A stretch of DNA of 64,000 nt from Clostridia bacterium. Lineage in GTDB: Bacteria; Bacillota; Clostridia; UBA1381. The translations under genes were made by a program, and so were the position numbers. The notes under the pieces are model-generated. The model ran no database searches and was not told where the DNA came from. It saw only the letters and a program-made list of their open reading frames with translations. This document shows positions 1 through 64,000 of the stretch, in pieces (position 1 is the stretch's first letter; each line of letters begins with the position of its first letter). The DNA is taken from contig JAFZMQ010000029.1 in assembly GCA_017551095.1 (NCBI GenBank), positions 1-64,000 on the forward strand, written 5' to 3'.

Positions 1-1226
1 GCCGACGGCTCACCCTTTTCGCCCCTGCTTAAATCATCATATTCCACATTCCCGACCTCTACCTGAATATCAATTCTATCTAAAAGCGGACCGGAAATTT
101 TTGCACGGTACTGATTTATCTGATTTGGCGTACATATACACTGCCTTTTGCTATCGCCCAAAAATCCGCACTTGCACGGATTCATACTTGCGATAAGCAT
201 CAGATTGCAGGGATATGTAAGCGTTGCGTTTACTCTTGATATGGTCACTTGCCCGTCCTCCAAGGGCTGACGCATTACCTCCAACGCCTCCCGTTTAAAC
301 TCGGGAAGCTCGTCCAAAAAGAGTACGCCGTTATGTGCAAGGGAAAGTTCACCCGGTTTTGGCACCGTTCCCCCTCCCGAAAGCCCGACCGTCGATATGG
401 TATGATGCGGATTTCTGAACGGTCTGCCCGTTATGAGCGGTACATCTTTATTTAAAGTTCCTGCTATCGAGTGTATTTTTGAGACCTCCAACGCCTCCTC
501 AAAGGACAAATCGGGAAGAATTGACGGCATACGCTGTGCAAGCATTGTTTTGCCCGTTCCGGGAGGACCTATCAAAAGCACATTATGGTTACCTGCCGCC
601 GCAATTTCCAACGCCCTTTTTGCACTTTCCTGACCTTTTACATCACAGAAATCCAGAAGGCTGTTTTGAGCATCATTTATTGCTTCAAAGCTTTCGTTTG
701 AGCATTTTTCTATCTGTTCCTCGCCCTTTAAATTAGCAAAAAGCTCGGAAAGCTTCCTTACGGGGTAAATGTTCGCATTTTCAACAACCGACGCTTCCCT
801 TGCCGCAGATTCGGGAACATAAAAGTTTTTATATCCACGCTCAAACATTGCGATAACCATGGGCAGTATGCCCGAAATATGATTCACGCTGCCGTCAAGC
901 GACAGTTCGCCCATAAATACGGCGTCTTCCGGCGGATTTGGGATTTGTCCCGTTGCCGCCATTATGGCAACCGCTATCGGCAGGTCATAGCCCGAGCCTT
1001 CTTTACGCATTGACGCAGGTGCCATATTAACAATGAGTTTTTTTGACGGAAAGGCGTACCCCGAATTCTTAATTCCAGAGCGTACACGCTCCCTTGCCTC
1101 CTTTACCGCCGCATCTCCAAGTCCTACGATTTCAAAGCTCGGCAGTCCGCCCGTTATATCAACTTCGACGCTTACGGCAAACCCGTCTATTCCTATAAGC
1201 CCGACAGAATTAACTTTTGAAAGCAT
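1..1226 (-). CDS. yifB: YifB/ComM-family Mg-chelatase-like AAA+ ATPase (3' end cut by window edge)
   Basis: The frame opens at ATG 1226 and runs off the left edge, so about 408 codons are visible and the C-terminus is missing. The N-terminus ([16 protein letters not shown]) is the ChlI-like domain typical of YifB/ComM. A Walker A motif GPPGTGKT lies near residue 215 and a Walker B-like stretch FLDELPEF follows. ComM in Haemophilus is a hexameric helicase that helps branch migration during DNA uptake; the role in Clostridia is less clear. The next gene (TtcA-like) starts 726 bp further upstream on the same strand and ends 12 bp before this start, so they are probably co-transcribed. The family assignment is firm; the function is inferred from homologues. 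Confidence 0.93.
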
Positions 1227-1238
1227 ATGTTTCTCCTT

Positions 1239-1952
1239 CTATTTTTTCTCCCAGCCCTCTATTTTTCCGTTCTGTATGGCTGTGAACATTCTCTTTTTAA
1301 GTCCCGCATTTACCGACTTATCAAGCATTTTTATTATTTCCTTCATTTCCTGCCTTTTCGTATTCCCGTCAGCAGGGCAGGAGCTTTTAACTATGGGAAG
1401 TTCCAGCCGTTTTGCCACGCTTTTTATGTCACATTCACGCACATAGATAAGTGGTCTTATGGAATACAGGTTCGTTCTGTCCAGGTATGTAACAGGCGAA
1501 AAACAGTTTATTCTGCCTTCATATAAAAGGCTTAACATAAATGTTTCCAAAACATCATCATTATGATGTCCCAGGGCAACCTTATTACAGCCCTCATCAA
1601 GTGCCAAATCATTTAACGCACCCCGACGCAGTTTTGAGCAGAGCGAACACGGGTTTTCCTCCTGCCTGTAATCAAAAACGACCTCTTTTATGTTGGTGTT
1701 TTTTACCGTATATGAAACGCCTATTTCCTTGCAGTATTGTTCTACGCCCGACCAATCGGCGTTATATCCCATATCGAGCGTTAAGGCTTTTACCTCAAAT
1801 TTTTTGGGGTAAAATCGGGACAAATTTGCCAATGCTCCCAAAAGCACCAGGCTATCCTTGCCGCCTGATACTCCGACTGCTATTCTGTCGCCGTCGGCTA
1901 TCATATCGTAATCTTCAATTGCCTTACGCACCCTGCTTACAATCTTTTTCAT
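1239..1952 (-). CDS. TtcA-like tRNA 2-thiolation PP-loop ATPase
   Basis: 237-residue PP-loop ATPase. The PP-loop SGGKDSLVLL is near residue 30, a CSLC cysteine pair follows in the middle (NPCSLCSKLRRGALN) and a third cysteine sits in SSCPADG near the C-terminus. This is the layout of the TtcA/TtuA group, which uses an Fe-S cluster to thiolate tRNA (s2C32 in TtcA). The exact tRNA position modified cannot be read from the sequence. It starts 1 bp after the pgsA stop codon, so it belongs to the same transcript as pgsA and rimO. TilS was considered, but the cysteine pattern and short length favour TtcA. Confidence 0.85.
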   Translation of the reverse strand: MKKIVSRVRKAIEDYDMIADGDRIAVGVSGGKDSLVLLGALANLSRFYPKKFEVKALTLDMGYNADWSGVEQYCKEIGVSYTVKNTNIKEVVFDYRQEENPCSLCSKLRRGALNDLALDEGCNKVALGHHNDDVLETFMLSLLYEGRINCFSPVTYLDRTNLYSIRPLIYVRECDIKSVAKRLELPIVKSSCPADGNTKRQEMKEIIKMLDKSVNAGLKKRMFTAIQNGKIEGWEKK

Positions 1953-1953
1953 T

Positions 1954-2505
1954 TCATATTCCCTTAAAAACAGATGTGTTTTTCATAAGATAATCCGCTC
2001 CCGAAATAACCGTAATAATAGCCGAAAGCCAGACAAGTATCTGCGTTATGAGTATGCCCGTTTCCTCGGGACAAACGGGGTACATAACCAAAAATGCGAC
2101 AATTATCGAAATCATCTGAAATACCGTTTTTACCTTGCCCCACATTGACGCCGCAATAACCGTTCCGTTTCCTGCCGCAACAAGCCTTATTCCCGACACG
2201 AAAAACTCTCTCGTCAAAATAAGCATAACCGCCCATGCCGACGCTCTGCCCATACTCAAAAGTCCCAAATATGCAGCCGTTGTCAGCATTTTATCGGCAA
2301 GTGGGTCCATAAGTTTTCCAAAGTCTGTGATAAGCCCTTTTTTTCTTGCGATATAGCCGTCTAAGCTATCGGTTATTGACGCAATTATAAAAACTATGAG
2401 CGAAACGGTAACAAACGCCGTATTTTTAGAAATCGCCGTCATACACGCCATAAAAACAGGCACTAAAATTATTCTAAGTATTGTCAGTTTGTTTGGTGTG
2501 TTCAT
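1954..2505 (-). CDS. pgsA: CDP-diacylglycerol-glycerol-3-phosphate 3-phosphatidyltransferase
   Basis: 183-residue integral membrane enzyme that makes phosphatidylglycerophosphate, the first step of phosphatidylglycerol synthesis. The CDP-alcohol phosphotransferase signature is complete: DGYIAR, then G (in ITDFGKLMD), then two aspartates in MDPLAD. Several hydrophobic helices span the rest. Length is normal for the family. It sits directly between rimO and the TtcA-like gene with 1-2 bp gaps, indicating one operon; the rimO-pgsA pairing is common in Firmicutes. Confidence 0.95.
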   Translation of the reverse strand: MNTPNKLTILRIILVPVFMACMTAISKNTAFVTVSLIVFIIASITDSLDGYIARKKGLITDFGKLMDPLADKMLTTAAYLGLLSMGRASAWAVMLILTREFFVSGIRLVAAGNGTVIAASMWGKVKTVFQMISIIVAFLVMYPVCPEETGILITQILVWLSAIITVISGADYLMKNTSVFKGI

Positions 2506-2507
2506 AA

Positions 2508-3836
2508 TTATTCCTCCAAGGCTTTGCCTACGAGGTCATACTCATCAGCATTTAGTATCTCGACTTTTACAAATGTGCCGATTTCGACCTCGTCCTCCGC
2601 CGCAAAATATACCTTTCCGTCAACATCTATGCTATCCGCACAGCTACGCCCGTAATACATAAAATTTTCACTGTCATAGCCCTCGCAAAGCACTTCCTGC
2701 AAAGTTCCGATTTTCGCCATATTCTTTTCAAGCGAAATCCCCTGCTGAATTTCCATAAGCTCGTTTTTACGCCGTTCTTTTTCTGATTCTTCAATCTGAC
2801 ACGGGAAGTCATATGCAGGTGTGTCCTCCTCTTTGGAATACGCAAAAACGCCCATTCTGTCAAATTTTATTTTTCCTATAAATTCTTTAAGCTCACAAAA
2901 CTGTTCTTCCGTTTCGCCCGGAAAACCTGCAATTATCGATGTTCTTATTGTTACATCAGGGATACGCTCTCTTAAATCATTTATCCTCTTTTCAATTTCT
3001 TTGCGGTTTGTACGCCGTGCCATTCGCCGCAAAATATCATCATTTATGTGCTGAATCGGCATATCTACATACGGACAAATCTTTTCATTTTCCGCCATAA
3101 CCGAAATCAATTCGTCGGTTATCGCCTCGGTGTAGAAATAATGTATGCGTATCCAGTGTATTCCGTCTATTTTACAAAGTTTTTGTAAAAGCCCCGCAAG
3201 TGACGGCTTTTTGTATATGTCAATGCCGTATCTTGTGGTGTCCTGTGCGATTAGAATAAGCTCTTTTACTCCGTTTTCAGAAAGTCTTTCCGCCTCACGA
3301 AGTATATCCTCTTCCTTTCGGCTTTTATAATGACCTCGGATTTTCGGTATTGCACAGTAGGTGCAGTTATTGTCACAGCCGTCGGCAATTTTTAAGTATG
3401 CGGTATAAAAGGGCGTTGACAAAATCCTCGGCAGATTTTCGGGCAGGGTATAGTTTTGATGCCCGAAAAGGCAGATTTTTTCACCCTTTTCGCTTTTTTT
3501 GATTATTTCGTCAATCCTGTCAAAATCGCCCGTGCCAATAACGGCGTCAAGCTCGGGTATTTCACGCTCCATTTCGGCATTGTAGCGTTCCGCAAGACAT
3601 CCCGTCGCGATTAACAGACGGCAGTTTCCGCTTTTTTTATACTCCGCCATCTCAAAAATCGCGTCTATCGACTCCTGTTTTGCAGGAGTTATAAATCCGC
3701 AGGTGTTTACTATTATTGCCTCCGCGTCTTTTGGGTCGGCAACAATTTTATGTCCCTTTTCGGCAAGTATTCCGAGCATTATCTCCGCGTCGGTCTGATT
3801 TTTTGCACAACCGAGCGACACCATACCTATTTTCAT
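2508..3836 (-). CDS. rimO: Ribosomal protein S12 methylthiotransferase RimO
   Basis: 442-residue radical-SAM enzyme that adds a methylthio group to the conserved aspartate of ribosomal protein S12. The N-terminal UPF0004 domain carries cluster cysteines in VSLGCAKNQTD, VNTCGF and ATGCLAERY; the radical-SAM motif is CDNNCTYC near residue 150; a TRAM-like domain ends the protein. Start chosen at ATG 3836 (MKIGMVSLGC), which has GGAAG upstream and overlaps the recX stop as ATGA, so translation is probably coupled. An upstream in-frame methionine at 3872 lies inside recX and is not supported by the family. Confidence 0.96.
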   Translation of the reverse strand: MKIGMVSLGCAKNQTDAEIMLGILAEKGHKIVADPKDAEAIIVNTCGFITPAKQESIDAIFEMAEYKKSGNCRLLIATGCLAERYNAEMEREIPELDAVIGTGDFDRIDEIIKKSEKGEKICLFGHQNYTLPENLPRILSTPFYTAYLKIADGCDNNCTYCAIPKIRGHYKSRKEEDILREAERLSENGVKELILIAQDTTRYGIDIYKKPSLAGLLQKLCKIDGIHWIRIHYFYTEAITDELISVMAENEKICPYVDMPIQHINDDILRRMARRTNRKEIEKRINDLRERIPDVTIRTSIIAGFPGETEEQFCELKEFIGKIKFDRMGVFAYSKEEDTPAYDFPCQIEESEKERRKNELMEIQQGISLEKNMAKIGTLQEVLCEGYDSENFMYYGRSCADSIDVDGKVYFAAEDEVEIGTFVKVEILNADEYDLVGKALEE

Positions 3837-4306
3837 TCTTCTTCCTGATTCTCCCTGATTTTTTCTATGCATCTTTTTATGTCGCCGAAGTCATAGCCCC
3901 GGTACACAAAGTATCTTATTGCCCTGTCAATGTTTTTTTGTTCAAAATTTCCGCCGAGTTTTCGTGCAACAAGCGGCAAAAGTGCATCGCCCTCATCTTC
4001 CGTCAGCTCCGATAGTGCATTTTCTATATGCTCCGACGCTATTCCTCTTTTTTTAAGCTCCTGGACAATCCGGTTTTTGCCGTATTTTTTAATATTTTGC
4101 AAATCCTTAGCAAGATGCATGGCATATTTTTCATCATCCACAAAGCCGTATTCCTTCACGAAATCTAAAATATACGGCAAATCCTCCGCCTTTGCACCTG
4201 CTCTTTTTAATTTGTCCGAAAGCTCCTTTTCCGAGTGTGAGCGAAAAGACAAAAGCCGCAGGGCTTTTTCTTTTGCCTGACTCCTATCCAACTCTTTTTC
4301 CATCAT
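3833..4306 (-). CDS. recX: Regulatory protein RecX
   Basis: 157 residues, the normal size for RecX, which binds RecA filaments and modulates recombination. Three-helix repeats are recognisable: AKEKALRLLSFRSHSEKEL near the start, then DFVKEYGFVDDEKYA and a C-terminal RYFVYRGYDFGDI. The gene overlaps both neighbours by 4 bp (ATGA), upstream with the HD-domain gene and downstream with rimO. recA itself is not in the window. Confidence 0.92.
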   Translation of the reverse strand: MMEKELDRSQAKEKALRLLSFRSHSEKELSDKLKRAGAKAEDLPYILDFVKEYGFVDDEKYAMHLAKDLQNIKKYGKNRIVQELKKRGIASEHIENALSELTEDEGDALLPLVARKLGGNFEQKNIDRAIRYFVYRGYDFGDIKRCIEKIRENQEEE

Positions 4307-5490
4307 AGCCTGAAATAATCAAACAACTGTCCGAAGTCAACCGACGCAATAGTTCTGTTTTCATAATTCTGGAAGATGTTATGATAACCTTGTTGAATTT
4401 GCTCGGAGTTTATGCCGTATTTTATCGACATATATGCTTCGAGATATGCGGACAGGTGGTCGCAACCCCGTATAAGTTCACCGTCAATAGCGGAAAACTC
4501 ATCTTTATTATATCTTTCGTTTATTTCGTTTGAGGAAACCTTTAAAAGCTTTCCGTCTATGTAAATTTTAGAGGCAAATTCGTCCTGAATGAAAAATTCC
4601 AGCTCTTTCCTGATATTTTCCGATACAAGCGGATATATTTCCTTTTTCATCTGTTCGCCCTCAATATCCTTTATAATGCTGTCAAGTCCCTCAACAGAAG
4701 ATTTTATCGGCGAAACAATGTCCCTCGTCAAGACCTCGGGAATATCGTGGAAAAGACCGCCCAAAAAGTTATTTATAAGCCGTTTTTTACACGCATTACA
4801 TTCGAGCGAAGTAAAATATGACATTATCGCAACTACCATCATATGCCCCATAACCGAGGTTTGCGGCATTCTCACTGCTCTTGACCAGCGTTGCTGATAC
4901 CTGAGTTTTCCCATTAAGGACAGGAATTTTTGCAGGTTTATATCGGTTGCAAACTTAGAAAAGCCGTCAAAGGTATTACATTCGGAAAGCCCCTTTTCGA
5001 CGCCCTCTTTAACCTGCTCTATATCATAGGTTTTGCGGTTTTGCGGATAGATTACCTCAAATTCCCAATGCGTTGCATAGTAATGTGCCGCTTTTAAAAT
5101 CTTTTTTTCCTTTTGGGCATACTCGCTATCGGTGAAATACCGGCACATTTTCTCATAAAAGCCGCCCTTTAAATCGAGGGTTTTCGCTTTCAGCTCGTTT
5201 AATACCCACTCGTTTATCTGCGGTCCTTTTTCCTTCATAAGCTGGTGATATACGGGAGGCTTTATATCTGTCAGCATAATGCGGTGCAAAAACTCAAATA
5301 TACCGCCCTCGATTAGAAGGAGCATATCAAAATTCTCATCACCCTCGCATTTGCCCAGAATATAGGCATAAACCATTTTATGTGCCTGTTTATCCAGCTC
5401 GGAAAAGCCGTTATGCGGTCTTATATGGTCATTCCAACGCTGGATTGACGCCGCATCATGTATGAGTGAAATTAAAGATTTTCTTATCAT
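4303..5490 (-). CDS. HD-domain phosphohydrolase-like protein (YfbR-like)
   Basis: 395-residue soluble protein with an HD domain in the second half. A conserved histidine in SVMGHMMVVA and the HD pair in GGLFHDIPEVLTRD match the metal-binding layout of YfbR-type HD phosphohydrolases. The N-terminal half, which also contains histidines, is unassigned. The substrate cannot be told; YfbR proteins hydrolyse deoxynucleoside monophosphates. It is the first gene of the HD-recX-rimO-pgsA-ttcA run, has a good promoter in front (5515-5544) and an AGGAGG site 7 bp before its ATG. Confidence 0.82.
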   Translation of the reverse strand: MIRKSLISLIHDAASIQRWNDHIRPHNGFSELDKQAHKMVYAYILGKCEGDENFDMLLLIEGGIFEFLHRIMLTDIKPPVYHQLMKEKGPQINEWVLNELKAKTLDLKGGFYEKMCRYFTDSEYAQKEKKILKAAHYYATHWEFEVIYPQNRKTYDIEQVKEGVEKGLSECNTFDGFSKFATDINLQKFLSLMGKLRYQQRWSRAVRMPQTSVMGHMMVVAIMSYFTSLECNACKKRLINNFLGGLFHDIPEVLTRDIVSPIKSSVEGLDSIIKDIEGEQMKKEIYPLVSENIRKELEFFIQDEFASKIYIDGKLLKVSSNEINERYNKDEFSAIDGELIRGCDHLSAYLEAYMSIKYGINSEQIQQGYHNIFQNYENRTIASVDFGQLFDYFRL

Positions 5491-5514
5491 TTTCTCGCCT
5501 CCTGATTAAGAATT

Positions 5515-5544
5515 ATTATATCACAAAAATCCTTTAAAGGTCAA
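5515..5544 (-). promoter_or_regulatory. Sigma-A-type promoter for the HD-recX-rimO operon
   Basis: On the minus strand TTGACC is followed 18 bp later by TATAAT, about 25 bp before the HD-gene start. It is the only strong promoter-like pair ahead of this operon. Confidence 0.65.
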
Positions 5545-5604
5545 TAGCAATTATCTGCTTGTCTTTTTTTTATTTATCCTGTGGGAACGGATAAGAATAA
5601 TGAC

Positions 5605-5631
5605 ACAAATTCTATATCGGCACATATTCTA
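5605..5631 (+). promoter_or_regulatory. Possible sigma-K/sigma-E-like promoter
   Basis: AC at 5605-5606 is followed after 16 bp by CATATTCTA, which fits the mother-cell sigma-K pattern AC-N16/17-CATAnnnTA. It lies about 45 bp before the cysteine-rich gene at 5674. No convincing sigma-A pair was seen. The match is short and could be chance. Confidence 0.3.
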
Positions 5632-5673
5632 TAACAGGGGCTAACCCATAATTCATTGAAAGGAAGTTTGTAT

Positions 5674-6495
5674 ATGAACGAAAAAACTTGCGGAGCCGGA
5701 AACGGCGGTTTTAAAGAGGCCGTTTGCATACATACCGATAAAGTTTACGACAGTTGCCGTGACAAAGACTGTCTTGAAAATATACGGGTGTATCTTACTG
5801 CCGACGGTCAGTGCGTTGTTGACAGAGCTATAAATGTAAAATGCACAAAGGCAGAAATAATATGGGTTTTTTCCGATATAGAACCTGTGCCATTTAACCG
5901 TGGTTTTTATTCGGTTGACCTTAAATATTTCTTCAAAATAACCCTTGCCGTATTTACAGGGCTCGGAAGACCTACCGAGGTAGAAGGACTTGCAACTTTT
6001 GACAAAAAGGTTATACTTTTCGGCAGCGAAGGAAATGCAAAGGTGTTCGCATCAAAGTATAAGCAGGACGCTTTTGACCCGCAGATGTGGAAAAAGACAA
6101 ATATGCCGTCTGCCGTTGTTGAGGTTGTTGACCCGATAGCTTTGGGTGCAAAGGTTTTGGACGTAAACGACAAGTGCTGCTGTGATGACGATTTTGATTT
6201 GGCAAGTATTCCCGAATCGGTAAGCCGTGTTTTTGACGACAACCTGATTTTAGGCGGAGAGCAAAAACGCGTCTTCGTTTCAATCGGAATCTTCTCAATA
6301 ATCCGCTTGGAACGCAGAGTAATGCTCTTAATCCCTGCATACGATTTCTGTATTCCGCAAAAAGAATGTGTCGGTGCGACCGACGATAATCCCTGCGATT
6401 TATTCGACAGGATTTCCTTCCCGGTTGACGAATTTTTCCCGCCCGAAAGAAGTAATTTCGAGGAAAATTCGGACGATACCGGTTGCGGTTGCTGA
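5674..6495 (+). CDS. Conserved clostridial cysteine-rich protein of unknown function
   Basis: 273 residues from ATG 5674, chosen because AAAGGAAG lies 7 bp upstream; an in-frame methionine 18 bp earlier is inside the leader. No transmembrane segment or signal peptide is visible, so it is probably cytoplasmic or spore-associated. There are about 14 cysteines, including a CCC run near residue 170 and a GCGC terminus. The middle (WVFSDIEPVPFNRGFYSVDL) resembles a family I recall from clostridial spore formers, but I cannot name a domain. It stands alone, facing ftsZ across a shared terminator. A spore-coat role is only a guess, based on cysteine content and the possible mother-cell promoter. Confidence 0.75.
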   Translation: MNEKTCGAGNGGFKEAVCIHTDKVYDSCRDKDCLENIRVYLTADGQCVVDRAINVKCTKAEIIWVFSDIEPVPFNRGFYSVDLKYFFKITLAVFTGLGRPTEVEGLATFDKKVILFGSEGNAKVFASKYKQDAFDPQMWKKTNMPSAVVEVVDPIALGAKVLDVNDKCCCDDDFDLASIPESVSRVFDDNLILGGEQKRVFVSIGIFSIIRLERRVMLLIPAYDFCIPQKECVGATDDNPCDLFDRISFPVDEFFPPERSNFEENSDDTGCGC

Positions 6496-6506
6496 CCAAA
6501 ACAACA

Positions 6507-6543
6507 AAAAAAGCAGAAATGAACAACTCATTTCTGCTTTTTT
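6507..6543. terminator. Bidirectional terminator between the cysteine-rich gene and ftsZ
   Basis: A perfect 16-bp stem (AAAAAAGCAGAAATGA and its complement) around ACAAC, with A and T runs on both sides, so it can stop transcription from both converging genes. Confidence 0.9.
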
Positions 6544-6554
6544 TATTTTAATTT

Positions 6555-7712
6555 TTACTCGTCTTTTGTCTTGAAAAATGACGGAACATTTACGCTGTCC
6601 ATACCCTTTTTCAAGGTTCTTGAAAAGATGGCGTCGTCATCATTTACAGGTGAGAAAGTCGGCGTTTTTGAGCCGAAATCGGTAGTTTTCGGCATACCCG
6701 GTATAATCGGCTCGGATTTTACGCCTCTCTTGTTTTTAGCGTTAAGTCCTGTTGCGATTAAGGTTACCTTTATCTCGTCCTTCATATTCTCGTCAACGGC
6801 AGTACCTACGATTATTGTTGCGTCCTGAGATACCATCTCACGCACAATTGAGGAAACTTCGCCCATATCAACAAGAGAGAACTCTGTTCCGCCTGTGATA
6901 TTCAAAAGCACATTGTGTGCACCTGCTATACTTGTTTCGAGAAGCGGAGATTCGATAGCCGACCTTACTGCGTCTTGTGCGGCATTTTCGCCCTTGCCGA
7001 TACCGATACCCATATGTGCAACGCCTGAATCACGCATAACCGTGCTTACATCAGCAAAGTCACAGCTTATGATACCGTTCTGAGCAATAACCTCGATAAT
7101 TCCCTCAACGCCCTGTCTTAAAACTTCATCAGCAAGACGGAAAGAGTCGGTTATTGAAATCTTTTTATCAGCAGTTTTTAAAAGCAAATCATTAGGAATT
7201 GTAACGATTGCGTCAACATTTGCGGCCAGGCTCTCAATGCCTTGCTCAGCATTTCTTGCTCTTTGCGGACCTTCAAAAAAGAATGGCTTTGTTACAACTG
7301 CAACGGTAAGTATTCCCATATCTTTTGCAAGTTTAGCGATAACGGGTGCAGCACCTGTACCTGTTCCGCCGCCCATACCTGCTGTTATAAATACCATTTC
7401 GGTATTTTCCAAAAGCTCTTTAATTGCATTTTCCGTTTCTTCGGCAGCCTTTTGACCGATTTCAGGCTTAGCACCTGCACCGAGTCCCTGAGTGAGTCTT
7501 GCACCTATTTGAAGTGCGATAGGTGCTTTAACGGTTTTCAGTTGCTGCAAGTCTGTATTTACAGCAATAAACTCCGCTTTTGCAACATTTGCCTCAATCA
7601 TACGGTCAACAGCGTTGTTTCCGCCGCCGCCGACGCCTATAACTTTAATTCTTGCACCGTCTGTCGGCTGTGCAACAGGGGTTTCATTAGTACGCTCTAT
7701 ATTGTTATCCAT
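6555..7712 (-). CDS. ftsZ: Cell division protein FtsZ
   Basis: 385-residue tubulin-like GTPase that forms the division ring. GGGGNNAVDRMI lies near residue 30 and the GTP-binding signature GGGTGTGAAPV near residue 115. A variable linker leads to a C-terminal peptide (VNVPSFFKTKDE) in the place of the usual partner-binding tail. The start is well placed behind AAGGAGG. It follows murA and ftsQ but has its own promoter in the 113-bp gap. Confidence 0.98.
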   Translation of the reverse strand: MDNNIERTNETPVAQPTDGARIKVIGVGGGGNNAVDRMIEANVAKAEFIAVNTDLQQLKTVKAPIALQIGARLTQGLGAGAKPEIGQKAAEETENAIKELLENTEMVFITAGMGGGTGTGAAPVIAKLAKDMGILTVAVVTKPFFFEGPQRARNAEQGIESLAANVDAIVTIPNDLLLKTADKKISITDSFRLADEVLRQGVEGIIEVIAQNGIISCDFADVSTVMRDSGVAHMGIGIGKGENAAQDAVRSAIESPLLETSIAGAHNVLLNITGGTEFSLVDMGEVSSIVREMVSQDATIIVGTAVDENMKDEIKVTLIATGLNAKNKRGVKSEPIIPGMPKTTDFGSKTPTFSPVNDDDAIFSRTLKKGMDSVNVPSFFKTKDE

Positions 7713-7754
7713 AACTGTCCTCCTTAGTTCATCATCATATAAATATACAACTTT

Positions 7755-7783
7755 ATTTTACTATGTTTTTTAAATTATTTCAA
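7755..7783 (-). promoter_or_regulatory. ftsZ: Sigma-A-type promoter of ftsZ
   Basis: TTGAAA-N17-TAAAAT on the minus strand, in the gap between ftsQ and ftsZ, about 43 bp before the ftsZ start. Confidence 0.65.
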
Positions 7784-7825
7784 TAGGTATTTTATTTTTT
7801 TTTGAAAAAAAGCATATTTTATTTT

Positions 7826-8605
7826 TTACGGCGTATATATTGCCTTGCCCGTAGTCGAAAGATTTATCGTTCCGCGTGAGTTTTCGGTAAGCTTATTTGA
7901 GTTTACCGCCTCTTTGAATAATGCAAGTTTACGCTGGAAATCTATGTGCGTTCCGCATATTACATCAAGTCTTCCCTGATAGTTAAAGGTTATATTTGTC
8001 ATATCCGCAAAGGACATAACCGTTATATCGCCTAATATTCCCGCCTTGTCCATATTCTCTATGCAGGTCATAATGATTTTTTGCGTTTCGCCGTCTTTAA
8101 ACGCCATAAATTCACCGACCTTTGCCGAGGCAACCGTAACGCCCTCCATTACAGGCACATTTTCCAGCTTTTCCGCCGCCTGCTCCAAAACTTTTCCAAA
8201 CTTATCCACAACGGCAAACGCACCGGCATATTCTGCCTGAAAAGCAGGGATACATTCCTTTATTTCAACCGTTACCGTCGGCGGAAATGCCTTCTTTTTC
8301 ACCGAAACCTTGTCCACATAAGAGAGTTTATAAAGTTTATTTTTGATTCTCCCTTTCCGGCAGGAAAACAGGTTTTTACCCGCAATTTCGCCGATTATTT
8401 CGGTTATTTCCTCATTTGAAACACGGTTATTTCCCGTGATTTCCACATTTTTTATATTAAAAAGAGGGGTGAAAAACATAACGATAAGCACGGCAACAAG
8501 AGCAAGAAAGGAAAAGAATGCAATTCTTCTCATTTTTTGCTCTCTTATGCGTTTTTTCCGTCTTTCGTCATGCCGAGCCTGTATGTTACCTGCCCGTTTT
8601 GCCAT
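7826..8605 (-). CDS. ftsQ: Cell division protein FtsQ/DivIB
   Basis: 259 residues from ATG 8605; a GTG at 8614 overlapping the murA stop is the alternative start. A short basic cytoplasmic tail (KRAGNIQARHDERRKKR) is followed by one membrane helix near residues 30-50. A POTRA domain starts at FNIKNVEITGNNRVSNEEI and an FtsQ domain ends the protein. DivIB acts outside the membrane in the divisome, with DivIC and FtsL. It directly follows murA, as in many Firmicutes, and ftsZ comes next; no ftsA lies between. Confidence 0.93.
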   Translation of the reverse strand: MAKRAGNIQARHDERRKKRIREQKMRRIAFFSFLALVAVLIVMFFTPLFNIKNVEITGNNRVSNEEITEIIGEIAGKNLFSCRKGRIKNKLYKLSYVDKVSVKKKAFPPTVTVEIKECIPAFQAEYAGAFAVVDKFGKVLEQAAEKLENVPVMEGVTVASAKVGEFMAFKDGETQKIIMTCIENMDKAGILGDITVMSFADMTNITFNYQGRLDVICGTHIDFQRKLALFKEAVNSNKLTENSRGTINLSTTGKAIYTP

Positions 8606-8610
8606 AACCC

Positions 8611-9864
8611 TCACTCTTTCCGTTTTATATCAATGCCGCAGGGCGAAAGAATTTCCTCTACGGCCTCATATCCTCTGTCAATATATTTTATGTTCTCTAT
8701 CTCGGTAGTCCCGTCCGCCGCAAGTGCCGCTACAATAAGCGACGCACCGCCGCGTAAATCAGGTGCTGTGACCTTTGCCCCCGTCAGTCTGCTTTTGCCG
8801 ATAACCACGGCAACTCTGCCGTCCGCCTTTATGTCGGCTCCCATTCTCAAAAGTTCTTCAACATGTCTGAATCGGTTCTCAAAAATGTTTTCCACAAACA
8901 CGCTCGAACCCTCGCACTGCGTTGCAAGTGCCATAAACGGCGACTGTATATCGGTCGGGAATCCGGGGTAGGGCATAGTCTTGATTGTCCCTATACTTTT
9001 GAGCTTTTTCGGGGACACTGCAACGATTTTTTGCTTATCGGCATATATCTCCGCACCCATATTTTTGAGTACGCTGAGCATTGCTCCCATATGATTGCTG
9101 TCCGCACCCTTTAAAACAACCGTTCCTCCTGATGCCAATCCACACGCAAGGTATGTTGCGGCAACAATTCTGTCGGGGATAATAGTATGTGCCGCTCCGT
9201 AAAGCTTATGTACACCCTCTATGGTTATTCTGTCGGTACCTGCACCTCTTATTTTTGCACCCATTCGGTTCAAAAACCGCTCCAAATCGACAATTTCAGG
9301 CTCCCGTGCAGCATTTTCCACCGTCGTTATTCCCTCGGTCATACACGCCGTGAGCATTATGTTTTCGGTTGCACCGACGCTGGGAAAATCCAGATGTATA
9401 TCGGCAGGTTGGTTTTTCTCACGCACACAGTGTATGAATCCGTGTGATTCTGTGATATTTACTCCAAGCTTTTTAAGTGCCGACAGATGTAAATCTATCG
9501 GTCTTATGCCGATTTCGCAGCCCCCGGGCATTGATATCTCCGCTCTTCCGCACCGCGCGATAATAGCTCCCAAAAAAATTATGGAAGAACGCATCTGCCT
9601 CATCAGGTCATCAGGTATTGTGTAGCCCGACATGCCCGATGCGTCAACCTCGATACAGTCTTTCTGTGCGTCAACCTTGCAGCCTAAACTCTCTAAAACC
9701 TTAGCCGTCATATCAACATCACTCAGTTTAGGACAGTTGTAAATCACATTTTTGCCGTCGCTTAAAACTGTTGCGGCAAGTATGGGCAAGACGGCGTTTT
9801 TAGAGCCTTGTACGGTTATTTCGCCCTCCATTTTATTGCCGCCCTCTATAATAAATCTGCTCAC
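8611..9864 (-). CDS. murA: UDP-N-acetylglucosamine 1-carboxyvinyltransferase
   Basis: 417 residues. MurA transfers enolpyruvate from PEP to UDP-GlcNAc, the first committed step of peptidoglycan synthesis. GGNKMEGEITVQGSKNAVLPILAA marks the first domain (split here by eye as GGNKMEG and QGSKNAVLP), and the two-fold EPSP-synthase-like repeat continues to the end. The loop RQMRSSIIFLGAIIARCGRA carries the PEP-site cysteine in ARCGRA. I chose GTG 9864, because GGAGGT lies 7 bp upstream; the ATG at 9885 sits inside the leader hairpin. Confidence 0.96.
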   Translation of the reverse strand: MSRFIIEGGNKMEGEITVQGSKNAVLPILAATVLSDGKNVIYNCPKLSDVDMTAKVLESLGCKVDAQKDCIEVDASGMSGYTIPDDLMRQMRSSIIFLGAIIARCGRAEISMPGGCEIGIRPIDLHLSALKKLGVNITESHGFIHCVREKNQPADIHLDFPSVGATENIMLTACMTEGITTVENAAREPEIVDLERFLNRMGAKIRGAGTDRITIEGVHKLYGAAHTIIPDRIVAATYLACGLASGGTVVLKGADSNHMGAMLSVLKNMGAEIYADKQKIVAVSPKKLKSIGTIKTMPYPGFPTDIQSPFMALATQCEGSSVFVENIFENRFRHVEELLRMGADIKADGRVAVVIGKSRLTGAKVTAPDLRGGASLIVAALAADGTTEIENIKYIDRGYEAVEEILSPCGIDIKRKE

Positions 9865-9868
9865 AAAA

Positions 9869-9926
9869 GCACCTCCAAAACACAAATTCCATACTTCATA
9901 GTATGAATTCTGTGCGGTTTTGGTGC
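9869..9926 (-). promoter_or_regulatory. murA leader hairpin covering the ribosome binding site
   Basis: The 5' leader of murA folds into a long imperfect hairpin: arms GCACC-AAAAC-CACAG-ATTCATACT and their complements around ATGA. The murA GGAGGT site (9871-9876) lies in the base of the 3' arm, with only its central TCC complement missing from the 5' arm. Folding could therefore limit ribosome access. The hairpin is followed by TTTT, so weak termination is also possible. Confidence 0.6.
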
Positions 9927-9949
9927 TTTTTGCACATACCGTAAAAGTT

Positions 9950-9978
9950 ATTATACCTCAAATAGTCCTATTTGTCAA
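9950..9978 (-). promoter_or_regulatory. murA: Consensus promoter of murA with palindromic spacer
   Basis: Perfect TTGACA-N17-TATAAT on the minus strand; the -35 overlaps the end of trmD. A perfect inverted repeat CAAATAGTCCTATTTG (9959-9974, written on the plus strand) fills most of the spacer and is placed like an operator. Predicted transcription start is near 9943. Confidence 0.8.
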
Positions 9979-10702
9979 ATTTCGCAAGAAAACGCCTGTC
10001 TTCTTCCGATAAATCCGCCCTTTCCAGCATATCGGGGCGGTTTTGTTTTGTTATAATAAGGGACTGCTCCCGTTTCCATTTTTCTATATTCTTATGATGC
10101 CCCGATATTAAGATTTCAGGAATTTTTCGCCCCATAAATTCCTGCGGGTGCGTGTATTGCGGGTATTCCAACAGTCCGTCGAAATGGCTTTCGTCACCGT
10201 AGGATTTTTCGTTTGCCAAAACGCCGGGGAGCATACGGCTGACCGCGTCAATCACCGCCATTGCCGGTATTTCTCCGCCAGTTAAGACAAAATCTCCTAT
10301 CGATATTTCCTCGTCAACTATCATATCAAGCACCCTTTGGTCAACACCCTCATAGTGTCCGCAAAGCAGGACAATCTCGTCCATTTTGGACAGCTCTTTT
10401 GCCTTTTCCTGATTAAAGACCTTGCCCTTTGGCGACATATAGATTGTGTGCGGTTTCTCTTTCCGCCCGTCTGCTATGCTCATATATGCATCATAAATAG
10501 GCTGGGGCGTCATAAGCATTCCGCCTCCGCCTGAAAAGGGGGCGTCGTCTGTTTTTTTGTGCTTATCCTTTGAAAAATCACGGATATTTAAGATATTCAG
10601 CTCGATAATCCCCTTTTCCTCTGCTCTGCCGATAATGCTTTCGCCCAAAACGGAACGGAGCATATCGGGAAAAAGCGTTAAAACATTAAACTTCATAATC
10701 AT
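9968..10702 (-). CDS. trmD: tRNA (guanine-N1-)-methyltransferase TrmD
   Basis: 244-residue SPOUT-family enzyme that methylates G37 next to the anticodon and prevents frameshifting. FNVLTLFPDML opens the protein, DDAPFSGGGGMLM is the conserved loop, and the knot region has CGHYEGVDQRVLD and SIGDFVLTGGE. The ATG at 10702 has AAGGA 5 bp upstream and overlaps the rimM stop; ATG 10696 is the alternative. The usual downstream partner rplS is absent here. Confidence 0.97.
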   Translation of the reverse strand: MIMKFNVLTLFPDMLRSVLGESIIGRAEEKGIIELNILNIRDFSKDKHKKTDDAPFSGGGGMLMTPQPIYDAYMSIADGRKEKPHTIYMSPKGKVFNQEKAKELSKMDEIVLLCGHYEGVDQRVLDMIVDEEISIGDFVLTGGEIPAMAVIDAVSRMLPGVLANEKSYGDESHFDGLLEYPQYTHPQEFMGRKIPEILISGHHKNIEKWKREQSLIITKQNRPDMLERADLSEEDRRFLAKFDK

Positions 10703-11202
10703 TCAAGTCCTTCGGGAATTTTTATAACAATTTTTTTGTTATCGGTATCAACAGACTTTACCACACCGTCAATTATAGGCACAAACAAATTTTTGGCGTT
10801 TTCTCGCTTTATATCATAGACATCATTTGAGCCTGTGGAGAAGACATCACAAAGTACGCCTATTTTTTCGCCCGTTTCGGAGAAAACCTCGCAGTCTATG
10901 AGGTCTGCGATATAATACACATTCTGCGGAAGTTCGCCCAGCTCCGATTTCGGCACATAAAGCACGGCATTTTTGTAGCTTTGTGCCTCCTCAATCGAGC
11001 CTATTTCGCGGAATTTTACGATTATATTGTTTTTTTGATACTTTACTCCGCTGATATTAAGCCGCTTTTCCTCTCCGCCGAATTTTGTCAGGACATAGTC
11101 CAGATTTTCAAAATCCTCAGGAGAATCTGTCCATGCAGAAATTTTAACCTCGCCTTTTAATCCGTGTGTGTTTATGATTTTGCCGATTTCCAAAAAATCC
11201 AT
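10699..11202 (-). CDS. rimM: Ribosome maturation factor RimM
   Basis: 167-residue two-domain protein that helps assemble the 30S head by binding S19. The N-terminal part (EIGKIINTHGLKGEVKI) is the RimM signature, and the C-terminal PRC-barrel-like domain includes YYIADLIDCEVF. It overlaps trmD by 4 bp in the classic rpsP-khpA-rimM-trmD order. Confidence 0.95.
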   Translation of the reverse strand: MDFLEIGKIINTHGLKGEVKISAWTDSPEDFENLDYVLTKFGGEEKRLNISGVKYQKNNIIVKFREIGSIEEAQSYKNAVLYVPKSELGELPQNVYYIADLIDCEVFSETGEKIGVLCDVFSTGSNDVYDIKRENAKNLFVPIIDGVVKSVDTDNKKIVIKIPEGLE

Positions 11203-11257
11203 TTAAATCCCCTTTTTCCATAAAGTAAAATAAGTGCCTTATGACACTCATTTTATG

Positions 11258-11488
11258 CTACTGAACAATATCAACCGATACATGTTTGTTTTCAATACTT
11301 GCAGCCGCCTTGACAACGGTTCGGATAGCTTTTGCAATCCGCCCCTGCTTACCGATAACCTTGCCCATATCGCCGTCTGCGACACGAAGCTCTAATGTTA
11401 TGGAATCGCCGTCCTCATACTCGGTCACCTGAACCTCGTCGGGATTTTCTACCAAGGCTTTTGCTATTATTTCCAATACTTCTTTCAT
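11258..11488 (-). CDS. khpA: KH-domain RNA-binding protein KhpA
   Basis: 76-residue KH-domain protein of the YlqC/KhpA family. The RNA-binding GxxG loop is in VIGKQGRIAKAIRTV. KhpA pairs with KhpB/Jag in other Firmicutes and affects cell division and RNA metabolism. It lies between rpsP and rimM, its usual place. Confidence 0.93.
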   Translation of the reverse strand: MKEVLEIIAKALVENPDEVQVTEYEDGDSITLELRVADGDMGKVIGKQGRIAKAIRTVVKAAASIENKHVSVDIVQ

Positions 11489-11529
11489 TTTAATCTCCTT
11501 TCACAAACAAGGCTGAAATAAACTGATTC

Positions 11530-11772
11530 TTACAGAATACCCTGCTTTTTCAAAAGAGCTTTTACAGTATCGGTAGGTTGTGCACCGTTTGCAATCCACT
11601 TTTTAGCCATATCTGCATCAATATTAACTGTTGCAGGGTTTGTCAGCGGATTGTATGTTCCGATTTCCTCGATAAATCTGCCGTCTCTCGGATATCTGCC
11701 GTCTGCTACAACTACTCTGTAAAAAGGAGCTTTTTTAGCGCCCATTCTTCTTAATCTGATTTTTACTGCCAT
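11530..11772 (-). CDS. rpsP: 30S ribosomal protein S16
   Basis: 80-residue S16. It begins [24 protein letters not shown], the conserved family start (split: [23 protein letters not shown]). ATG 11772 was chosen because GGGAGG lies 7 bp upstream; a GTG 9 bp earlier overlaps that ribosome site. Normal length and position after ffh. Confidence 0.97.
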
Positions 11773-11823
11773 TTTATTCACCTCCCGTAAAAAACTTTTT
11801 GTATATAAAACTCCTGTTGGAAT

Positions 11824-13176
11824 TTAATACCGTCCGCCAAATTTTTTCATTTTTTTGAGCATTTTTGCCTGTTTTCCGCTTGAAAACTGCTTCATCATTT
11901 TGTTCATCTGCTCAAACTGCTTTAAAAGCTCGTTTACATCCTGAACCCTTGTTCCGCTGCCCTTTGCGATACGCACCTTGCGACTTGCCGCGATAATTTT
12001 GGGATTTTCTCGCTCCTTTGGCGTCATCGACTGAATTATCGCCTCTGTGCGTTTCATTTTTCTTTCGCTGTCCGCCTCGTCGATTTTATCGAGCATTTTG
12101 CGGTCAACACCGGGCATCATGCCAATCAGCTTTGTAATTGAGCCCATTTTTTTGATTTTCCGGAGCTGCTCCAAAAAATCCTCTAAGTTAAAGGTCTGAC
12201 TGCGTAGCTTTCGTTCAAGCTCCGCCGCCTCTTCCTCGTCTTCGACTTCCTGTGCCTTATCTATGAGCGTCATAACATCGCCCATTCCGAGAATCCGCCC
12301 TGCCATACGGTCAGGGTAGAAGGGTTCAAGCTCGGAGAGCTTTTCGCCCATTGACACAAATTTTATCGGTTTTCCCGTAACCGCCTTTACCGAAAGTGCC
12401 GCACCGCCTCGTGCGTCGCCGTCCAGCTTTGAAAGAATAACGCCCGTCAGACCAAGCCTTTCATTAAAGCTTTCCGCAACATTTACTGCGTCCTGACCGA
12501 TCATTGCGTCGATGACAAGCAAAATTTCCGCAGGATTTGTTTTTTTCTTTATCTTTTCAAGCTCCGCCATAAGCTCGTCGTCTATGTGGAGTCTACCTGC
12601 CGTATCGAGTATAACAGGATCATTACCGTGTTTTTTTGCGTGTTCAACTGCTTTTTCGGCAATCGTTACAGGACTTTCATCTGTGCCCATCTGGAATACC
12701 GCAACATCTATCTGACTTCCCAAAACTTCCAGCTGTTTTATCGCAGCAGGACGGTAAACGTCACATGCAACCAAAAGCGGTCTTTTGTCCATTGTTTTCC
12801 GCATATGAAGTGCCAATTTTGCCGATGCCGTCGTTTTTCCGGCACCTTGCAGACCGCACATCATAATAACCGTAGGCGGCGTTTTTGAAAACTCTATCCT
12901 TGCATTTTCCGTACCCATAAGGTCGGTCAGTTCCTCACGCACGGTTTTTAAAATGTTCTGTGCAGGTGTGAGGCTTTCCATTACCTCGACACTCATAACC
13001 TTTTCCGAAACGGTTTTTATGAAATCTTTAACTACCTTAAAATTTACATCCGCCTCCAAAAGTGCAAGTTTTACCTCACGCATGGCGTCTTTTACATCTT
13101 TTTCGGTAATTTTAACTTTTCCTCTTAAATTTTTAAATATCCCCGTAAGCTTTTCGCCAAGATTTTCAAATGCCAA
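11824..13176 (-). CDS. ffh: Signal recognition particle protein Ffh
   Basis: 450-residue SRP54 GTPase that delivers nascent membrane proteins to FtsY. The order is N domain, G domain with GLQGAGKTT near residue 107, DTAGRLHID and SKLDGDARGGAALS, then a methionine-rich M domain with KKMGSITKLIGMMPG. The 4.5S RNA gene is not in the window. It follows ylxM at 13 bp. Confidence 0.98.
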   Translation of the reverse strand: MAFENLGEKLTGIFKNLRGKVKITEKDVKDAMREVKLALLEADVNFKVVKDFIKTVSEKVMSVEVMESLTPAQNILKTVREELTDLMGTENARIEFSKTPPTVIMMCGLQGAGKTTASAKLALHMRKTMDKRPLLVACDVYRPAAIKQLEVLGSQIDVAVFQMGTDESPVTIAEKAVEHAKKHGNDPVILDTAGRLHIDDELMAELEKIKKKTNPAEILLVIDAMIGQDAVNVAESFNERLGLTGVILSKLDGDARGGAALSVKAVTGKPIKFVSMGEKLSELEPFYPDRMAGRILGMGDVMTLIDKAQEVEDEEEAAELERKLRSQTFNLEDFLEQLRKIKKMGSITKLIGMMPGVDRKMLDKIDEADSERKMKRTEAIIQSMTPKERENPKIIAASRKVRIAKGSGTRVQDVNELLKQFEQMNKMMKQFSSGKQAKMLKKMKKFGGRY

Positions 13177-13189
13177 TCAGCTTACCTCC

Positions 13190-13525
13190 TTATAATCTGC
13201 CCTTTATTTCCTCTATCATTTTGGTTAGCTTTATCTTGTCCGTCCCGTTTGGGAGTTCCGAAATTGCCGCTTCCATATCCTTAGAAATTCTGCTTATGTC
13301 GGAAAAACGCCTAAGCATCCCCAGCTTTTTTTCAAATTCATAAAGATGCTCTTCGCCGTCCTTTATAAACGCTCTCACGCCCTGACGCGAAACCTGCATC
13401 TCCTCCGCAATTTCCGCAAGGGACAAATCCTCGTTGTAGTACAAATCAAGTGCTTTTTGCTGTTTTTCGGTCAAGAGTTCACCATAAAAATCAAGCAAAA
13501 CCCCTGCCGATAAATTCTTTGCCAT
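13190..13525 (-). CDS. ylxM: YlxM-family helix-turn-helix protein
   Basis: 111-residue protein of the YlxM/p13 family, found beside ffh in most Firmicutes. A sigma-factor-region-4-like helix-turn-helix is visible in LSLAEIAEEMQVSRQGVRAFI. A role in SRP function has been proposed, not a clear transcription role. First gene of the ffh-trmD transcript, with a near-consensus promoter ahead. Confidence 0.93.
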   Translation of the reverse strand: MAKNLSAGVLLDFYGELLTEKQQKALDLYYNEDLSLAEIAEEMQVSRQGVRAFIKDGEEHLYEFEKKLGMLRRFSDISRISKDMEAAISELPNGTDKIKLTKMIEEIKGRL

Positions 13526-13569
13526 ATTGCACCGCCTTTTGTGTAAACCAAAAAAACTTTACAGGCGTA

Positions 13570-13598
13570 ATTCTACCACCAAAAATTACTCTTGTCAA
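13570..13598 (-). promoter_or_regulatory. Promoter of the ylxM-ffh-rpsP-trmD operon
   Basis: TTGACA-N17-TAGAAT on the minus strand, 45 bp before the ylxM start. Confidence 0.75.
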
Positions 13599-13611
13599 GG
13601 GTTTTTTGCAA

Positions 13612-13637
13612 AAAAAAGAGCCTTGCGGCTCTTTTTT
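13612..13637 (-). terminator. Terminator after the small membrane-protein gene
   Basis: Stem AAAAAAGAGCC/GGCTCTTTTTT with a TTGC loop, directly after the stop codon at 13636 on the minus strand and followed by Ts. It separates this gene pair from the ylxM operon. Confidence 0.88.
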
Positions 13638-14064
13638 ACTTATAATTTATAAATACAAGACCTATCAGACATATGACAATGCCTAAAATTTTATTCCAGG
13701 TTATACTTTCACGATACAGGAAATAACCTACTGCAATCAGAATTGCCGCCAAAATCGCACTTTGAACTATAAAGCCTGTGCTTACCTGCCAACCCGCCTT
13801 ATAGGCGTATATCCAGCCAACTTCAAGACCAACAACGACTATTCCGAGTACCACAGGTGCCCAATTCAATTTGGCATATTCCTCTATTAAGTTTGTTTCT
13901 CTATTGAGCGAGAAATACAGAACAGCAGACATAAACGCCCCGACAATATAAGTAACCGTTAAAGATGCAAACGGATCAATTGTTTTCGGCACAGACTTTG
14001 CACATATCTGATATGCTGTGTTTGACAAAATCACGAGTGCAATAGGCCATATATAACTGAACAT
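13636..14064 (-). CDS. Small EamA/DMT-superfamily membrane protein
   Basis: 142 residues, almost entirely membrane helices (four or five), ending in WNKILGIVICLIGLVFINYK, which resembles the end of an EamA repeat. This is the size of a half-transporter that would work as a dimer. The gene starts 3 bp after the nucleotidyltransferase, so the two are co-transcribed. Export of a compound linked to the nucleotidyltransferase is possible, as in LicB/LicC-like pairs, but the substrate is unknown. Confidence 0.75.
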   Translation of the reverse strand: MFSYIWPIALVILSNTAYQICAKSVPKTIDPFASLTVTYIVGAFMSAVLYFSLNRETNLIEEYAKLNWAPVVLGIVVVGLEVGWIYAYKAGWQVSTGFIVQSAILAAILIAVGYFLYRESITWNKILGIVICLIGLVFINYK

Positions 14065-14067
14065 GCC

Positions 14068-14925
14068 TTATATACCTTCGTAAATTCCTTTGTCGCAAAG
14101 TGCTTTAATTGCCTTTTGCACTTCTTCCTTATCCTCTTTATAGGTTATGCCGTACCATTTGTCCTTATTTGAGTACGCTTTAACGGTAGCTTTTCCGCTC
14201 TTTATCAGCTTATCAACAAGCGTCGGGATAAGGCACTCGTCCTTTAAAAGATTTGCAGTTTTCATAAATTCATCATATTCTTTTTGCATTTCTGCAAATA
14301 TGTCGGTGGTAAATCCCCACAAATTCATTGATACCTTTTGGTCAAGCGGAAGCTGCGTCCAGGTTTCGCCGTCGTCGGTATATCTGCCCTTGGGGTCAAT
14401 CTTTGTTCTTTCCACTATATCCTTTAAGTATCCGTTTTCTATTTCACAGCAGCCTCTTGCAACCGTTCCGTTTTCCGAAAGCGTCTTATCAAGGTCATAT
14501 GTAACCATACAAAAATCAAAACCTGTTGCCTTTTCAAGATGCTCATGGATTTCGGTAAAAGCGTTTGCTCCGTAATAATCGTCTGCATTTATAACCGCAA
14601 ACGGCTCTTTTACAACATCTTTGCAGCACAAAATTGCGTGTGTTGTGCCCCAAGGTTTCTTTCTGCCCTCGGGAAGATTGGAAACATCCTGCATAACATA
14701 CTCAACATCAATGACCTTTTCAACCTTTTTGCCTACTATTTCCTTAAAATCCTTTTCGATTTCTTCCTTGATGACAAAAACAACCTTGTTAAATCCTGCT
14801 TTTTTTGCATCATATACCGAAAAATCAAGCAAAACCTCGCCGTTTGGTCCTATCGGCTCCATTTGTTTAAGTCCGCCGAAACGGCTTCCCATACCTGCCG
14901 CCATTACTATTAAAGTAGTATTCAT
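14068..14925 (-). CDS. Sugar-phosphate-type nucleotidyltransferase
   Basis: 285-residue protein of the NTP-transferase (GT-A fold) family. The N-terminal nucleotide-binding motif is VMAAGMGSRFGGLKQ, and the metal-site aspartates are in VINADDYYG near residue 115. The substrate is unclear: the family includes sugar-phosphate and choline-phosphate nucleotidyltransferases. It leads a two-gene unit with the small membrane protein and has a good promoter with an unusual direct repeat. Confidence 0.83.
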   Translation of the reverse strand: MNTTLIVMAAGMGSRFGGLKQMEPIGPNGEVLLDFSVYDAKKAGFNKVVFVIKEEIEKDFKEIVGKKVEKVIDVEYVMQDVSNLPEGRKKPWGTTHAILCCKDVVKEPFAVINADDYYGANAFTEIHEHLEKATGFDFCMVTYDLDKTLSENGTVARGCCEIENGYLKDIVERTKIDPKGRYTDDGETWTQLPLDQKVSMNLWGFTTDIFAEMQKEYDEFMKTANLLKDECLIPTLVDKLIKSGKATVKAYSNKDKWYGITYKEDKEEVQKAIKALCDKGIYEGI

Positions 14926-14934
14926 ATTTATTAT

Positions 14935-14984
14935 TCCTTTCTCGCTTTTTTACTTCTTAAAGTATAATCCTTTCTCGCTTTTTT
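14935..14984. repeat. Exact 17-bp direct repeat across a promoter and leader
   Basis: TCCTTTCTCGCTTTTTT occurs at 14935-14951 and again at 14968-14984, 33 bp apart. One copy fills the -35/-10 spacer of the nucleotidyltransferase promoter and the other includes its AAAGGA ribosome site. Confidence 0.9.
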
Positions 14985-14989
14985 GTCAA
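14961..14989 (-). promoter_or_regulatory. Promoter of the nucleotidyltransferase gene pair
   Basis: TTGACA-N17-TATACT on the minus strand, 36 bp before the start codon. The spacer is one copy of the 17-bp repeat. Confidence 0.75.
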
Positions 14990-15057
14990 TAAAATGGCGG
15001 TATTTTCGGCAAAATTTACGCATTTAAAAAAAATTTTTGATTTTTTAATAAAATCGC

Positions 15058-15086
15058 TTGACAAATTTTAGGATAGTTGTTATAAT
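15058..15086 (+). promoter_or_regulatory. Consensus promoter of the tRNA cluster
   Basis: Perfect TTGACA-N17-TATAAT, 29 bp before the first tRNA gene. Confidence 0.88.
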
Positions 15087-15115
15087 GTTCTTTGTCGTCA
15101 CGCGGAGTGGCGTAT

Positions 15116-15191
15116 GGGAGTTTAGCTCAGCTGGGAGAGCATCTGCCTTACAAGCAGAGGGTCACAGGTTCGAGCCCTGTAACTCCCACCA
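15116..15191 (+). tRNA. tRNA-Val (TAC)
   Basis: 76 nt including encoded CCA. The acceptor stem GGGAGTT pairs with AACTCCC, the anticodon loop is CTTACAA and the T arm has GGTTCGAGCC. First gene of five in one transcript. Confidence 0.96.
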
Positions 15192-15200
15192 TTCATATCT

Positions 15201-15277
15201 GGCCCGGTAGTTCAGCTGGTTAGAACGCTAGCCTGTCACGCTAGAGGTCGTGGGTTCGAACCCCATCCGGGTCGCCA
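15201..15277 (+). tRNA. tRNA-Asp (GTC)
   Basis: 77 nt with CCA. Acceptor GGCCCGG pairs with CCGGGTC (one G-U), and the anticodon loop CTGTCAC reads GTC. Confidence 0.96.
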
Positions 15278-15291
15278 GATTTTTTTTAAAC

Positions 15292-15367
15292 GCCTCTGTA
15301 GCTCAGTCGGTAGAGCAAGGGACTGAAAATCCCTGTGTCGGCGGTTCGATTCCACCCGGAGGCACCA
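15292..15367 (+). tRNA. tRNA-Phe (GAA)
   Basis: 76 nt with CCA. Acceptor GCCTCTG pairs with CGGAGGC; the anticodon loop CTGAAAA reads GAA. Confidence 0.96.
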
Positions 15368-15375
15368 TAATATAT

Positions 15376-15450
15376 GCGGGAGTGGCTCAGTGGTAGAGCG
15401 TCACCTTGCCAAGGTGAACGTCGCGAGTTCGAATCTCGTCTTCCGCTCCA
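15376..15450 (+). tRNA. tRNA-Gly (GCC)
   Basis: 75 nt with CCA. Acceptor GCGGGAG pairs with CTTCCGC; the anticodon loop TTGCCAA reads GCC. Confidence 0.96.
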
Positions 15451-15455
15451 TCTAC

Positions 15456-15490
15456 AAAAGACGCATAATGAGGCATTTTGCGTCTTTTTA
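15456..15490 (+). terminator. Terminator-like hairpin inside the tRNA cluster
   Basis: AAAAGACGCA and TGCGTCTTTT form a 10-bp stem followed by Ts, between tRNA-Gly and tRNA-Cys. No separate promoter for tRNA-Cys was seen, so it may be partial termination or a processing signal. Confidence 0.6.
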
Positions 15491-15495
15491 CATAA

Positions 15496-15570
15496 GGCAC
15501 CATAGCCAAGTGGTAAGGCAGAGCTCTGCAAAAGCTTTATTCCCCGGTTCAAATCCGGGTGGTGCCTCCA
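15496..15570 (+). tRNA. tRNA-Cys (GCA)
   Basis: 75 nt with CCA. Acceptor GGCACCA pairs with TGGTGCC; the anticodon GCA lies in CTCTGCAAAAG. Last of the five tRNAs. Confidence 0.95.
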
Positions 15571-15606
15571 AAATCGCCAAGTATTGTGAAGTACTTGGCG
15601 ATTTTT
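15571..15606 (+). terminator. Terminator of the tRNA cluster
   Basis: 13-bp perfect stem AAATCGCCAAGTA/TACTTGGCGATTT with an 8-nt loop and a T run, directly after tRNA-Cys. Confidence 0.92.
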
Positions 15607-15645
15607 ACCTATTACTTTTTCACCATTTAAAAGCGAGGAATGATA

Positions 15646-16272
15646 ATGAATAAAAATGACTATGCCATAAGGCCGGAAAATCCGGAGGACTACGGCGAAG
15701 TAGAAAATCTCATACGGGAAAGCTTCTGGAATGTATACCGCCCCGGATGCAGCGAACATTATGTTATACATACATTACGGGATGACCCTGCCTTTGTAAA
15801 AGAGCTTGATTTCGTTATGGAAAAGGACGGAAAAATTATCGGGCAAAATATGTTTATGAAAACATTTATTAAGTCGGATAGTGGGGAGAATGTCCCTGTT
15901 CTCACAATGGGACCTATTTGCATTACTCCCGAGCTGAAACGCAAAGGATACGGCAAGATTTTGCTGGATTATTCTTTGGAAAGGGCGAAAAATCTCGGTT
16001 TCGGAGCAGTTTTGTTTGAGGGGAATATTGATTTTTACGGCAAAAGCGGGTTTGACTATGCACATAAGTTCGGCATACGCTACCACGATTTGCCCGAAGA
16101 CGCGGATTCTTCATTCTTCTTATGTAAAGAGCTTACACCCGGGTATTTAGATACCGTCACAGGCGTTTACTATACACCGCAGGGGTATTATGTTGACGAC
16201 TCAGATGTCGAGGAGTTTGATAAAAATTTCCCGTACAAAGAAAAATTAAAGCTTCCTACACAAATTTTCTGA
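15646..16272 (+). CDS. GNAT-family N-acetyltransferase
   Basis: 208 residues from ATG 15646, with GAGGA at a workable distance; an ATG 6 bp earlier abuts that ribosome site. The acetyl-CoA loop is in PELKRKGYGKILLDYSLERA near residue 105, and FYGKSGFDYAHKFG matches the GNAT C-terminal part. The substrate cannot be predicted. Single gene with its own terminator. Confidence 0.87.
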   Translation: MNKNDYAIRPENPEDYGEVENLIRESFWNVYRPGCSEHYVIHTLRDDPAFVKELDFVMEKDGKIIGQNMFMKTFIKSDSGENVPVLTMGPICITPELKRKGYGKILLDYSLERAKNLGFGAVLFEGNIDFYGKSGFDYAHKFGIRYHDLPEDADSSFFLCKELTPGYLDTVTGVYYTPQGYYVDDSDVEEFDKNFPYKEKLKLPTQIF

Positions 16273-16282
16273 TTATGGCATA

Positions 16283-16311
16283 AAAAAACGGCTTTTTTAA
16301 GCCGTTTTTTT
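16283..16311. terminator. Bidirectional terminator between acetyltransferase and phosphatase
   Basis: Stem AAAAAACGGCTT/AAGCCGTTTTTT around TTTT, between the two convergent genes. Confidence 0.9.
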
Positions 16312-17026
16312 ATATATATATTTCGTTATTATATTTTGTCGGAAGTCCCTCGGCATAAATATGCGAGTCATTTCCAAGCATAAGCACCTTTGGAACGGTT
16401 ATACCGCCCATATCCTTAAATTCTATTACCGTGACAGACGAATGGCATATATCAAAATGTGTAGTAAACTGAGGCATAAATTCGTCTAAAAGTTGACTCA
16501 AAAACAAAAGCCCAAAGCCCTGGTGTGCAAAAAGTGCAATTCTTTTGTCATTAGGTCTTTCCGATATATAAATATGCTGCTTCCTATCATGCTTATATCC
16601 GAGTTTTTCGAAAAACTTGTTTGATTCGTTTTGTATTCGCAGTATTCCGTTTTTGAAATTGGTGTTTTTAAACTCGGGATATTCATACCACTTATCCCCC
16701 AAACGCCTTACTTCTTCACTGTTAAATATCTTTATAAAGGAAGGCGTATGAAAACTCCAATATCTGCTGTTATTACCCGTTTCTACCGCAAAATCACGCC
16801 ACGCATAGCTTTCATTTGCCCAGTCGAGTTCTATGGGCTCAATTTTTAGTATTTCACAAGTCGGCTGTGCCGTCTCCTTTGCCCGATTGGATGATGATAC
16901 ATAAATTTCATCAAGCCCATAGACTGCAAGTCTTTTTGCAACTGCCTCTGCCTGTCTTTTTCCAAGCGGCGTGAGCGAATCAGGGTCATATATGGGGTCT
17001 CCGTGCCGAACATAATATAAAAGCAT
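16310..17026 (-). CDS. Histidine phosphatase (phosphoglycerate-mutase-like) family protein
   Basis: 238 residues from ATG 17026, chosen because AAAGGAG lies 8 bp upstream. The catalytic motif YYVRHGDPIYD is at the N-terminus, SSSNRAKETAQ supplies the second arginine, and FAHQGFG gives the second histidine. It is not the glycolytic mutase, which is the separate gpmI at 54642. The substrate is unknown. It follows the rubredoxin gene across a palindrome. Confidence 0.85.
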   Translation of the reverse strand: MLLYYVRHGDPIYDPDSLTPLGKRQAEAVAKRLAVYGLDEIYVSSSNRAKETAQPTCEILKIEPIELDWANESYAWRDFAVETGNNSRYWSFHTPSFIKIFNSEEVRRLGDKWYEYPEFKNTNFKNGILRIQNESNKFFEKLGYKHDRKQHIYISERPNDKRIALFAHQGFGLLFLSQLLDEFMPQFTTHFDICHSSVTVIEFKDMGGITVPKVLMLGNDSHIYAEGLPTKYNNEIYI

Positions 17027-17050
17027 TCCGCGTTCTCCTTTATACATTTT

Positions 17051-17077
17051 TATCGGCAAGACTTAGTCTTGCCGATA
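17051..17077. repeat. Perfect 12-bp palindrome between rubredoxin and phosphatase genes
   Basis: Arms TATCGGCAAGAC and GTCTTGCCGATA flank TTA. On the minus strand, the direction of both neighbours, it is followed by As rather than Ts, so it is not a normal terminator there. On the plus strand a T run follows. Confidence 0.8.
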
Positions 17078-17083
17078 ATCTTT

Positions 17084-17239
17084 TTATTCTTCTGTAAACA
17101 TATCCTTGGAAAGTCCGCAAATCGGGCAAACCCAATCTGCCGGTACATCTTCCCACGCCGTTCCCGGCGCTATCCCGCTATCGGGATCGCCGATTTCAGG
17201 ATCGTAAACATACCCGCAAGGGCATACATATTTTTTCAT
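17084..17239 (-). CDS. Rubredoxin with a shortened first iron-binding knuckle
   Basis: 51-residue rubredoxin from ATG 17239, with AAGGAG upstream. It keeps [20 protein letters not shown] and the second knuckle WVCPICG. The first knuckle reads YVCPCGY, C-x-C instead of C-x-x-C, one residue short. Rubredoxins carry electrons from NAD(P)H-rubredoxin reductase to rubrerythrin-type peroxidases; a reverse rubrerythrin is encoded nearby. It lies 15 bp after the DUF975 gene, so it is probably co-transcribed. Whether iron is bound normally cannot be told from sequence. Confidence 0.9.
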
Positions 17240-17254
17240 AATTTTTCTCCTTCC

Positions 17255-17947
17255 TTATTCACCTTTAAGTGCCAAATAAAGCTCTGCATTTGTTTGGAAT
17301 ATATACGGATCTACATAGAACACTGCAAGTATTCCTGCTGTCATACCCGACAAAATCAGCCAACCCAGGAAGGATAAATCAAGCACAAACGCATCCCATT
17401 TATGTCCATTCATCATCTCGCGTGATTTTGTTATTATGTCGGTAGAACTCATTTCCGGGTTATCTGCCAAAATAAACGGTACCATTCTGTAAGAATATGA
17501 CTTTACAATACCCGGGATTATAAACAGCATTGTCCAAAGTGCCAAAAAGAGATTCTGGAGGAATATTGTAAGAACTACATTCCCGTATTTCTCTCTGAAT
17601 CCCGCACCGATTTCATTAAGATCAGCCGGAAATTCCGCATTTTCTTTAAAGAATTTTTGGCAGCCGACAGAGAGCGGATTTAAAAGCAGCAGCTTTACAA
17701 CAAACATTACCGTTCCGATAAGTGCAATACCGCCTAAAACTGCAAGTAAGATGGCTAACAATTCACCTTGGGAAAATCCGTTAACCTGTGTCGTAACATC
17801 ATTAGTACTTGCACTGTTGTTGCTGAATGTAACATAACCTGCACCGCCACCGACAATCACAAGTATAAATGATACTAAAACCGTTTTCCAATAGTTTGCT
17901 TTAAAAGCAATTTTAGCCTTTTCCTTTAATTCTTTTCTGTTCCACAT
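17255..17947 (-). CDS. DUF975-family membrane protein
   Basis: 230 residues from ATG 17947, with GGAAGG 8 bp upstream. It starts MWNRKELKEKAKIAFKANYW, the DUF975 signature, and has four to six membrane helices with a conserved IPGIVKSYSYRMVPFILADNP stretch (IPGIVKSYSYRM). The function of this family is unknown. First gene of a unit with rubredoxin and the phosphatase. Confidence 0.85.
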   Translation of the reverse strand: MWNRKELKEKAKIAFKANYWKTVLVSFILVIVGGGAGYVTFSNNSASTNDVTTQVNGFSQGELLAILLAVLGGIALIGTVMFVVKLLLLNPLSVGCQKFFKENAEFPADLNEIGAGFREKYGNVVLTIFLQNLFLALWTMLFIIPGIVKSYSYRMVPFILADNPEMSSTDIITKSREMMNGHKWDAFVLDLSFLGWLILSGMTAGILAVFYVDPYIFQTNAELYLALKGE

Positions 17948-17982
17948 AATATGTACCTTCCTTTCAATACATTTATATGTAA

Positions 17983-18011
17983 AGCATACCACATATTAGC
18001 AAAAAAATCAA
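17983..18011 (-). promoter_or_regulatory. Probable promoter of the DUF975-rubredoxin unit
   Basis: TTGATT-N17-TATGCT on the minus strand, 36 bp before the DUF975 start. Confidence 0.55.
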
Positions 18012-18048
18012 TGTTTTTTATAAATTTGTGCATAGACTTCTTGCGTTT

Positions 18049-18471
18049 TTAAAGACTTGCCGCAAAAACGTCGTATATGTTTTTCAAAACGCCGCTTTCG
18101 TCCATAACCTCAAGCTTAACCGATTGCAAATCATCGCCCATTATCCGCACTGTCCAGCCCGATTTAAGCACAAGATCATCGACAGAATAGAAAATGTTAT
18201 CGGTATCAATCATTCTGATAATATAAAATCCGTTTTCCCCTGCCTCACAAAGCGGAGCTTTGCAGGTTTCGTTTATCTTAATTCCCGAAACGGTAGCTTT
18301 TCCCCAAACGGTAGTTTTAAGGTTTTCTTCCGTTTTCGGCAATATCCATATATCTGCGTCCTTCACTTCGTTTATAAGTGTTACGGTATTACTCTTTGCA
18401 TTATCCGTGCCGGTTGCATTGCAGCCGCATAAAAGCAGCATTGTGATTAAATATATAATCGATTTTTTCAT
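18049..18471 (-). CDS. Small lipoprotein of unknown function
   Basis: 140 residues from ATG 18471, with GAGGAAA upstream. A lipoprotein signal peptide (MKKSIIYLITMLLLCGC) gives a lipidated cysteine at residue 17. The rest has no membrane helix and looks beta-rich (WILPKTEENLKTTVWG, GENGFYIIRMID). No family was recognised. It stands between the rubrerythrin terminator and DUF975. Confidence 0.72.
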   Translation of the reverse strand: MKKSIIYLITMLLLCGCNATGTDNAKSNTVTLINEVKDADIWILPKTEENLKTTVWGKATVSGIKINETCKAPLCEAGENGFYIIRMIDTDNIFYSVDDLVLKSGWTVRIMGDDLQSVKLEVMDESGVLKNIYDVFAASL

Positions 18472-18512
18472 ATAGGTTTCCTCATAATTAAAACTCAATA
18501 CTATCGAAAATA

Positions 18513-18543
18513 AGACACAGCCATTTGACAAATAGCTGTGTCT
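18513..18543 (-). terminator. Terminator after reverse rubrerythrin
   Basis: AGACACAGC(C/T)ATTTG arms form a 14-15 bp stem; on the minus strand TTATTTTC follows. Confidence 0.75.
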
Positions 18544-18553
18544 AAAACTCTAT

Positions 18554-19105
18554 TTACCCGAAATACCTTTTGAGCATTCCTTCAAAGCCTTTGCCATGCC
18601 TTGCTTCGTCCTTTGCCATTTCGTGAACGGTATCGTGGATTGCGTCATAACCAAGCTCTTTTGCCTTTTTAGCAAGTGCAAGTTTCCCTGCCGTTGCACC
18701 ACATTCAGCCTCAGCTCTTAGCTGCAAATTCTTTTTTGTATCGGCAAAAACAATTTCGCCCAAAAGCTCCGCAAATTTTGCTGCATGGTCTGCCTCTTCC
18801 AAGGCTGCCTGTAAGTAAAAAGCTCCGATTTCAGGATAACCCTCACGGATTGCCTGTCTTGACATAGCTATATACATACCAACCTCGGAACATTCGCCCT
18901 CAAAATTGGATTTTAAGCCATCATAAACTTCGTCATCAATTTTGCCCTTTGCTCCAACGCCTATAACATGTTCACAGGCAAAATTTAATGCTCCTTCTTG
19001 CATAACCGTAAACTTCTCGCCGGGAACTCCGCACTGTGGGCATTTTTCCGGCGGATTATCGCCCTCATGAACATATCCGCATACGGGACATACATATTTT
19101 TTCAT
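18554..19105 (-). CDS. Reverse rubrerythrin (N-terminal rubredoxin domain)
   Basis: 183 residues. A short rubredoxin-like domain comes first ([18 protein letters not shown]), followed by a ferritin-like diiron domain. This is the reverse of classical rubrerythrin and matches the reverse rubrerythrins of Clostridium, which reduce hydrogen peroxide and oxygen. Diiron ligands are in [20 protein letters not shown] and [13 protein letters not shown] 19105 fits better than a GTG 9 bp earlier. It has its own promoter and terminator, so it is a single-gene unit. Confidence 0.92.
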
Positions 19106-19143
19106 AAATTCCACTGCCTTTCTTTGTAAATTTTTACAATTTC

Positions 19144-19171
19144 AGTATATCATATTTCCTGCTTTTGTCAA
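19144..19171 (-). promoter_or_regulatory. Promoter of reverse rubrerythrin
   Basis: TTGACA-N16-TATACT on the minus strand, directly downstream of the hydF stop. Confidence 0.65.
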
Positions 19172-19178
19172 GCAATTT

Positions 19179-20363
19179 TTATTTTGTAAAAGGCTCTGTT
19201 GCCCTTTGCAAAATTCCGTTTACATACGCTATCGCCGTTCCGTAATTCGTCATAGGCGTACCCGATTTTTTCGCATATTCCATACGGCTTTTCATTTCCG
19301 TTTCGGTCAGCATACACCCTCCGCAATGGATTACGAGTGCGTACTCTTGGGTATTTTGCGGAAACTCCGTACCTGATGTAAAGAAAAAATCAAGCTGTTT
19401 TTTTGTATGGTTTTTTATCATCTGCGGAAGCTTTTGCGTTCCTATATCTCCGCACTGCCTATGATGAGTGCAGCCCTCCGAAACCAAAACCTTATCTCCG
19501 TCTTTTAGCATATCTATCGCCTTTGCACCGTTTACAAGCTCCCAAAGTTCACCTTTATATCTTGCAAAAAGGACGGAAAATGATGTGAGCGGAATATCGT
19601 CTGGCACAATTTCTGCGACTTTTTTGAATACCTGCGAGTCGGTTATAACCATTTGCGGTTTTTTTGCAAGATTTTTAAGAGTTTGGGAAAGTTCTGTATC
19701 ACGGCAGACTACCGCCGTCGCACCGCCGTCCAAAAGGTCCCGTATCGTCTGCTGTTGGGGAAGAATAAGTCTGCCTTTCGGTGCGGCTTTATCTATCGGG
19801 ACAACCAAAACCGCAGTTTCGCCCTCTTTTATGATATCGGAAACAATCTTCCGCTCCTCTTTTTTGACGCCCGAAAGATGTGCCACACGCTCTTTAAGTT
19901 CGTTTATCCCGTCGCCCGTTACGGCACTTACATATATCTCATTTTCTTCCGCTTTTGGCACATTTTCTATCAAATCCGCCTTATTATGCACCAGAATATA
20001 CGGAATTTTTTTGGATTTTATAATCTCCAAAAGCTCGGTGTCCTGCCCTTTTATGCCTTTTTCCGCGTCTATCACAACAACCGCAATATCGGTTTTATCA
20101 AGCACACGCATAGTTTTTTCGACACGCATTTTCCCAAGCTCTCCCGTATCGTCATACCCTGCCGTATCCACAATCATAACCGGTCCTATCGGCAAAAGCT
20201 CCATTGATTTATAAACGGGGTCGGTGGTTGTACCCAAAACCTCGGAAACAAGGGCGATATTCTGCCCCGTAAAAGCGTTAACAAGGCTGGATTTACCTGC
20301 GTTTCGCATACCGAAAAAGCATATGTGCGTCCGCTCCGCCGAAACGGTGTCCATAAGTCCCAT
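19179..20363 (-). CDS. hydF: [FeFe]-hydrogenase maturation GTPase HydF
   Basis: 394 residues. The N-terminal GTPase domain has GMRNAGKSSL near residue 20, DTAGYDD and VHNKADLI. The C-terminal Fe-S domain has the conserved EGCTHHRQCGDIG (CxHH) and CGGCMLT (CxxC) motifs. HydF is the scaffold on which HydE and HydG build the 2Fe subcluster before transfer to the hydrogenase. It ends the hydE-hydG-hydF run. No hydrogenase structural gene is in the window. Confidence 0.97.
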   Translation of the reverse strand: MGLMDTVSAERTHICFFGMRNAGKSSLVNAFTGQNIALVSEVLGTTTDPVYKSMELLPIGPVMIVDTAGYDDTGELGKMRVEKTMRVLDKTDIAVVVIDAEKGIKGQDTELLEIIKSKKIPYILVHNKADLIENVPKAEENEIYVSAVTGDGINELKERVAHLSGVKKEERKIVSDIIKEGETAVLVVPIDKAAPKGRLILPQQQTIRDLLDGGATAVVCRDTELSQTLKNLAKKPQMVITDSQVFKKVAEIVPDDIPLTSFSVLFARYKGELWELVNGAKAIDMLKDGDKVLVSEGCTHHRQCGDIGTQKLPQMIKNHTKKQLDFFFTSGTEFPQNTQEYALVIHCGGCMLTETEMKSRMEYAKKSGTPMTNYGTAIAYVNGILQRATEPFTK

Positions 20364-20396
20364 AGTTATATCCGTTCCTTTCCTTAAAACCCAAGT

Positions 20397-21845
20397 CTAA
20401 AACCTGAAATCTCGTCTGTTCGAATTTTTGATGTTTTCTATATTTTCCCGTGCAATCTCTTTTACCTTGGGATTCGGGATTTTTTCAAGTTCCTTTTCTA
20501 TCACTTCAAAACCGAGCTTTTTCGTCTTCTCCGACGCATAGTCAACCAAAAATTCAGTGAGAGTCATAAGTGCGTTTGGATGACAGCAGTTCAAAATCTG
20601 CCCGTTTTTGCAAAGGCTCATAAACCTGTCGCCCGTTCTGCCCTCACGGTAACAAGCCGTGCAAAAGGACGGAATATGCCCCTTTGTCATAAGCCAGTAT
20701 ACGACTTCATCAAGCGTTCGCTGGTCGGATACATCAAACTGTTCGGTGTCGTGCGGTCTTTCCTCCTCCGCATAGCCGCCGACAGATGTCCGCGACGCAC
20801 CGCTTATCTGGGAAACGCCCAAATTAAGCAGCTTTCCACGCACTTCCTCCGATTCCCTTGTGGAAATTATCATGCCCGTATATGGAACTGCCAAGCGGAT
20901 ACAAGCGGTTATTTTTGCGAAAATTTCGTCCGAAATGGAATTGTCAAACGCCGACGGGTCAATATCGTCCGCCCGTTTTATTCTCGGCACACTTATCGTA
21001 TGCGGTCCAACGCCGTGTACCGCCTCTAAATGCTCTGCGTGCATAATGAGTCCCGCAAACTCATATTTGTAAAGCTCCAAGCCGAACAAAACGCCGAGTC
21101 CCACATCATCAATACCGCCCTCCATGGCTCTGTCCATAGCCTCGGTATGATAATCGTAATTATGCTTAGGACCTGTCGGGTGCAATTTTAAATAGCTCTC
21201 CTTATGATAGGTTTCCTGAAAGAGAATATATGTGCCGATACCTGCGTCCTTTAATTTGCGGTAATTCTCAACGGTTGTTGCCGCAATATTAACATTTACA
21301 CGCCTTATTGCACCGTTTTTGTGATTTACACTGTAAATTGTTTTGATGCAGTCCAAAATATACTCAATCGGGTTATTTTGCGGGTCTTCACCTGCCTCAA
21401 TCGCCAGGCGTTTGTGTCCCATATCCTGAAGTGCGATTACCTCTTTTTTGACTTCTTCCTGCGTTAGCTTTTTCCTTGCTATGTGCTTATTTTTCAGGTG
21501 ATACGGGCAGTAAACACAACCGTTTACGCAGTAATTTGAAAGATACAAGGGTGCGAACATAACTATCCTGTTACCGTAAAATGCAAGTTTTATCTCCTCT
21601 GCTATCTTATAAATTTCCTCAACCTTTTCGGGAATATCACACGCCAAAAGCACCGATGCCTCTCTATGTGTAAGACCTCGGCAACGGCAGCCGTTTTCGG
21701 TTTTGTACGGTCTTGCCTTTTTCAGAATCTCGTCGATAAGCTCTGTATTATTCTTGTTTTCCTCTGCATAGCGGAGCGTTTCCATTATTTCTCCGTCGTT
21801 TATAAATTCTTCTGCTTTTAATGATTTCGGATTATATTCTGCCAT
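20397..21845 (-). CDS. hydG: [FeFe]-hydrogenase maturase HydG
   Basis: 482-residue radical-SAM tyrosine lyase that makes the CO and cyanide ligands of the H-cluster. The radical-SAM motif CVNGCVYCPYH is near residue 110, and the C-terminal auxiliary-cluster cysteines are in FCTACYREGRTGD. Normal length. It overlaps hydE by 14 bp, which suggests coupled translation. Confidence 0.97.
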   Translation of the reverse strand: MAEYNPKSLKAEEFINDGEIMETLRYAEENKNNTELIDEILKKARPYKTENGCRCRGLTHREASVLLACDIPEKVEEIYKIAEEIKLAFYGNRIVMFAPLYLSNYCVNGCVYCPYHLKNKHIARKKLTQEEVKKEVIALQDMGHKRLAIEAGEDPQNNPIEYILDCIKTIYSVNHKNGAIRRVNVNIAATTVENYRKLKDAGIGTYILFQETYHKESYLKLHPTGPKHNYDYHTEAMDRAMEGGIDDVGLGVLFGLELYKYEFAGLIMHAEHLEAVHGVGPHTISVPRIKRADDIDPSAFDNSISDEIFAKITACIRLAVPYTGMIISTRESEEVRGKLLNLGVSQISGASRTSVGGYAEEERPHDTEQFDVSDQRTLDEVVYWLMTKGHIPSFCTACYREGRTGDRFMSLCKNGQILNCCHPNALMTLTEFLVDYASEKTKKLGFEVIEKELEKIPNPKVKEIARENIENIKNSNRRDFRF

Positions 21846-22896
21846 TTTCTTCGTCCTTTCTTATATCTCCTCTGTCGGTTACGATTTCATAACCGATTTT
21901 TCTCATCCTGTTTTCTAAGCACATCCTACATTGTGCACTTTCCTCGCCCGTGCATATCTTGTTATCGTAAAGCTCATACTTTTTCCGCACCGAAACGGGC
22001 GACAGGTTCGGCATAACCACATTCGCACCTGCCAGAATCCCCATTTCTCTGCCCTTTTCGTGAATTGTCCCGAGTGCCGTTGTTGCAGGTAGCAAAATGT
22101 TGGGTTTTATCAATCGGATTATTGATAAAAGATAGCAGGTCATTTCAAGCGTTCCTGCCGTTTTGTCGGCAAAAGGCGTATCCTTATGCGGAATAAACGG
22201 TCCTATGCCGCACATATCGGGGCGGAATTCTTCGATAAATTTCAGGTCTTTTGCAATCGTTTCCGGCGTCTGATATGGTGAGCCTACCATAAACCCGCAC
22301 CCGACCTGATAGCCGAGTTCTTTGAGATTTTTAAGGCATTTTAGACGGTTTTCAAAAGACATTTTTTCGGGATGCAGTTTCTCATAATGTGTCTTGTCCG
22401 CTGTTTCGTGCCTTAAAAGATACCTGTCCGCTCCCGCTTTTTTCAAAAGCTCATAGCTTTTCCTGCTCCGCTCACCCAAAGAGAGCGTAACGGCACAGTC
22501 TTTATGACGGGTCTTTATCTCTTTTATGAGATCACACAAAAAGTCATCCGTGAAAAACGCATCCTCGCCGCCTTGCAGGACAAAGGTCTTAAATCCGAGC
22601 CTTTCGCCCTCGTCGCAACACGCAAGAATTTCGTCTTTTGTCAGGCGGTATCTTTCACAATTTTTATTACTGCCCCTTATCCCGCAATAATAACAGTCAT
22701 TTTTGCATATGTTGCTCATCTCGATAAGTCCACGCACAAAAATTTTGTTGCCATATATGCGTTTCCGTGCCAAAACGGCTTTTTCTTTTGCATATTCTGC
22801 CGTTTCTTCATTCATATTGTCTAAAAGACAGGCATATTCCAAAAGGGTAGCACCTTTTCCGCTATTTAGTTTGTCAATTATCTCAAAACTGTTCAT
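21832..22896 (-). CDS. hydE: [FeFe]-hydrogenase maturase HydE
   Basis: 354-residue radical-SAM protein, related to biotin synthase. The motif CKNDCYYCGIRG is near residue 70. C-terminal cysteines in AQCRMCLENRMRKIGYE match HydE proteins that bind an auxiliary cluster. ATG 22896 was chosen because GAGG lies 6 bp upstream; the in-frame ATG at 22926 lies in the leader. First gene of the operon, behind an attenuator-like leader. Confidence 0.96.
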   Translation of the reverse strand: MNSFEIIDKLNSGKGATLLEYACLLDNMNEETAEYAKEKAVLARKRIYGNKIFVRGLIEMSNICKNDCYYCGIRGSNKNCERYRLTKDEILACCDEGERLGFKTFVLQGGEDAFFTDDFLCDLIKEIKTRHKDCAVTLSLGERSRKSYELLKKAGADRYLLRHETADKTHYEKLHPEKMSFENRLKCLKNLKELGYQVGCGFMVGSPYQTPETIAKDLKFIEEFRPDMCGIGPFIPHKDTPFADKTAGTLEMTCYLLSIIRLIKPNILLPATTALGTIHEKGREMGILAGANVVMPNLSPVSVRKKYELYDNKICTGEESAQCRMCLENRMRKIGYEIVTDRGDIRKDEENGRI

Positions 22897-22912
22897 AAAA
22901 ACCTCAAAACAC

Positions 22913-22940
22913 AAAAACCGCACCAAAAAGGTACGGTTTT
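22913..22940 (-). promoter_or_regulatory. Terminator-like hairpin in the hydE leader (possible attenuator)
   Basis: On the minus-strand RNA, AAAACCGUACC pairs with GGUGCGGUUUU (11 bp, one G-U) around UUUUU and is followed by U. It lies between the predicted transcription start near 22996 and the hydE start. GGTTGCGGTT just upstream (22955-22964) could pair with the hairpin's 5' arm (9 bp, one bulge) and act as an antiterminator. A small palindrome TTTCTGACAGAAA (22965-22977) lies next to it. Confidence 0.55.
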
Positions 22941-23002
22941 ACTGCCAATATTTGAACCGCAACCTTTCTGTCAGAAACCTCTTCAAGTCAGGATACGCTC
23001 TT

Positions 23003-23031
23003 ATTTTATATGTAATTTTGCAATTTGTCAA
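23003..23031 (-). promoter_or_regulatory. Promoter of hydE-hydG-hydF
   Basis: TTGACA-N17-TAAAAT on the minus strand, immediately after the stop codon of the flavoprotein gene, about 110 bp before hydE. Confidence 0.75.
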
Positions 23032-23034
23032 GTT

Positions 23035-23652
23035 TTATCTTATAAAGTTCGTTCTGTTACCCGTTTCAAGCATAGGGTAGGGAATGCCGTTTTTCTTTGC
23101 ATTTTCAATACATTTTAGTATCCACGCCATATTGTTTGCAAGATTGTGCATGGTCTGTACACCCTCGGCGTCCATAATCGCTTCGCCTTGGTCACGCCCG
23201 TGTATTACATTCCAATATGTCGAGCCTACCGTTATCATATTTGCGATGCCGAAATATTTATTCATAACATCAAAACTTGCCGTCGTTCCTGCCCTTCTTG
23301 CACACGCAACCGACGCCGCAGGTTTAAAGCAAAATGCTTTTCCGCCGCTGTAAAATGCTCTGTCCAAAAAGGACATTATTCTTCCGCTGGGATGTGCGTA
23401 GTAAACGGGCGTTCCGAAGACAAATCCGTCAGCCTCTTTTGCCTTTTTGATAAACTCATTTACATTATTGTCTTCAAAACGGCAACCCTCTTCTGTGCAT
23501 CCGCCGCAGCCGATACAGTCGCGGACAGGCTCGGATATTTCGAAAATCTCACTCTCTATGCTGAAATTTTCCAAAGTTTTTGCTATTTCCAAAAGAGCTG
23601 TTTTCGTGTTTCCGTTCTTTCGTACACTTCCGTTCAGCATTAAAACTTTCAT
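23035..23652 (-). CDS. Flavodoxin-fold NAD(P)H-dependent FMN reductase / iron-sulfur flavoprotein
   Basis: 205 residues. The FMN-binding start LNGSVRKNGNT and VFGTPVYYAHPSG are typical of the NADPH-dependent FMN reductase family. DCIGCGGCTEEGC supplies cysteines spaced as in Isf-type iron-sulfur flavoproteins, so an Fe-S cluster is likely. It ends the ABC-transporter transcript, 16 bp after the AEC gene. The physiological partner is unknown. Confidence 0.85.
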   Translation of the reverse strand: MKVLMLNGSVRKNGNTKTALLEIAKTLENFSIESEIFEISEPVRDCIGCGGCTEEGCRFEDNNVNEFIKKAKEADGFVFGTPVYYAHPSGRIMSFLDRAFYSGGKAFCFKPAASVACARRAGTTASFDVMNKYFGIANMITVGSTYWNVIHGRDQGEAIMDAEGVQTMHNLANNMAWILKCIENAKKNGIPYPMLETGNRTNFIR

Positions 23653-23668
23653 TTTTAAATCCCCTTTT

Positions 23669-24604
23669 TTATAGAATAATTTTAATCATATAACAAACAA
23701 ACGGCAAAGTGACAAGGCTTAATAATGTGGTTACAAACATCCCACACGCCGCATATTCAAAATCCGCATCACTTTCATTCGCAAGAATGGTCAAAACCGT
23801 CTGTGCAGGCATTGCCGCCTCCAAAACTACCGCTCCCAAAAGAATTTCCCTGATGCCGAGATATTTAAATATATATATGAACAAAATCGGCATAATTACC
23901 AATTTGAGCGGTGCAATTACAAAAATCCACCATTTTTTTATCGCATTTTTTGCATCAACTCCGGCAAGTGCCATACCTATAAACAACATGGAAAGATTTA
24001 CCGTAAGTCCGCCTATTCCGCTTATTGTATCACTCATAAGTTTTGGCAGTTTTATGCCGAAAACAAGCATCAAAATTGCTATGGTAAAGGCTACCGTATT
24101 AGGATTTACGAGTTTTTTCGCCCTTGCTTTTATGCCTTCCGAATTATCGTTCTGCAAGGTCAAAAGCCCGAAGGTCCATAAAAACAAATCATTTACAAGC
24201 CAATAAACGATGGCATAGAAAAAGCCCGTCTCTCCATACATTGCAACAATTACGGGGTATCCCACAAAGGTTACATTTCCGAGGCATGTCAAAAGCTTAT
24301 GTACCTTTGCGGTGTCTTTGGGGATTTTTAAAGCTTTTGCGGTAATTATGCCCAATCCATATAGCACAAAAAGACAGAATACCGACATTAAAAACACGGT
24401 AAAAATATCCTTTAAAAGTCCTTTGTCAAGTTCCTTTGAAGATATTGATGAAATAATAAGACAAGGCAACACAATTTTTACAATGACTTTTGAGAGAGCA
24501 TCCTTTATTTTCCCGTCAATATATCCCGTTTTGACCGAAAAAAAGCCTACAAATATGGTTATTGCAAGTATTGCAATCTGATATGAAACTGCCGTAAAAT
24601 TCAT
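23669..24604 (-). CDS. AEC-family transporter
   Basis: 311 residues with about ten membrane helices in the two-half layout of the auxin efflux carrier (AEC) family. Recognisable stretches are TCLGNVTFVGYPV in the first half and EAAMPAQTVLTILA in the second. Bacterial members move organic anions such as malate or amino acids. It starts 12 bp after the ABC ATPase gene, so an amino-acid-related substrate is plausible but not shown. Confidence 0.88.
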   Translation of the reverse strand: MNFTAVSYQIAILAITIFVGFFSVKTGYIDGKIKDALSKVIVKIVLPCLIISSISSKELDKGLLKDIFTVFLMSVFCLFVLYGLGIITAKALKIPKDTAKVHKLLTCLGNVTFVGYPVIVAMYGETGFFYAIVYWLVNDLFLWTFGLLTLQNDNSEGIKARAKKLVNPNTVAFTIAILMLVFGIKLPKLMSDTISGIGGLTVNLSMLFIGMALAGVDAKNAIKKWWIFVIAPLKLVIMPILFIYIFKYLGIREILLGAVVLEAAMPAQTVLTILANESDADFEYAACGMFVTTLLSLVTLPFVCYMIKIIL

Positions 24605-24616
24605 TTTTTTGCCTCT

Positions 24617-25399
24617 TTACATTCTCACATTCGATAAAAATTCTTTAAGCCTTTTGCTTTTGGGATTTTTTAAGACCTCCTCAGGCAATCCCTCTTCTGC
24701 AATAACGCCGTCATCCATAAAGATAACGCGGTCGGAAACATTCATGGCAAACGCCATTTCGTGCGTTACGATAATCATAGTCATATGCTCGTCAGCCAAC
24801 GATTTTATTACCTTTAAAACCTCGTTTGTGATTTCGGGGTCAAGTGCCGAGGTAGGCTCATCAAATAGCATAATTTCAGGGTTTAACGCCAACGCCCTAC
24901 AAATTGCGACCCTCTGCTGCTGTCCGCCCGAAAGCTCACACGGGTAATTATCAAATTTGTCTTGTAGTCCTGCACGGCACAAAAGCTGTTTTGCCGTTTC
25001 TTCTATTTCGGCATAGATTTTGTCCTTGTTTTCCTTAAAATCAGGGCGTTCCTTTGCGATAAGCTTGGGTGCTAAAACAACGTTTTCAAAGGCAGTATAT
25101 TGCGGGAAAAGATTGAAATTCTGGAATACAAATCCGAATTTTAACTGTCTTTTCCGCGTTTCCGCACTTGTAAGTTGTTTTGCGGCATTTGCATCAAAGA
25201 TTGTTTCGCCATTTAAAACAATCTCTCCGCCGTCGGCCTTTTCCAAAAAGCTGATACAACGCAAAAGCGTCGTTTTTCCGCTTCCCGACGAGCCTATTAT
25301 CGAAACGACCTCGCCCTTTTCGACTTTCATATCAATGCCCTTTAACACGGTCGTTTTTCCAAAGTTTTTAACTATATTTTTTACTTCGAGTATTGCCAT
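24617..25399 (-). CDS. Polar amino acid ABC transporter ATPase
   Basis: 260 residues with Walker [11 protein letters not shown]-loop FQNFNLFPQ, signature LSGGQQQR, Walker B IMLFDEP and the switch histidine in IVTHEM. The pattern is that of the PAAT family (GlnQ-like). It lies between the permease and AEC genes. Confidence 0.95.
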
Positions 25400-25403
25400 A
25401 TCC

Positions 25404-26066
25404 TTAACTCCTGAAATAGCTCATTTTCTTTTCTATGTATCCAAACAGCAGGGTAAGCACTCCGCAGAACACAAGATAAAATGCACCCGTATAGAATAGC
25501 GGCCAGATAAGACCTTTTAGCTTGATAAACCGCTCCGCACTCCATATTATCTCATAAACGGCGATAATTCTTGCCAAGGATGTGTCCTTAACAAGCGTTA
25601 TTATCTCGTTGCTCATGGGCGGGATTATTCTTTTTATCACCTGCAAAAGCACCACTTTAAAGAAAGTCTGCGTTTTTGTAAGTCCTAAAACCTGCCCCGC
25701 CTCATACTGTCCCTTTGAAATTGACTCAATTCCGCCTCTGTAAATCTCGGAAAAATAACAGGCGTAATTTATGACAAACGCAACCAAGGCCGCCAAAAAC
25801 CTCTCCATAAGCGGCATATTAAATAAAAGCCCCGGTCCGTAATAGATAACGATAAGCTGCAACATAAGCGGCGTTCCGCGTATTATCCATACTATCGTGC
25901 GGACAAGCCAACTGATAGGCTTTATCTTGCTCATAGAGCCAAAACTTATTAAAAGTCCCAAAGGAAGCGAAAAAAGCAGCGTAAGCGAAAAAAGCTTTAC
26001 CGTTGCCCGAAATCCTACCAACAAATCATTTGTTATAGGTAAAAATGTATTCAAAAACCATGTCAT
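25404..26066 (-). CDS. Polar amino acid ABC transporter permease
   Basis: 220 residues from ATG 26066, with AGAGGA upstream. It has about five membrane helices and the HisM/GlnP-type coupling loop around [21 protein letters not shown] further upstream would add a tail not seen in the family. It works with the ATPase and the lipoprotein. Confidence 0.93.
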
Positions 26067-26131
26067 ATAAGGTAATCCTCTCAAAAAGGGACGCAAGGGC
26101 ATAAACCCTTGCCTCCCGTTTTATCCGTTTA

Positions 26132-26917
26132 TCAGTCTGCCAAAGAAACTCCGTATTTTTCTGAAAGTGCAGAAAGTGTGCCGTTATCCTTTAACTGCTT
26201 GATATAGCCGTCAACAGCATCCTTTATGTCTGAACCCTTGCGGAAGCCTATGCCGTATTCTTCCTTTGTCAAAGAAACGCTCTGTGCCAAATCAGCATAG
26301 CTCGTGCCTTCGCCTGTCATAGACTCAGCCATTGTTGCGTCTATGATACAAGCCTCTGTGCTGCCTGATTCAACTTCCATAAGTGCGTCGGACTGTGCCT
26401 TAACAGCAACAACAGTTAATCCCATTTCCTCAGCTGCTGCTTCTGCTGCACTGCCTGATTCAACCGCAAACTTGATGTCCTTTAAGGAATCAATGTCCTT
26501 GTAGTTATCTGCTATGTCCTTCTTCATAACAACAACCTGCTCGTTCTTTGCATATGGGATTGAGCAATTTGTGTTAAGGTTAACTTCGTCGGTAATTGTC
26601 ATACCGTTCCAGATACAGTCGATTGATTTTGCGTCAAGCTCTAAGAACTTGTTATCCCAGTCAATCTCAACAAATTCTGCCTTAACGCCCATAAGCTCTG
26701 CAACAGCATTTGCAAATTCTGCATCAAATCCTGTCCATTCGCCGTTTTCGTCTCTGTAATCCATAGGCTCAAACTCTGTAACACCTACAACCAATGTTCC
26801 CTTTTCTGTTACGAAAGCAAGGTCAGACTCTGCGTTGTCGTCTGCTTTCTTGCTGCCGCAGGAGGTAACTCCTACGCACATAATACCTGCCAAAATCAAT
26901 GCTAAAAACTTTTTCAT
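26132..26917 (-). CDS. Amino acid ABC transporter substrate-binding lipoprotein
   Basis: 261 residues. Signal peptide and lipobox at the N-terminus (IMCVGVTSCGS), then an SBP-bac-3 domain: GTLVVGVTEFEPMDYRDE, GFDAEFANAVAELMG and DCIWNGMTITDE. The ligand is probably a polar amino acid. First gene of a five-gene unit (binding protein, permease, ATPase, AEC, flavoprotein). Confidence 0.95.
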   Translation of the reverse strand: MKKFLALILAGIMCVGVTSCGSKKADDNAESDLAFVTEKGTLVVGVTEFEPMDYRDENGEWTGFDAEFANAVAELMGVKAEFVEIDWDNKFLELDAKSIDCIWNGMTITDEVNLNTNCSIPYAKNEQVVVMKKDIADNYKDIDSLKDIKFAVESGSAAEAAAEEMGLTVVAVKAQSDALMEVESGSTEACIIDATMAESMTGEGTSYADLAQSVSLTKEEYGIGFRKGSDIKDAVDGYIKQLKDNGTLSALSEKYGVSLAD

Positions 26918-26967
26918 TTTGAATTTCTCCTTTTTCTTTTTGGATTTTTATTGATTTTATTTGCGTC

Positions 26968-26996
26968 ATTATATCACATTACTTTATCTTTGTAAA
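26968..26996 (-). promoter_or_regulatory. Promoter of the amino acid ABC transporter unit
   Basis: TTTACA-N17-TATAAT on the minus strand, 50 bp before the binding-protein start. The region from here to the ferredoxin terminator at 27171 shows no other clear feature. Confidence 0.65.
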
Positions 26997-27170
26997 GTGA
27001 TAAATTGATAAAAATCTCATTTTTGTCGATTTTCGACATATGTGTAAAAAAAGAACGGGCATATTTTAGTCACACTTCATAAGCATTTGGGCGTATTTTG
27101 CTATTTTACAAAGTCAAAAAAAGCGTTTTTTCCTATTTATATTTATCCTTTACGGTTTTTAGCACAAAAA

Positions 27171-27215
27171 AGAACGCGTCTTAACACGCAATTTACGAAA
27201 ATAAGACAGCGTTCT
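27171..27215 (-). terminator. Terminator after ferredoxin
   Basis: AGAACGC-GTCTTA pairs with TAAGAC-A-GCGTTCT; on the minus strand six Ts follow. Confidence 0.8.
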
Positions 27216-27220
27216 AATTC

Positions 27221-27391
27221 TTATTCTTGTTCGGGTGCACCAACAGGGCATACACCGGCACAAGCACCGCACTCTATACAAGCGTCTGCATCTATAACAT
27301 ACTTTCCGTCACCCTCGGAAATAGCTCCTACGGGACATTCAGCAGCACAAGCACCGCAACTTATACAAGCATCACTGATTTTATAAGCCAT
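27221..27391 (-). CDS. 2[4Fe-4S] ferredoxin
   Basis: 56-residue clostridial-type ferredoxin. Two CxxCxxCxxxCP motifs are complete: [12 protein letters not shown] and [12 protein letters not shown]. It carries low-potential electrons between enzymes such as pyruvate:ferredoxin oxidoreductase, hydrogenase and NfnAB; of these partners the window holds nfnAB and the hydrogenase maturases. AAGGAGG lies upstream of the ATG and the gene has its own promoter and terminator. Confidence 0.96.
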
Positions 27392-27420
27392 TCGTAACAC
27401 CTCCTTGTTTAATTATTGAT

Positions 27421-27449
27421 ATTATATCACACTCTTTTTTATTCTTCAA
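27421..27449 (-). promoter_or_regulatory. Promoter of ferredoxin
   Basis: TTGAAG-N17-TATAAT on the minus strand, overlapping the end of ricT, 30 bp before the ferredoxin start. Confidence 0.6.
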
Positions 27450-28311
27450 GTGTTTTTAACGCTTCTTCGTCAATTTTTTCTTCTCTGTCGTCATTTTTTG
27501 GCTTTTTCAGAATTTTAATATCCTTTACATCATACTCGGAAAGTGCCGCTTCGCTCTTGTCTTCAATGCGGACCTTTACCCGTCCTTTCAGGATTTCCAC
27601 ATATTCTACAACGCCCTTTCCGTCGGGTGTTTGCACAACAGCCCCCTGCCTTGGCGTTATTTTTAAGAGGTCTTCATATGTTTCCTGTTCATATTTTAAG
27701 CAGCACATAAGTCTGCCGCAGCTTCCGGATATTTTTGCAGGATTGAGCGAAAGTCCCTGTTCTTTTGCCATTTTTATAGAAACCGACTCAAATTCGCCTA
27801 AAAATTTGGCACAGCACAGTTCTCTTCCGCACACGCCTATTGCTCCAAGCGTTTTTGATTCATCGCGTATGCCGATTTGCCTAAGCTCAATACGCGTATG
27901 AAACACTGTTGCAAGGTCTTTTACAAGTTCGCGGAAATCAACTCTGCCCTCGGCGGAAAAGTAAAAAAGAATCTTGCTTCTGTCAAAGGCATATTCCACC
28001 TCGATAAGCTTCATTTCAAGCCCGTGATTTTTAATCTTTTCAAGGCAAATATCAAAGGCTTCCTTTTCCTTTTTCCTGTTTTCCTCAGCAATTCTCAAAT
28101 CGTCAGGCGTTGCAATACGCAAAACATCTTTTAGTGGCTTATTTATATTCTCCGGACTTATTTCCTTTTTTTCAACGACAACCTTGCCAAGCTCGATGCC
28201 TCTTGATGTTTCCACAACAACCAAATCATTCTTTTTTATTTCAAGACCAGCCGGATTGAAATGATAAATCTTGCCAACCGGTTTAAATCTCACACCAACA
28301 ATCTGTGCCAT
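27439..28311 (-). CDS. ricT: PSP1-domain protein RicT (YaaT)
   Basis: 290 residues with the PSP1 domain and the cysteines typical of RicT: GVCGRELCCAKFLGEF and SGSCGRLMCCLKYEQETY. In Bacillus subtilis RicT joins RicA and RicF in a complex with Fe-S clusters that guides RNase Y and supports sporulation and competence. The C-terminal tail is charged. ricA and ricF are not nearby. It has a consensus promoter. Confidence 0.93.
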   Translation of the reverse strand: MAQIVGVRFKPVGKIYHFNPAGLEIKKNDLVVVETSRGIELGKVVVEKKEISPENINKPLKDVLRIATPDDLRIAEENRKKEKEAFDICLEKIKNHGLEMKLIEVEYAFDRSKILFYFSAEGRVDFRELVKDLATVFHTRIELRQIGIRDESKTLGAIGVCGRELCCAKFLGEFESVSIKMAKEQGLSLNPAKISGSCGRLMCCLKYEQETYEDLLKITPRQGAVVQTPDGKGVVEYVEILKGRVKVRIEDKSEAALSEYDVKDIKILKKPKNDDREEKIDEEALKTLEE

Positions 28312-28342
28312 AGGTTATGCTCCTTTTACATTTTACAGAACA

Positions 28343-28371
28343 ATTATAGTATATTCCGCCCTTTATGTCAA
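28343..28371 (-). promoter_or_regulatory. Promoter of ricT
   Basis: TTGACA-N17-TATAAT on the minus strand, 32 bp before the ricT start. Confidence 0.8.
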
Positions 28372-28393
28372 GGGACAAAATTTTGAAAAGCTA

Positions 28394-28422
28394 TTGCAAT
28401 TCCGTTTCGGATAGTATATAAT
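28394..28422 (+). promoter_or_regulatory. Promoter of the folT riboswitch transcript
   Basis: TTGCAA-N17-TATAAT, with a predicted start a few bases before the riboswitch. Confidence 0.65.
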
Positions 28423-28432
28423 GCCTACAAAT

Positions 28433-28590
28433 GCAGAGTAGAATATCGGGCGTAAAGTGCCGTATGAACGGGGAGTTGTCATGCGGACGAAAAACTTTTG
28501 TTTGCGGTCTGGTATTCGCATCCCGCTGCCAAATAAGAGGCTTTTTAAACACCTCTCATTTAGTGGCTTAAATTTATGGAGGTGTTTTTT
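28433..28590 (+). promoter_or_regulatory. THF riboswitch with ribosome-site-sequestering platform
   Basis: The aptamer is 28433-28530. It has AGAGTAG at the 5' side, GCGTAAAGTGCCGTATGAACGGGG in the centre (read as GCGTAAAGTGC and GAACGGGG), and GGTATTCGCATCCCGCTGC at the 3' side, closed by GCAG/CTGC. This matches the THF riboswitch found before folT. In the platform, AGAGG/CCTCT (28536-28556) competes with AACACCTC/GAGGTGTT, which would bury the folT GGAGGT site. Tetrahydrofolate binding would therefore reduce translation of folT. Confidence 0.85.
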
Positions 28591-29136
28591 ATGTTCAAAA
28601 ATTTTTTAGACTCGGCAAAAAGCATTAAAAACTTACGGGTTTTGTGTGCAACGGCTCTTCTTTCAGCACTCTATGTTGCGATTTATGCGGTAAAAATCCC
28701 CTTGGGCGACCAGCTCCGCATAACCTTTACCTTTGTCCCTGTCGCTCTTGCAGGTTGGCTTTTCGGAATAGTTCCTGCCGTGATAGTAGGTGCTTTGGGC
28801 GACTTTTTGGGCTGCCATATCTTCCCGCAAGGTGCATACTTTTGGGGGTTTACCGTAACATCCATGCTTTCAGGTCTCATTTTCGGATTACTTCTTTACA
28901 AAAAAGACGAAAAAGGCTTCATCTGGTATGTTATTCTTTCAAAATTCCTGGTTTCTCTTTTATTAAATGTAGGATTAAACTCTTATTGGGCAACATTCTT
29001 TGTTCCAAAATCGTTTTTTGTGATAATGTGGGGCAAGATAATAAAGAACGCCCTTATGCTTCCCATAGAAATTATAGTTCTGTTTGCCGTCATTGAAGGT
29101 CTGCGACGGGCAGGGGTGCAAAAAATGTATAAATAA
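28591..29136 (+). CDS. folT: Folate ECF transporter S component
   Basis: 181 residues with five or six membrane helices (GWLFGIVPAVIVGALGDFLG, GFTVTSMLSGLIFGLLLYKK). FolT captures folate and uses the shared ECF energy module, which is not in the window. ATG 28591 follows the GGAGGT that the riboswitch controls; an ATG 15 bp earlier includes that site and is rejected. The riboswitch supports the substrate assignment. Confidence 0.92.
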   Translation: MFKNFLDSAKSIKNLRVLCATALLSALYVAIYAVKIPLGDQLRITFTFVPVALAGWLFGIVPAVIVGALGDFLGCHIFPQGAYFWGFTVTSMLSGLIFGLLLYKKDEKGFIWYVILSKFLVSLLLNVGLNSYWATFFVPKSFFVIMWGKIIKNALMLPIEIIVLFAVIEGLRRAGVQKMYK

Positions 29137-29184
29137 CAGGTTTTTTTTGGGCTTTTTTTGTAGAGTTTGCCGAAATACAAAATC

Positions 29185-29213
29185 TTGAAAACGGTGTCGT
29201 AATATGTTAGAAT
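29185..29213 (+). promoter_or_regulatory. Promoter of prs
   Basis: TTGAAA-N17-TAGAAT, 40 bp before the prs start. Confidence 0.65.
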
Positions 29214-29252
29214 ATATATTATAAAAATAAATACGGTTTCGGGAGGTTGACT

Positions 29253-30389
29253 ATGGGGGACTCATCTAATAATTCCGCATTCGGCAAACTTAGCGTAATA
29301 AGTATGCGTGGATGTGAGGAAATAACAGCTAAAATTGATTGGTATTTGCGTAAATTCAGGGAAGGCTACGAAAACGAACCTACATACATAACGCACATTC
29401 ACTGTCCGCGTTTCGGCTCGGGCGAAGCAAAATGTATTATTGACGAAACGGTGCGTGGTCACGATGTTTATATCATTTGTGATGTGTTTAACCACGGGGT
29501 AACCTACAAAATGTACGGCGTCGAAAATCGCATGAGCCCCGACGATCATTATCAGGATTTAAAACGAATTATCGCCGCCATATCCGGAAAAGCACGGCGT
29601 CTTACCGTTGTTATGCCCATGCTTTATGAGGGCAGACAGCACCGCCGTACAGCAAGAGAATCATTAGACTGTGCAATAGCACTCCAAGAGCTTGTTAATA
29701 TGGGCGTTACCAACATTATCACCTTTGATGCACATGATGCAAGAGTGCAAAACGCAATCCCGCTTTCAGGTTTTGATGATGTCCAGACAACCTACCAGAT
29801 GATTAAAGCTCTTTCAAGACAAGTTCCCGATATTTCCTTTGATAAAGATAAAACCATCGTAATATCCCCTGATGAGGGCGGTATGAAACGGGCTATGTAC
29901 TATTCCTCGGTGCTTGGTTTAGACCTTGGTATGTACTATAAGCGTAGAAACTACTCGATTATAGTTGACGGAAAAAATCCTATTGAAGCACACGAATATC
30001 TCGGCAGAAGCGTTGAAGGCAAAGACGTTATGATAATCGACGATATGATTTCAAGCGGAGAATCTGTTTTGGATATAGCAAAAATGCTAAAAGAACAGGG
30101 TGCAAAGCGTGTGTTTGTGTTTACGGCATTCGGTCTTTTCTGCAACGGGCTTGAAAAGTTTGATGAGGCTTTCGCAAATGGTGAAATTTTTAAGGTATTT
30201 ACAACTAACCTTATTTACCGTATACCCGACCTGTTTGAGCGTGAATGGTACTGCGAAGTTGATATGTCAAAATACATTTCCATTTTGATAGATACTTTAA
30301 ATCATGACGAAACATTAAGCAATCTCTTAGTTCCCGCACAACGAATCGAAAAGCTTTTAGAAAGACTCAGCTCGGAAAAACAAAACTAA
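29253..30389 (+). CDS. prs: Ribose-phosphate pyrophosphokinase, long divergent form
   Basis: 378 residues against about 315 in the common form. PRPP synthetase transfers pyrophosphate from ATP to ribose-5-phosphate for nucleotide, histidine and tryptophan synthesis. The PRPP-binding loop VMIIDDMISSGES is present near residue 255, the ribose region is TFDAHDARVQNAIP, and KRRNYS stands in the flexible catalytic loop. The extra length is mostly at the termini. ATG 29253 has GGGAGG 6 bp upstream; a TTG two codons earlier overlaps that site. Confidence 0.87.
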   Translation: MGDSSNNSAFGKLSVISMRGCEEITAKIDWYLRKFREGYENEPTYITHIHCPRFGSGEAKCIIDETVRGHDVYIICDVFNHGVTYKMYGVENRMSPDDHYQDLKRIIAAISGKARRLTVVMPMLYEGRQHRRTARESLDCAIALQELVNMGVTNIITFDAHDARVQNAIPLSGFDDVQTTYQMIKALSRQVPDISFDKDKTIVISPDEGGMKRAMYYSSVLGLDLGMYYKRRNYSIIVDGKNPIEAHEYLGRSVEGKDVMIIDDMISSGESVLDIAKMLKEQGAKRVFVFTAFGLFCNGLEKFDEAFANGEIFKVFTTNLIYRIPDLFEREWYCEVDMSKYISILIDTLNHDETLSNLLVPAQRIEKLLERLSSEKQN

Positions 30390-30394
30390 AAATT

Positions 30395-30430
30395 AAAAAA
30401 TGCACTGCAAGGTTGTTGCGGTGCATTTTT
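30395..30430 (+). terminator. Terminator after prs
   Basis: TGCAC-TGCAA pairs with TTGCG-GTGCA and is followed by seven Ts; As flank the 5' side. Confidence 0.88.
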
Positions 30431-30464
30431 TTGCTTTTTAAACATAAACAGTAATATAAAATAA

Positions 30465-30716
30465 TTATTTTATTCCCAAAAGATAATCAGCAGAAACACC
30501 AAAAACTTCTGCCAAAGCTTTAAGTTCAATATCCGTTGTAAATCTCTCTCCGCTTTCAATTCTTTGAATTGCGTTTTTATCAACATCTATGCCCATGATT
30601 TGCAATTTTTCAGCAAGAATACGCTGTGACATTTTCGGCATTTTTTGTTTTCTCAATTCATAGATGCGTTTACCGCATATGTTATTTTTTCCATTTTTAG
30701 CCTTATTTTTGAACAT
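30465..30716 (-). CDS. XRE-family transcriptional regulator, locus 1
   Basis: 83 residues from ATG 30716; an in-frame ATG at 30737 has no ribosome site. A lambda-repressor-like helix-turn-helix covers most of the protein (ICGKRIYELRKQ, SQRILAEKLQ, NAIQRIESGE, FGVSADYLLGI). It is transcribed away from the 77-residue gene, and the shared region holds operator-like repeats. It probably represses that gene, itself or both. No sensing domain is present. Confidence 0.83.
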   Translation of the reverse strand: MFKNKAKNGKNNICGKRIYELRKQKMPKMSQRILAEKLQIMGIDVDKNAIQRIESGERFTTDIELKALAEVFGVSADYLLGIK

Positions 30717-30730
30717 ACCCTCACCCCAAA

Positions 30731-30801
30731 TTGACATTTAGTACTTGACAAAAAAATGTTATCATACTACAATTTGAGTATTGACATTTACAGAATGTCA
30801 A
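30731..30801. promoter_or_regulatory. Operator-like repeats in the locus 1 divergent region
   Basis: TTGACATTTA occurs exactly at 30731-30740 and 30781-30790, 50 bp apart. The second copy is the left arm of a perfect inverted repeat TTGACATT-N5-AATGTCAA (30781-30801) that covers the predicted transcription start of the 77-residue gene. This is a suitable place for repression by the neighbouring XRE protein. Confidence 0.7.
30745..30773 (+). promoter_or_regulatory. Promoter of the 77-residue gene, copy 1
   Basis: TTGACA-N17-TACAAT, with the palindromic operator just downstream. Confidence 0.78.
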
Positions 30802-30821
30802 AGCTGGAAGAGGTGATATTT

Positions 30822-31055
30822 TTGGAGATAAAACAAAATGCGTTTGGGGATTATCTCATATCGAAAAACGGAGTACATAAAGGCTATACATTAAAAATTT
30901 TAGGTGTTTACAAGGTTTTTAATAAAAAGGGCAGGATTGGGTTTATTTTAAAAAGAGATGATGAATATATTTCATATGACAATATGGGAAATGCGATAGA
31001 GCGGGGTGAGTTTGAAAAGATACTTTTAAATTTTTTCAAACAAAAAAAGGGCTGA
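30822..31055 (+). CDS. 77-residue protein of unknown function, copy 1
   Basis: A short, basic, beta-rich protein with a charged end (LLNFFKQKKG). No signal peptide, membrane helix or known domain was recognised. Start TTG 30822 has GAGGTG 6 bp upstream and lines up with the ATG of copy 2. An ATG at 30756 would start in the promoter. It is nearly identical to the gene at 35331-35564: one residue differs (Ile/Leu near residue 67), while about 11 base changes are silent. Its 3' end forms a hairpin that also serves the convergent ispF. Function unknown. Confidence 0.82.
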   Translation: MEIKQNAFGDYLISKNGVHKGYTLKILGVYKVFNKKGRIGFILKRDDEYISYDNMGNAIERGEFEKILLNFFKQKKG

Positions 31056-31066
31056 AAACCAGCCCT
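31044..31066 (-). terminator. Terminator of ispF overlapping the 77-residue gene
   Basis: AGGGCT/AGCCCT stem; seven Ts follow on the minus strand, so it fits ispF best. The stop codon of the plus-strand gene lies inside it. Confidence 0.8.
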
Positions 31067-31072
31067 GAAAGC

Positions 31073-31546
31073 CTATTTTTCTATTAAAACCGCTGCCGTT
31101 GCGGAAATCCCCTCGCCACGCCCCTCAAAACCGAGTTTTTCGGTGGTTGTCGCTTTGACGCTTACAAAATCTACATCTATTCCCATAGCGTCCGCAACAT
31201 TTTTCCGCATAAGTTCTATATACGGCGAAAGCTTTGGACTTTGTGCAACTATCGTTATATCGGCATTTACGGCACTGTATCCGCCTTTTTTAATAAGTCC
31301 CATAACCTCTTTAAGAAGCAATATGCTTGAAATGCCCTTGTATTTTTCGTCGGTGTCGGGGAAGTGTTTGCCTATATCCCCGAGTGCCGCCGCACCCAAA
31401 AGTGCGTCGCAAAGTGCGTGGAGTGCCACATCTGCGTCGGAATGTCCCAAAAGTCCCTTTTCGTAGTCTATTTTTGTTCCGCAAAGGAACAGCTCCCGCC
31501 CCTCTACAAGCTTATGCACATCATATCCGAATCCTATCCGTATCAC
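31073..31546 (-). CDS. ispF: 2-C-methyl-D-erythritol 2,4-cyclodiphosphate synthase
   Basis: 157 residues, full length. IspF closes the cyclic diphosphate in the MEP isoprenoid pathway. Metal ligands are in GFGYDVHKL and [20 protein letters not shown] ([11 protein letters not shown]), and [16 protein letters not shown] is the conserved C-terminal motif. It overlaps ispD by 4 bp. Confidence 0.97.
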
Positions 31547-32205
31547 TTATTTTTCCTCTTTTCCAAAATTTTTTCGGCTATTATCAAATCTTCGGGAGTA
31601 GTGATTTTGATATTCTCATAGCTCCCCTCAACGATTTTCACCTTTTTCCCGAGAACTTCCATAACGGCACAGTCGTCGGTCACATCAGCATTGTTTTCAT
31701 TATGTGCCTTCTCTATTTCTGTACGCTTAAAAACCTGCGGCGTTTGTATCTGATAAATCCAATCTCTGTCAAGAGTACGCACTATAAACCCGTTTTCGTC
31801 AACCGCCTTTAAGGTGTCCTTGCATTTTACACCAAGGGATGCCGCACCGGATTTTTCGGCTTCCGTAACCACTTTTTCGATGTCGGAAACTTCTATAAGA
31901 GCCCGTGCCCCGTCATGAATCGCCACAAATTCGCCCCTGCACGATTTAAGTCCGTTTTTTACAGAATCCTGACGTGCCGCACCGCCCAAAACAATATCTG
32001 TCACCTTTTTAAAGCTTTTTAAAAGCTCGCGGCATTTTTCTGTGTCGTCGGTCACAACTACTATTTCTTCAATTTTATCGCAATTTTCAAAAGCTTCTAC
32101 TGTGTTTTCGAGTATGGTTTTTCCGCCAAGCAAAAGATATGCTTTGTTTATCCCCGCACCCATTCTTTTGCCCATTCCTGCGGCAACGATTAAGGCACTT
32201 GCCAT
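31543..32205 (-). CDS. ispD: 2-C-methyl-D-erythritol 4-phosphate cytidylyltransferase
   Basis: 220 residues. The CTP-binding start [20 protein letters not shown] (AAGMGKRMG) and [11 protein letters not shown] are IspD signatures. It makes CDP-methylerythritol for the same pathway as ispF, and the two genes are translationally coupled. The carD gene follows upstream at about 60 bp, a common order in Firmicutes. Confidence 0.96.
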
Positions 32206-32266
32206 TTTTTCACCTCTTTTAACAAAAACAAGCTATCTTATCCAAATCTTCCGACAAGACAGCCCG

Positions 32267-32752
32267 TTATAATGTTTGTGCTATTGTATCTTCTAAAATG
32301 CTTTCAACATCATTTCTGCTCACAGACCCCGCAAGAACAATCTCGCTTACAAACATCTGCTTTGCCACGCCAAGCATCTTTCTTTCGCTTGTAGAAAGTC
32401 CCCGTTTTTTGTCCCGAAGCATCAGCCCTTTTACAACGCCGATAAGCTGATAAATGTCGCCGGTACGCAGTTTTTCCATATTTTCACGGTGACGCTTGTT
32501 CCAGCTTTCGTCCTCTTTAACCTGCTCATTTTTAAATGCCGTAAGAGCGTTTGCCGCTTCTTTTTTGGAAATTATGTATCTTACTCCTATGTTTTCACAG
32601 GTGTCGGTGGGAATCATAGCAACGGCGTCATCTGTCGGCATTTTCATAGAAAAATATGTTCGTTTTTCGCCAAGTATCTTCCGTTCTTCAATGCCCTCAA
32701 TCGTTCCGGCACCGTACATAGGATAAAACACTTTATCACCTATTTTGAACAT
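32267..32752 (-). CDS. CarD/CdnL-family RNA polymerase-binding regulator
   Basis: 161 residues from ATG 32752, with AGAGGTG upstream. The N-terminal RNA-polymerase interaction domain starts MFKIGDKVFYPMYGAGTIEGIEE (FKIGDKVFYPMYGAGTI), and a helical domain with KRGLSTSERKML follows. CarD proteins bind the polymerase beta subunit and stabilise open promoters. Upstream of ispD-ispF. Confidence 0.93.
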   Translation of the reverse strand: MFKIGDKVFYPMYGAGTIEGIEERKILGEKRTYFSMKMPTDDAVAMIPTDTCENIGVRYIISKKEAANALTAFKNEQVKEDESWNKRHRENMEKLRTGDIYQLIGVVKGLMLRDKKRGLSTSERKMLGVAKQMFVSEIVLAGSVSRNDVESILEDTIAQTL

Positions 32753-32792
32753 TCCCATCTCACCTCTTTCCAAATACAGCTTTACAAGTAAT

Positions 32793-32821
32793 ATTATACC
32801 ACAATTATTTTATAATGTAAA
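32793..32821 (-). promoter_or_regulatory. Promoter of the carD-ispD-ispF run
   Basis: TTTACA-N17-TATAAT on the minus strand, 40 bp before carD. Confidence 0.65.
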
Positions 32822-32962
32822 TGCTCTATTTGCCTTATTTTAAAATATTTTTTAATTTTTTTTGTTGATTTTTATTATTTTTTGGCGGTTTTCGGTACAT
32901 ATATTGCAGTCAGATTATTTTCCCGTTACAAATTGGTGACATTTCCCTTTTCTCACTGTCCC

Positions 32963-32984
32963 TTGACAAAAAGTATGTTATAAT
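32963..32984 (+). promoter_or_regulatory. Possible extended -10 promoter of the zinc-ribbon/YARHG gene
   Basis: TGTTATAAT gives an extended -10 (TGnTATAAT). TTGACA lies only 10 bp before it, too close for a normal pair; it would pair with TATAGG 18 bp downstream instead. The exact start is uncertain. Confidence 0.4.
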
Positions 32985-33051
32985 CGTATAGGTGGATATG
33001 CAAATTTATTACATATCGGAGATTTCACAAAGGCTACTTAGGAGGAATCTT

Positions 33052-34047
33052 ATGGAAAATCAAATGACAAGTTTAAAATGCAGAAAGTGCGGTGCGACAG
33101 TAAGTGCGGACCAAAAGAAATGCCTGAAATGCGGTGCACCGATTTTGCTTAAAGTTATGATGGAGGAGGAAAAACGCCATCTTCCCGCAAAAGAAATACG
33201 CGAAAAGGACAAGCGTATGAGGCAGGAATATGCCAAAATGAGCAAGGAAAAGGAATTGGAACGACAAAAGGCGGAAAAGAAAAAGCAGCAGCTCGAAGAA
33301 AAGGCGGAAAAGAAACGCCAGAAAGCAAAAGAAGAGTTAGATTCAATTCGCCAAAGGGACGAAAAAAAGGCACAGGCGGAGGCTGAAAAGGCGTCAAAAC
33401 AAGCCGAAAAGGAAGAACGCAAGGTACAACAAGCCACCGAAAAAGCAGACAAAAAACTTGCAAAAAAGGCGGAAAAAGAGTCCGCAAAATCAGAAAAAAA
33501 GAATAGAACAGGACTTATTGTCGGCATGATTATCGCCGTTTTGGTTATCGCATTTGGTGTGGCGGCTCTTTTCCTTAATAATTCATACAAGGAAACGCCC
33601 GAAAATGTGGAAGAACCCGAGGTAATTGAAACGGCGGAAGAACCTGAAATCACGGAAGAAGCGGAAGTTCAGGAAGAACCGATAGAAGCGGAAGCTCCTG
33701 CCGAACCCGAACCTGAACCTGAACCTCAGCCAGAAACTCCAAAGGAGCCTGTAAAGGAAGAAGCACCAAAGCGAAATATTACGCGGAATAATTATTTGTT
33801 CCCAAGCGATACGCAGTATCTTACAGAAGCCGATTTAAACGGTCTTTCCAAGTTTGATACGGGACTTATCCGCAACGAGATTTTTGCCAGAAAGGGATAT
33901 GTATTCAAAAACGAGCCGTACAAGAGCTATTTTAATTCACAGGCTTGGTACAACCCTAAACCGTCGGCAAAAATAAAACTAAATGATATAGAAAAATACA
34001 ACAATGACTTCATATTGCAATATGAACGCTCACAAGGTTGGAGATAG
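33052..34047 (+). CDS. Zinc-ribbon, coiled-coil membrane protein with C-terminal YARHG domain
   Basis: 331 residues from ATG 33052, with AGGAGG upstream. A zinc ribbon (CRKCG, CLKCG) is followed by a long charged coiled coil (residues about 40-150, Lys/Glu/Arg-rich), one membrane helix near residues 160-180, an acidic Pro/Glu linker and a YARHG domain (LIRNEIFARKGYVF, FNSQAWYNP). The YARHG domain should lie outside the cell, with the zinc ribbon inside. The function is unknown; YARHG proteins are often surface-associated. It lies divergent from carD. Confidence 0.82.
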   Translation: MENQMTSLKCRKCGATVSADQKKCLKCGAPILLKVMMEEEKRHLPAKEIREKDKRMRQEYAKMSKEKELERQKAEKKKQQLEEKAEKKRQKAKEELDSIRQRDEKKAQAEAEKASKQAEKEERKVQQATEKADKKLAKKAEKESAKSEKKNRTGLIVGMIIAVLVIAFGVAALFLNNSYKETPENVEEPEVIETAEEPEITEEAEVQEEPIEAEAPAEPEPEPEPQPETPKEPVKEEAPKRNITRNNYLFPSDTQYLTEADLNGLSKFDTGLIRNEIFARKGYVFKNEPYKSYFNSQAWYNPKPSAKIKLNDIEKYNNDFILQYERSQGWR

Positions 34048-34055
34048 CATCAATT

Positions 34056-34089
34056 ACGCCGTTTTCTTTCTAAAAGAGAACGGCGTTTT
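34056..34089 (+). terminator. Terminator after the YARHG gene
   Basis: ACGCCGTTTTCTTT pairs with AAAGAGAACGGCGT and TTTT follows. Confidence 0.85.
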
Positions 34090-34173
34090 ATCATAAAATT
34101 ATGCCTTTTTAGCATCTTTTTTTATGCAAAATCGGGAAATTTCAAAAAAATGACAAAAAAATAACAAAATGCC

Positions 34174-34202
34174 TTGTAAATTTTGCATTTATGTTGTAAA
34201 AT
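34174..34202 (+). promoter_or_regulatory. Promoter of gapA
   Basis: TTGTAA-N17-TAAAAT, 60 bp before the gapA start. Confidence 0.6.
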
Positions 34203-34262
34203 ATATACTGACAAGGAAAAATATTTCCTGTTTTATTATTTTTATAATTGGAGGAATTTATT

Positions 34263-35312
34263 ATGGCAGTTAAAGTTGCAATTAACGGATTCGGACGAAT
34301 CGGCCGTTTGGCATTCCGTCAGATGTTCGGTGCAGAGGGCTATGAAATTGTTGCTATCAACGATTTAACAGACCCAAAAATGCTTGCAAATCTCTTAAAG
34401 TATGACACAGCACAGGGCGGTTACTGCGGAAGAATCGGCGAAGGCTTACACACAGTTGAAGCAGGCGAAGGCTCAATCACTGTTGACGGCAAAAAAATCA
34501 CAATCTATGCTGAAAAGGACGCAAAGGATTTGCCTTGGGGCAAAATCGGTGTTGATGTTGTTTTGGAATGTACCGGTTTTTATTGCTCAAAGGAAAAATC
34601 ACAGGCTCATATCGATGCAGGTGCTAAAAAGGTTGTTATTTCTGCTCCCGCAGGAAAAGACCTCAAAACTATTGTTTACAGCGTAAACGAGAAGACTCTT
34701 ACAAAGGAAGACAAGATTATTTCTGCTGCATCCTGCACAACAAACTGTCTTGCTCCTATGGCTAAGGCTCTTAACGATTTTGCACCTATTCAATCAGGTA
34801 TTATGGCTACAATTCACGCTTACACAGGCGACCAGATGGTTCTTGACGGTCCTCACAGAAAGGGCGATTTAAGAAGAGCAAGAGCTGCTGCTGCAAATAT
34901 TGTTCCTAACTCAACGGGTGCTGCAAAGGCAATCGGTCTTGTAATCCCCGAGCTTAACGGAAAACTTATCGGTGCTGCTCAGAGAGTTCCTGTTCCGACA
35001 GGCTCAACAACAATCTTGACGGCTGTTGTTAGTTACAAAGGAGGCACAGCACGAAGAGAACTTACTGCTGAGGCTATAAACGCAGCTATGAAGGCTCAGG
35101 CTTCCGAAAGCTTTGGCTATAACGAAGACCAAATCGTTTCTTCCGATGTTATCGGTATGAAATACGGCTCACTCTTCGACGCAACACAGACAATGGTTGC
35201 AAAAATCGCTGATGATTTGTATGAAGTACAGGTTGTTTCCTGGTATGATAACGAAAACTCATACACAAGCCAGATGGTTAGAACAATCAAGTACTTTGCA
35301 GAGCTTGGCTAA
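34263..35312 (+). CDS. gapA: Glyceraldehyde-3-phosphate dehydrogenase
   Basis: 349 residues. [11 protein letters not shown]-type NAD-binding start, catalytic cysteine in [10 protein letters not shown] and the conserved WYDNENSYT near the end. It makes 1,3-bisphosphoglycerate and NADH in glycolysis. ATG 34263 has GGAGG 7 bp upstream. The later glycolytic genes pgk, tpiA and gpmI are 17 kb away in this window. Confidence 0.97.
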
Positions 35313-35317
35313 AAATT

Positions 35318-35341
35318 AAAAGGGCTGTTTTCAGCCCTTTT
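35318..35341. terminator. Bidirectional terminator of gapA and the 77-residue gene, copy 2
   Basis: AAAAGGGCTG/CAGCCCTTTT around TTTT with T and A runs on both sides. The stop codon of copy 2 lies inside the stem. Confidence 0.9.
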
Positions 35342-35574
35342 TTTGTTTGAAAAAATTTAAAAGTAATTTTTCAAATTCTCCCCGTTCTATCGCATTTCCC
35401 ATATTGTCATATGAAATATATTCATCATCTCTTTTTAAAATAAACCCAATCCTGCCTTTTTTATTAAAAACCTTGTAAACTCCTAAAATTTTTAATGTAT
35501 AGCCCTTATGTACTCCGTTTTTCGATATGAGATAATCACCAAACGCATTCTGTTTAATTTCCATAAAACCACCT
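35321..35574 (-). repeat. Inverted duplicate, copy 2
   Basis: Reverse-complement partner of 30811-31066, covering the 77-residue gene, its ribosome site and the terminator hairpin. Recombination between the copies would invert the ispF-gapA segment. Confidence 0.9.
35331..35564 (-). CDS. 77-residue protein of unknown function, copy 2
   Basis: Same length as copy 1 and one residue different (Leu for Ile near residue 67). It starts at an ATG where copy 1 has TTG, with GAGGTGG upstream. The neighbour is a different XRE regulator, transcribed away from it. Nearly all base differences between the copies are silent, which suggests that the protein itself matters. No known domain; function unknown. 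Confidence 0.83.
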   Translation of the reverse strand: MEIKQNAFGDYLISKNGVHKGYTLKILGVYKVFNKKGRIGFILKRDDEYISYDNMGNAIERGEFEKLLLNFFKQKKG

Positions 35575-35581
35575 CTATCCC

Positions 35582-35627
35582 ATTATAGATTATTTTTAAC
35601 TAATAGTCAATAGACAAAAATCGTCTA
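35582..35627 (-). promoter_or_regulatory. Promoter and operator of the 77-residue gene, copy 2
   Basis: TTGACT-N17-TATAAT on the minus strand (35582-35610). Directly upstream of the -35 lies the inverted repeat TAGACAAAAATCGTCTA (35611-35627), between the two divergent genes. The palindrome differs from that of locus 1, in line with a different regulator. Confidence 0.72.
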
Positions 35628-35653
35628 TGCTACACTTTTCTTGGGTGATAAAA

Positions 35654-35863
35654 GTGAAACTTTCTTTTGGTGAAAAAGTCAGAAATTTAAGAGAAGATAA
35701 AGACCTTAATCAAACACAACTCGGACAGGCACTATGTATGACACAAAGAAAAGTGTCTTTTATTGAATGTGGCAAAACCGAGCCGTCTATTGATGATATA
35801 ATTGCGTTTTGTAAATTTTTTGGTGTTTCAGCCGATTATTTGCTGGGGATTGAAGACAAATAG
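35654..35863 (+). CDS. XRE-family transcriptional regulator, locus 2
   Basis: 69 residues from GTG 35654, which has GGGTGA 5 bp upstream; earlier in-frame codons at 35627 and 35645 are possible but less well placed. A full helix-turn-helix domain is visible (VRNLREDKDLNQTQLGQAL, VSFIECGKTEPS, FGVSADYLLGI). Outside the shared SADYLLGI ending it is not similar to the locus 1 regulator. Divergent from copy 2. Confidence 0.8.
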   Translation: MKLSFGEKVRNLREDKDLNQTQLGQALCMTQRKVSFIECGKTEPSIDDIIAFCKFFGVSADYLLGIEDK

Positions 35864-35897
35864 TTTTTTTTCAAAGTATTGTACTTTGTTTTGCCAC

Positions 35898-35928
35898 AGA
35901 CCTCTAAGTAGCAAAGAGGTCTTTTTTT
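35898..35928 (+). terminator. Terminator after the locus 2 regulator
   Basis: AGACCTCT/AGAGGTCT stem followed by seven Ts. Confidence 0.88.
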
Positions 35929-35999
35929 GCTTTTTGTACTAATTTCAGTTTCGTCCAAATATATATGTAGTAACCTGTACTATAAAGGAGGAGCTGTTT

Positions 36000-37478
36000 G
36001 TGGCAGAGTACAACATTTATCAGGATATAAAGGAGCGTTCGGGCGGGGATGTTTATATAGGCGTCGTCGGACCTGTCCGCACGGGAAAATCTACTTTTAT
36101 AAAAAAATTCATGGACTTACTCGTAATTCCGAATCTGGAAAACGGGTATCAGGCGGAGCGTACCCGTGACGAGCTTCCGCAATCGGCGGCAGGGCGTACG
36201 ATTATGACTACCGAGCCGAAATTTGTGCCTAACGAGGCGGTAGAAATATCGCTTGGCGATAACGCACATATGAATATGCGAATGATTGACTGCGTCGGCT
36301 ACATTGTTGACGGTGCGTCGGGCTATATTGAGGATGATATGCCCCGTATGGTTTCTACGCCTTGGGCGGAAGAGCCTATGCCATTTTTTGAGGCGGCGGA
36401 GCTTGGCACAAAAAAGGTGATTTGCGACCACTCCACAATTGGCATTTTGGTTACAACCGACGGCTCTATCTGCGACATTGACAGAAACAGTTATGTTCAG
36501 GCGGAAAACCGTGTCGTAAACGAGCTTAAAGAAATCAATAAGCCATTTGTAATTCTTTTAAATTCTGCCGACCCCACATCTGACTATTGCCAGAATTTAC
36601 GGGCGGAGCTTACCGAAAAATACGGGGTTTCGGTCATTCCCTTAAACTGCCAGGAGCTTACCGAAAATGACATAGCGAGAATTATGGAAACTGTACTCTT
36701 TGAGTTTCCGCTAAACGAAATCACCTTTGATTTTCCGAAATGGTTTATGCGTCTTGGGGCTGACCACTGGCTATATCAGGAGGTTTTAGACTCCCTTAGA
36801 ACCGAGATTTCTCCGCTTTCAAAAATAAGCGGTGTTAAAAATCTTTGCGAAAATCTTTCGGCATACGACTTTATAAGCGATTCCAGAATCGACGGCATAG
36901 ACTTGGGCGTAGGCGACGCCGTTTTAAAGTTAGATATTCCTGACGAGCTGTTCTATCGGATTCTTGGCGAAGAATCGGGTTTTTCAATAGACGGCAGAGA
37001 ATCTTTAATAACCCTTATCCGTGATTTGTCACAAACAAAAACAAAGTACGACAAGGTGGCAGACGCGTTGGAGCAGGTGCGTACCACAGGCTATGGGATT
37101 GTGTCGCCATCAACCGACGAGCTTTCCCTGGAAGAGCCGAAAATTGTGCGTCAGGGCGGCAGATACGGTGTGCGTTTAAAGGCGTCCGCTCCAAGCATAC
37201 ATATGATTCAGGCAAATATTCAGGCGGAAGTCAGCCCCATTGTCGGCACCGAAAAGCAGTCGCAGGAGCTTGTGCATTATCTTTTAGACGAATTTAAAAA
37301 TGACCCGTCAAAAATATGGGAGTCCAACATTTTCGGGAAATCGCTTTATGAACTTGTAAACGAAAGCGTAAACAACAAGCTCAGCAAAATGCCCGACGAG
37401 GCACGGCAAAAGCTTTCTAATACGCTTGAACGCATCATAAATGAGGGAAGCGGTGGTCTTATTTGCATAATTTTATAA
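36000..37478 (+). CDS. spoIVA: Stage IV sporulation protein A
   Basis: 492 residues, exactly the usual family length. SpoIVA is an ATPase that polymerises on the forespore surface and anchors the coat. The Walker A motif GPVRTGKST is near residue 25. GTG 36000 follows AAAGGAGG. In other species transcription is by sigma-E in the mother cell; I could not fix the promoter. The gene proves the organism can make spores, or descends from one that did. Confidence 0.97.
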   Translation: MAEYNIYQDIKERSGGDVYIGVVGPVRTGKSTFIKKFMDLLVIPNLENGYQAERTRDELPQSAAGRTIMTTEPKFVPNEAVEISLGDNAHMNMRMIDCVGYIVDGASGYIEDDMPRMVSTPWAEEPMPFFEAAELGTKKVICDHSTIGILVTTDGSICDIDRNSYVQAENRVVNELKEINKPFVILLNSADPTSDYCQNLRAELTEKYGVSVIPLNCQELTENDIARIMETVLFEFPLNEITFDFPKWFMRLGADHWLYQEVLDSLRTEISPLSKISGVKNLCENLSAYDFISDSRIDGIDLGVGDAVLKLDIPDELFYRILGEESGFSIDGRESLITLIRDLSQTKTKYDKVADALEQVRTTGYGIVSPSTDELSLEEPKIVRQGGRYGVRLKASAPSIHMIQANIQAEVSPIVGTEKQSQELVHYLLDEFKNDPSKIWESNIFGKSLYELVNESVNNKLSKMPDEARQKLSNTLERIINEGSGGLICIIL

Positions 37479-38140
37479 AGATTTGTCTTGCAGCCGGTCT
37501 TGCACTTCTCCTTTCCGCCTGTGGAAACGGCATAAAAATCGACACCGTCGACAACTCATATGCCTCCGATACCGTTACCGCAAATGTTAAAATACCTCAG
37601 CTTCGCGGACTTTCCAGCCGTGACCTTGAAGACAAAATAAATGAGGAGTTTTCCTCCTCAACAGACGCTCTTTTGGAAAAATGGAAAAGGTCGGCGGAGG
37701 AAACGGGCGAACAATCGCTTTTTGATATGAATACGGCGGTGCATTTTAACAAAAACGGATTTTTGTCTATGGTCACCGACTATGAATATTTTGCGAGAAA
37801 GGCACATAAAAGCAGATTCCGAATCGCAAAAAATATAGATAATTCCGCAGGTTTAGAGCTATCGCTTTCTGATTTGTTTGACGGCGAAACATACATTGAC
37901 GCACTAAACAAAATGCTGACAGATGCGGTTGCAGGTTCTCCCGAAAAATATGCAGACATCTGGGCAAAGCCGAAAATCTCGCAAAATCAGGGCTTTTATA
38001 TTGACGGGGAAAATCTTGTGATTTTCTATCCGCCGTATGAGCTTTCCTATTATGAACGCGGTTTTGTGGAAATACCTTTGCCGATTGAAGACCTTTTGAC
38101 ATATATGAAACCTGCCTACCGCGAAATTTTTGCAGGATAA
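37463..38140 (+). CDS. DUF3298-domain lipoprotein overlapping spoIVA
   Basis: 225 residues from TTG 37463, preceded by GGTGG and overlapping the end of spoIVA by 16 bp. A lipoprotein signal peptide (AAGLALLLSAC) is followed by an N-terminal DUF4163-like part and a DUF3298-like C-terminus (LSLSDLF, GENLVIFYPPYELSYYERG). Related domains occur in RsiV and PdaC, but no peptidoglycan deacetylase domain is present. The overlap suggests mother-cell expression with spoIVA. Confidence 0.8.
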   Translation: MHNFIKICLAAGLALLLSACGNGIKIDTVDNSYASDTVTANVKIPQLRGLSSRDLEDKINEEFSSSTDALLEKWKRSAEETGEQSLFDMNTAVHFNKNGFLSMVTDYEYFARKAHKSRFRIAKNIDNSAGLELSLSDLFDGETYIDALNKMLTDAVAGSPEKYADIWAKPKISQNQGFYIDGENLVIFYPPYELSYYERGFVEIPLPIEDLLTYMKPAYREIFAG

Positions 38141-38161
38141 AAAGAGCGTTTTGCTCTTTTT
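38139..38161 (+). terminator. Terminator after the spoIVA-lipoprotein pair
   Basis: AAAAAGAGC/GCTCTTTTT stem followed by Ts, overlapping the lipoprotein stop codon. Confidence 0.85.
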
Positions 38162-38164
38162 TTC

Positions 38165-38193
38165 TTGCCACAAAAGGAAAAATAATGTATAAT
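38165..38193 (+). promoter_or_regulatory. Promoter of the DUF2752-CpXC pair
   Basis: TTGCCA-N17-TATAAT. The predicted start lies near 38200, so the DUF2752 leader is very short. Confidence 0.7.
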
Positions 38194-38209
38194 GTCCTTG
38201 GTGAAATGT

Positions 38210-38506
38210 ATGTTAAAGCTTTTTTCCTGTCCCATATACCATATTTTCGGGATACCGTGTCCTACATGCGGTGTCACACGGGCATATATCCTCTTTTTTT
38301 CGGGGCATTTTAAGGACGCATTTTTAATGCACCCGCTCTTTTTACTGCCCCTTATTTTCCTTTTTCGCAAATTCCGGCGGAAATGGATTATTTTTTCGGT
38401 AATGGGCATATTTTTGGCGGTTTACATAATACGGTTTATATTCCTTTTCCCCGACATTCCGCCCTTTAATTATAACGAAAACTGCCTTATAGGAGGTTTA
38501 AAATGA
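38210..38506 (+). CDS. DUF2752 membrane protein
   Basis: 98 residues with the DUF2752 motif GIPCPTCGVTRAY and two or three membrane helices. ATG 38210 was chosen because the ATG at 38192 lies inside the -10 box; the leader is then only about 10 nt. The family function is unknown. It overlaps the CpXC gene by 4 bp. Confidence 0.8.
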   Translation: MLKLFSCPIYHIFGIPCPTCGVTRAYILFFSGHFKDAFLMHPLFLLPLIFLFRKFRRKWIIFSVMGIFLAVYIIRFIFLFPDIPPFNYNENCLIGGLK

Positions 38507-39174
38507 GTATAAGTATCAAAGAAACAATAAAATGTCCGTCCTGTCACGAAAAGTCTGAAATCACGGTCTGGCAGTCGATAACCGCATCAGACAGTCCCGA
38601 TTTGAAATCGGATTTACTAAAAGGCAAAATAAATATGTTTGTCTGTGGTGTGTGCGGTCAAAAAGCACTTTTTCCCTCGCCCCTTCTATACTGCGACGAC
38701 GAAAAAAAGCTCGTAATCTCCTTTTCTCCTCAGGATGATAATGCCAAAAAGCAACAACTTTTTGACGAAATAAAAAAGTCCTCCAAAAAAAGCGGAGAAC
38801 TTGAAAATTATCCCGATTATAACCTGCGGTTTGTGACTTCATACAATGAGCTTTTAGAAAAAATCCTCATCTTTGACAGCGGTTTTAACGACAAGGTCAT
38901 TGAGGTTATAAAACTCCTTGTTTTGATGCAGGATAGCGAAAAAATGGCACAAAGAGTCTGTATGTTCGGAAAATCTGACGGAGCGGAAATAGAATTTTTA
39001 GTGCAGGACAGGCGTGAAAATCAAATTTATACCTCCCGTGTGCCTGTTTCAACTTACGAAACCATAAAAGTCCAGATGAGAGACAGCGGCGTTAAGTTTA
39101 AAAGCTTTGATTGGGAGATGGTTGACCAAGACTACGCAAAGTCGCTCCTTCGCGGTGTAAACAACACGCTCTAA
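38503..39174 (+). CDS. CpXC-domain protein
   Basis: 223 residues. The N-terminal CpXC domain has two cysteine pairs, CPSCHEKSEI and CGVCGQKALFPSP, that probably bind zinc. The remainder is soluble and unassigned. Its start overlaps DUF2752 (ATGA), so the two are coupled. The end overlaps the convergent rsmA by 4 bp. Confidence 0.85.
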   Translation: MSISIKETIKCPSCHEKSEITVWQSITASDSPDLKSDLLKGKINMFVCGVCGQKALFPSPLLYCDDEKKLVISFSPQDDNAKKQQLFDEIKKSSKKSGELENYPDYNLRFVTSYNELLEKILIFDSGFNDKVIEVIKLLVLMQDSEKMAQRVCMFGKSDGAEIEFLVQDRRENQIYTSRVPVSTYETIKVQMRDSGVKFKSFDWEMVDQDYAKSLLRGVNNTL

Positions 39175-40022
39175 TGCATTTTACCTATCGCGTCTGCTAT
39201 TTTTGCAAATTCCGAAAGCCCGAGTCTTTCGCCCCGCACCGACGGCTCTATGCCAAGCTCTTTGAGCATTTCCGAAAGTGCGGGTTTTTCTATGCCAAAT
39301 CCGCTTGAAAGGCAGTTTAAAAGCGTTTTTCTGCGATGCAAAAATGCAGATTTTACCACCTTGAAAAACTGCGTTTCGCTTTCTACCAAAACGGGCGGTT
39401 TGTCCAAAACCTCCATACGCAAAACGGCAGAATCCACCTTCGGTGCAGGATAAAAGCTACCGGCTGGAACTATTTCCACTATTTCCGGCTTTGTGTAGAA
39501 ATTACAAAGCACGCTTATTGCTCCGTAATCTTTTGTTCCCACTTTGGCAACAATCCGCTCTGCCACTTCCTTTTGCACCATAACAACAATAGTTTTGACC
39601 GGCAGTTTTGATTCTATAATGCCCGTTATTATCGGAGTTGTTATATAATACGGCAGATTTGCGGCAATAGAAATTTTACCGCCGCCAAATTCTTCTTTAA
39701 TGAGGGCTTTTGCGTCTAATTTTAAAAAGTCGCCTTCTATGATTTTTACATTGTCAAAATCCTGCAAAGTATATTGAAGCACGGGAATAAGGCTTTTGTC
39801 AATCTCCACCGAAACCACCTTTTTTGCCGTTTCGGCTAATTTTCTTGTAAGAACGCCAAACCCTGCCCCTATTTCCAAAACGCCGTCTGTTATATCGGCA
39901 GCGTCTGCGATTTTGTCTAAAACATCGGAATCCAAAAGAAAATTCTGCCCGAGCCCTTTTGAAAATCCAAAATTAAATTTTTTCTCTATTTCTCTTATTG
40001 TTCTTATGTCTGTTAAATCCAT
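39171..40022 (-). CDS. rsmA: 16S rRNA (adenine1518/1519-N6)-dimethyltransferase
   Basis: 283 residues from ATG 40022, with AAAGGA upstream. KsgA dimethylates two adenines in helix 45 of 16S rRNA during late 30S assembly. Motifs: KGLGQNFLLD, EIGAGFGVLT (SAM site) and AANLPYYITTP (catalytic NLPY). It follows the YabE-like gene, as in Bacillus, but rnmV, which often lies between them, is absent. Confidence 0.96.
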   Translation of the reverse strand: MDLTDIRTIREIEKKFNFGFSKGLGQNFLLDSDVLDKIADAADITDGVLEIGAGFGVLTRKLAETAKKVVSVEIDKSLIPVLQYTLQDFDNVKIIEGDFLKLDAKALIKEEFGGGKISIAANLPYYITTPIITGIIESKLPVKTIVVMVQKEVAERIVAKVGTKDYGAISVLCNFYTKPEIVEIVPAGSFYPAPKVDSAVLRMEVLDKPPVLVESETQFFKVVKSAFLHRRKTLLNCLSSGFGIEKPALSEMLKELGIEPSVRGERLGLSEFAKIADAIGKMH

Positions 40023-40070
40023 TTTATATCCTTTCGTAAATGGAAATTGAGGATGCAAAAACACCCTCAA

Positions 40071-41135
40071 TCAATCTAAAATATATACGATTGCAGTTCT
40101 TCTTCCGAATCGGACACATTCGCCCTCTGAATTATAGAATAGGTCGATCTTGTTCCCCTTTATCGCACCGCCGGTATCACCTGCGACGCAATAGCCGTAA
40201 GTCCAGCTTTTTCCGTCGTCTGTTGACTCTACATATAGTTTTGTGCCAAGCGGTATGACCTTCGGGTCAACAGCGATTACGCCGTATTGCGGCATTCTAC
40301 CCGATGCAGTTTTGTTTCCTGATGAATCGGTATATGCGGTCGCCGTTACGGTTAATTTTTTTGAGTAGCTTAGCGATTTTCCCGCATTTGTCGCAACAAC
40401 CTTTTGTCCGCCTGATGACTTCTTATTTTCGCCCGTACCTACCGCAACAATCTGCGTTACGGGTTTTTTGACAGTGGCAGATGAAACGAGCTGTCGTTTT
40501 ACTTCAATGCCGTTTTCGGTAGTTACATCATAAACTACGCGTTTTAGTCCGTTTTGCCCTTTTGTTTTGATTTTTGTAGTACCCTTTTTTAAAGAGCTGT
40601 CCGAAACCTCTTTTGATGAAAAGGGAATTTCCTCATCAACGGTTATTCTACGCTCTGCAACACGGAAAACATTTACATGCATATCCTCTTCGATTTCCGC
40701 ATCCAAAGACGGTTCTACGCGGTCAGAAATATCAACCGAAACACCCGCCTCCTCAAAGGCTTCACGCACCGTTTTCTTTGTCGTTGTTATTATTTCAACA
40801 TTTCCGTCAACGGACAGGGTGAATTTTCTGCCCGTTCTTATTATAAGCCTTGCACCGTCATAAAGTTTATCTTCGGGCAGCATACTGAGCTTATCAAACT
40901 CGCCCATTTCAATATTGTTTTCGGCAAGAAACTCCGAAACGATTTCCTGTCTCGTTGTAAATTTTTGTGTATTCTCGCTGTCCGAAAAAGCGTCAACACG
41001 CACAAGCGTTACCCTTTTTGAGCCAATATCCAAAACAGCACCGGTGAGTAGTGTAAGTATGCTTGTCAGCATAAATACGGCAACAATTTTGGAAATTACA
41101 TTCCATTTTTTGTCGCCTTTTTTATTAAGCAACAT
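40071..41135 (-). CDS. YabE-like G5/3D-domain cell-wall protein
   Basis: 354 residues. One N-terminal membrane helix, then two DUF348 repeats (VDAFSDSENTQKFTTRQEIV; KFTLSVDGNVEIITTTKKTV, given as separate pieces), a G5 domain and a C-terminal 3D domain with the three aspartates in VIAVDPKVIPLGT, VAGDTGGAIKG and KIDLFY. This is the architecture of YabE and resuscitation-promoting-factor-like wall hydrolases, which act on peptidoglycan outside the cell. Consensus promoter upstream. Confidence 0.9.
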   Translation of the reverse strand: MLLNKKGDKKWNVISKIVAVFMLTSILTLLTGAVLDIGSKRVTLVRVDAFSDSENTQKFTTRQEIVSEFLAENNIEMGEFDKLSMLPEDKLYDGARLIIRTGRKFTLSVDGNVEIITTTKKTVREAFEEAGVSVDISDRVEPSLDAEIEEDMHVNVFRVAERRITVDEEIPFSSKEVSDSSLKKGTTKIKTKGQNGLKRVVYDVTTENGIEVKRQLVSSATVKKPVTQIVAVGTGENKKSSGGQKVVATNAGKSLSYSKKLTVTATAYTDSSGNKTASGRMPQYGVIAVDPKVIPLGTKLYVESTDDGKSWTYGYCVAGDTGGAIKGNKIDLFYNSEGECVRFGRRTAIVYILD

Positions 41136-41162
41136 TTTACTATCCTCCTATGATACCGTAAC

Positions 41163-41191
41163 ATTATACCCTTATGATATGCCCTTGTCAA
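41163..41191 (-). promoter_or_regulatory. Promoter of the yabE-like gene and rsmA
   Basis: TTGACA-N17-TATAAT on the minus strand. The rest of the gap to 41472 shows no gene; only weak AT-rich promoter-like matches for the plus-strand gene were seen. Confidence 0.8.
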
Positions 41192-41472
41192 GAAAATTAT
41201 TACAAAATTGTTGCAATTTGCCTAATTTTTTGGCGATTTTTGCCACATTTTCAAACGGATTTAGTGAAATTGTACGAAAATCGGCTTTTTCAAAAAGGAT
41301 TAAACCCATGATTTTTTATGCTGTTTTTGGCTTTTTGGGGCGGGATTTTTCGAAAATGTGCCCGTTTTTGTATAAATTACCCTTGTTTTGCCAATAATGA
41401 TGTTTGAAGGGGAACAATAAAATTGTTACAGAATTATTAACTATATATAGGTGTTGAAAGGGGATTTTCGAT

Positions 41473-41736
41473 ATGAAAAACACAACTCATAGGGTCGTAA
41501 TATTAAATAATGTAAATTCCGAAATTATTTCACAAGCGATACTTGTTTTAAAAAATTCCGAGAGCGTTTGCGACTCCGCCGTTTTAGCGGAAGCGGAGCG
41601 GGTAGTTGAAAAATATATGGGAGACGGCAAGACATACACCGAAAAAAATGACGGAAAATTATTGGTTTCGTTTATTGCTATGTCGGCAATTATTTTTACA
41701 GGGCTTTGCATTTTTGCCCTCTTTAAAATTTTTTGA
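41473..41736 (+). CDS. Small membrane protein of unknown function
   Basis: 87 residues: a soluble N-terminal part of about 60 residues (VVILNNVNSEIISQAILVL) and one C-terminal membrane helix (FIAMSAIIFTGLCIFALFKIF). AAAGGGG lies upstream of the ATG, and a strong terminator follows, so it is a real single gene. Tail-anchored layout; no family recognised. Confidence 0.7.
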   Translation: MKNTTHRVVILNNVNSEIISQAILVLKNSESVCDSAVLAEAERVVEKYMGDGKTYTEKNDGKLLVSFIAMSAIIFTGLCIFALFKIF

Positions 41737-41744
41737 GAACTTAA

Positions 41745-41774
41745 AAAGCGTTTAACGGGTATGTTAAACGCTTT
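41745..41774. terminator. Terminator between the small membrane protein and RNase H genes
   Basis: Perfect 12-bp stem AAAGCGTTTAAC/GTTAAACGCTTT with a 6-nt loop. It can serve both convergent genes. Confidence 0.85.
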
Positions 41775-42351
41775 ATTTTATGCCGAGTGCTTCTTTTGCA
41801 AGGGCGTCCGCCCTGTCGTTATATTTATCGCCCGAATGGCCTTTAACCTTTTCAAACTCAACCAAAACCTTATCCTTTATGCTGTCATAATAGGCTTTAT
41901 ACGCGATTGTTCCTGCCTTGTTGGTTTTCCACTTTCCCGTCGCCCACGCCTCTATGCCCATATAATCATAGATTATCTTGACTGATTTTATACCTTTTTC
42001 CACGCAGTATCGCATAACAAATTCCGCACCTTTTATTTCGCCTGCGACATTACGCATTTCTGCCATCTCGCTGTCCGAAAATTTCTCGCTATGCTCCACC
42101 GTTTTATCGTCATGAAAAATCACGGCACCAAAGGAATATTCGCCTGTTTTTACATTAAAACTGCCGTCCACATATGCAACGGTTTCGGATGTTGGTATAA
42201 TCTTTTCGCCGATTAAATACGCCTTTGCGTCCGATTCTTTTGAAAAGGATTTGTATTCCGCTCCCGAAAAGCCGTCGACTTGCATACGGCAGCTTTCCCA
42301 GTCGGTAAATATCCCGATTTTTCTGCCGTTTTTCACCGCATAATATTTCAT
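41773..42351 (-). CDS. RNase H1 with N-terminal viroplasmin-type hybrid-binding domain
   Basis: 192 residues. The N-terminal domain (YYAVKNGRKIGIFTDWESC, GAEYKSFSKESDAKAYL) binds RNA-DNA hybrids; the RNase H fold follows, with active-site carboxylates in YVDGSF, AGEIKGAEF, IYDYMGIEAW and NDRADALAK. It cuts the RNA strand of RNA-DNA hybrids. Length and order are those of eukaryote-like bacterial RNase H1. Confidence 0.92.
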   Translation of the reverse strand: MKYYAVKNGRKIGIFTDWESCRMQVDGFSGAEYKSFSKESDAKAYLIGEKIIPTSETVAYVDGSFNVKTGEYSFGAVIFHDDKTVEHSEKFSDSEMAEMRNVAGEIKGAEFVMRYCVEKGIKSVKIIYDYMGIEAWATGKWKTNKAGTIAYKAYYDSIKDKVLVEFEKVKGHSGDKYNDRADALAKEALGIK

Positions 42352-42379
42352 TTACCGCTCCTTTTGCCGTTTGAATACA

Positions 42380-42412
42380 AAAATGCCCCCCATAAAATCA
42401 GGGAGGCATTTT
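42380..42412 (-). terminator. Terminator after the acidic membrane protein pair
   Basis: AAAATGCC-(C/T)-CCC arms form a 12-bp stem with one mismatch; on the minus strand a T run follows, just after the stop at 42414. Confidence 0.8.
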
Positions 42413-42413
42413 A

Positions 42414-43286
42414 TTATTCAGCTTCTTCGGCAGTTTCTGCCTCTTCTTCCACTTCTTCTACTTCTTCCTCGGCTGCTGTTTCTTCACTGTCAGCTTCTTC
42501 CTCTGTGTTAGCAGCATTTCGCTCTTCATATGCTTTCTTTGCTTCAAGGTCAACTGTTTTACGAACTTCTTTCCACTTTGTTTCAAGGGTTACTTCGTCA
42601 CCGAAACCGTATTTTTCCTTGAATTCTTCAAAATTGTCCTCGCCGATATATTTTTCAAGAGTGATTTCGCCCTCGGCTTTGCCCCAAGCGGTATCCTCTG
42701 TTACATCATCACCGAATCCGAGTAATTCCTTTAAATCGTCAAAGCTCATTCCATACATATTTGCAATACTGCTTACCGGCATTGTATAGTATGCTGCGGA
42801 TTCCTGTGTGTTACCCGGCATATCTGCGGGAAGACCGTACTGTTCAATAAAATCGGAAAGCTCCATCCCCGATTCTTCTGCTATATCGGCAATAGTTCTG
42901 CCTGTGATGTTTACATATCCCATATGGTTGTATTTATTGTAAAGTTTTGGGAATTTCCCTAATCCTAAAAGTATGCAGAACACTGCGAGAATAATAACGA
43001 TTAAGGCTGTTATTATTGCTTTTAGTGGGCTTTTCTTTGCTGTTTCAACTGCATCACCTGCAAATTCCTGCACTTCCGCTGCCGCTTCCGCCACATCTTC
43101 TGCAATTTCTTCCGCCTCTTCCTTAACTTCCTCCGCTATATCCTGTGCGAAACCCTCTGCGTCTTCTGCCGCATTTTCAATATTTTCCTGCACATCTTCT
43201 GCGATTTCCTTTACTTCTTCTGCGATTTCCTCTGCTGTCTCTTTAACTTCTTCCGCCATTTTTTCAAATTCTTTATTCTCGTCCAT
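42414..43286 (-). CDS. Acidic single-pass membrane protein, paralog A
   Basis: 290 residues. An acidic heptad-rich N-terminus (about residues 1-80, repeats of EEVKE/AEEIAE) precedes one membrane helix near residues 90-110. The outer part has repeats of about 45-55 residues of the form TIADIAEESGM-x-DFIEQYGL, then FDDLKELLGFGDDVTEDT and FEEFKEKYGFGDEVTLET. A Glu-rich tail ends it. Codon use is ordinary. It lies 17 bp after paralog B. No known domain; perhaps a scaffold between membrane and wall. Confidence 0.75.
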   Translation of the reverse strand: MDENKEFEKMAEEVKETAEEIAEEVKEIAEDVQENIENAAEDAEGFAQDIAEEVKEEAEEIAEDVAEAAAEVQEFAGDAVETAKKSPLKAIITALIVIILAVFCILLGLGKFPKLYNKYNHMGYVNITGRTIADIAEESGMELSDFIEQYGLPADMPGNTQESAAYYTMPVSSIANMYGMSFDDLKELLGFGDDVTEDTAWGKAEGEITLEKYIGEDNFEEFKEKYGFGDEVTLETKWKEVRKTVDLEAKKAYEERNAANTEEEADSEETAAEEEVEEVEEEAETAEEAE

Positions 43287-43303
43287 TTTTCTTCTCCTTT
43301 ATA

Positions 43304-43891
43304 TTATTCTGCCGAGGATTCGCTATCCTCTGCCTGTTCTTCCTGTAACTCTGAGATTATTTTTTGTGCGTCGCCAAGCGTTGTTTTTTCTGTAATTGCG
43401 TCCGGAAGTCCAGCCTGTCCCTTAAACTCGTCAAAGGTTGTGCCCATATTTTCTACGTATTTTGACATAGGCATCAAGAGGTATGCATCCTGCCACAGCA
43501 TATTTTCGTCGGCTTCCGCTATTTCGTATTCTGCCAAAAGCTCATCAACCGTTTTGTCCTCATATTTCGCATAATTTGCCACTGTGAGCATTGATAAAAG
43601 TTCCGATTCCGTGGTTTTTTTAGTAACCTCACTATCTCCGAGTCCAAATTCCTCAATAAATTCGTCAACCGTCATATCACGGTCCTTTGCTATATCGGCA
43701 ACCGTAGTTTCCTTTTCCGGTCTCTCCGGCAAAATAGCTTTAATGTTGTCCTTTAACGCATATCCGCCCAAGCCTAAAAATACTAATATCAACACCGTTG
43801 CTATAATGCCAAAAAGCGGCGAACCTTTCTGCTTTTTTTGTTCTACTATCGGTTCATTTTTGCGTTTTTGTCTTGCCTGTCTTTCGCTCAT
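43304..43891 (-). CDS. Acidic single-pass membrane protein, paralog B
   Basis: 195 residues. A basic cytoplasmic start (MSERQARQKRKNE), one membrane helix near residues 25-45, then repeats like those of paralog A: TVADIAKDRDMTVDEFIEEFGLG, given as TVADIAKDRDM and VDEFIEEFGLG, and FDEFKGQAGLPDAITEKTT. It lacks the acidic coiled N-terminus. First gene of the pair, with its own promoter. Function unknown. Confidence 0.75.
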   Translation of the reverse strand: MSERQARQKRKNEPIVEQKKQKGSPLFGIIATVLILVFLGLGGYALKDNIKAILPERPEKETTVADIAKDRDMTVDEFIEEFGLGDSEVTKKTTESELLSMLTVANYAKYEDKTVDELLAEYEIAEADENMLWQDAYLLMPMSKYVENMGTTFDEFKGQAGLPDAITEKTTLGDAQKIISELQEEQAEDSESSAE

Positions 43892-43930
43892 TTTCTTTTC
43901 CTCCGTTGTTTTTAAGAAGTTTACCCATCT

Positions 43931-43959
43931 ACTATACCACTTTTTTTCAAGAATTGCAA
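43931..43959 (-). promoter_or_regulatory. Promoter of the acidic membrane protein pair
   Basis: TTGCAA-N17-TATAGT on the minus strand, 40 bp before paralog B. Confidence 0.55.
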
Positions 43960-43969
43960 GACAATTTTT

Positions 43970-44782
43970 TTATCTTGATAAAAAGTATGCAAAAATCACC
44001 ACCGCAAGAATTATTCTGTACCAGCCGAAAGGTGTAAAATCGTGCTTTTTAACAAATTCCACAAGGAATTTAATGGAGAAAACAGAAACGATATATGCCG
44101 TTGTCATGCCGACAAGCAAAAGCCCAAGCTCCTCTCCGTTCATCACAAAACCATATTTTGCAATCTTTAAAAGACTTGCTCCAAACATTACAGGCACCGC
44201 CAAAAAGAAAGAAAATTCCGCCGCAACGGCTCTTGATGTGCCTAAAATCACCGCACCCAGAATTGTCGCTCCCGAGCGTGATGTTCCGGGGACTAAGGCT
44301 AACATCTGGAAAACGCCCATTAAAAGTGCCGTTTTATATGTAATATCGTCTATCGTTAATATTGTAGCCTCTTTTTTTCTTTTTTCTACTATTATAAATG
44401 CGATTCCGTACAGCAGAAGCATAAGTGCTACTGTAAACCAATTGTAGAGCTTTTCGTCAATATAATCGTCGAAAAGCAGTCCAACTACCGCCGCCGGAAT
44501 TTCCGCAACAAGCACCTTAAACCACATAGACCATGTAGCCTTTTTTTCCTGCGCTGTTTTCTTGGGCGAAAAGGGGTTTAATCTGTTAAAATACAGCGTT
44601 ACCACCGCCAAAATCGAGCCGAACTGTATCACAACCAAGAATAAGTCCACAAAATCCTTGTTTTGTCCGCCCAAAAGATGTATAAATTCATTTGCGAGTA
44701 TCATATGCCCCGTACTTGAAACGGGCAGCCACTCGGTTATACCTTGTATAATTCCTAATATTATTGCTTTAATAATTTCCAT
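43970..44782 (-). CDS. uppP: Undecaprenyl-diphosphatase UppP (BacA)
   Basis: 270 residues with about eight membrane helices. The signatures are GIIQGITEWLPVSSTGHMIL near the start (ITEWLPVSSTGH) and LVPGTSRSGATI in the second half. It recycles the undecaprenyl carrier for cell-wall synthesis and gives bacitracin resistance. It follows the lytic transglycosylase by 13 bp. Confidence 0.96.
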   Translation of the reverse strand: MEIIKAIILGIIQGITEWLPVSSTGHMILANEFIHLLGGQNKDFVDLFLVVIQFGSILAVVTLYFNRLNPFSPKKTAQEKKATWSMWFKVLVAEIPAAVVGLLFDDYIDEKLYNWFTVALMLLLYGIAFIIVEKRKKEATILTIDDITYKTALLMGVFQMLALVPGTSRSGATILGAVILGTSRAVAAEFSFFLAVPVMFGASLLKIAKYGFVMNGEELGLLLVGMTTAYIVSVFSIKFLVEFVKKHDFTPFGWYRIILAVVIFAYFLSR

Positions 44783-44795
44783 TTTTATCTCCTTT

Positions 44796-45323
44796 TCAAT
44801 TATACAGTCTGCTGTAAATTTTTGTAAAAAGCTTTACTCTTTTAACATATTTTTCCGTTTCGGCATACGGTACTTTAAAAAGCGTCTTGCCGTCGGTAGA
44901 ATAATTTTTGTCTCCAAGCCATCTTGTTACATTCCCCATACCGCCGTTATACGCTGCAAGTGCCGTTTCGGTATTTTCATACTTTTGCATAAGATACGAC
45001 AGGTAATAACAGCCCATTTTTATATTTATTTCAGGATTTTCTGCCATATCCGCCTCATACTCGATTCCGAGTTTTCCGGCAACCCAAAACGCCGTTTCGT
45101 CGGTCAGCTGCATAAGTCCCCTTGCAAGTCCCGAATGAGCTTTTTCGTTAAAACCGCTCTCGGCATAAATGACTCCCGAAACCAAGTCTTTGCTGAGTCC
45201 GTACTCGTCTGCGTATTTTTCTATGATGTCGGCATATTGCATAGGGAAAACCCTGTAAGCAGCATATATTCCTAAGCTGAAAAGAAGTGCCACGGCGAGT
45301 ATAAATATTATTATTCTTTTCAT
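44796..45323 (-). CDS. Membrane-anchored lytic transglycosylase
   Basis: 175 residues: a single N-terminal membrane helix or uncleaved signal, then an SLT domain. The catalytic glutamate is in IYAESGFN; SGLARGLMQLTDETAFWVA and AYNGGMGNVTRWL are the other family motifs. It cleaves peptidoglycan with anhydro-ring formation. It directly follows coaE with no gap, an arrangement common in Firmicutes. Confidence 0.93.
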   Translation of the reverse strand: MKRIIIFILAVALLFSLGIYAAYRVFPMQYADIIEKYADEYGLSKDLVSGVIYAESGFNEKAHSGLARGLMQLTDETAFWVAGKLGIEYEADMAENPEINIKMGCYYLSYLMQKYENTETALAAYNGGMGNVTRWLGDKNYSTDGKTLFKVPYAETEKYVKRVKLFTKIYSRLYN

Positions 45324-45893
45324 TCACTGAATCCTTTTTACTATTTCCGTTATGTCAATTTCTCCGCCGTTGTTTTCAATAATAAAATCACATTTTTTTC
45401 GGTAAAAACCATCCTCCTGTTGTGCTGAAATCCGCTTTTCCGCCTCGGTTTCGCTGATTTTATCGCGGTTTATTATCCGTTCTTTACGGATTTTTTTGTC
45501 CGCAAGAACTCCTATCATAAAATCACACTTAAATCCGCTCTCGATAAGCACCGCACCGTCAACAAAAACAACTCTGCCGTCCGACGCGTCAATCTTTTGT
45601 TGTATCTCCGCCAAAATATATTTATGTGTGATTTTTCCCAGCTTTTCGAGCTTTTTTGGCTCGGAAAAGGCAATTTCGCCTATTTTTTTCCGATTCGGCT
45701 TTCCGTTTTCTATAACGCCCTCGCCAAATTCCGCCCTGATTTCAGCAGCACATTCGGCTTGTTCAAGGCATTTATGTGCGACTTCATCTGCATCTATTAC
45801 CAAATAACCTGCATTTTTAAGCTGTGCGGAAATGTAGCTTTTGCCCGTTCCGCTACCGCCCGTTATTCCTACCACTTTTTTATTTTGCATCAT
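45324..45893 (-). CDS. coaE: Dephospho-CoA kinase
   Basis: 189 residues from ATG 45893; the next codon is also ATG and an upstream start at 45926 is less likely. The P-loop GGSGTGKS is at residue 12, and DADEVAH and the RLSAQQ-like RISAQQ follow. CoaE makes the last phosphorylation of coenzyme A. It overlaps the polA end by 14 bp. Confidence 0.92.
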   Translation of the reverse strand: MMQNKKVVGITGGSGTGKSYISAQLKNAGYLVIDADEVAHKCLEQAECAAEIRAEFGEGVIENGKPNRKKIGEIAFSEPKKLEKLGKITHKYILAEIQQKIDASDGRVVFVDGAVLIESGFKCDFMIGVLADKKIRKERIINRDKISETEAEKRISAQQEDGFYRKKCDFIIENNGGEIDITEIVKRIQ

Positions 45894-48486
45894 ACCAGCT
45901 CTTTCCCTCTGACATATCCGCAACAAGCGGAACAGACAGTTTTACGGCATTTTCCATCTCGGTTTTTAAAATGGTTTTTACCGTTTCTTTTTCATTTTCA
46001 TATGCCTCTATGATAAGTTCGTCATGCACCTGCAAAATGAGTTTTGAGCGGAATCCGCCCTCCTTTAATCTTCGGTAAATTCTTACCATTGCAAGTTTTA
46101 TTATGTCCGCTGCCGTACCCTGAATCGGCGTATTAAGTGCCACTCTTTCACCAAAAGCCCGTGTGTTAAAGTTTGACGACGCAATTTCGGGGATATACCG
46201 TCTGCGGTTTAGCATTGTTTCTACATAACCCGTATTCCGTGCCGTTTCCTTTATGTTTTGCATATATTCGCGGACACCGCTGTATTTTTCAAGATAGCTC
46301 CCAATATACTCCTTTGCCTGTTTTACCGAAATTTTAAGGTCCTGCGAAAGCGAATATTCGCCAATCCCGTAAACAATCCCGAAATTGACCGCTTTTGCCG
46401 CTCTTCTTTGTTCTTTGGTTACCATATCCTGCGGTATTCCCAAAACCTGCGACGCGGTAACTCTATGAATATCCTCATTTTTCAAAAACGCGTCAATCAT
46501 ATTTTTGTCCTTGGAAATATGTGCCAAAACCCTTAGTTCTATCTGTGAATAATCGGCGTCAAGGAAAACACACCCATCCTTTGCCACAAACATTTTTCGC
46601 ATCTGACTGCCAAGCTCTGTTCTTGTCGGAATGTTCTGCATATTAGGCTCTGTTGAGCTTATTCTGCCCGTAACGGTGGTCATCTGATTAAATACCGAGT
46701 GTATCCTGCCTGTTTTTTGATTTATTACCGCCATAAGCCCGTCACAATAGGTACTTTTTAGTTTAGAGAGGGTGCGGTATTCCAAAATTTTCGGGATTAT
46801 AGGGTGCTTTGTCTGCAACTTTTCCAGCACTTCCGCATTTGTGGAATATCCGCTTTTTGTCTTTTTTAAAGGCTTTAATTCGAGCTTGGTAAATAGTATT
46901 TCCGCCAATTGTTTTGGGGAGTTTATGTTAAATTCCTCACCTGCTAAGCCGTAAATTTCCGTAACAAGCAGGTCTATTTTTTCTGCGATTTGCCCGGAAA
47001 ACTCTTTCAGGCGGTCTTTATCTATCAAAACGCCCTCTTTTTGCATATCCGCCAAAACCTCGCAAAGAGGCAGCTCAACATCATAATAAAGCCGCTCCTG
47101 TCCATTTTCCTTTAATTTCGACTCGGTGATTTTCACAATCGGCATTACAGCAAGAACTTCTATCGCCAAGGTGTTTTCCTCGTCATCAAAAAGAGATAAC
47201 TGTTTTTTTGATGAAAATTCATAGCCCAAATATTCGTACGCGAGGTCGGAGACTGTATATGACGGGCGGGACGGGTTTATCAAGTATGCCGCAATAGCCG
47301 CGTCATAGCATACGCCGTTTAACTCATAATACACATACATATCCTTGATGTTTATTGTGTGTTTTTTTATATCCCTGTTCCGCAGAATATCGTGCAAAAA
47401 CCCCTCTGTTTCGCTGTTTACGGAAACCAAGTATCCAATTTTTCCTATCGCAAACGCCGCATTTTTGAGTTTTCCTTCCGAAAGCTCAAAAAGACAGGCA
47501 ACCTCGCCGTTTTTTTGTATTTTGTCGGCAAGTTTTTTCATTTCTGTGCCGCTATTTATAATCGTCGTTTTTGTGCCTTCCAAAAAATCAATTTTTTGCG
47601 TTTTTTCCTCTTTGGTTACGCCCATTCTTTGCATAACTTTATTGAGGTCAAGGCGTTTTAATATGTCGTAAAGCTCACTATTATGCGAAAAATCCTCCAA
47701 CACAAAGTTCTCAAAGTTGAGTTCTATCGGCACATTTCTGTCAATTGTCGCAAGTGTTTTTGACAAAAATGCCATATCTTTATCTTGCAGCAATTTTTCC
47801 GTATTTTTTGGTGTTATTCCAAAATTTTCTATATTTTCGTAAAGATTTTCTATGCCGTGAGCCGACGCAATTATCGCCATTGCCGTTTTTTCGCCTATGC
47901 CGTGAACACCCGGAATATTGTCCGAGCTATCACCCATAAGTGCCTTTACATCTATAAATTCTTTCGGGGTTACGCCGTAACGTTCAAAAACCGCACCGTC
48001 ATCATATATTTCCGTTTCTGTGTTTCCGCTTTTCGTTACCGTTAAAAGAATTTTTGTTTTCTGCGAGGCAAGTTGCAAATCATCCTTATCACCCGTTGCA
48101 ATTAAACATTCTACGCCGTCTTTTTCGCATACTGCCGAAACTGTGCCGATTATATCGTCCGCCTCAAAGCCCTCTTTTTCAAGTATGCATACGCCCATAG
48201 CCTTTAAAATATCCTTGGCAATCGGAATTTGCACTCTAAGCCCGTCAGGCATGGGCTTTCTCTGTGCCTTGTACTCTTTATACATTTTATGCCGGAATGT
48301 CGGTGCTTTTAAATCAAATGCCGCACAAACATAGTCGGGCTGATAATCGTCCATAAGTTTTAAAAAGGTCATAAAAAAACCGTAAATTGCGTTGGTCGGA
48401 GTTCCGTCCCTTGCCGACAGAAATTTGACCCCGTAAAATGCACGGTTTATAAGACTGTTTGAATCGATTATAAGAAGTTTTTTCAT
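45880..48486 (-). CDS. polA: DNA polymerase I
   Basis: 868 residues: N-terminal 5' nuclease (DSNSLINRAFYG, GFEADDIIGT, ATGDKDDLQL), a central exonuclease-like domain and a family A polymerase domain (QIELRVLAHIS, AVNFGIVYGIGEYSL, QVHDELIIEA). The first 3'-5' exonuclease motif should read DxE; here the matching strand is CLFELSEGKL, so proofreading is probably inactive, as in Bacillus. It fills gaps and removes primers. Confidence 0.97.
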   Translation of the reverse strand: MKKLLIIDSNSLINRAFYGVKFLSARDGTPTNAIYGFFMTFLKLMDDYQPDYVCAAFDLKAPTFRHKMYKEYKAQRKPMPDGLRVQIPIAKDILKAMGVCILEKEGFEADDIIGTVSAVCEKDGVECLIATGDKDDLQLASQKTKILLTVTKSGNTETEIYDDGAVFERYGVTPKEFIDVKALMGDSSDNIPGVHGIGEKTAMAIIASAHGIENLYENIENFGITPKNTEKLLQDKDMAFLSKTLATIDRNVPIELNFENFVLEDFSHNSELYDILKRLDLNKVMQRMGVTKEEKTQKIDFLEGTKTTIINSGTEMKKLADKIQKNGEVACLFELSEGKLKNAAFAIGKIGYLVSVNSETEGFLHDILRNRDIKKHTINIKDMYVYYELNGVCYDAAIAAYLINPSRPSYTVSDLAYEYLGYEFSSKKQLSLFDDEENTLAIEVLAVMPIVKITESKLKENGQERLYYDVELPLCEVLADMQKEGVLIDKDRLKEFSGQIAEKIDLLVTEIYGLAGEEFNINSPKQLAEILFTKLELKPLKKTKSGYSTNAEVLEKLQTKHPIIPKILEYRTLSKLKSTYCDGLMAVINQKTGRIHSVFNQMTTVTGRISSTEPNMQNIPTRTELGSQMRKMFVAKDGCVFLDADYSQIELRVLAHISKDKNMIDAFLKNEDIHRVTASQVLGIPQDMVTKEQRRAAKAVNFGIVYGIGEYSLSQDLKISVKQAKEYIGSYLEKYSGVREYMQNIKETARNTGYVETMLNRRRYIPEIASSNFNTRAFGERVALNTPIQGTAADIIKLAMVRIYRRLKEGGFRSKLILQVHDELIIEAYENEKETVKTILKTEMENAVKLSVPLVADMSEGKSWYDAK

Positions 48487-48498
48487 ATCTTTGTCCTT

Positions 48499-49173
48499 CT
48501 ATATGTTTTCTATCTGCCAATCGATAGGTGCTTTGTTCATTGCAATAAGCATATTATTCGCCTTAGCAAAATGTCCGCACCCGAAAAAGCCACGGTTTGC
48601 CGAAAGCGGACTCGGATGTGCTGCCGTCAGAATAATATGCCGGGGAGCAGTAATAAGCTCCTCTTTTTTCTTTGCATCATTTCCCCATAAAAGAAAAATA
48701 ACCGGTTTTTTCCGCTCGTTTAAAAGCTCGGTCACCCTATCGGTAAACCGCTCCCAACCCTTGCCCTTATGCGAATTTGCCTCACCGCTACGCACGGTGA
48801 GCGACGCATTTAACAAAAGTACGCCTTGCCTTGCCCATTTTTCAAGAAAGCCGTTATTGGGGATATAAAGCCCCAGCTCGTTTTTAAGCTCCTTATATAT
48901 GTTCTGTAATGACGGGGGGATATCCACGCCCTTTTGCACAGAAAAAGCAAGACCGTGTGCCTGATTTTCCTCGTGATACGGGTCCTGTCCGAAAATGACG
49001 ACTTTTGTGTCCTCATATCCCGTCCACCTGAATGCCGTAAATATATCATTTTTTTCGGGATAAACTCTGCCGTTTCGATATTCAGTTTCCAAAAAGGCGT
49101 CAAGCTCGGTTATGTATTCTTTTTGAAGTTCGTCCGCTAAAAGTGCGTCCCAATCTTTTGCTCCGATTTTCAT
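48499..49173 (-). CDS. ung: Uracil-DNA glycosylase
   Basis: 224 residues, family 1. Catalytic water-activating motif GQDPYHE near residue 65, LLLNASLTV and the DNA-intercalating [11 protein letters not shown]. It removes uracil from DNA at the start of base excision repair. It precedes polA by 12 bp, so both repair genes share a transcript. Confidence 0.97.
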
Positions 49174-49209
49174 AAGTTTTATCCTTTTCTATACTTCTAA
49201 GACTTAGAG

Positions 49210-49296
49210 AAAATTGTTCACAGTGCCGTTTTGCAGCGAGCGGTGCTGTACTTTGTGTACCGCCCCGAGCGAAAAACGGTGCTGTGGGCAATTTTT
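49210..49296. repeat. Long imperfect inverted repeat, about 87 nt
   Basis: AAAATTG-TT-CACAG-TG-CCGTTTT at the left pairs with AAAACGG-TG-CTGTG-GG-CAATTTT at the right, and an inner GCGGT/ACCGC part continues near the centre. The sequence forms one long hairpin between the HprK-like gene and ung. T or A runs flank both sides, so it may act as terminator. It could also be a mobile or dispersed repeat. Confidence 0.75.
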
Positions 49297-50011
49297 ATTC
49301 TGCCTTAGGGGGTTTCATCGCGTTGTATGCCATATGTGCCGCTTCTTCCGATATTGTGCAGCTCATTGTATATACGGGAATTTTGGAAAGAACGGTATCT
49401 ACGCTCTTTAAAAGCAAATCCATGTCCCGCTCATCATACGGTCTTACTGTTTGCGTTAAAAGTTTTGACAGTACCGCACCGCCGTTTTCACGGCGTATTT
49501 TATTTTCTGTGCCACGCTCTAAAAAGCATATTCCCGCAAGGTTTGCACGAACATTTATGTTAAGGTCGGTTTTTCCGCTCCATGGCGTACCGTAAGCAAA
49601 AATCCCGTCCTTTTCTACCCTTATTGCCGGTTTATCGTCATTTAAAATTTTCGCCCTGTCCTTGCCGAACGCCTGTTGCCAGAGTGATGTGTGCGTCGAT
49701 TTTCCTACTCCGCTTGACGCGGAAAAAAGGTATGCATTTCCGTCCATCAGTACCGCTGATGAGTGGAGCATAAATCCGTCAAACTGCAAAAGCCCCGTAT
49801 AGAAAACACTGCCCGTATAAACATACTCGCACAAGCCCAAATCAAAGCCGTCTATTTCCTTGCACTTTTGTTCAAGAAATTCGTCCGAAATATATATCGT
49901 GAGGTCGGGCTTTCCGCCATTTTCTATGCGGTATGCTGCCGCCTGTTTTTTCATTCGGTCATACTTATATCCCAAGTCCACCGTCAATCCCGCTATTTTA
50001 TGAAGCTGCAC
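49295..50011 (-). CDS. HPr-kinase-like P-loop protein
   Basis: 238 residues. It has the P-loop SASSGVGKSTHTSLW, a NDDKPAIR motif and GTPWSGKTDLN, all typical of the HprK-like family. The N-terminal domain of true HPr kinase is absent. Relatives often sit beside peptide-modification genes, but none is here; neighbours are folA and ung. The substrate is unknown. A PTS enzyme I homologue lies 6 kb away; a link is speculative. Confidence 0.75.
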   Translation of the reverse strand: MQLHKIAGLTVDLGYKYDRMKKQAAAYRIENGGKPDLTIYISDEFLEQKCKEIDGFDLGLCEYVYTGSVFYTGLLQFDGFMLHSSAVLMDGNAYLFSASSGVGKSTHTSLWQQAFGKDRAKILNDDKPAIRVEKDGIFAYGTPWSGKTDLNINVRANLAGICFLERGTENKIRRENGGAVLSKLLTQTVRPYDERDMDLLLKSVDTVLSKIPVYTMSCTISEEAAHMAYNAMKPPKAE

Positions 50012-50023
50012 CTTTTTTCCTCC

Positions 50024-50512
50024 TTATTTTTCTACCTTTTTGTATGTGCAAAAGCTGATTATATGCCCGTTATCTTCGATTTTTTCCGATTCCGAAAAAA
50101 GCTGCCAATCCGCACTTTCGTCAAGATTTACCATGAACCTGTCGCAGTCCGCGGCTTCATGAACCTTTGTTATATAACACTCGTCACAATAATCCAAAAG
50201 CTGCTTATACACGCTTTCTCCGCCTATCACATATGCGTCATCTCTTATACCGTCAAGCGACAAAAGCTCATCTATGCCGTTTACCGTTTCCGCACCGTCC
50301 GGACGGAAATTCTTGTCTTTTGTCAAAACGATATTTCTCCTGTTTTTAAGCGGTTTTCCGTTTGGGAAACTTTCCAGATTTTTCCTGCCCAAAATCACAG
50401 TTTTTCCCATGGTTTTGTCCCTGAAAAACTGCATATCTTTGGGTATATTAAAGAGCAGTTTGTTATCCTTTCCGATTCCCCAGTTTTCCGATACGGCGGC
50501 AATAAGTTTCAT
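50024..50512 (-). CDS. folA: Dihydrofolate reductase
   Basis: 162 residues from ATG 50512, with AAGGAG upstream; a long upstream extension overlapping thyA is not real. It starts MKLIAAVSENWGIGKDNKLLF (LIAAVSENWGIG), and ILGRKNLESF and IGGESVYKQ are NADPH-site motifs. It regenerates tetrahydrofolate used up by ThyA. Its gap to thyA is 10 bp. Confidence 0.95.
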   Translation of the reverse strand: MKLIAAVSENWGIGKDNKLLFNIPKDMQFFRDKTMGKTVILGRKNLESFPNGKPLKNRRNIVLTKDKNFRPDGAETVNGIDELLSLDGIRDDAYVIGGESVYKQLLDYCDECYITKVHEAADCDRFMVNLDESADWQLFSESEKIEDNGHIISFCTYKKVEK

Positions 50513-50522
50513 TTTTATCTCC

Positions 50523-51350
50523 TTATATTGCAATAGGTATTTTGACATTAAATTCGTTAAATTTATAGCCGTCAAGCTTAAAATCATCAGGCGTTATCTT
50601 GTAAAAATCGGTTATTTCGCCTATTTCGAGCTTTGGTGCGTCAAAGGTCGGGCGTGAAATAAGCTCCTCTACAATCGGGATATGCCTGTCATAGATATGT
50701 GCGTCGGCAATAACATGCACAAGTTCGCCGACTTTAAGTCCCGAAACCTTTGCAAAGATATGCACCAAAAGGGCATACTGCACCACATTCCAATTATTCG
50801 CCGCAAGAAAATCGTTGCTACGCTGATTTAAAATTGCGTTTAGTTTTCCGTCTTTTACGCTGAAAGTAACCGAGTATGCACAAGGGTATAGCCGCATCTC
50901 CGACAAATCGGCATGATTATATATATTGGTTATAATTCTGCGTGAGTTAGGGTTGTTTTTAAGGTCAAACAAAACCCTGTCCACCTGGTCAAATTCGCCC
51001 TCTTTATATTTATGCTTGATTCCGAGCTGATATCCGTATGCCTTACCGATACTGCCCGTTTCGTCTGCCCACTGGTCCCAGATATGACTTTTTAAATCGT
51101 GGATATTGTTCGATTTTTTCTGCCATATCCATAAAAGCTCGTCAAGGGCAGATTTCCAATATGTACGCCTCAAGGTCAGAATAGGGAACTCTTTTGACAG
51201 GTCATATCTATTCACTATTCCGAAAACACTTTTCGTGTATGCACTTTCGCCGTCCTCCCAATGCGGACGCACCGACATTGACTCGTCAGTAACACCGTTT
51301 TTCAGGATTTCCTTGCAGTTTTTTATAAAAATTTCGTCTGCGTAACTCAT
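50523..51350 (-). CDS. thyA: Thymidylate synthase
   Basis: 275 residues. The catalytic cysteine is in RLYPCAYSVTF, the folate site includes LNQRSNDFLAANNWNV (QRSND), and the N-terminal RRTYWKSALDELLWIW is typical. It makes dTMP using methylene-THF. With folA and the THF-riboswitch folT this gives the window a folate theme. It leads a run that includes folA. Confidence 0.97.
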   Translation of the reverse strand: MSYADEIFIKNCKEILKNGVTDESMSVRPHWEDGESAYTKSVFGIVNRYDLSKEFPILTLRRTYWKSALDELLWIWQKKSNNIHDLKSHIWDQWADETGSIGKAYGYQLGIKHKYKEGEFDQVDRVLFDLKNNPNSRRIITNIYNHADLSEMRLYPCAYSVTFSVKDGKLNAILNQRSNDFLAANNWNVVQYALLVHIFAKVSGLKVGELVHVIADAHIYDRHIPIVEELISRPTFDAPKLEIGEITDFYKITPDDFKLDGYKFNEFNVKIPIAI

Positions 51351-51380
51351 TTTACACCTCTTTTATAATAATACTTTCTT

Positions 51381-51409
51381 ATTATATCATAGCAGGTAAA
51401 AAAAGACAA
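51381..51409 (-). promoter_or_regulatory. Promoter of thyA-folA
   Basis: TTGTCT-N17-TATAAT on the minus strand, 30 bp before thyA and divergent from spmA. Confidence 0.6.
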
Positions 51410-51449
51410 TATTATAGTAGTGAATTTTTTTATTTTGCGTGGTGATTTT

Positions 51450-52016
51450 ATGAATTTTGTATGGACTTTTGCGATTTTGGTTTCCCTTATTTTTTCCGCC
51501 TTTTTGGGATTCCCTGAAAAAACGCTTCAAAGCGGCATTTTCGGTGCTGACGAGGCAATAAAAATTATGATTTCACTTTCGGGAACGCTCTGCTTTTGGT
51601 CGGGAGTTTTGCGTATTGCCGAAAAGGGCGGTGCGGCGGATTTTTGCCAAAAACTGTTGTCGCCCATAATACGCCGCCTTTTTCCTAAAACAAATCAAAG
51701 GGGCAAAATAACAATGAATATAATCGCCAACCTTTTCGGTACGGGCAACGCCGCAACACCTGCCGGAATATCCGCAATGGAGGGCATGGACAAGGAAAAC
51801 GGAAAAAGTTCCCGTCCAAGCTGTGAAATGGGCAGGTTTGCCGTTATGAATACGGCAAGTATTCAGCTTTTTCCGACAACCGTTATAAGTATTCTTTCCT
51901 CTCTCGGTGCAGAAAATCCCTTTTCCATTGTGCCGTATGTGTGGATAAGCTCTTTTTCGGCACTTTTTATGGCACTTTTAACCCAAAAACTGCTTTTTGG
52001 AAAGGATAGGTTATAA
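51450..52016 (+). CDS. spmA: Spore maturation protein A
   Basis: 188 residues from ATG 51450, with GGTGAT upstream. It is a nucleoside-recognition (Gate) domain membrane protein with FGTGNAATPAGISAM and SIQLFPTTVI motifs. SpmA and SpmB act together in core dehydration in Bacillus and Clostridium spores. spmB begins directly after its stop. Confidence 0.94.
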   Translation: MNFVWTFAILVSLIFSAFLGFPEKTLQSGIFGADEAIKIMISLSGTLCFWSGVLRIAEKGGAADFCQKLLSPIIRRLFPKTNQRGKITMNIIANLFGTGNAATPAGISAMEGMDKENGKSSRPSCEMGRFAVMNTASIQLFPTTVISILSSLGAENPFSIVPYVWISSFSALFMALLTQKLLFGKDRL

Positions 52017-52523
52017 ATGGCTTATATTCTTCCTTTTTTAATCATTCTTGTACTTTTCTCTGCCATAAAAAACCACGCTCCCGTTTATCAGCTCTTTTTG
52101 GAGGGTGCGGAGGACGGCTTAAAAATTCTGTTTTCCATTCTTCCGCCTATGATTGCCGTTCTTTCTATGTCGGCAATGCTGAAAGAATCGGGACTTTTAA
52201 ACGCCTTTTCTTCCGCCGTTTCGCCTGTTACCGAAAAAATCGGCATACCATCGGAAATTCTGCCTTTGGCGCTTCTTCGTCCCTTTTCTGGCGGCGGCTC
52301 TTTGGGGCTTTTGACCGATACGGTAAAAACTTACGGTGCAGACAGCCGCATCGCCCGTGCCGCCTGTATTTTATGTGCCTCGACAGAAACGACTTTTTAC
52401 ACCATTTCGGTATATTTCCGCAGAACAAATGTAAAACATTTGAAAACGGTGATTATTGCTGCTGTTATCGGTGACTTAACAGGACTTTTGTGTGCGTGTT
52501 TCCTGACTAAGATAAATTTTTAA
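52017..52523 (+). CDS. spmB: Spore maturation protein B
   Basis: 168 residues, Gate-domain membrane protein. LALLRPFSGGGSLGLLTDT and ASTETTFYTISVYF are SpmB signatures. Paired with spmA with no gap; the two probably form a complex in the forespore membrane. Confidence 0.95.
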   Translation: MAYILPFLIILVLFSAIKNHAPVYQLFLEGAEDGLKILFSILPPMIAVLSMSAMLKESGLLNAFSSAVSPVTEKIGIPSEILPLALLRPFSGGGSLGLLTDTVKTYGADSRIARAACILCASTETTFYTISVYFRRTNVKHLKTVIIAAVIGDLTGLLCACFLTKINF

Positions 52524-52541
52524 CAATTTTTTCAAATTGTC

Positions 52542-52570
52542 TTGAAAAAGTTTGCATTTTAGGGTAAAAT
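52542..52570 (+). promoter_or_regulatory. Promoter of pgk-tpiA-gpmI
   Basis: TTGAAA-N17-TAAAAT, 50 bp before pgk. Confidence 0.65.
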
Positions 52571-52620
52571 AAACTTGTCAGGGATTTTTCCCAACAGAAA
52601 ATTTTATGCGAGGTGTTTTT

Positions 52621-53814
52621 ATGCTGAATAAGAAAACAGTGGAAGATATTGATGTAAAAGGCAAACGCGTCCTGGTCAGATGCGATTTTAATGTGCCTCT
52701 TGACGAAAACAGAAACATAACGGACGATACAAGAATTGTAGGTGCTTTGCCCACAATTGAGTATCTTATAAAGAACGGTGCAAAGGTTATTCTCTGCTCA
52801 CATATGGGCAAACCCAAGGGCGAACCCAAGCCCGAACTGTCTTTGGCACCTGTTGCAAAGGCACTTTCCGAGAAACTCGGAAAAGCGGTTGTTTTTGCGG
52901 CTGATGATAATGTTGTCGGCGAAAACGCGAAAAAGGCGGTTGCTGAAATGGCAGACGGTGATGTTGTGCTTTTGGAAAACACCCGTTACCGCGTAGAAGA
53001 AACAAAGAATATTGACGATTTTTCAAAGGAACTTGCGTCCCTTGCAGATGTGTTCGTAAATGACGCCTTCGGTACGGCTCACCGTGCACACTGCTCAAAT
53101 GTGGGCGTTACACAGTATCTGCCTGTTGCTGCTTGTGGATACCTTATCCAAAAGGAAATTCAGTTCTTAGGAAATGCCGTAAACAATCCGGTAAGACCTT
53201 TGGCGGCTATTTTGGGCGGCTCGAAGGTTTCTTCAAAAATCTCGGTTATAAATAATCTTTTGGAAAAGGTTGATACCTTAATTATCGGCGGCGGTATGGC
53301 ATACACATTTATGAAAGCACAAGGACTTTCAATCGGAAAATCACTTTTAGAAGAAGACTTTATCGGCTACGCTTCCGATATGATGAAAAAGGCAGAGGAA
53401 AAGGGAGTAAAACTGCTCATCCCGATTGATTCTGTCGAGGCTTCCGAATATTCAAACGACGCAGAAATCAAGATTTGCGAGGGCGGAATCGACGACGGAT
53501 TTATGGGACTTGACATAGGTCCTAAGACGATTGAGCTGTTCTCAAATGCCTTAAAGGACGCTAAAACTGTTGTTTGGAACGGACCTATGGGCGTATTTGA
53601 AATGCCGAACTTTGCAAAAGGCACAAACGCTATTGCAAAGGTTTTGGCAGAGCTTGATGCAACTACCGTAATCGGCGGCGGCGACAGCGTTGCAGCCGTA
53701 AACAAAGCAGGTCTTGCTGATAAAATGACGCATATTTCAACAGGCGGCGGTGCTTCCTTAGAGTTCTTGGAAGGTAAGGATTTACCCGGAATAGTTGCTA
53801 TAAACGACAAATAA
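52621..53814 (+). CDS. pgk: Phosphoglycerate kinase
   Basis: 397 residues from ATG 52621, with GAGGTG upstream. N-terminal substrate motif [13 protein letters not shown], hinge and ATP site [12 protein letters not shown] and the C-terminal GGGDSVAAV. It makes ATP from 1,3-bisphosphoglycerate. First gene of the glycolytic run. Confidence 0.97.
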
Positions 53815-53826
53815 ACGGAGGATAAA

Positions 53827-54582
53827 ATGATGGCTAAATATATTGTTGCGGGAAATTGGAAAATGAACAAGCTCCCGAGCGAAACTTATGATTTTGTAAA
53901 ATCTGTTGCTGCTGCAACAGAAAACGCAGGCTGCGAGGTTGTATGCTGTACGCCTTATGTATGTCTTTCAAAGGCAGTTGAGGCGGCAAACGGCACACAT
54001 GTAAAAATCGGTGCGGAAAATCTGCATTTTGAGGACAAGGGTGCGTTTACGGGCGAAGTTTCCGCAGATATGCTTAAAGATTTAGGCGTTACCTATGTAA
54101 TAATAGGTCACTCGGAAAGACGCCAATATAACGCCGAAACCGACGAAACAGTCAATTTGAAGGCGAAAAAGGCTCTTGAAAAGGGACTTATTCCGATAGT
54201 TTGCGTCGGCGAATCATTAGAGCAGCGTGAAGCAGGAATTACAATGGATTTGATTTCCATTCAGATTAAAAAAGCTTTTGCAGGAATTTCCGCAGAAGAT
54301 GCTAAAAAGGTTGTTATCGCATATGAGCCGATTTGGGCAATCGGCACAGGCAAAACCGCAACAAGCGAACAGGCAGAAGAGGTTTGCGGAGGTATCCGCA
54401 AAATTCTTGCCGCTCTCTATTGCGAGAAATGTGCTGATGAAATCACAATCCAATACGGCGGAAGCATGAAGCCGTCAAACGCCAAAGAGCTTATGGAAAA
54501 GCCTAATATAGACGGCGGTTTGATTGGCGGAGCGTCGCTCGTTACAGAGGACTTTGCGGCAATCGTAAAAGCGGCTAACTAA
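53827..54582 (+). CDS. tpiA: Triosephosphate isomerase
   Basis: 251 residues. NWKMNKLPSE near the start, catalytic His in IIGHSERR and catalytic Glu in IAYEPIWAIGTG. Interconverts dihydroxyacetone phosphate and glyceraldehyde 3-phosphate. Either of two adjacent ATGs could be the start. A hairpin separates it from gpmI. Confidence 0.96.
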   Translation: MMAKYIVAGNWKMNKLPSETYDFVKSVAAATENAGCEVVCCTPYVCLSKAVEAANGTHVKIGAENLHFEDKGAFTGEVSADMLKDLGVTYVIIGHSERRQYNAETDETVNLKAKKALEKGLIPIVCVGESLEQREAGITMDLISIQIKKAFAGISAEDAKKVVIAYEPIWAIGTGKTATSEQAEEVCGGIRKILAALYCEKCADEITIQYGGSMKPSNAKELMEKPNIDGGLIGGASLVTEDFAAIVKAAN

Positions 54583-54583
54583 T

Positions 54584-54609
54584 AAAAACGGGCGGTTTCG
54601 CCCGTTTTT
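54584..54609 (+). terminator. Intercistronic terminator between tpiA and gpmI
   Basis: AAAAACGGGCG/CGCCCGTTTTT with GTTT loop. No second promoter was seen before gpmI, so it probably lowers gpmI expression rather than ending the operon. Confidence 0.8.
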
Positions 54610-54641
54610 AAAACACAACTTTTACCTAAGGAGATTTTAAA

Positions 54642-56183
54642 ATGAAAAAGCCAATAGCTTTAATAATTTTAGACGGGTTCGGAATAAATGAGACGGTCGA
54701 GGGAAATGCGATAAAGGCAGCAAAAAAGCCGAATATTGACAGCTATTTTGCAAACTACCCCAACACCCAGCTTGATGCAAGTGGTATGGCGGTTGGACTT
54801 CCCGACGGGCAGATGGGAAATTCCGAGGTCGGACACACAAATATCGGTGCGGGTAGGGTAGTTTATCAGGAGCTTACCAGAATCACAAAATCCATAAATG
54901 ACGGAGACTTTTTTGAAAATCCCACGCTTTTGGGTGCTGTGGAAAACTGCAAAAAACACGATTCCGCTCTGCATTTTATCGGGCTTTTATCGGACGGCGG
55001 CGTTCACTCACATATTGAGCATCTTTTCGGGCTTATAGATATGGCAAAAAGAAACGGTCTTACAAAAGTTTTTGTTCATGCCGTTCTTGACGGCAGAGAT
55101 GTGTCCCCCGTTTCTGGTGTTTCTTACTTAAAACAACTTCAAAACAAACTTTCTTCTTCTGTCGGCAAAATCGCAACCGTAAGCGGTCGTTATTATGCTA
55201 TGGACCGTGACAATAACTGGAACAGAGTTGTAAAAGCGTATGACGCAATGGTTAACAGCAAGGGCGTTTATACCGACGATATAATCGCAACGATTGAAAA
55301 ATCATATGAGACAAAGGACGAAAACGGAGCGTTAATAACCGACGAATTTGTAATCCCGACGGTCGTTACCGAGAACGGCTCACCGGTTGGCAAAATCGGC
55401 GAAAACGACTCGGTTGTATGTTTCAATTTCCGTCCCGACAGAGCAAGGGAAATTACAAGAAGCTTTGTGGACACCGAATTTACAGGCTTCGACCGCACAT
55501 TTTTCCCGCTCTACTATGTATGTATGACGCAGTATGACGCGTCTATGCCGAATGTGCATATTGCATTTTTGCCGCAGGTTTTGAAAAACACCTTTGGCGA
55601 ATATATATCAAATCTCGGACTTACGCAGCTCAGAATTGCCGAAACGGAAAAATATGCACATGTAACATTTTTCTTTAACGGCGGCGTAGAAAATGTGTAT
55701 AAAGGCGAGGACCGAAAGCTGATACCTTCACCAAAGGTTGCAACATACGATATGCAGCCGGAAATGAGTGCATACAAGGTTGCTGATGCCTGTGTTGACC
55801 TCATAAATGAGGATAAATACGACTGCATAATTCTGAATTTTGCAAACTGCGATATGGTTGGCCATACAGGCGTTTTTGACGCTGCCGTAAAGGCGGTTGA
55901 GGCGGTTGACGAATGTCTGTCAAAGGTAGTATCCGCAATTTTAGATAAAGGTGGAAAGGTCTTAATTACTGCCGACCACGGAAATGCCGACAAGATGTTT
56001 GACCCCGAAACAAAAGCAGTATTTACCGCACATACAACAAACCCCGTACCGCTCATTATTTTAGGTGCAGGAGACCTGAAACTAAAACGCGGAAAACTGT
56101 GTGATTTGACACCGACAATGCTTGACCTTATGAATATTGAAAAACCGTCGGAAATGACGGGCGAAAGCGTTATAGTAAAATAA
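54642..56183 (+). CDS. gpmI: 2,3-bisphosphoglycerate-independent phosphoglycerate mutase
   Basis: 513 residues, the full size. The Mn-binding start is [11 protein letters not shown], the catalytic serine is in [17 protein letters not shown] (MGNSEVGH), and metal histidines are in [10 protein letters not shown] and TADHGNAD. It interconverts 3- and 2-phosphoglycerate. AAGGAG precedes the ATG. Confidence 0.97.
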
Positions 56184-56205
56184 AACGGAGCAACCGCTCC
56201 GTTTT
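56182..56205. terminator. Bidirectional terminator of gpmI and the enzyme I homologue
   Basis: AAAACGGAGC/GCTCCGTTTT with AACC loop, between two convergent stop codons. Confidence 0.9.
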
Positions 56206-57786
56206 TTATTCGTTTTCACAAACTGTTTTTTTGACTTTTAAAACATTTCTTGGTTTCACCGCAAATTCGTCTATGCCCATTTTCAAAAGTTCGGGGATTT
56301 TGTCGGGTTCAGATGCAACATCTCCGCAAATTCCCACTTTAATCCCGTTTTTATGGGCGTTTTTTGCGGTTATTTCTATCATTTTCATAACCGCTTTATG
56401 AGTTTTATCAAAAAGCTCGGAAAGGGCAAGGTTTTTTCTGTCCATGGCAAGAACAAACTGTGCAAGATTATTCCCGTCAATAACAAAAAAATCGCAAAGT
56501 TTTGCCAATTCGTCCGAGATTATTGCCGACGCAGGTGTTTCTATAACCACTCCCAGCGGGATATTTTCGTCAAAATCCGTTTTTTCTGCTCTTAGCTCGT
56601 TTTTCGCTTCATCAAGCAGTTTTTTTGCCGTTAAAACCTCTTCTTCGGAAACTACCATGGGCAGTAAAATTCTTGCTTTTCCGCAGACAGACGCTTTCAA
56701 AACTGCACGGAGCTGTGTCTTAAAAATCTGCGGATATTTAAGGCAAAGCCTTATCGACCTCATTCCCATAACCGCATTTTCCTCACGGAAAATCCCGAAA
56801 AAAGTGCCTTTTTTCTCTGAATTTATGTCAAGTGTGCGGATAGCTACCTCTTTTGCCGACTCCAAAACTTTTCGGTAGGCGTCAAACTGATAGTCTTCGC
56901 TTGGAAAAGTGTCGCTTTTGCAAAACAAATTTTCACTTTCAAAAATCCCGCCGTCACTCTCGCAAATTGTTTCGTTTTTGACTTCTTCGGGAGCGGAAAT
57001 GGTTGCTAAAACCCGTGTTTTTTGCCCCTTTTTCATTTTTTTATCAGAATGTTTAATTTCTTTCGCCTTTTTATTAAGATTTTCAATAACCGCCGCATCC
57101 GGCTCAATATAGACTATCCCCGAATATCCGTCTATTGCAACCCTTTTGCCATCAATATTTTCTCTTATTTTTATTCCGCTGACGGCAGGGATTCCCAAAG
57201 ATTTCGCCAAAATTGCCGTATGAGATGCACTACTTCCGTATTCTGTCACAAACGCGGATATTTTGCTTTTATCCATCTGCATAGTTTCGCTGGGCGAAAT
57301 ACTGCTGGAAAAAAGTATTGTATTCTCCTTTGCCGCCACCGGTAAAAGCCGTTTTTTGCCCCTCAAAAGTGCCACAATCCTGTCCGAAACATCTCTTATA
57401 TCACCCGCTCGTTCACGCATATACGCATTATCTATATTACGGAACAGTTTTTCAAAGTTACTTGATGTCATCAAAACCGCCGTTTCCGCATTCATTTTTT
57501 GCTTTTCGATAATATTTAAAACAGATTCGTTATAGTACTCGTCCTCGACCATCATTTTGTGTATGGAAAAAATCTGTGCTTCCTCCTCGCCGATTTCGTC
57601 TTTTGCCTTTTTGAAAAGTTTATCAAGCTCGTCTATTGCAAGTGTCTTTACCATTGCATATTTTTCACGCTCCGCGTCTTTATTTTCGGCATATTTTTTC
57701 TCTACAACATCCTCGCTACGCCTGTAAACACACGCCGTTCCTATCGCAATCCCCCCGCAAACTGCATTCCCTTTCCATATGTTCAT
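56206..57786 (-). CDS. PTS enzyme I homologue with altered PEP and Mg site
   Basis: 526 residues, about 45 shorter than usual. Enzyme I passes phosphate from PEP to HPr. Here the phospho-histidine motif is kept (GSSASHTAILAKSLGIPA), as are IRTLDI, GMRSIRLCL, IETPASA and the catalytic cysteine (GICGDVASEP). But the PEP motif GGIGLFRTEFLF appears as GGIFESENLF, which loses the arginine (R296 in E. coli), and the Mg-binding GTNDL appears as DGNNL, which replaces D455 by Asn. No HPr or EII gene is nearby. Activity is uncertain; it may be a regulatory or specialised paralog. Confidence 0.85.
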   Translation of the reverse strand: MNIWKGNAVCGGIAIGTACVYRRSEDVVEKKYAENKDAEREKYAMVKTLAIDELDKLFKKAKDEIGEEEAQIFSIHKMMVEDEYYNESVLNIIEKQKMNAETAVLMTSSNFEKLFRNIDNAYMRERAGDIRDVSDRIVALLRGKKRLLPVAAKENTILFSSSISPSETMQMDKSKISAFVTEYGSSASHTAILAKSLGIPAVSGIKIRENIDGKRVAIDGYSGIVYIEPDAAVIENLNKKAKEIKHSDKKMKKGQKTRVLATISAPEEVKNETICESDGGIFESENLFCKSDTFPSEDYQFDAYRKVLESAKEVAIRTLDINSEKKGTFFGIFREENAVMGMRSIRLCLKYPQIFKTQLRAVLKASVCGKARILLPMVVSEEEVLTAKKLLDEAKNELRAEKTDFDENIPLGVVIETPASAIISDELAKLCDFFVIDGNNLAQFVLAMDRKNLALSELFDKTHKAVMKMIEITAKNAHKNGIKVGICGDVASEPDKIPELLKMGIDEFAVKPRNVLKVKKTVCENE

Positions 57787-57876
57787 TTTTTACATCTCCT
57801 GAATTTTTCCGTTATTTTTGTATTTTGTATTGTTTCTTTTTTTATATTGTTTATGCAATTTATTCGATTGTTAAAA

Positions 57877-57905
57877 TTGACAAATTCAAAAATGCGTATT
57901 ATAAT
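57877..57905 (+). promoter_or_regulatory. Consensus promoter of nfnA-nfnB
   Basis: TTGACA-N17-TATAAT, 31 bp before nfnA. It lies inside a longer open frame that starts at 57559, which is why that frame is not used. Confidence 0.85.
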
Positions 57906-57936
57906 GAGAGAGATATTTTTTAAAGAGGTTTTTAAA

Positions 57937-58776
57937 ATGTATAAAATTGTTAAAAAAGAAATTCTAAATCCAACTGTTACAAAAATGGAAATCTTAGCTC
58001 CTGCCGTTGCCAAAAAGGCAGAGCCGGGACAGTTTATAATACTCCGTGCCAGTAGTGACGGCGAGAGAATACCGCTCACCGTTGCCGATTATGACCGCGA
58101 AAACGGCACGGTTACCATAATTTTTCAGATTGTCGGTGCTACCACAAAGGAGCTAAGCCAAAAAAATGAGGGCGATTTTATCCCTGATTTTGTCGGTCCT
58201 TTGGGAAAGGCGTCCGAGCTTTCTGGTCTTAAAAAAGTTGCCGTTGTCGGCGGCGGCGTTGGCTGTGCAATAGCGTACCCCGTCGCAAAAAAACTCCATG
58301 AATTGGGTGCTACCGTTCATTCTGTTGTTGGTTTCAGAACCCGCGACCTTATAATTTTAGAAAAGGAATTTTCCGCCGTTTCCGATAAAATGGTGATTAT
58401 GACCGACGACGGAAGCTATGGCGAAAAAGGGCTTGTTACCGACGCACTTAAAAAGCTCATTGAAGACGGCAATAAGTATGACGAGGTAATCGTCATAGGT
58501 CCCGTTATTATGATGAAATTCGTATCACTTTTGACCAAGGAATACGGCATAAAAACCGTTGTCAGCATGAACCCCATTATGATTGACGGAACGGGAATGT
58601 GCGGCGGATGCCGTTTGACAGTCGGCGGAAAGACAAAATTCGCCTGTGTTGACGGGCCTGATTTTGACGGTCACGAAGTCGATTTTGACGAGGCGATGAA
58701 ACGCTCGTCCGTATACAAGCCGTTTGAGAAAAAGGCGTATGATGAGGCTTGTAATCTTTTTAAGGAGGCGAAATAG
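57937..58776 (+). CDS. nfnA: NfnA, FAD/NAD-binding subunit of electron-bifurcating transhydrogenase
   Basis: 279 residues from ATG 57937, with AAAGAGG upstream. FAD-binding RIPLTVADYD, NAD-binding AVVGGGVGCAIAYPVA and the [2Fe-2S] cysteines in GTGMCGGCRLTVGG and KFACVDGP. NfnAB couples ferredoxin and NADH oxidation to NADPH formation. A related family member, the dihydroorotate dehydrogenase electron-transfer subunit, is excluded by the nfnB neighbour. Confidence 0.93.
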   Translation: MYKIVKKEILNPTVTKMEILAPAVAKKAEPGQFIILRASSDGERIPLTVADYDRENGTVTIIFQIVGATTKELSQKNEGDFIPDFVGPLGKASELSGLKKVAVVGGGVGCAIAYPVAKKLHELGATVHSVVGFRTRDLIILEKEFSAVSDKMVIMTDDGSYGEKGLVTDALKKLIEDGNKYDEVIVIGPVIMMKFVSLLTKEYGIKTVVSMNPIMIDGTGMCGGCRLTVGGKTKFACVDGPDFDGHEVDFDEAMKRSSVYKPFEKKAYDEACNLFKEAK

Positions 58777-58778
58777 TT

Positions 58779-60167
58779 ATGCCTAATATGTCACCTATTA
58801 AAAATCCGATGCCCTCTCAGGCTCCTGATGTACGAAATAAAAACTTTTCCGAAGTTGCTTTGGGTTATTCCGAAGAAACTGCAATAGATGAGGCAAAACG
58901 CTGTTTAAACTGCAAAAATATGCCCTGTGTTTCGGGTTGTCCCGTAAAAATTCATATTCCTGCCTTTATAAAAGAGGTTGCAGAGGGGAATTTTGAAAAA
59001 GCATATGAAATTATTGCAGAATCCAGCTCTCTCCCCGCCGTTTGCGGACGGGTTTGTCCGCAGGAACGCCAATGCGAAAGCAAGTGCGTACGCGGCATAA
59101 AGGGCGAAAGTGTTGGAATCGGGAGATTAGAGCGGTTTGTTGCCGATTGGCATAACGAAAACGCAAAGGAGCTTCCCAAAAAGCCCGAGCAAAACGGACA
59201 CAAGGTTGCGGTAATCGGCTCAGGACCTGCAAGTCTTACCTGTGCAGGAGATTTGGCGAAAAAGGGCTATGATGTGACAATTTTCGAGGCACTCCATTTA
59301 GCCGGTGGCGTTTTGGTTTACGGTATCCCCGAATTTCGTCTTCCCAAAGCAATCGTGCAAAAGGAAATTGACGGGCTTAAAGCCCTCGGCGTAAAGGTCG
59401 AAACGAATATGGTTATCGGCAAGGTTTTGTCGATTGACGAGCTTTTGGAAAGCGGCTTTGACGCCGTGTTTATCGGCACAGGAGCAGGACTTCCAAGGTT
59501 TATGGGAATACCGGGCGAAAACTTAAATGGCGTTTATTCGGCAAACGAGTTTTTAACAAGGGTAAACCTTATGAAAGCCTATAAGGAAAACGCAAAAACG
59601 CCTATATTAAATAGCAAAAAGGTTGCCGTTGTAGGCGGAGGAAATGTCGCCATGGACGCCGCACGGTGCGCAAAGCGGCTCGGTGCAGATGATGTTTATA
59701 TAGTGTACCGCAGAAGCGAGGCGGAGCTTCCTGCAAGAGCGGAAGAGGTTGAACACGCAAAGGAAGAGGGCATAATCTTCAAGATTTTGACTAATCCTAC
59801 CGAAATTTTGCCCGACGAAAACGGGTTTGTCGGCGGAATGAACTGCGTGGAAATGGAGCTCGGCGAACCTGACGAATCGGGCAGACGCCGTCCGAAAGTT
59901 AAAGCCGGTAGCGACTTTACAATAGATGTTGACTGCGTGATAATGGCACTCGGAACAAGCCCGAATCCGCTTATAAAATCCACAACCGAAGGTCTTGAAA
60001 CAAAGGATTGGGGCGGAATTGTCGCCGACGAGGAGACGGGGCTCACGACAAGAGCAAGAGTTTACGCAGGCGGTGATGCCGTAACAGGAGCGGCAACGGT
60101 AATACTTGCCATGGGTGCTGGAAAGGCCGCCGCCGAAGCAATTATGCGGGATATTGAAGGAAAATAA
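58779..60167 (+). CDS. nfnB: NfnB / GltA-like NADPH oxidoreductase subunit
   Basis: 462 residues. N-terminal Fe-S domain (CLNCKNMPCVSGCP, CGRVCPQERQCESKC), then a two-dinucleotide-binding flavoprotein (GSGPASLTCAGDLAKKGYDV, VVGGGNVAMDAARCAKRLG). It resembles glutamate synthase small subunits, but with nfnA 2 bp upstream it is best called NfnB. The enzyme links NADPH, NADH and ferredoxin pools. Confidence 0.94.
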   Translation: MPNMSPIKNPMPSQAPDVRNKNFSEVALGYSEETAIDEAKRCLNCKNMPCVSGCPVKIHIPAFIKEVAEGNFEKAYEIIAESSSLPAVCGRVCPQERQCESKCVRGIKGESVGIGRLERFVADWHNENAKELPKKPEQNGHKVAVIGSGPASLTCAGDLAKKGYDVTIFEALHLAGGVLVYGIPEFRLPKAIVQKEIDGLKALGVKVETNMVIGKVLSIDELLESGFDAVFIGTGAGLPRFMGIPGENLNGVYSANEFLTRVNLMKAYKENAKTPILNSKKVAVVGGGNVAMDAARCAKRLGADDVYIVYRRSEAELPARAEEVEHAKEEGIIFKILTNPTEILPDENGFVGGMNCVEMELGEPDESGRRRPKVKAGSDFTIDVDCVIMALGTSPNPLIKSTTEGLETKDWGGIVADEETGLTTRARVYAGGDAVTGAATVILAMGAGKAAAEAIMRDIEGK

Positions 60168-60172
60168 CACAC

Positions 60173-60205
60173 AAAAAAATAGCAGATAGTATCTGCTATT
60201 TTTTT
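60173..60205. terminator. Bidirectional terminator of nfnB and rnpB
   Basis: AAAAAAATAGCAGATA/TATCTGCTATTTTTTT, a 16-bp stem with a tiny loop, between the convergent transcripts. Confidence 0.88.
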
Positions 60206-60207
60206 GT

Positions 60208-60534
60208 GAGCAAATCATAAGCCGGGTTCTGTCGTGGGCGGTTATCTGTCTGTGACAAAAGGTTACCCTTTTGTTCATGCCATCAGTCGTGCATTGCCGA
60301 GCAGACTTAATTGCACAGTTGATGTTGCTTCGGGTGGGGTTTACACGGGAATTCAGTTACCATCATCCCTGTGAGCTCTTACCTCACATTTCCACACTTA
60401 CCGAAAATTCGGCGTTTATTTTCTGTTGCACTTTCCTTGAAGTCACCTTCACCGGTCGTTAGCCGGCACCCTGCTCTATGAAGCCCGGACTTTCCTCACG
60501 CATATTTCTATGCCCGCAACCGCCTGATTTACTC
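60208..60534 (-). ncRNA. rnpB: RNase P RNA
   Basis: About 327 nt on the minus strand. The conserved 5' core GAGGAAAGTCCGGGC and 3' core ACAGAACCCGGCTTATG are both present. GAGTAAATCA at the 5' end pairs perfectly with TGATTTGCTC at the 3' end as P1. GGTAAGAGCTCAC in the middle is the P12-type element. It is the catalytic RNA of tRNA 5' processing. A promoter sits directly ahead and a terminator follows. Confidence 0.95.
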
Positions 60535-60540
60535 AGCTCA

Positions 60541-60569
60541 ATTATATTACTTTCTTTTTTTTATGTCAA
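60541..60569 (-). promoter_or_regulatory. Consensus promoter of rnpB
   Basis: TTGACA-N17-TATAAT on the minus strand. The predicted start 7 bp on matches the P1 5' end at 60534. The -35 overlaps the stop codon of the small germination-operon protein. Confidence 0.88.
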
Positions 60570-60736
60570 GTTAAATATTCTATAAGGTATCGCCCTGCCA
60601 AAACCAAGCCCAGTGCCGCAATCACGATAACCGCACTTCCTCCTGCCTTATTCCGCCGCTTTAACTCCCAAACGCCGTAAGACGCCGTTTTTACCGCTGA
60701 AATTAAAACCATTACAAAAACTACAATCGCCGCCAT
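60566..60736 (-). CDS. Small two-helix membrane protein at the end of the gerA operon
   Basis: 56 residues starting at ATG 60736, 6 bp after the gerC stop, with AAGGAG inside the gerC end. Two hydrophobic helices (AAIVVFVMVLISAV; AVIVIAALGLVLAG) flank a basic loop (WELKRRNKAGG). Several Bacillus germination operons encode a small two-helix D subunit, and this is the right place and layout, but sequence similarity to those was not checked. Confidence 0.7.
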   Translation of the reverse strand: MAAIVVFVMVLISAVKTASYGVWELKRRNKAGGSAVIVIAALGLVLAGRYLIEYLT

Positions 60737-60742
60737 TTACAT

Positions 60743-61957
60743 TTAACTCCTTACAACAAGCCCCGTTCTCCGTACCGAAAATTCCACTTTTACATCTATT
60801 TGTGCGGTTTTGTACCGTTCTTTCCAATTATACGCTTCAAAATCACCGATAGTTTTAAATTTTCGCTTAGCAACGCTCCCAAACCCGACAATATCCGTTC
60901 CGAGCATTTTTGTTTCCTCTAAAAATTCCATAGCCTGACGCGTTATTTCCGCCGCCGCCACCTCCGAAAATGCGTCAAGCTCATTCTCTATAATCCCTTT
61001 TGTCGAGCCTTGGGTTATTTCCGATTCAAGAAAGAGCGTTATTTCTATTTTGGGCGTTTTCGAGCTTGTATCCACCCGTATTTTCGGGCGTTTTTTCTGC
61101 ATCTGCATTACCGTTACGGGCGTTTCGTCACCAAAATTGTAGGAAACATAACTGCTTTGATATTCGCCCGTTAAAATATTAAAAATTTCGGTTTTAATGT
61201 CGCCGATTTCTGCAATTTTTTTATCTCCGTCAAACACCGCCATTCCCGCGACCTGTATTTCGCTGCTGCCCGTTTCTATTTCACCTGCCGTGTAGTCCCC
61301 GACTTCGTACTGATAGCCGGAATCGGCATATTCAGGCTCTTTTTCCTTTTTCATTGCCGCACATATCGGCACAACCGCACCCTTTTCATCACTGCTGAAA
61401 AAGAGAAAAAAATCCCTGCTCATATTCTGCGGAATGAATCCCGAATAATCATTTTCAAAAATCATTGTGTAATACCGCACAGGATTAACCTCGGTTTTCG
61501 GATTTACCGCCTCCAAAAACTCCTTTGCCGTTCCCTTGCATACCGCAAAATATATGTTCGGGCGTATTTCTACGCTTCGGTTTATCGTTTCCAAAAACTC
61601 CGAAACTCCCTTTTTTGCCACTTCGTCCGAAAAAACTATCAGCTTTGTGTGTGAAAGGACAAATTTTTTGCTTATGATATGGTTTGCTATATTTATGGCA
61701 GGATATATATCGGGCGCTAAAACCGAGATGTTTTCTATGCTTTCCTCACCGCCCTTGCCGCCTGATTCGTTTGAGCCGCCGCTTATTTTGTCGGGGTTTG
61801 CAAACTGCAAGGTTATGTTATAGCCTTTTTCTTCGTCCTTTGGCATATCTATTCCTATTGCTACAACATAGCCGAGTGTTTCTGGCTCCTGGGCGTCTTT
61901 ACAACTTGCAAAGCAGACAAGAATTAAAACTATGACCGCTATTTTTAAAAACTTCAT
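60743..61957 (-). CDS. gerC: Germination receptor subunit GerC
   Basis: 404-residue lipoprotein of the Ger(x)C family. The lipobox CFASCKDA is at the N-terminus, followed by GYVVAIGIDMPKDEE and three domains ending in WKERYKTAQIDVKVEFSVRRTG (IDVKVEFSVRRTG). It is the membrane-anchored C subunit of a nutrient receptor in the spore inner membrane. Overlaps gerB by 4 bp. Confidence 0.94.
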   Translation of the reverse strand: MKFLKIAVIVLILVCFASCKDAQEPETLGYVVAIGIDMPKDEEKGYNITLQFANPDKISGGSNESGGKGGEESIENISVLAPDIYPAINIANHIISKKFVLSHTKLIVFSDEVAKKGVSEFLETINRSVEIRPNIYFAVCKGTAKEFLEAVNPKTEVNPVRYYTMIFENDYSGFIPQNMSRDFFLFFSSDEKGAVVPICAAMKKEKEPEYADSGYQYEVGDYTAGEIETGSSEIQVAGMAVFDGDKKIAEIGDIKTEIFNILTGEYQSSYVSYNFGDETPVTVMQMQKKRPKIRVDTSSKTPKIEITLFLESEITQGSTKGIIENELDAFSEVAAAEITRQAMEFLEETKMLGTDIVGFGSVAKRKFKTIGDFEAYNWKERYKTAQIDVKVEFSVRRTGLVVRS

Positions 61958-63045
61958 TTTTTCGCCTTTCCTGTCGGTTTCTTCATATATAATAATGGGA
62001 TGATTATCGGCAAAATATATACTGTCGGTATTGTCGCCATATCTGCGATTCTGCTGAATTTAAGCACCTTTGTAATAGATATAGGCTCTGCCGCAATAAG
62101 CGTTAATATCGCAATCACCCCGTATGATATGGCATTTCTGTCCTTTAAATCAAAAGCTTTTGCAACAGTTTCGCAAATCAGGAAAATATATATTGATGAA
62201 TACAAAAGCTGGGATATTTCCCATATGAATTCAAAAAATGCCTCAAACCGCTGAAAATACTCTCCTGCACGAATCATTTTTGATAGCTGATAAACGGGCA
62301 AAAGATACTCTTTTGAAAGCGGATACGCATAGCAAAGCACATAACAAAGGCAGATAAAAAACATGGTAAGTGACGCTATTAAAAGGGCTTTTCTTCCGCT
62401 TTTTTTAGGAATTCCGATATCTTTAAGATGCGGAAGAAGCAGGTTTATTGCGATTATATCACCAAAACAGGAAAGGTTTTTAATGCCGCCCGTCAATATG
62501 TTTTTTGTACCGTTTCCCAAAACCGGAAAAAGATTGTTGAAGTTATAGGATTTGTATAGGAAGAAAACAATAATGCCTAAAAACGCAAGGCAAACAGGGA
62601 AGAAAATCGCATTTACTGTTGCAATTGCAGAAATTCCCGGTTTTTGTGCGATAGCTATTGTTACGGAAAGTAGAATTAAAATGTATTCTATCTCCGTTCT
62701 TGGCAGTAAAATGAGCTTTACCGACTCGGAAAACATTCTGATTTCTGTCGCATAATTTAAAGAAAGCGCAAAAACCACAAGCAGCGAAACTGCGATTTTA
62801 AGCGGTTTTCCGCCAACTTTTGCAGACAAATCTATTATTGATTTTCTGCCCGATATCCGATATGTTAAAAAGGATATTTCCATTAACGCCCATGCAAAAA
62901 GTGCCATATATATGACCTCAATCCACGCTGCGTTCCCGCTTGTTTCAACGATTGTCCTGGGAAACGCAAAAATTGCCTTTACGCTGAGCAAATTAGCGAT
63001 TATGAGCGTCATTTCCTTTTCGTTTATAGCCTCATTTTTAAACAT
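61954..63045 (-). CDS. gerB: Germination receptor subunit GerB
   Basis: 363 residues with about ten membrane helices, GerAB/ArcD/ProY family of the APC superfamily. The B subunit binds the germinant amino acid or sugar in other species. Features: NEKEMTLIIANLLSVKAIF, FPRTIVETSGNAAW. It is 51 bp after the gerA stop, and this gap contains the parS-like site. Confidence 0.94.
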   Translation of the reverse strand: MFKNEAINEKEMTLIIANLLSVKAIFAFPRTIVETSGNAAWIEVIYMALFAWALMEISFLTYRISGRKSIIDLSAKVGGKPLKIAVSLLVVFALSLNYATEIRMFSESVKLILLPRTEIEYILILLSVTIAIAQKPGISAIATVNAIFFPVCLAFLGIIVFFLYKSYNFNNLFPVLGNGTKNILTGGIKNLSCFGDIIAINLLLPHLKDIGIPKKSGRKALLIASLTMFFICLCYVLCYAYPLSKEYLLPVYQLSKMIRAGEYFQRFEAFFEFIWEISQLLYSSIYIFLICETVAKAFDLKDRNAISYGVIAILTLIAAEPISITKVLKFSRIADMATIPTVYILPIIIPLLYMKKPTGKAKK

Positions 63046-63079
63046 TTTTGGCTTTTCTCCTTTAAAAATTGTCGTTTAT

Positions 63080-63095
63080 TGTTTCACGTGAAACA
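63080..63095. other. parS-like ParB-binding site
   Basis: Perfect palindrome TGTTTCACGTGAAACA, the consensus bacterial parS sequence. It lies in the gap between gerA and gerB. ParB/Spo0J spreads from such sites to load SMC and segregate the origin region. parA and parB are not in the window. Confidence 0.92.
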
Positions 63096-63096
63096 T

Positions 63097-64000
63097 TTAT
63101 TTCCCGTTTTGCCATTTTTTGCTCACTTTGTCACTTCTTTTCGGCTTTTTCGTTTTTAAGTATTCCGGCCGCCGTTCCGTTTTCCATACAGGCGGCACAA
63201 AAAGGGCATTTTTTAAAAGCTCATTTCCCGGCAAGGGCGACAAAAACGGGATCCCGAAGCTCGTACTTCCTGCTATCAGGACGGCATAGGTGAATATTCC
63301 CAAGGCTATTCCAAAAAAACCGAAAGATGCTCCAATCAAGACAAAAAGCAGTTTTAAAATGCGATAACTCCAACTTAAAGAATAGTCCGCCGTCGCAAAA
63401 GATCCTATACCGGTGAGAGAAATTATGATAATCATAATAGGGCTTACTATCTTTGCAGACACCGCCGCCTGCCCCAATATAAGACCACCAACGATTCCCA
63501 AAACCGAGCCTATGGGGTTTGGCATTCTTATTCCTGCCTCGCGTATCATTTCAAAGGAAAAGTCCATTAACAACAGTTCAATAACGCTTGGAAAAGGCAC
63601 ATTTTGCCTTGATGCACTTATTGCATACAGAAGATATGTGGGAAGCATTTCCGAGTGATATAGCGTTATTGCTAAAAATACACCCGGCAGCAATACAGAA
63701 ATTAGTGCCGCAACAAGTCGCAGTACCCGTGACATATTTGCAAAATTTGTTCTTAAATACGCATCAGACGCACCGTGCATCATCTCATAAGCATTTGTCG
63801 GCAAAATCAACGCTCGCGAGCTTCCGCTCAAAATTATTGCAACACGCCCCTCGGAAATCGCCCGCGCCACTCTGTCCGGGCGTTCGGTCGCAAGAATATG
63901 CCCCGTTATCATTAGAGGGTTTTCCTCTATCAGCATTGAAATTTCTTCTATTGAAATTACATAATCAACCGAGATTCCGCTTATTCTACGCCTTATTTCC
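63097..64000 (-). CDS. gerA: Germination receptor subunit GerA (5' end beyond the window)
   Basis: About 301 codons of the C-terminal part are visible; the frame remains open to position 64000, so the start is outside. The visible part has the end of the soluble domain (GHILATERPDRVARAISEGRVAII) and then five membrane helices with VPFPSVIELLLMDFSFEMIREAGIRMP (FEMIREAGIRMP). The C-terminal tail is basic. GerA subunits form the oligomeric ion channel of the receptor. First of the visible gerA-gerB-gerC-small protein order. Confidence 0.94.
   Translation of the reverse strand, partial: EIRRRISGISVDYVISIEEISMLIEENPLMITGHILATERPDRVARAISEGRVAIILSGSSRALILPTNAYEMMHGASDAYLRTNFANMSRVLRLVAALISVLLPGVFLAITLYHSEMLPTYLLYAISASRQNVPFPSVIELLLMDFSFEMIREAGIRMPNPIGSVLGIVGGLILGQAAVSAKIVSPIMIIIISLTGIGSFATADYSLSWSYRILKLLFVLIGASFGFFGIALGIFTYAVLIAGSTSFGIPFLSPLPGNELLKNALFVPPVWKTERRPEYLKTKKPKRSDKVSKKWQNGK

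Follow-up and report, generated by a model that had tools for sequence, protein, structure and literature searches.

The presence of a perfect parS-type palindrome between two spore germination genes raises the question of whether it belongs to the chromosome segregation machinery or acts on the operon in which it lies. In the window (the whole stretch of 64,000 bases that was analysed), a pattern scan located TGTTTCACGTGAAACA at positions 63080-63095 (site 1, no strand assigned), a perfect palindrome that agrees with the 16-bp parS consensus, TGTTNCACGTGAAACA in PMC7022226, at 16 of 16 positions, as the preliminary description of this DNA had reported. The short gerA-gerB gap in which that description placed it measures 51 bases (63046-63096, minus strand) and also contains the gerB ribosome-binding site. 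Both genes are on the minus strand, with the gerA stop codon at 63097-63099 and the gerB ATG at 63045; site 1 begins one base past the stop codon and occupies the 5' part of the gap in the sense of the transcript. Perfect matches are expected 2.3e-5 times per 64 kb from base composition and 1.5e-6 times under an order-3 Markov model (4.9e-4 and 3.2e-5, respectively, for the whole assembly). No further match with up to 3 mismatches occurs in the window, and the assembly (1.37 Mb) contains exactly two parS at 2 mismatches or fewer, against none for a reversed-pattern control. At 3 mismatches four extra places appear in the assembly, compared with 11 in the control, and these represent background. 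The two sites against zero in the control, together with the tiny expected counts, rule out a chance match.

The flanking genes constitute a GerA-type germinant receptor operon, as judged from their gerA-gerB-gerC order and Pfam domain matches. The 3' part of gerA (63097-63999, minus strand; PF03323, E 4e-97) is cut by the window edge; the whole gene reaches contig position 64716 and encodes 539 amino acids (full ORF at 5098-6717 of stretch L003). It is followed by gerB, encoding a GerB-type spore germination permease (61954-63045, minus strand; PF03845, E 4e-36; TIGR00912 above cut-off), and by gerC, encoding a lipoprotein-type GerAC (60743-61957, minus strand; PF25198 and PF05504). The GerA gene of this operon is the only one in the assembly. 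Upstream of gerA and beyond the window (L003:6717-6805), a GAATA element followed by a GGnnAnAnTA-like element is conserved in the genus alignment; this arrangement resembles forespore sigma-factor promoters.

The window covers positions 1 to 64,000 of a contig of 108,786 bases, in an assembly of 41 contigs that is 80.7% complete, so that further parS sites may be missing from it. Continuing the window numbering past 64,000, the second parS (site 2, also perfect) was found at 64788-64803, 1,708 bases from site 1, between gerA and the divergently oriented parA (64865-65632). The latter starts 1,770 bases from site 1 and is directly followed by parB (65637-66485), the divergent parAB operon thus spanning 64865-66485; after parB comes a gene that is presumably serS, named from its sequence (67018-68283), which is present in relatives too. 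Within the genus, the gerA-parA intergenic region is conserved around site 2 and around the parA promoter (TTTACT-16-TATAAT) in the alignment. Site 1 had been described as not near parAB. This is incorrect, and the error arose because the window edge cuts through gerA and hides both site 2 and parAB; with this artefact corrected, the locus becomes an ordinary origin-proximal ParABS cluster.

Two proteins with a ParB_N domain are encoded in the assembly, as is SMC. The ParB adjacent to parA carries R/S/N/G at the four specificity positions defined in PMC7383237, where the R and the G are described as absolutely conserved among ParB orthologues, and its closest solved structures are Spo0J/ParB chains. 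A cognate ParB with parS-type specificity residues is thus encoded in the same genome as the two sites. The second paralogue (G000 contig C35, about 7119-7394, L122:6990-7880) has Q/K/R/R at these positions and lies beside a gene that, from its sequence, we take to be rsmG-like. Its closest solved structures are Noc, and it scores 307.2 with the Noc model, for which the cut-off is 315. The NBS 14-mer has no match in the assembly at 1 mismatch or fewer. Noc as the owner of the 63080 site was rejected on the basis of the motif, which is parS, and of the specificity residues of both paralogues; although a Noc-like protein is encoded here, the site is a parS and not an NBS.

Several markers place the locus near the predicted replication origin. 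The dnaA gene, whose location bears on the suggestion of the preliminary description that the site marks the origin region, is at about 81.8-83.1 kb of the same contig, roughly 19 kb from site 1, and the minimum of the contig cumulative GC skew is at 87,938, about 25 kb from it. The densest group of DnaA boxes on the contig (three perfect boxes and one with a single mismatch in 290 bases; 68410-68699, L003:10411-10700) is found just past serS, 5.3 kb from site 1 and about 13 kb from dnaA. Of the 23 family loci whose sequence extends 400 bases or more past serS, 18 carry at least three DnaA boxes within 700 bases downstream of that gene, a density seen in 2.7% of 700-base stretches picked at random from the loci; the cluster is absent on the serS side in the other 5 and in both order-level loci counted (18/25 overall). 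These data suggest that oriC is probably about 5.3 kb from site 1, apart from dnaA; against this position stand the GC-skew minimum, which is 19 kb from the cluster, and the 5 of 23 family loci that lack it. In one relative (G024), a dense DnaA-box cluster occurs beyond gerC (L145:968-1243), with none within the 167 bases read on the serS side. With origin markers 5-25 kb away, the sequence agrees with an origin-region assignment for the site, and neither of the situations that would speak against it, a genome lacking ParB or a site near the terminus, is seen at the sequence level.

Site 1 therefore very probably belongs to a pair of origin-proximal parS sites that serve a normal chromosomal ParABS-SMC system, a reading that draws on the identity of the site, its neighbourhood, the genes for ParB, SMC and DnaA, and its conservation in relatives. 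From what is known of ParABS systems, ParB would bind both sites, load as a CTP clamp and spread over the neighbouring DNA; ParA would move ParB and ParB would recruit SMC, such that the nearby origin would be segregated first. On this reading, a site occurs inside the ger operon because gerABC and parAB face each other head-to-head next to the probable origin across the family, and because 16 bases fit in the short gaps between the ger genes without any protein change.

The occurrence of parS was analysed in 61 genomes, 37 of the family of the window (its own included) and 24 at the order level, and sites with at most 1 mismatch were detected in 52 of them. Forty stretches were read and gerABC, parAB, serS and parS were mapped in them, the order level being represented by 4 of its 24 genomes (G042, G051, G054 and G055). 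In 31 of the 37 family genomes gerA occurs beside parS, and all 31 loci carry at least one parS in or beside the operon. Twenty of them, among which are the 9 loci of the genus, have a site in the gerA-gerB gap; four (G010, G022, G025 and G033) have one between gerB and gerC; and in 7 (G013, G014, G015, G024, G027, G028 and G034) parS lies solely outside the operon, where the intergenic region has 2-3 sites. Comparison of the gaps among relatives, proposed in the preliminary description, thus shows that the position of the site relative to the ger genes is not fixed. On a GerA tree, obtained by a quick search from this protein alone and with SH-aLRT support, position must have changed at least five times, and placement between gerB and gerC occurs on two separate branches; the position labels were taken from the locus maps.

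Unlike position, the number of sites is conserved. Every locus with recognisable gerA, gerB, gerC and parA (25 of 25) contains two or more parS, and in each of the 9 genomes of the genus a pair of sites spaced by 1.7 kb brackets gerA. A separate search of 27 family genomes (26 that are at least 90% complete plus that of the window, partly overlapping with the earlier set) recovered 2-3 sites in 24, the exceptions being G017 (none) and G018 and G061 (one each). The gaps of relatives have little in common besides parS and the gerB ribosome-binding site; parS is preserved with 0-1 mismatch in the 20 gap loci while the surrounding sequence has diverged and gap length ranges from 29 to 175 bases (for parS-bearing gaps in which the gerB start could be placed). 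No parS lies within any recognised gene in the 31 loci. In two order-level genomes (G042 and G051, two sites each) the sites flank parAB and no ger genes were found there.

The 31-locus count omits six family genomes. Five of these have no parS at 1 mismatch or fewer; in four (G009, G017, G020 and G036) no close parA was detected (no hit at all in G020, and in the others none stronger than E 9e-14), which suggests that the locus is probably missing or was left out of the assembly, and in G023 parA is present and a stretch of 2,361 bases around it has no site at up to 3 mismatches. The sixth, G019, is rearranged or split, gerA not being beside parS, and one parS there falls in a gerC-like match (L141:8116).

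This combination of a conserved number with a flexible position, confined to gaps and to the same side of parA, is better accounted for by an origin-proximal ParB/SMC loading cluster than by a ger-specific switch, and the placement in the ger operon is a conserved family arrangement for which a role specific to germination is conceivable but improbable. A purely interchangeable role by itself, on the other hand, leaves the operon-internal site of 24 of the 31 loci unexplained. An operator, through which ParB in or spreading along the operon would lower or time ger expression and tie the amount of germinant receptor to the state of the origin or of ParB, would suit the recurrent gerA-gerB location with the 4 additional gerB-gerC cases, as well as the repeated changes of position on the GerA tree, and it has precedents in S. 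pneumoniae, where comCDE is 5 kb from a parS, and in P. aeruginosa (PA0011/PA0013), both as reviewed in PMC7022226. It is nevertheless improbable, given that 7 of the 31 loci have no operon-internal parS, that number and not position is kept and that site 2, being nearer to both divergent promoters, would be better suited to such a function. In B. subtilis, moreover, native Spo0J is reported not to silence parS-adjacent genes, its loss leaving the expression of parS neighbours unchanged (PMC7022226 and, similarly, PMC7333895). The related proposal of the preliminary description, that ParB forms a nucleoprotein block within the germination operon, does not find support in the sequence comparisons, since the position varies while the number stays at 2-3, the operon itself lacks parS in 7 of the 31 loci and the zone that ParB would occupy would also extend over parAB and serS.

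Two further explanations were weighed against the segregation reading, and both are less probable still. Descent alone could have left site 1 where it is, redundant or neutral today, in view of the family-wide conservation of gene order and of the fact that a single parA-adjacent site might suffice; this is very doubtful, as the 16 bases are held at 0-1 mismatch in 20 loci amid diverged gaps and at least two sites are retained in every one of the 25 fully recognisable loci. Least credible is a role of the palindrome at the RNA level, as a gerA-gerB hairpin by which the stability of the mRNA or the translation of gerB would be tuned: the transcript is able to form a 6-pair hairpin directly upstream of the gerB ribosome-binding site, yet gap folding in the three species tested is about that of shuffled sequences and not markedly better (z -0.15, -1.29 and -0.42), on which ground the hairpin was rejected, and the motif is also present between gerA and parA and, in relatives of the order, beside parB. 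A more speculative extension of the segregation reading, which we regard as unlikely although less so than these rivals, is suggested by the forespore-promoter-like elements upstream of gerA: a forespore-type operon, silent during growth, could be kept, in this family, by parAB and the origin as a transcription-free landing ground for ParB. If so, parS would shift among gaps and stay on one side of parA, and segregation and germination genes would be linked by layout. In a stronger form of this idea, ParB bound to the operon may also set the level of the germinant receptor in the forespore.

The system resembles Soj/Spo0J/parS of B. subtilis, the ParABS of Firmicutes, in the same 16-bp palindrome, a parS-type ParB with a GERRWRA motif, an adjacent parA, an encoded SMC and a location near the origin and dnaA. 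It differs in that its two sites are 1.7 kb apart, whereas those of B. subtilis are spread across about 0.75 Mb (PMC8357415), and in that one of them is inside a gerABC operon divergent from parAB. Proximity of parS to an unrelated gene set is shared with the S. pneumoniae site by comCDE and with the intergenic parS3 and parS4 of P. aeruginosa; for these, effects of ParB or parS on neighbour expression are reported in PMC7022226, whereas the position within the present operon is variable among relatives. Among the literature listings examined, no paper described a parS within a ger operon. Because gerABC, parAB and serS are linked across the family and parS occupies gaps between the ger genes, the arrangement offers a natural test of whether parS neighbourhoods are selected for low transcription during growth.

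Among 80 named ParB loci, ger genes adjoin parAB in five (L012-L016), at least three of which equal contigs of G001, G002 and G004 in length and so are not independent. Many of the Clostridia MAG loci in this set (L017-L047) have parAB and no parS at 1 mismatch or fewer in the stretch read; their sites may lie in another place or belong to a variant type. Isolated copies of the variant TGTTGCACGTGAAACA, on either strand and away from parAB, occur at L161:3522 (G015), L162:443 (G028) and L163:2764 (G014).
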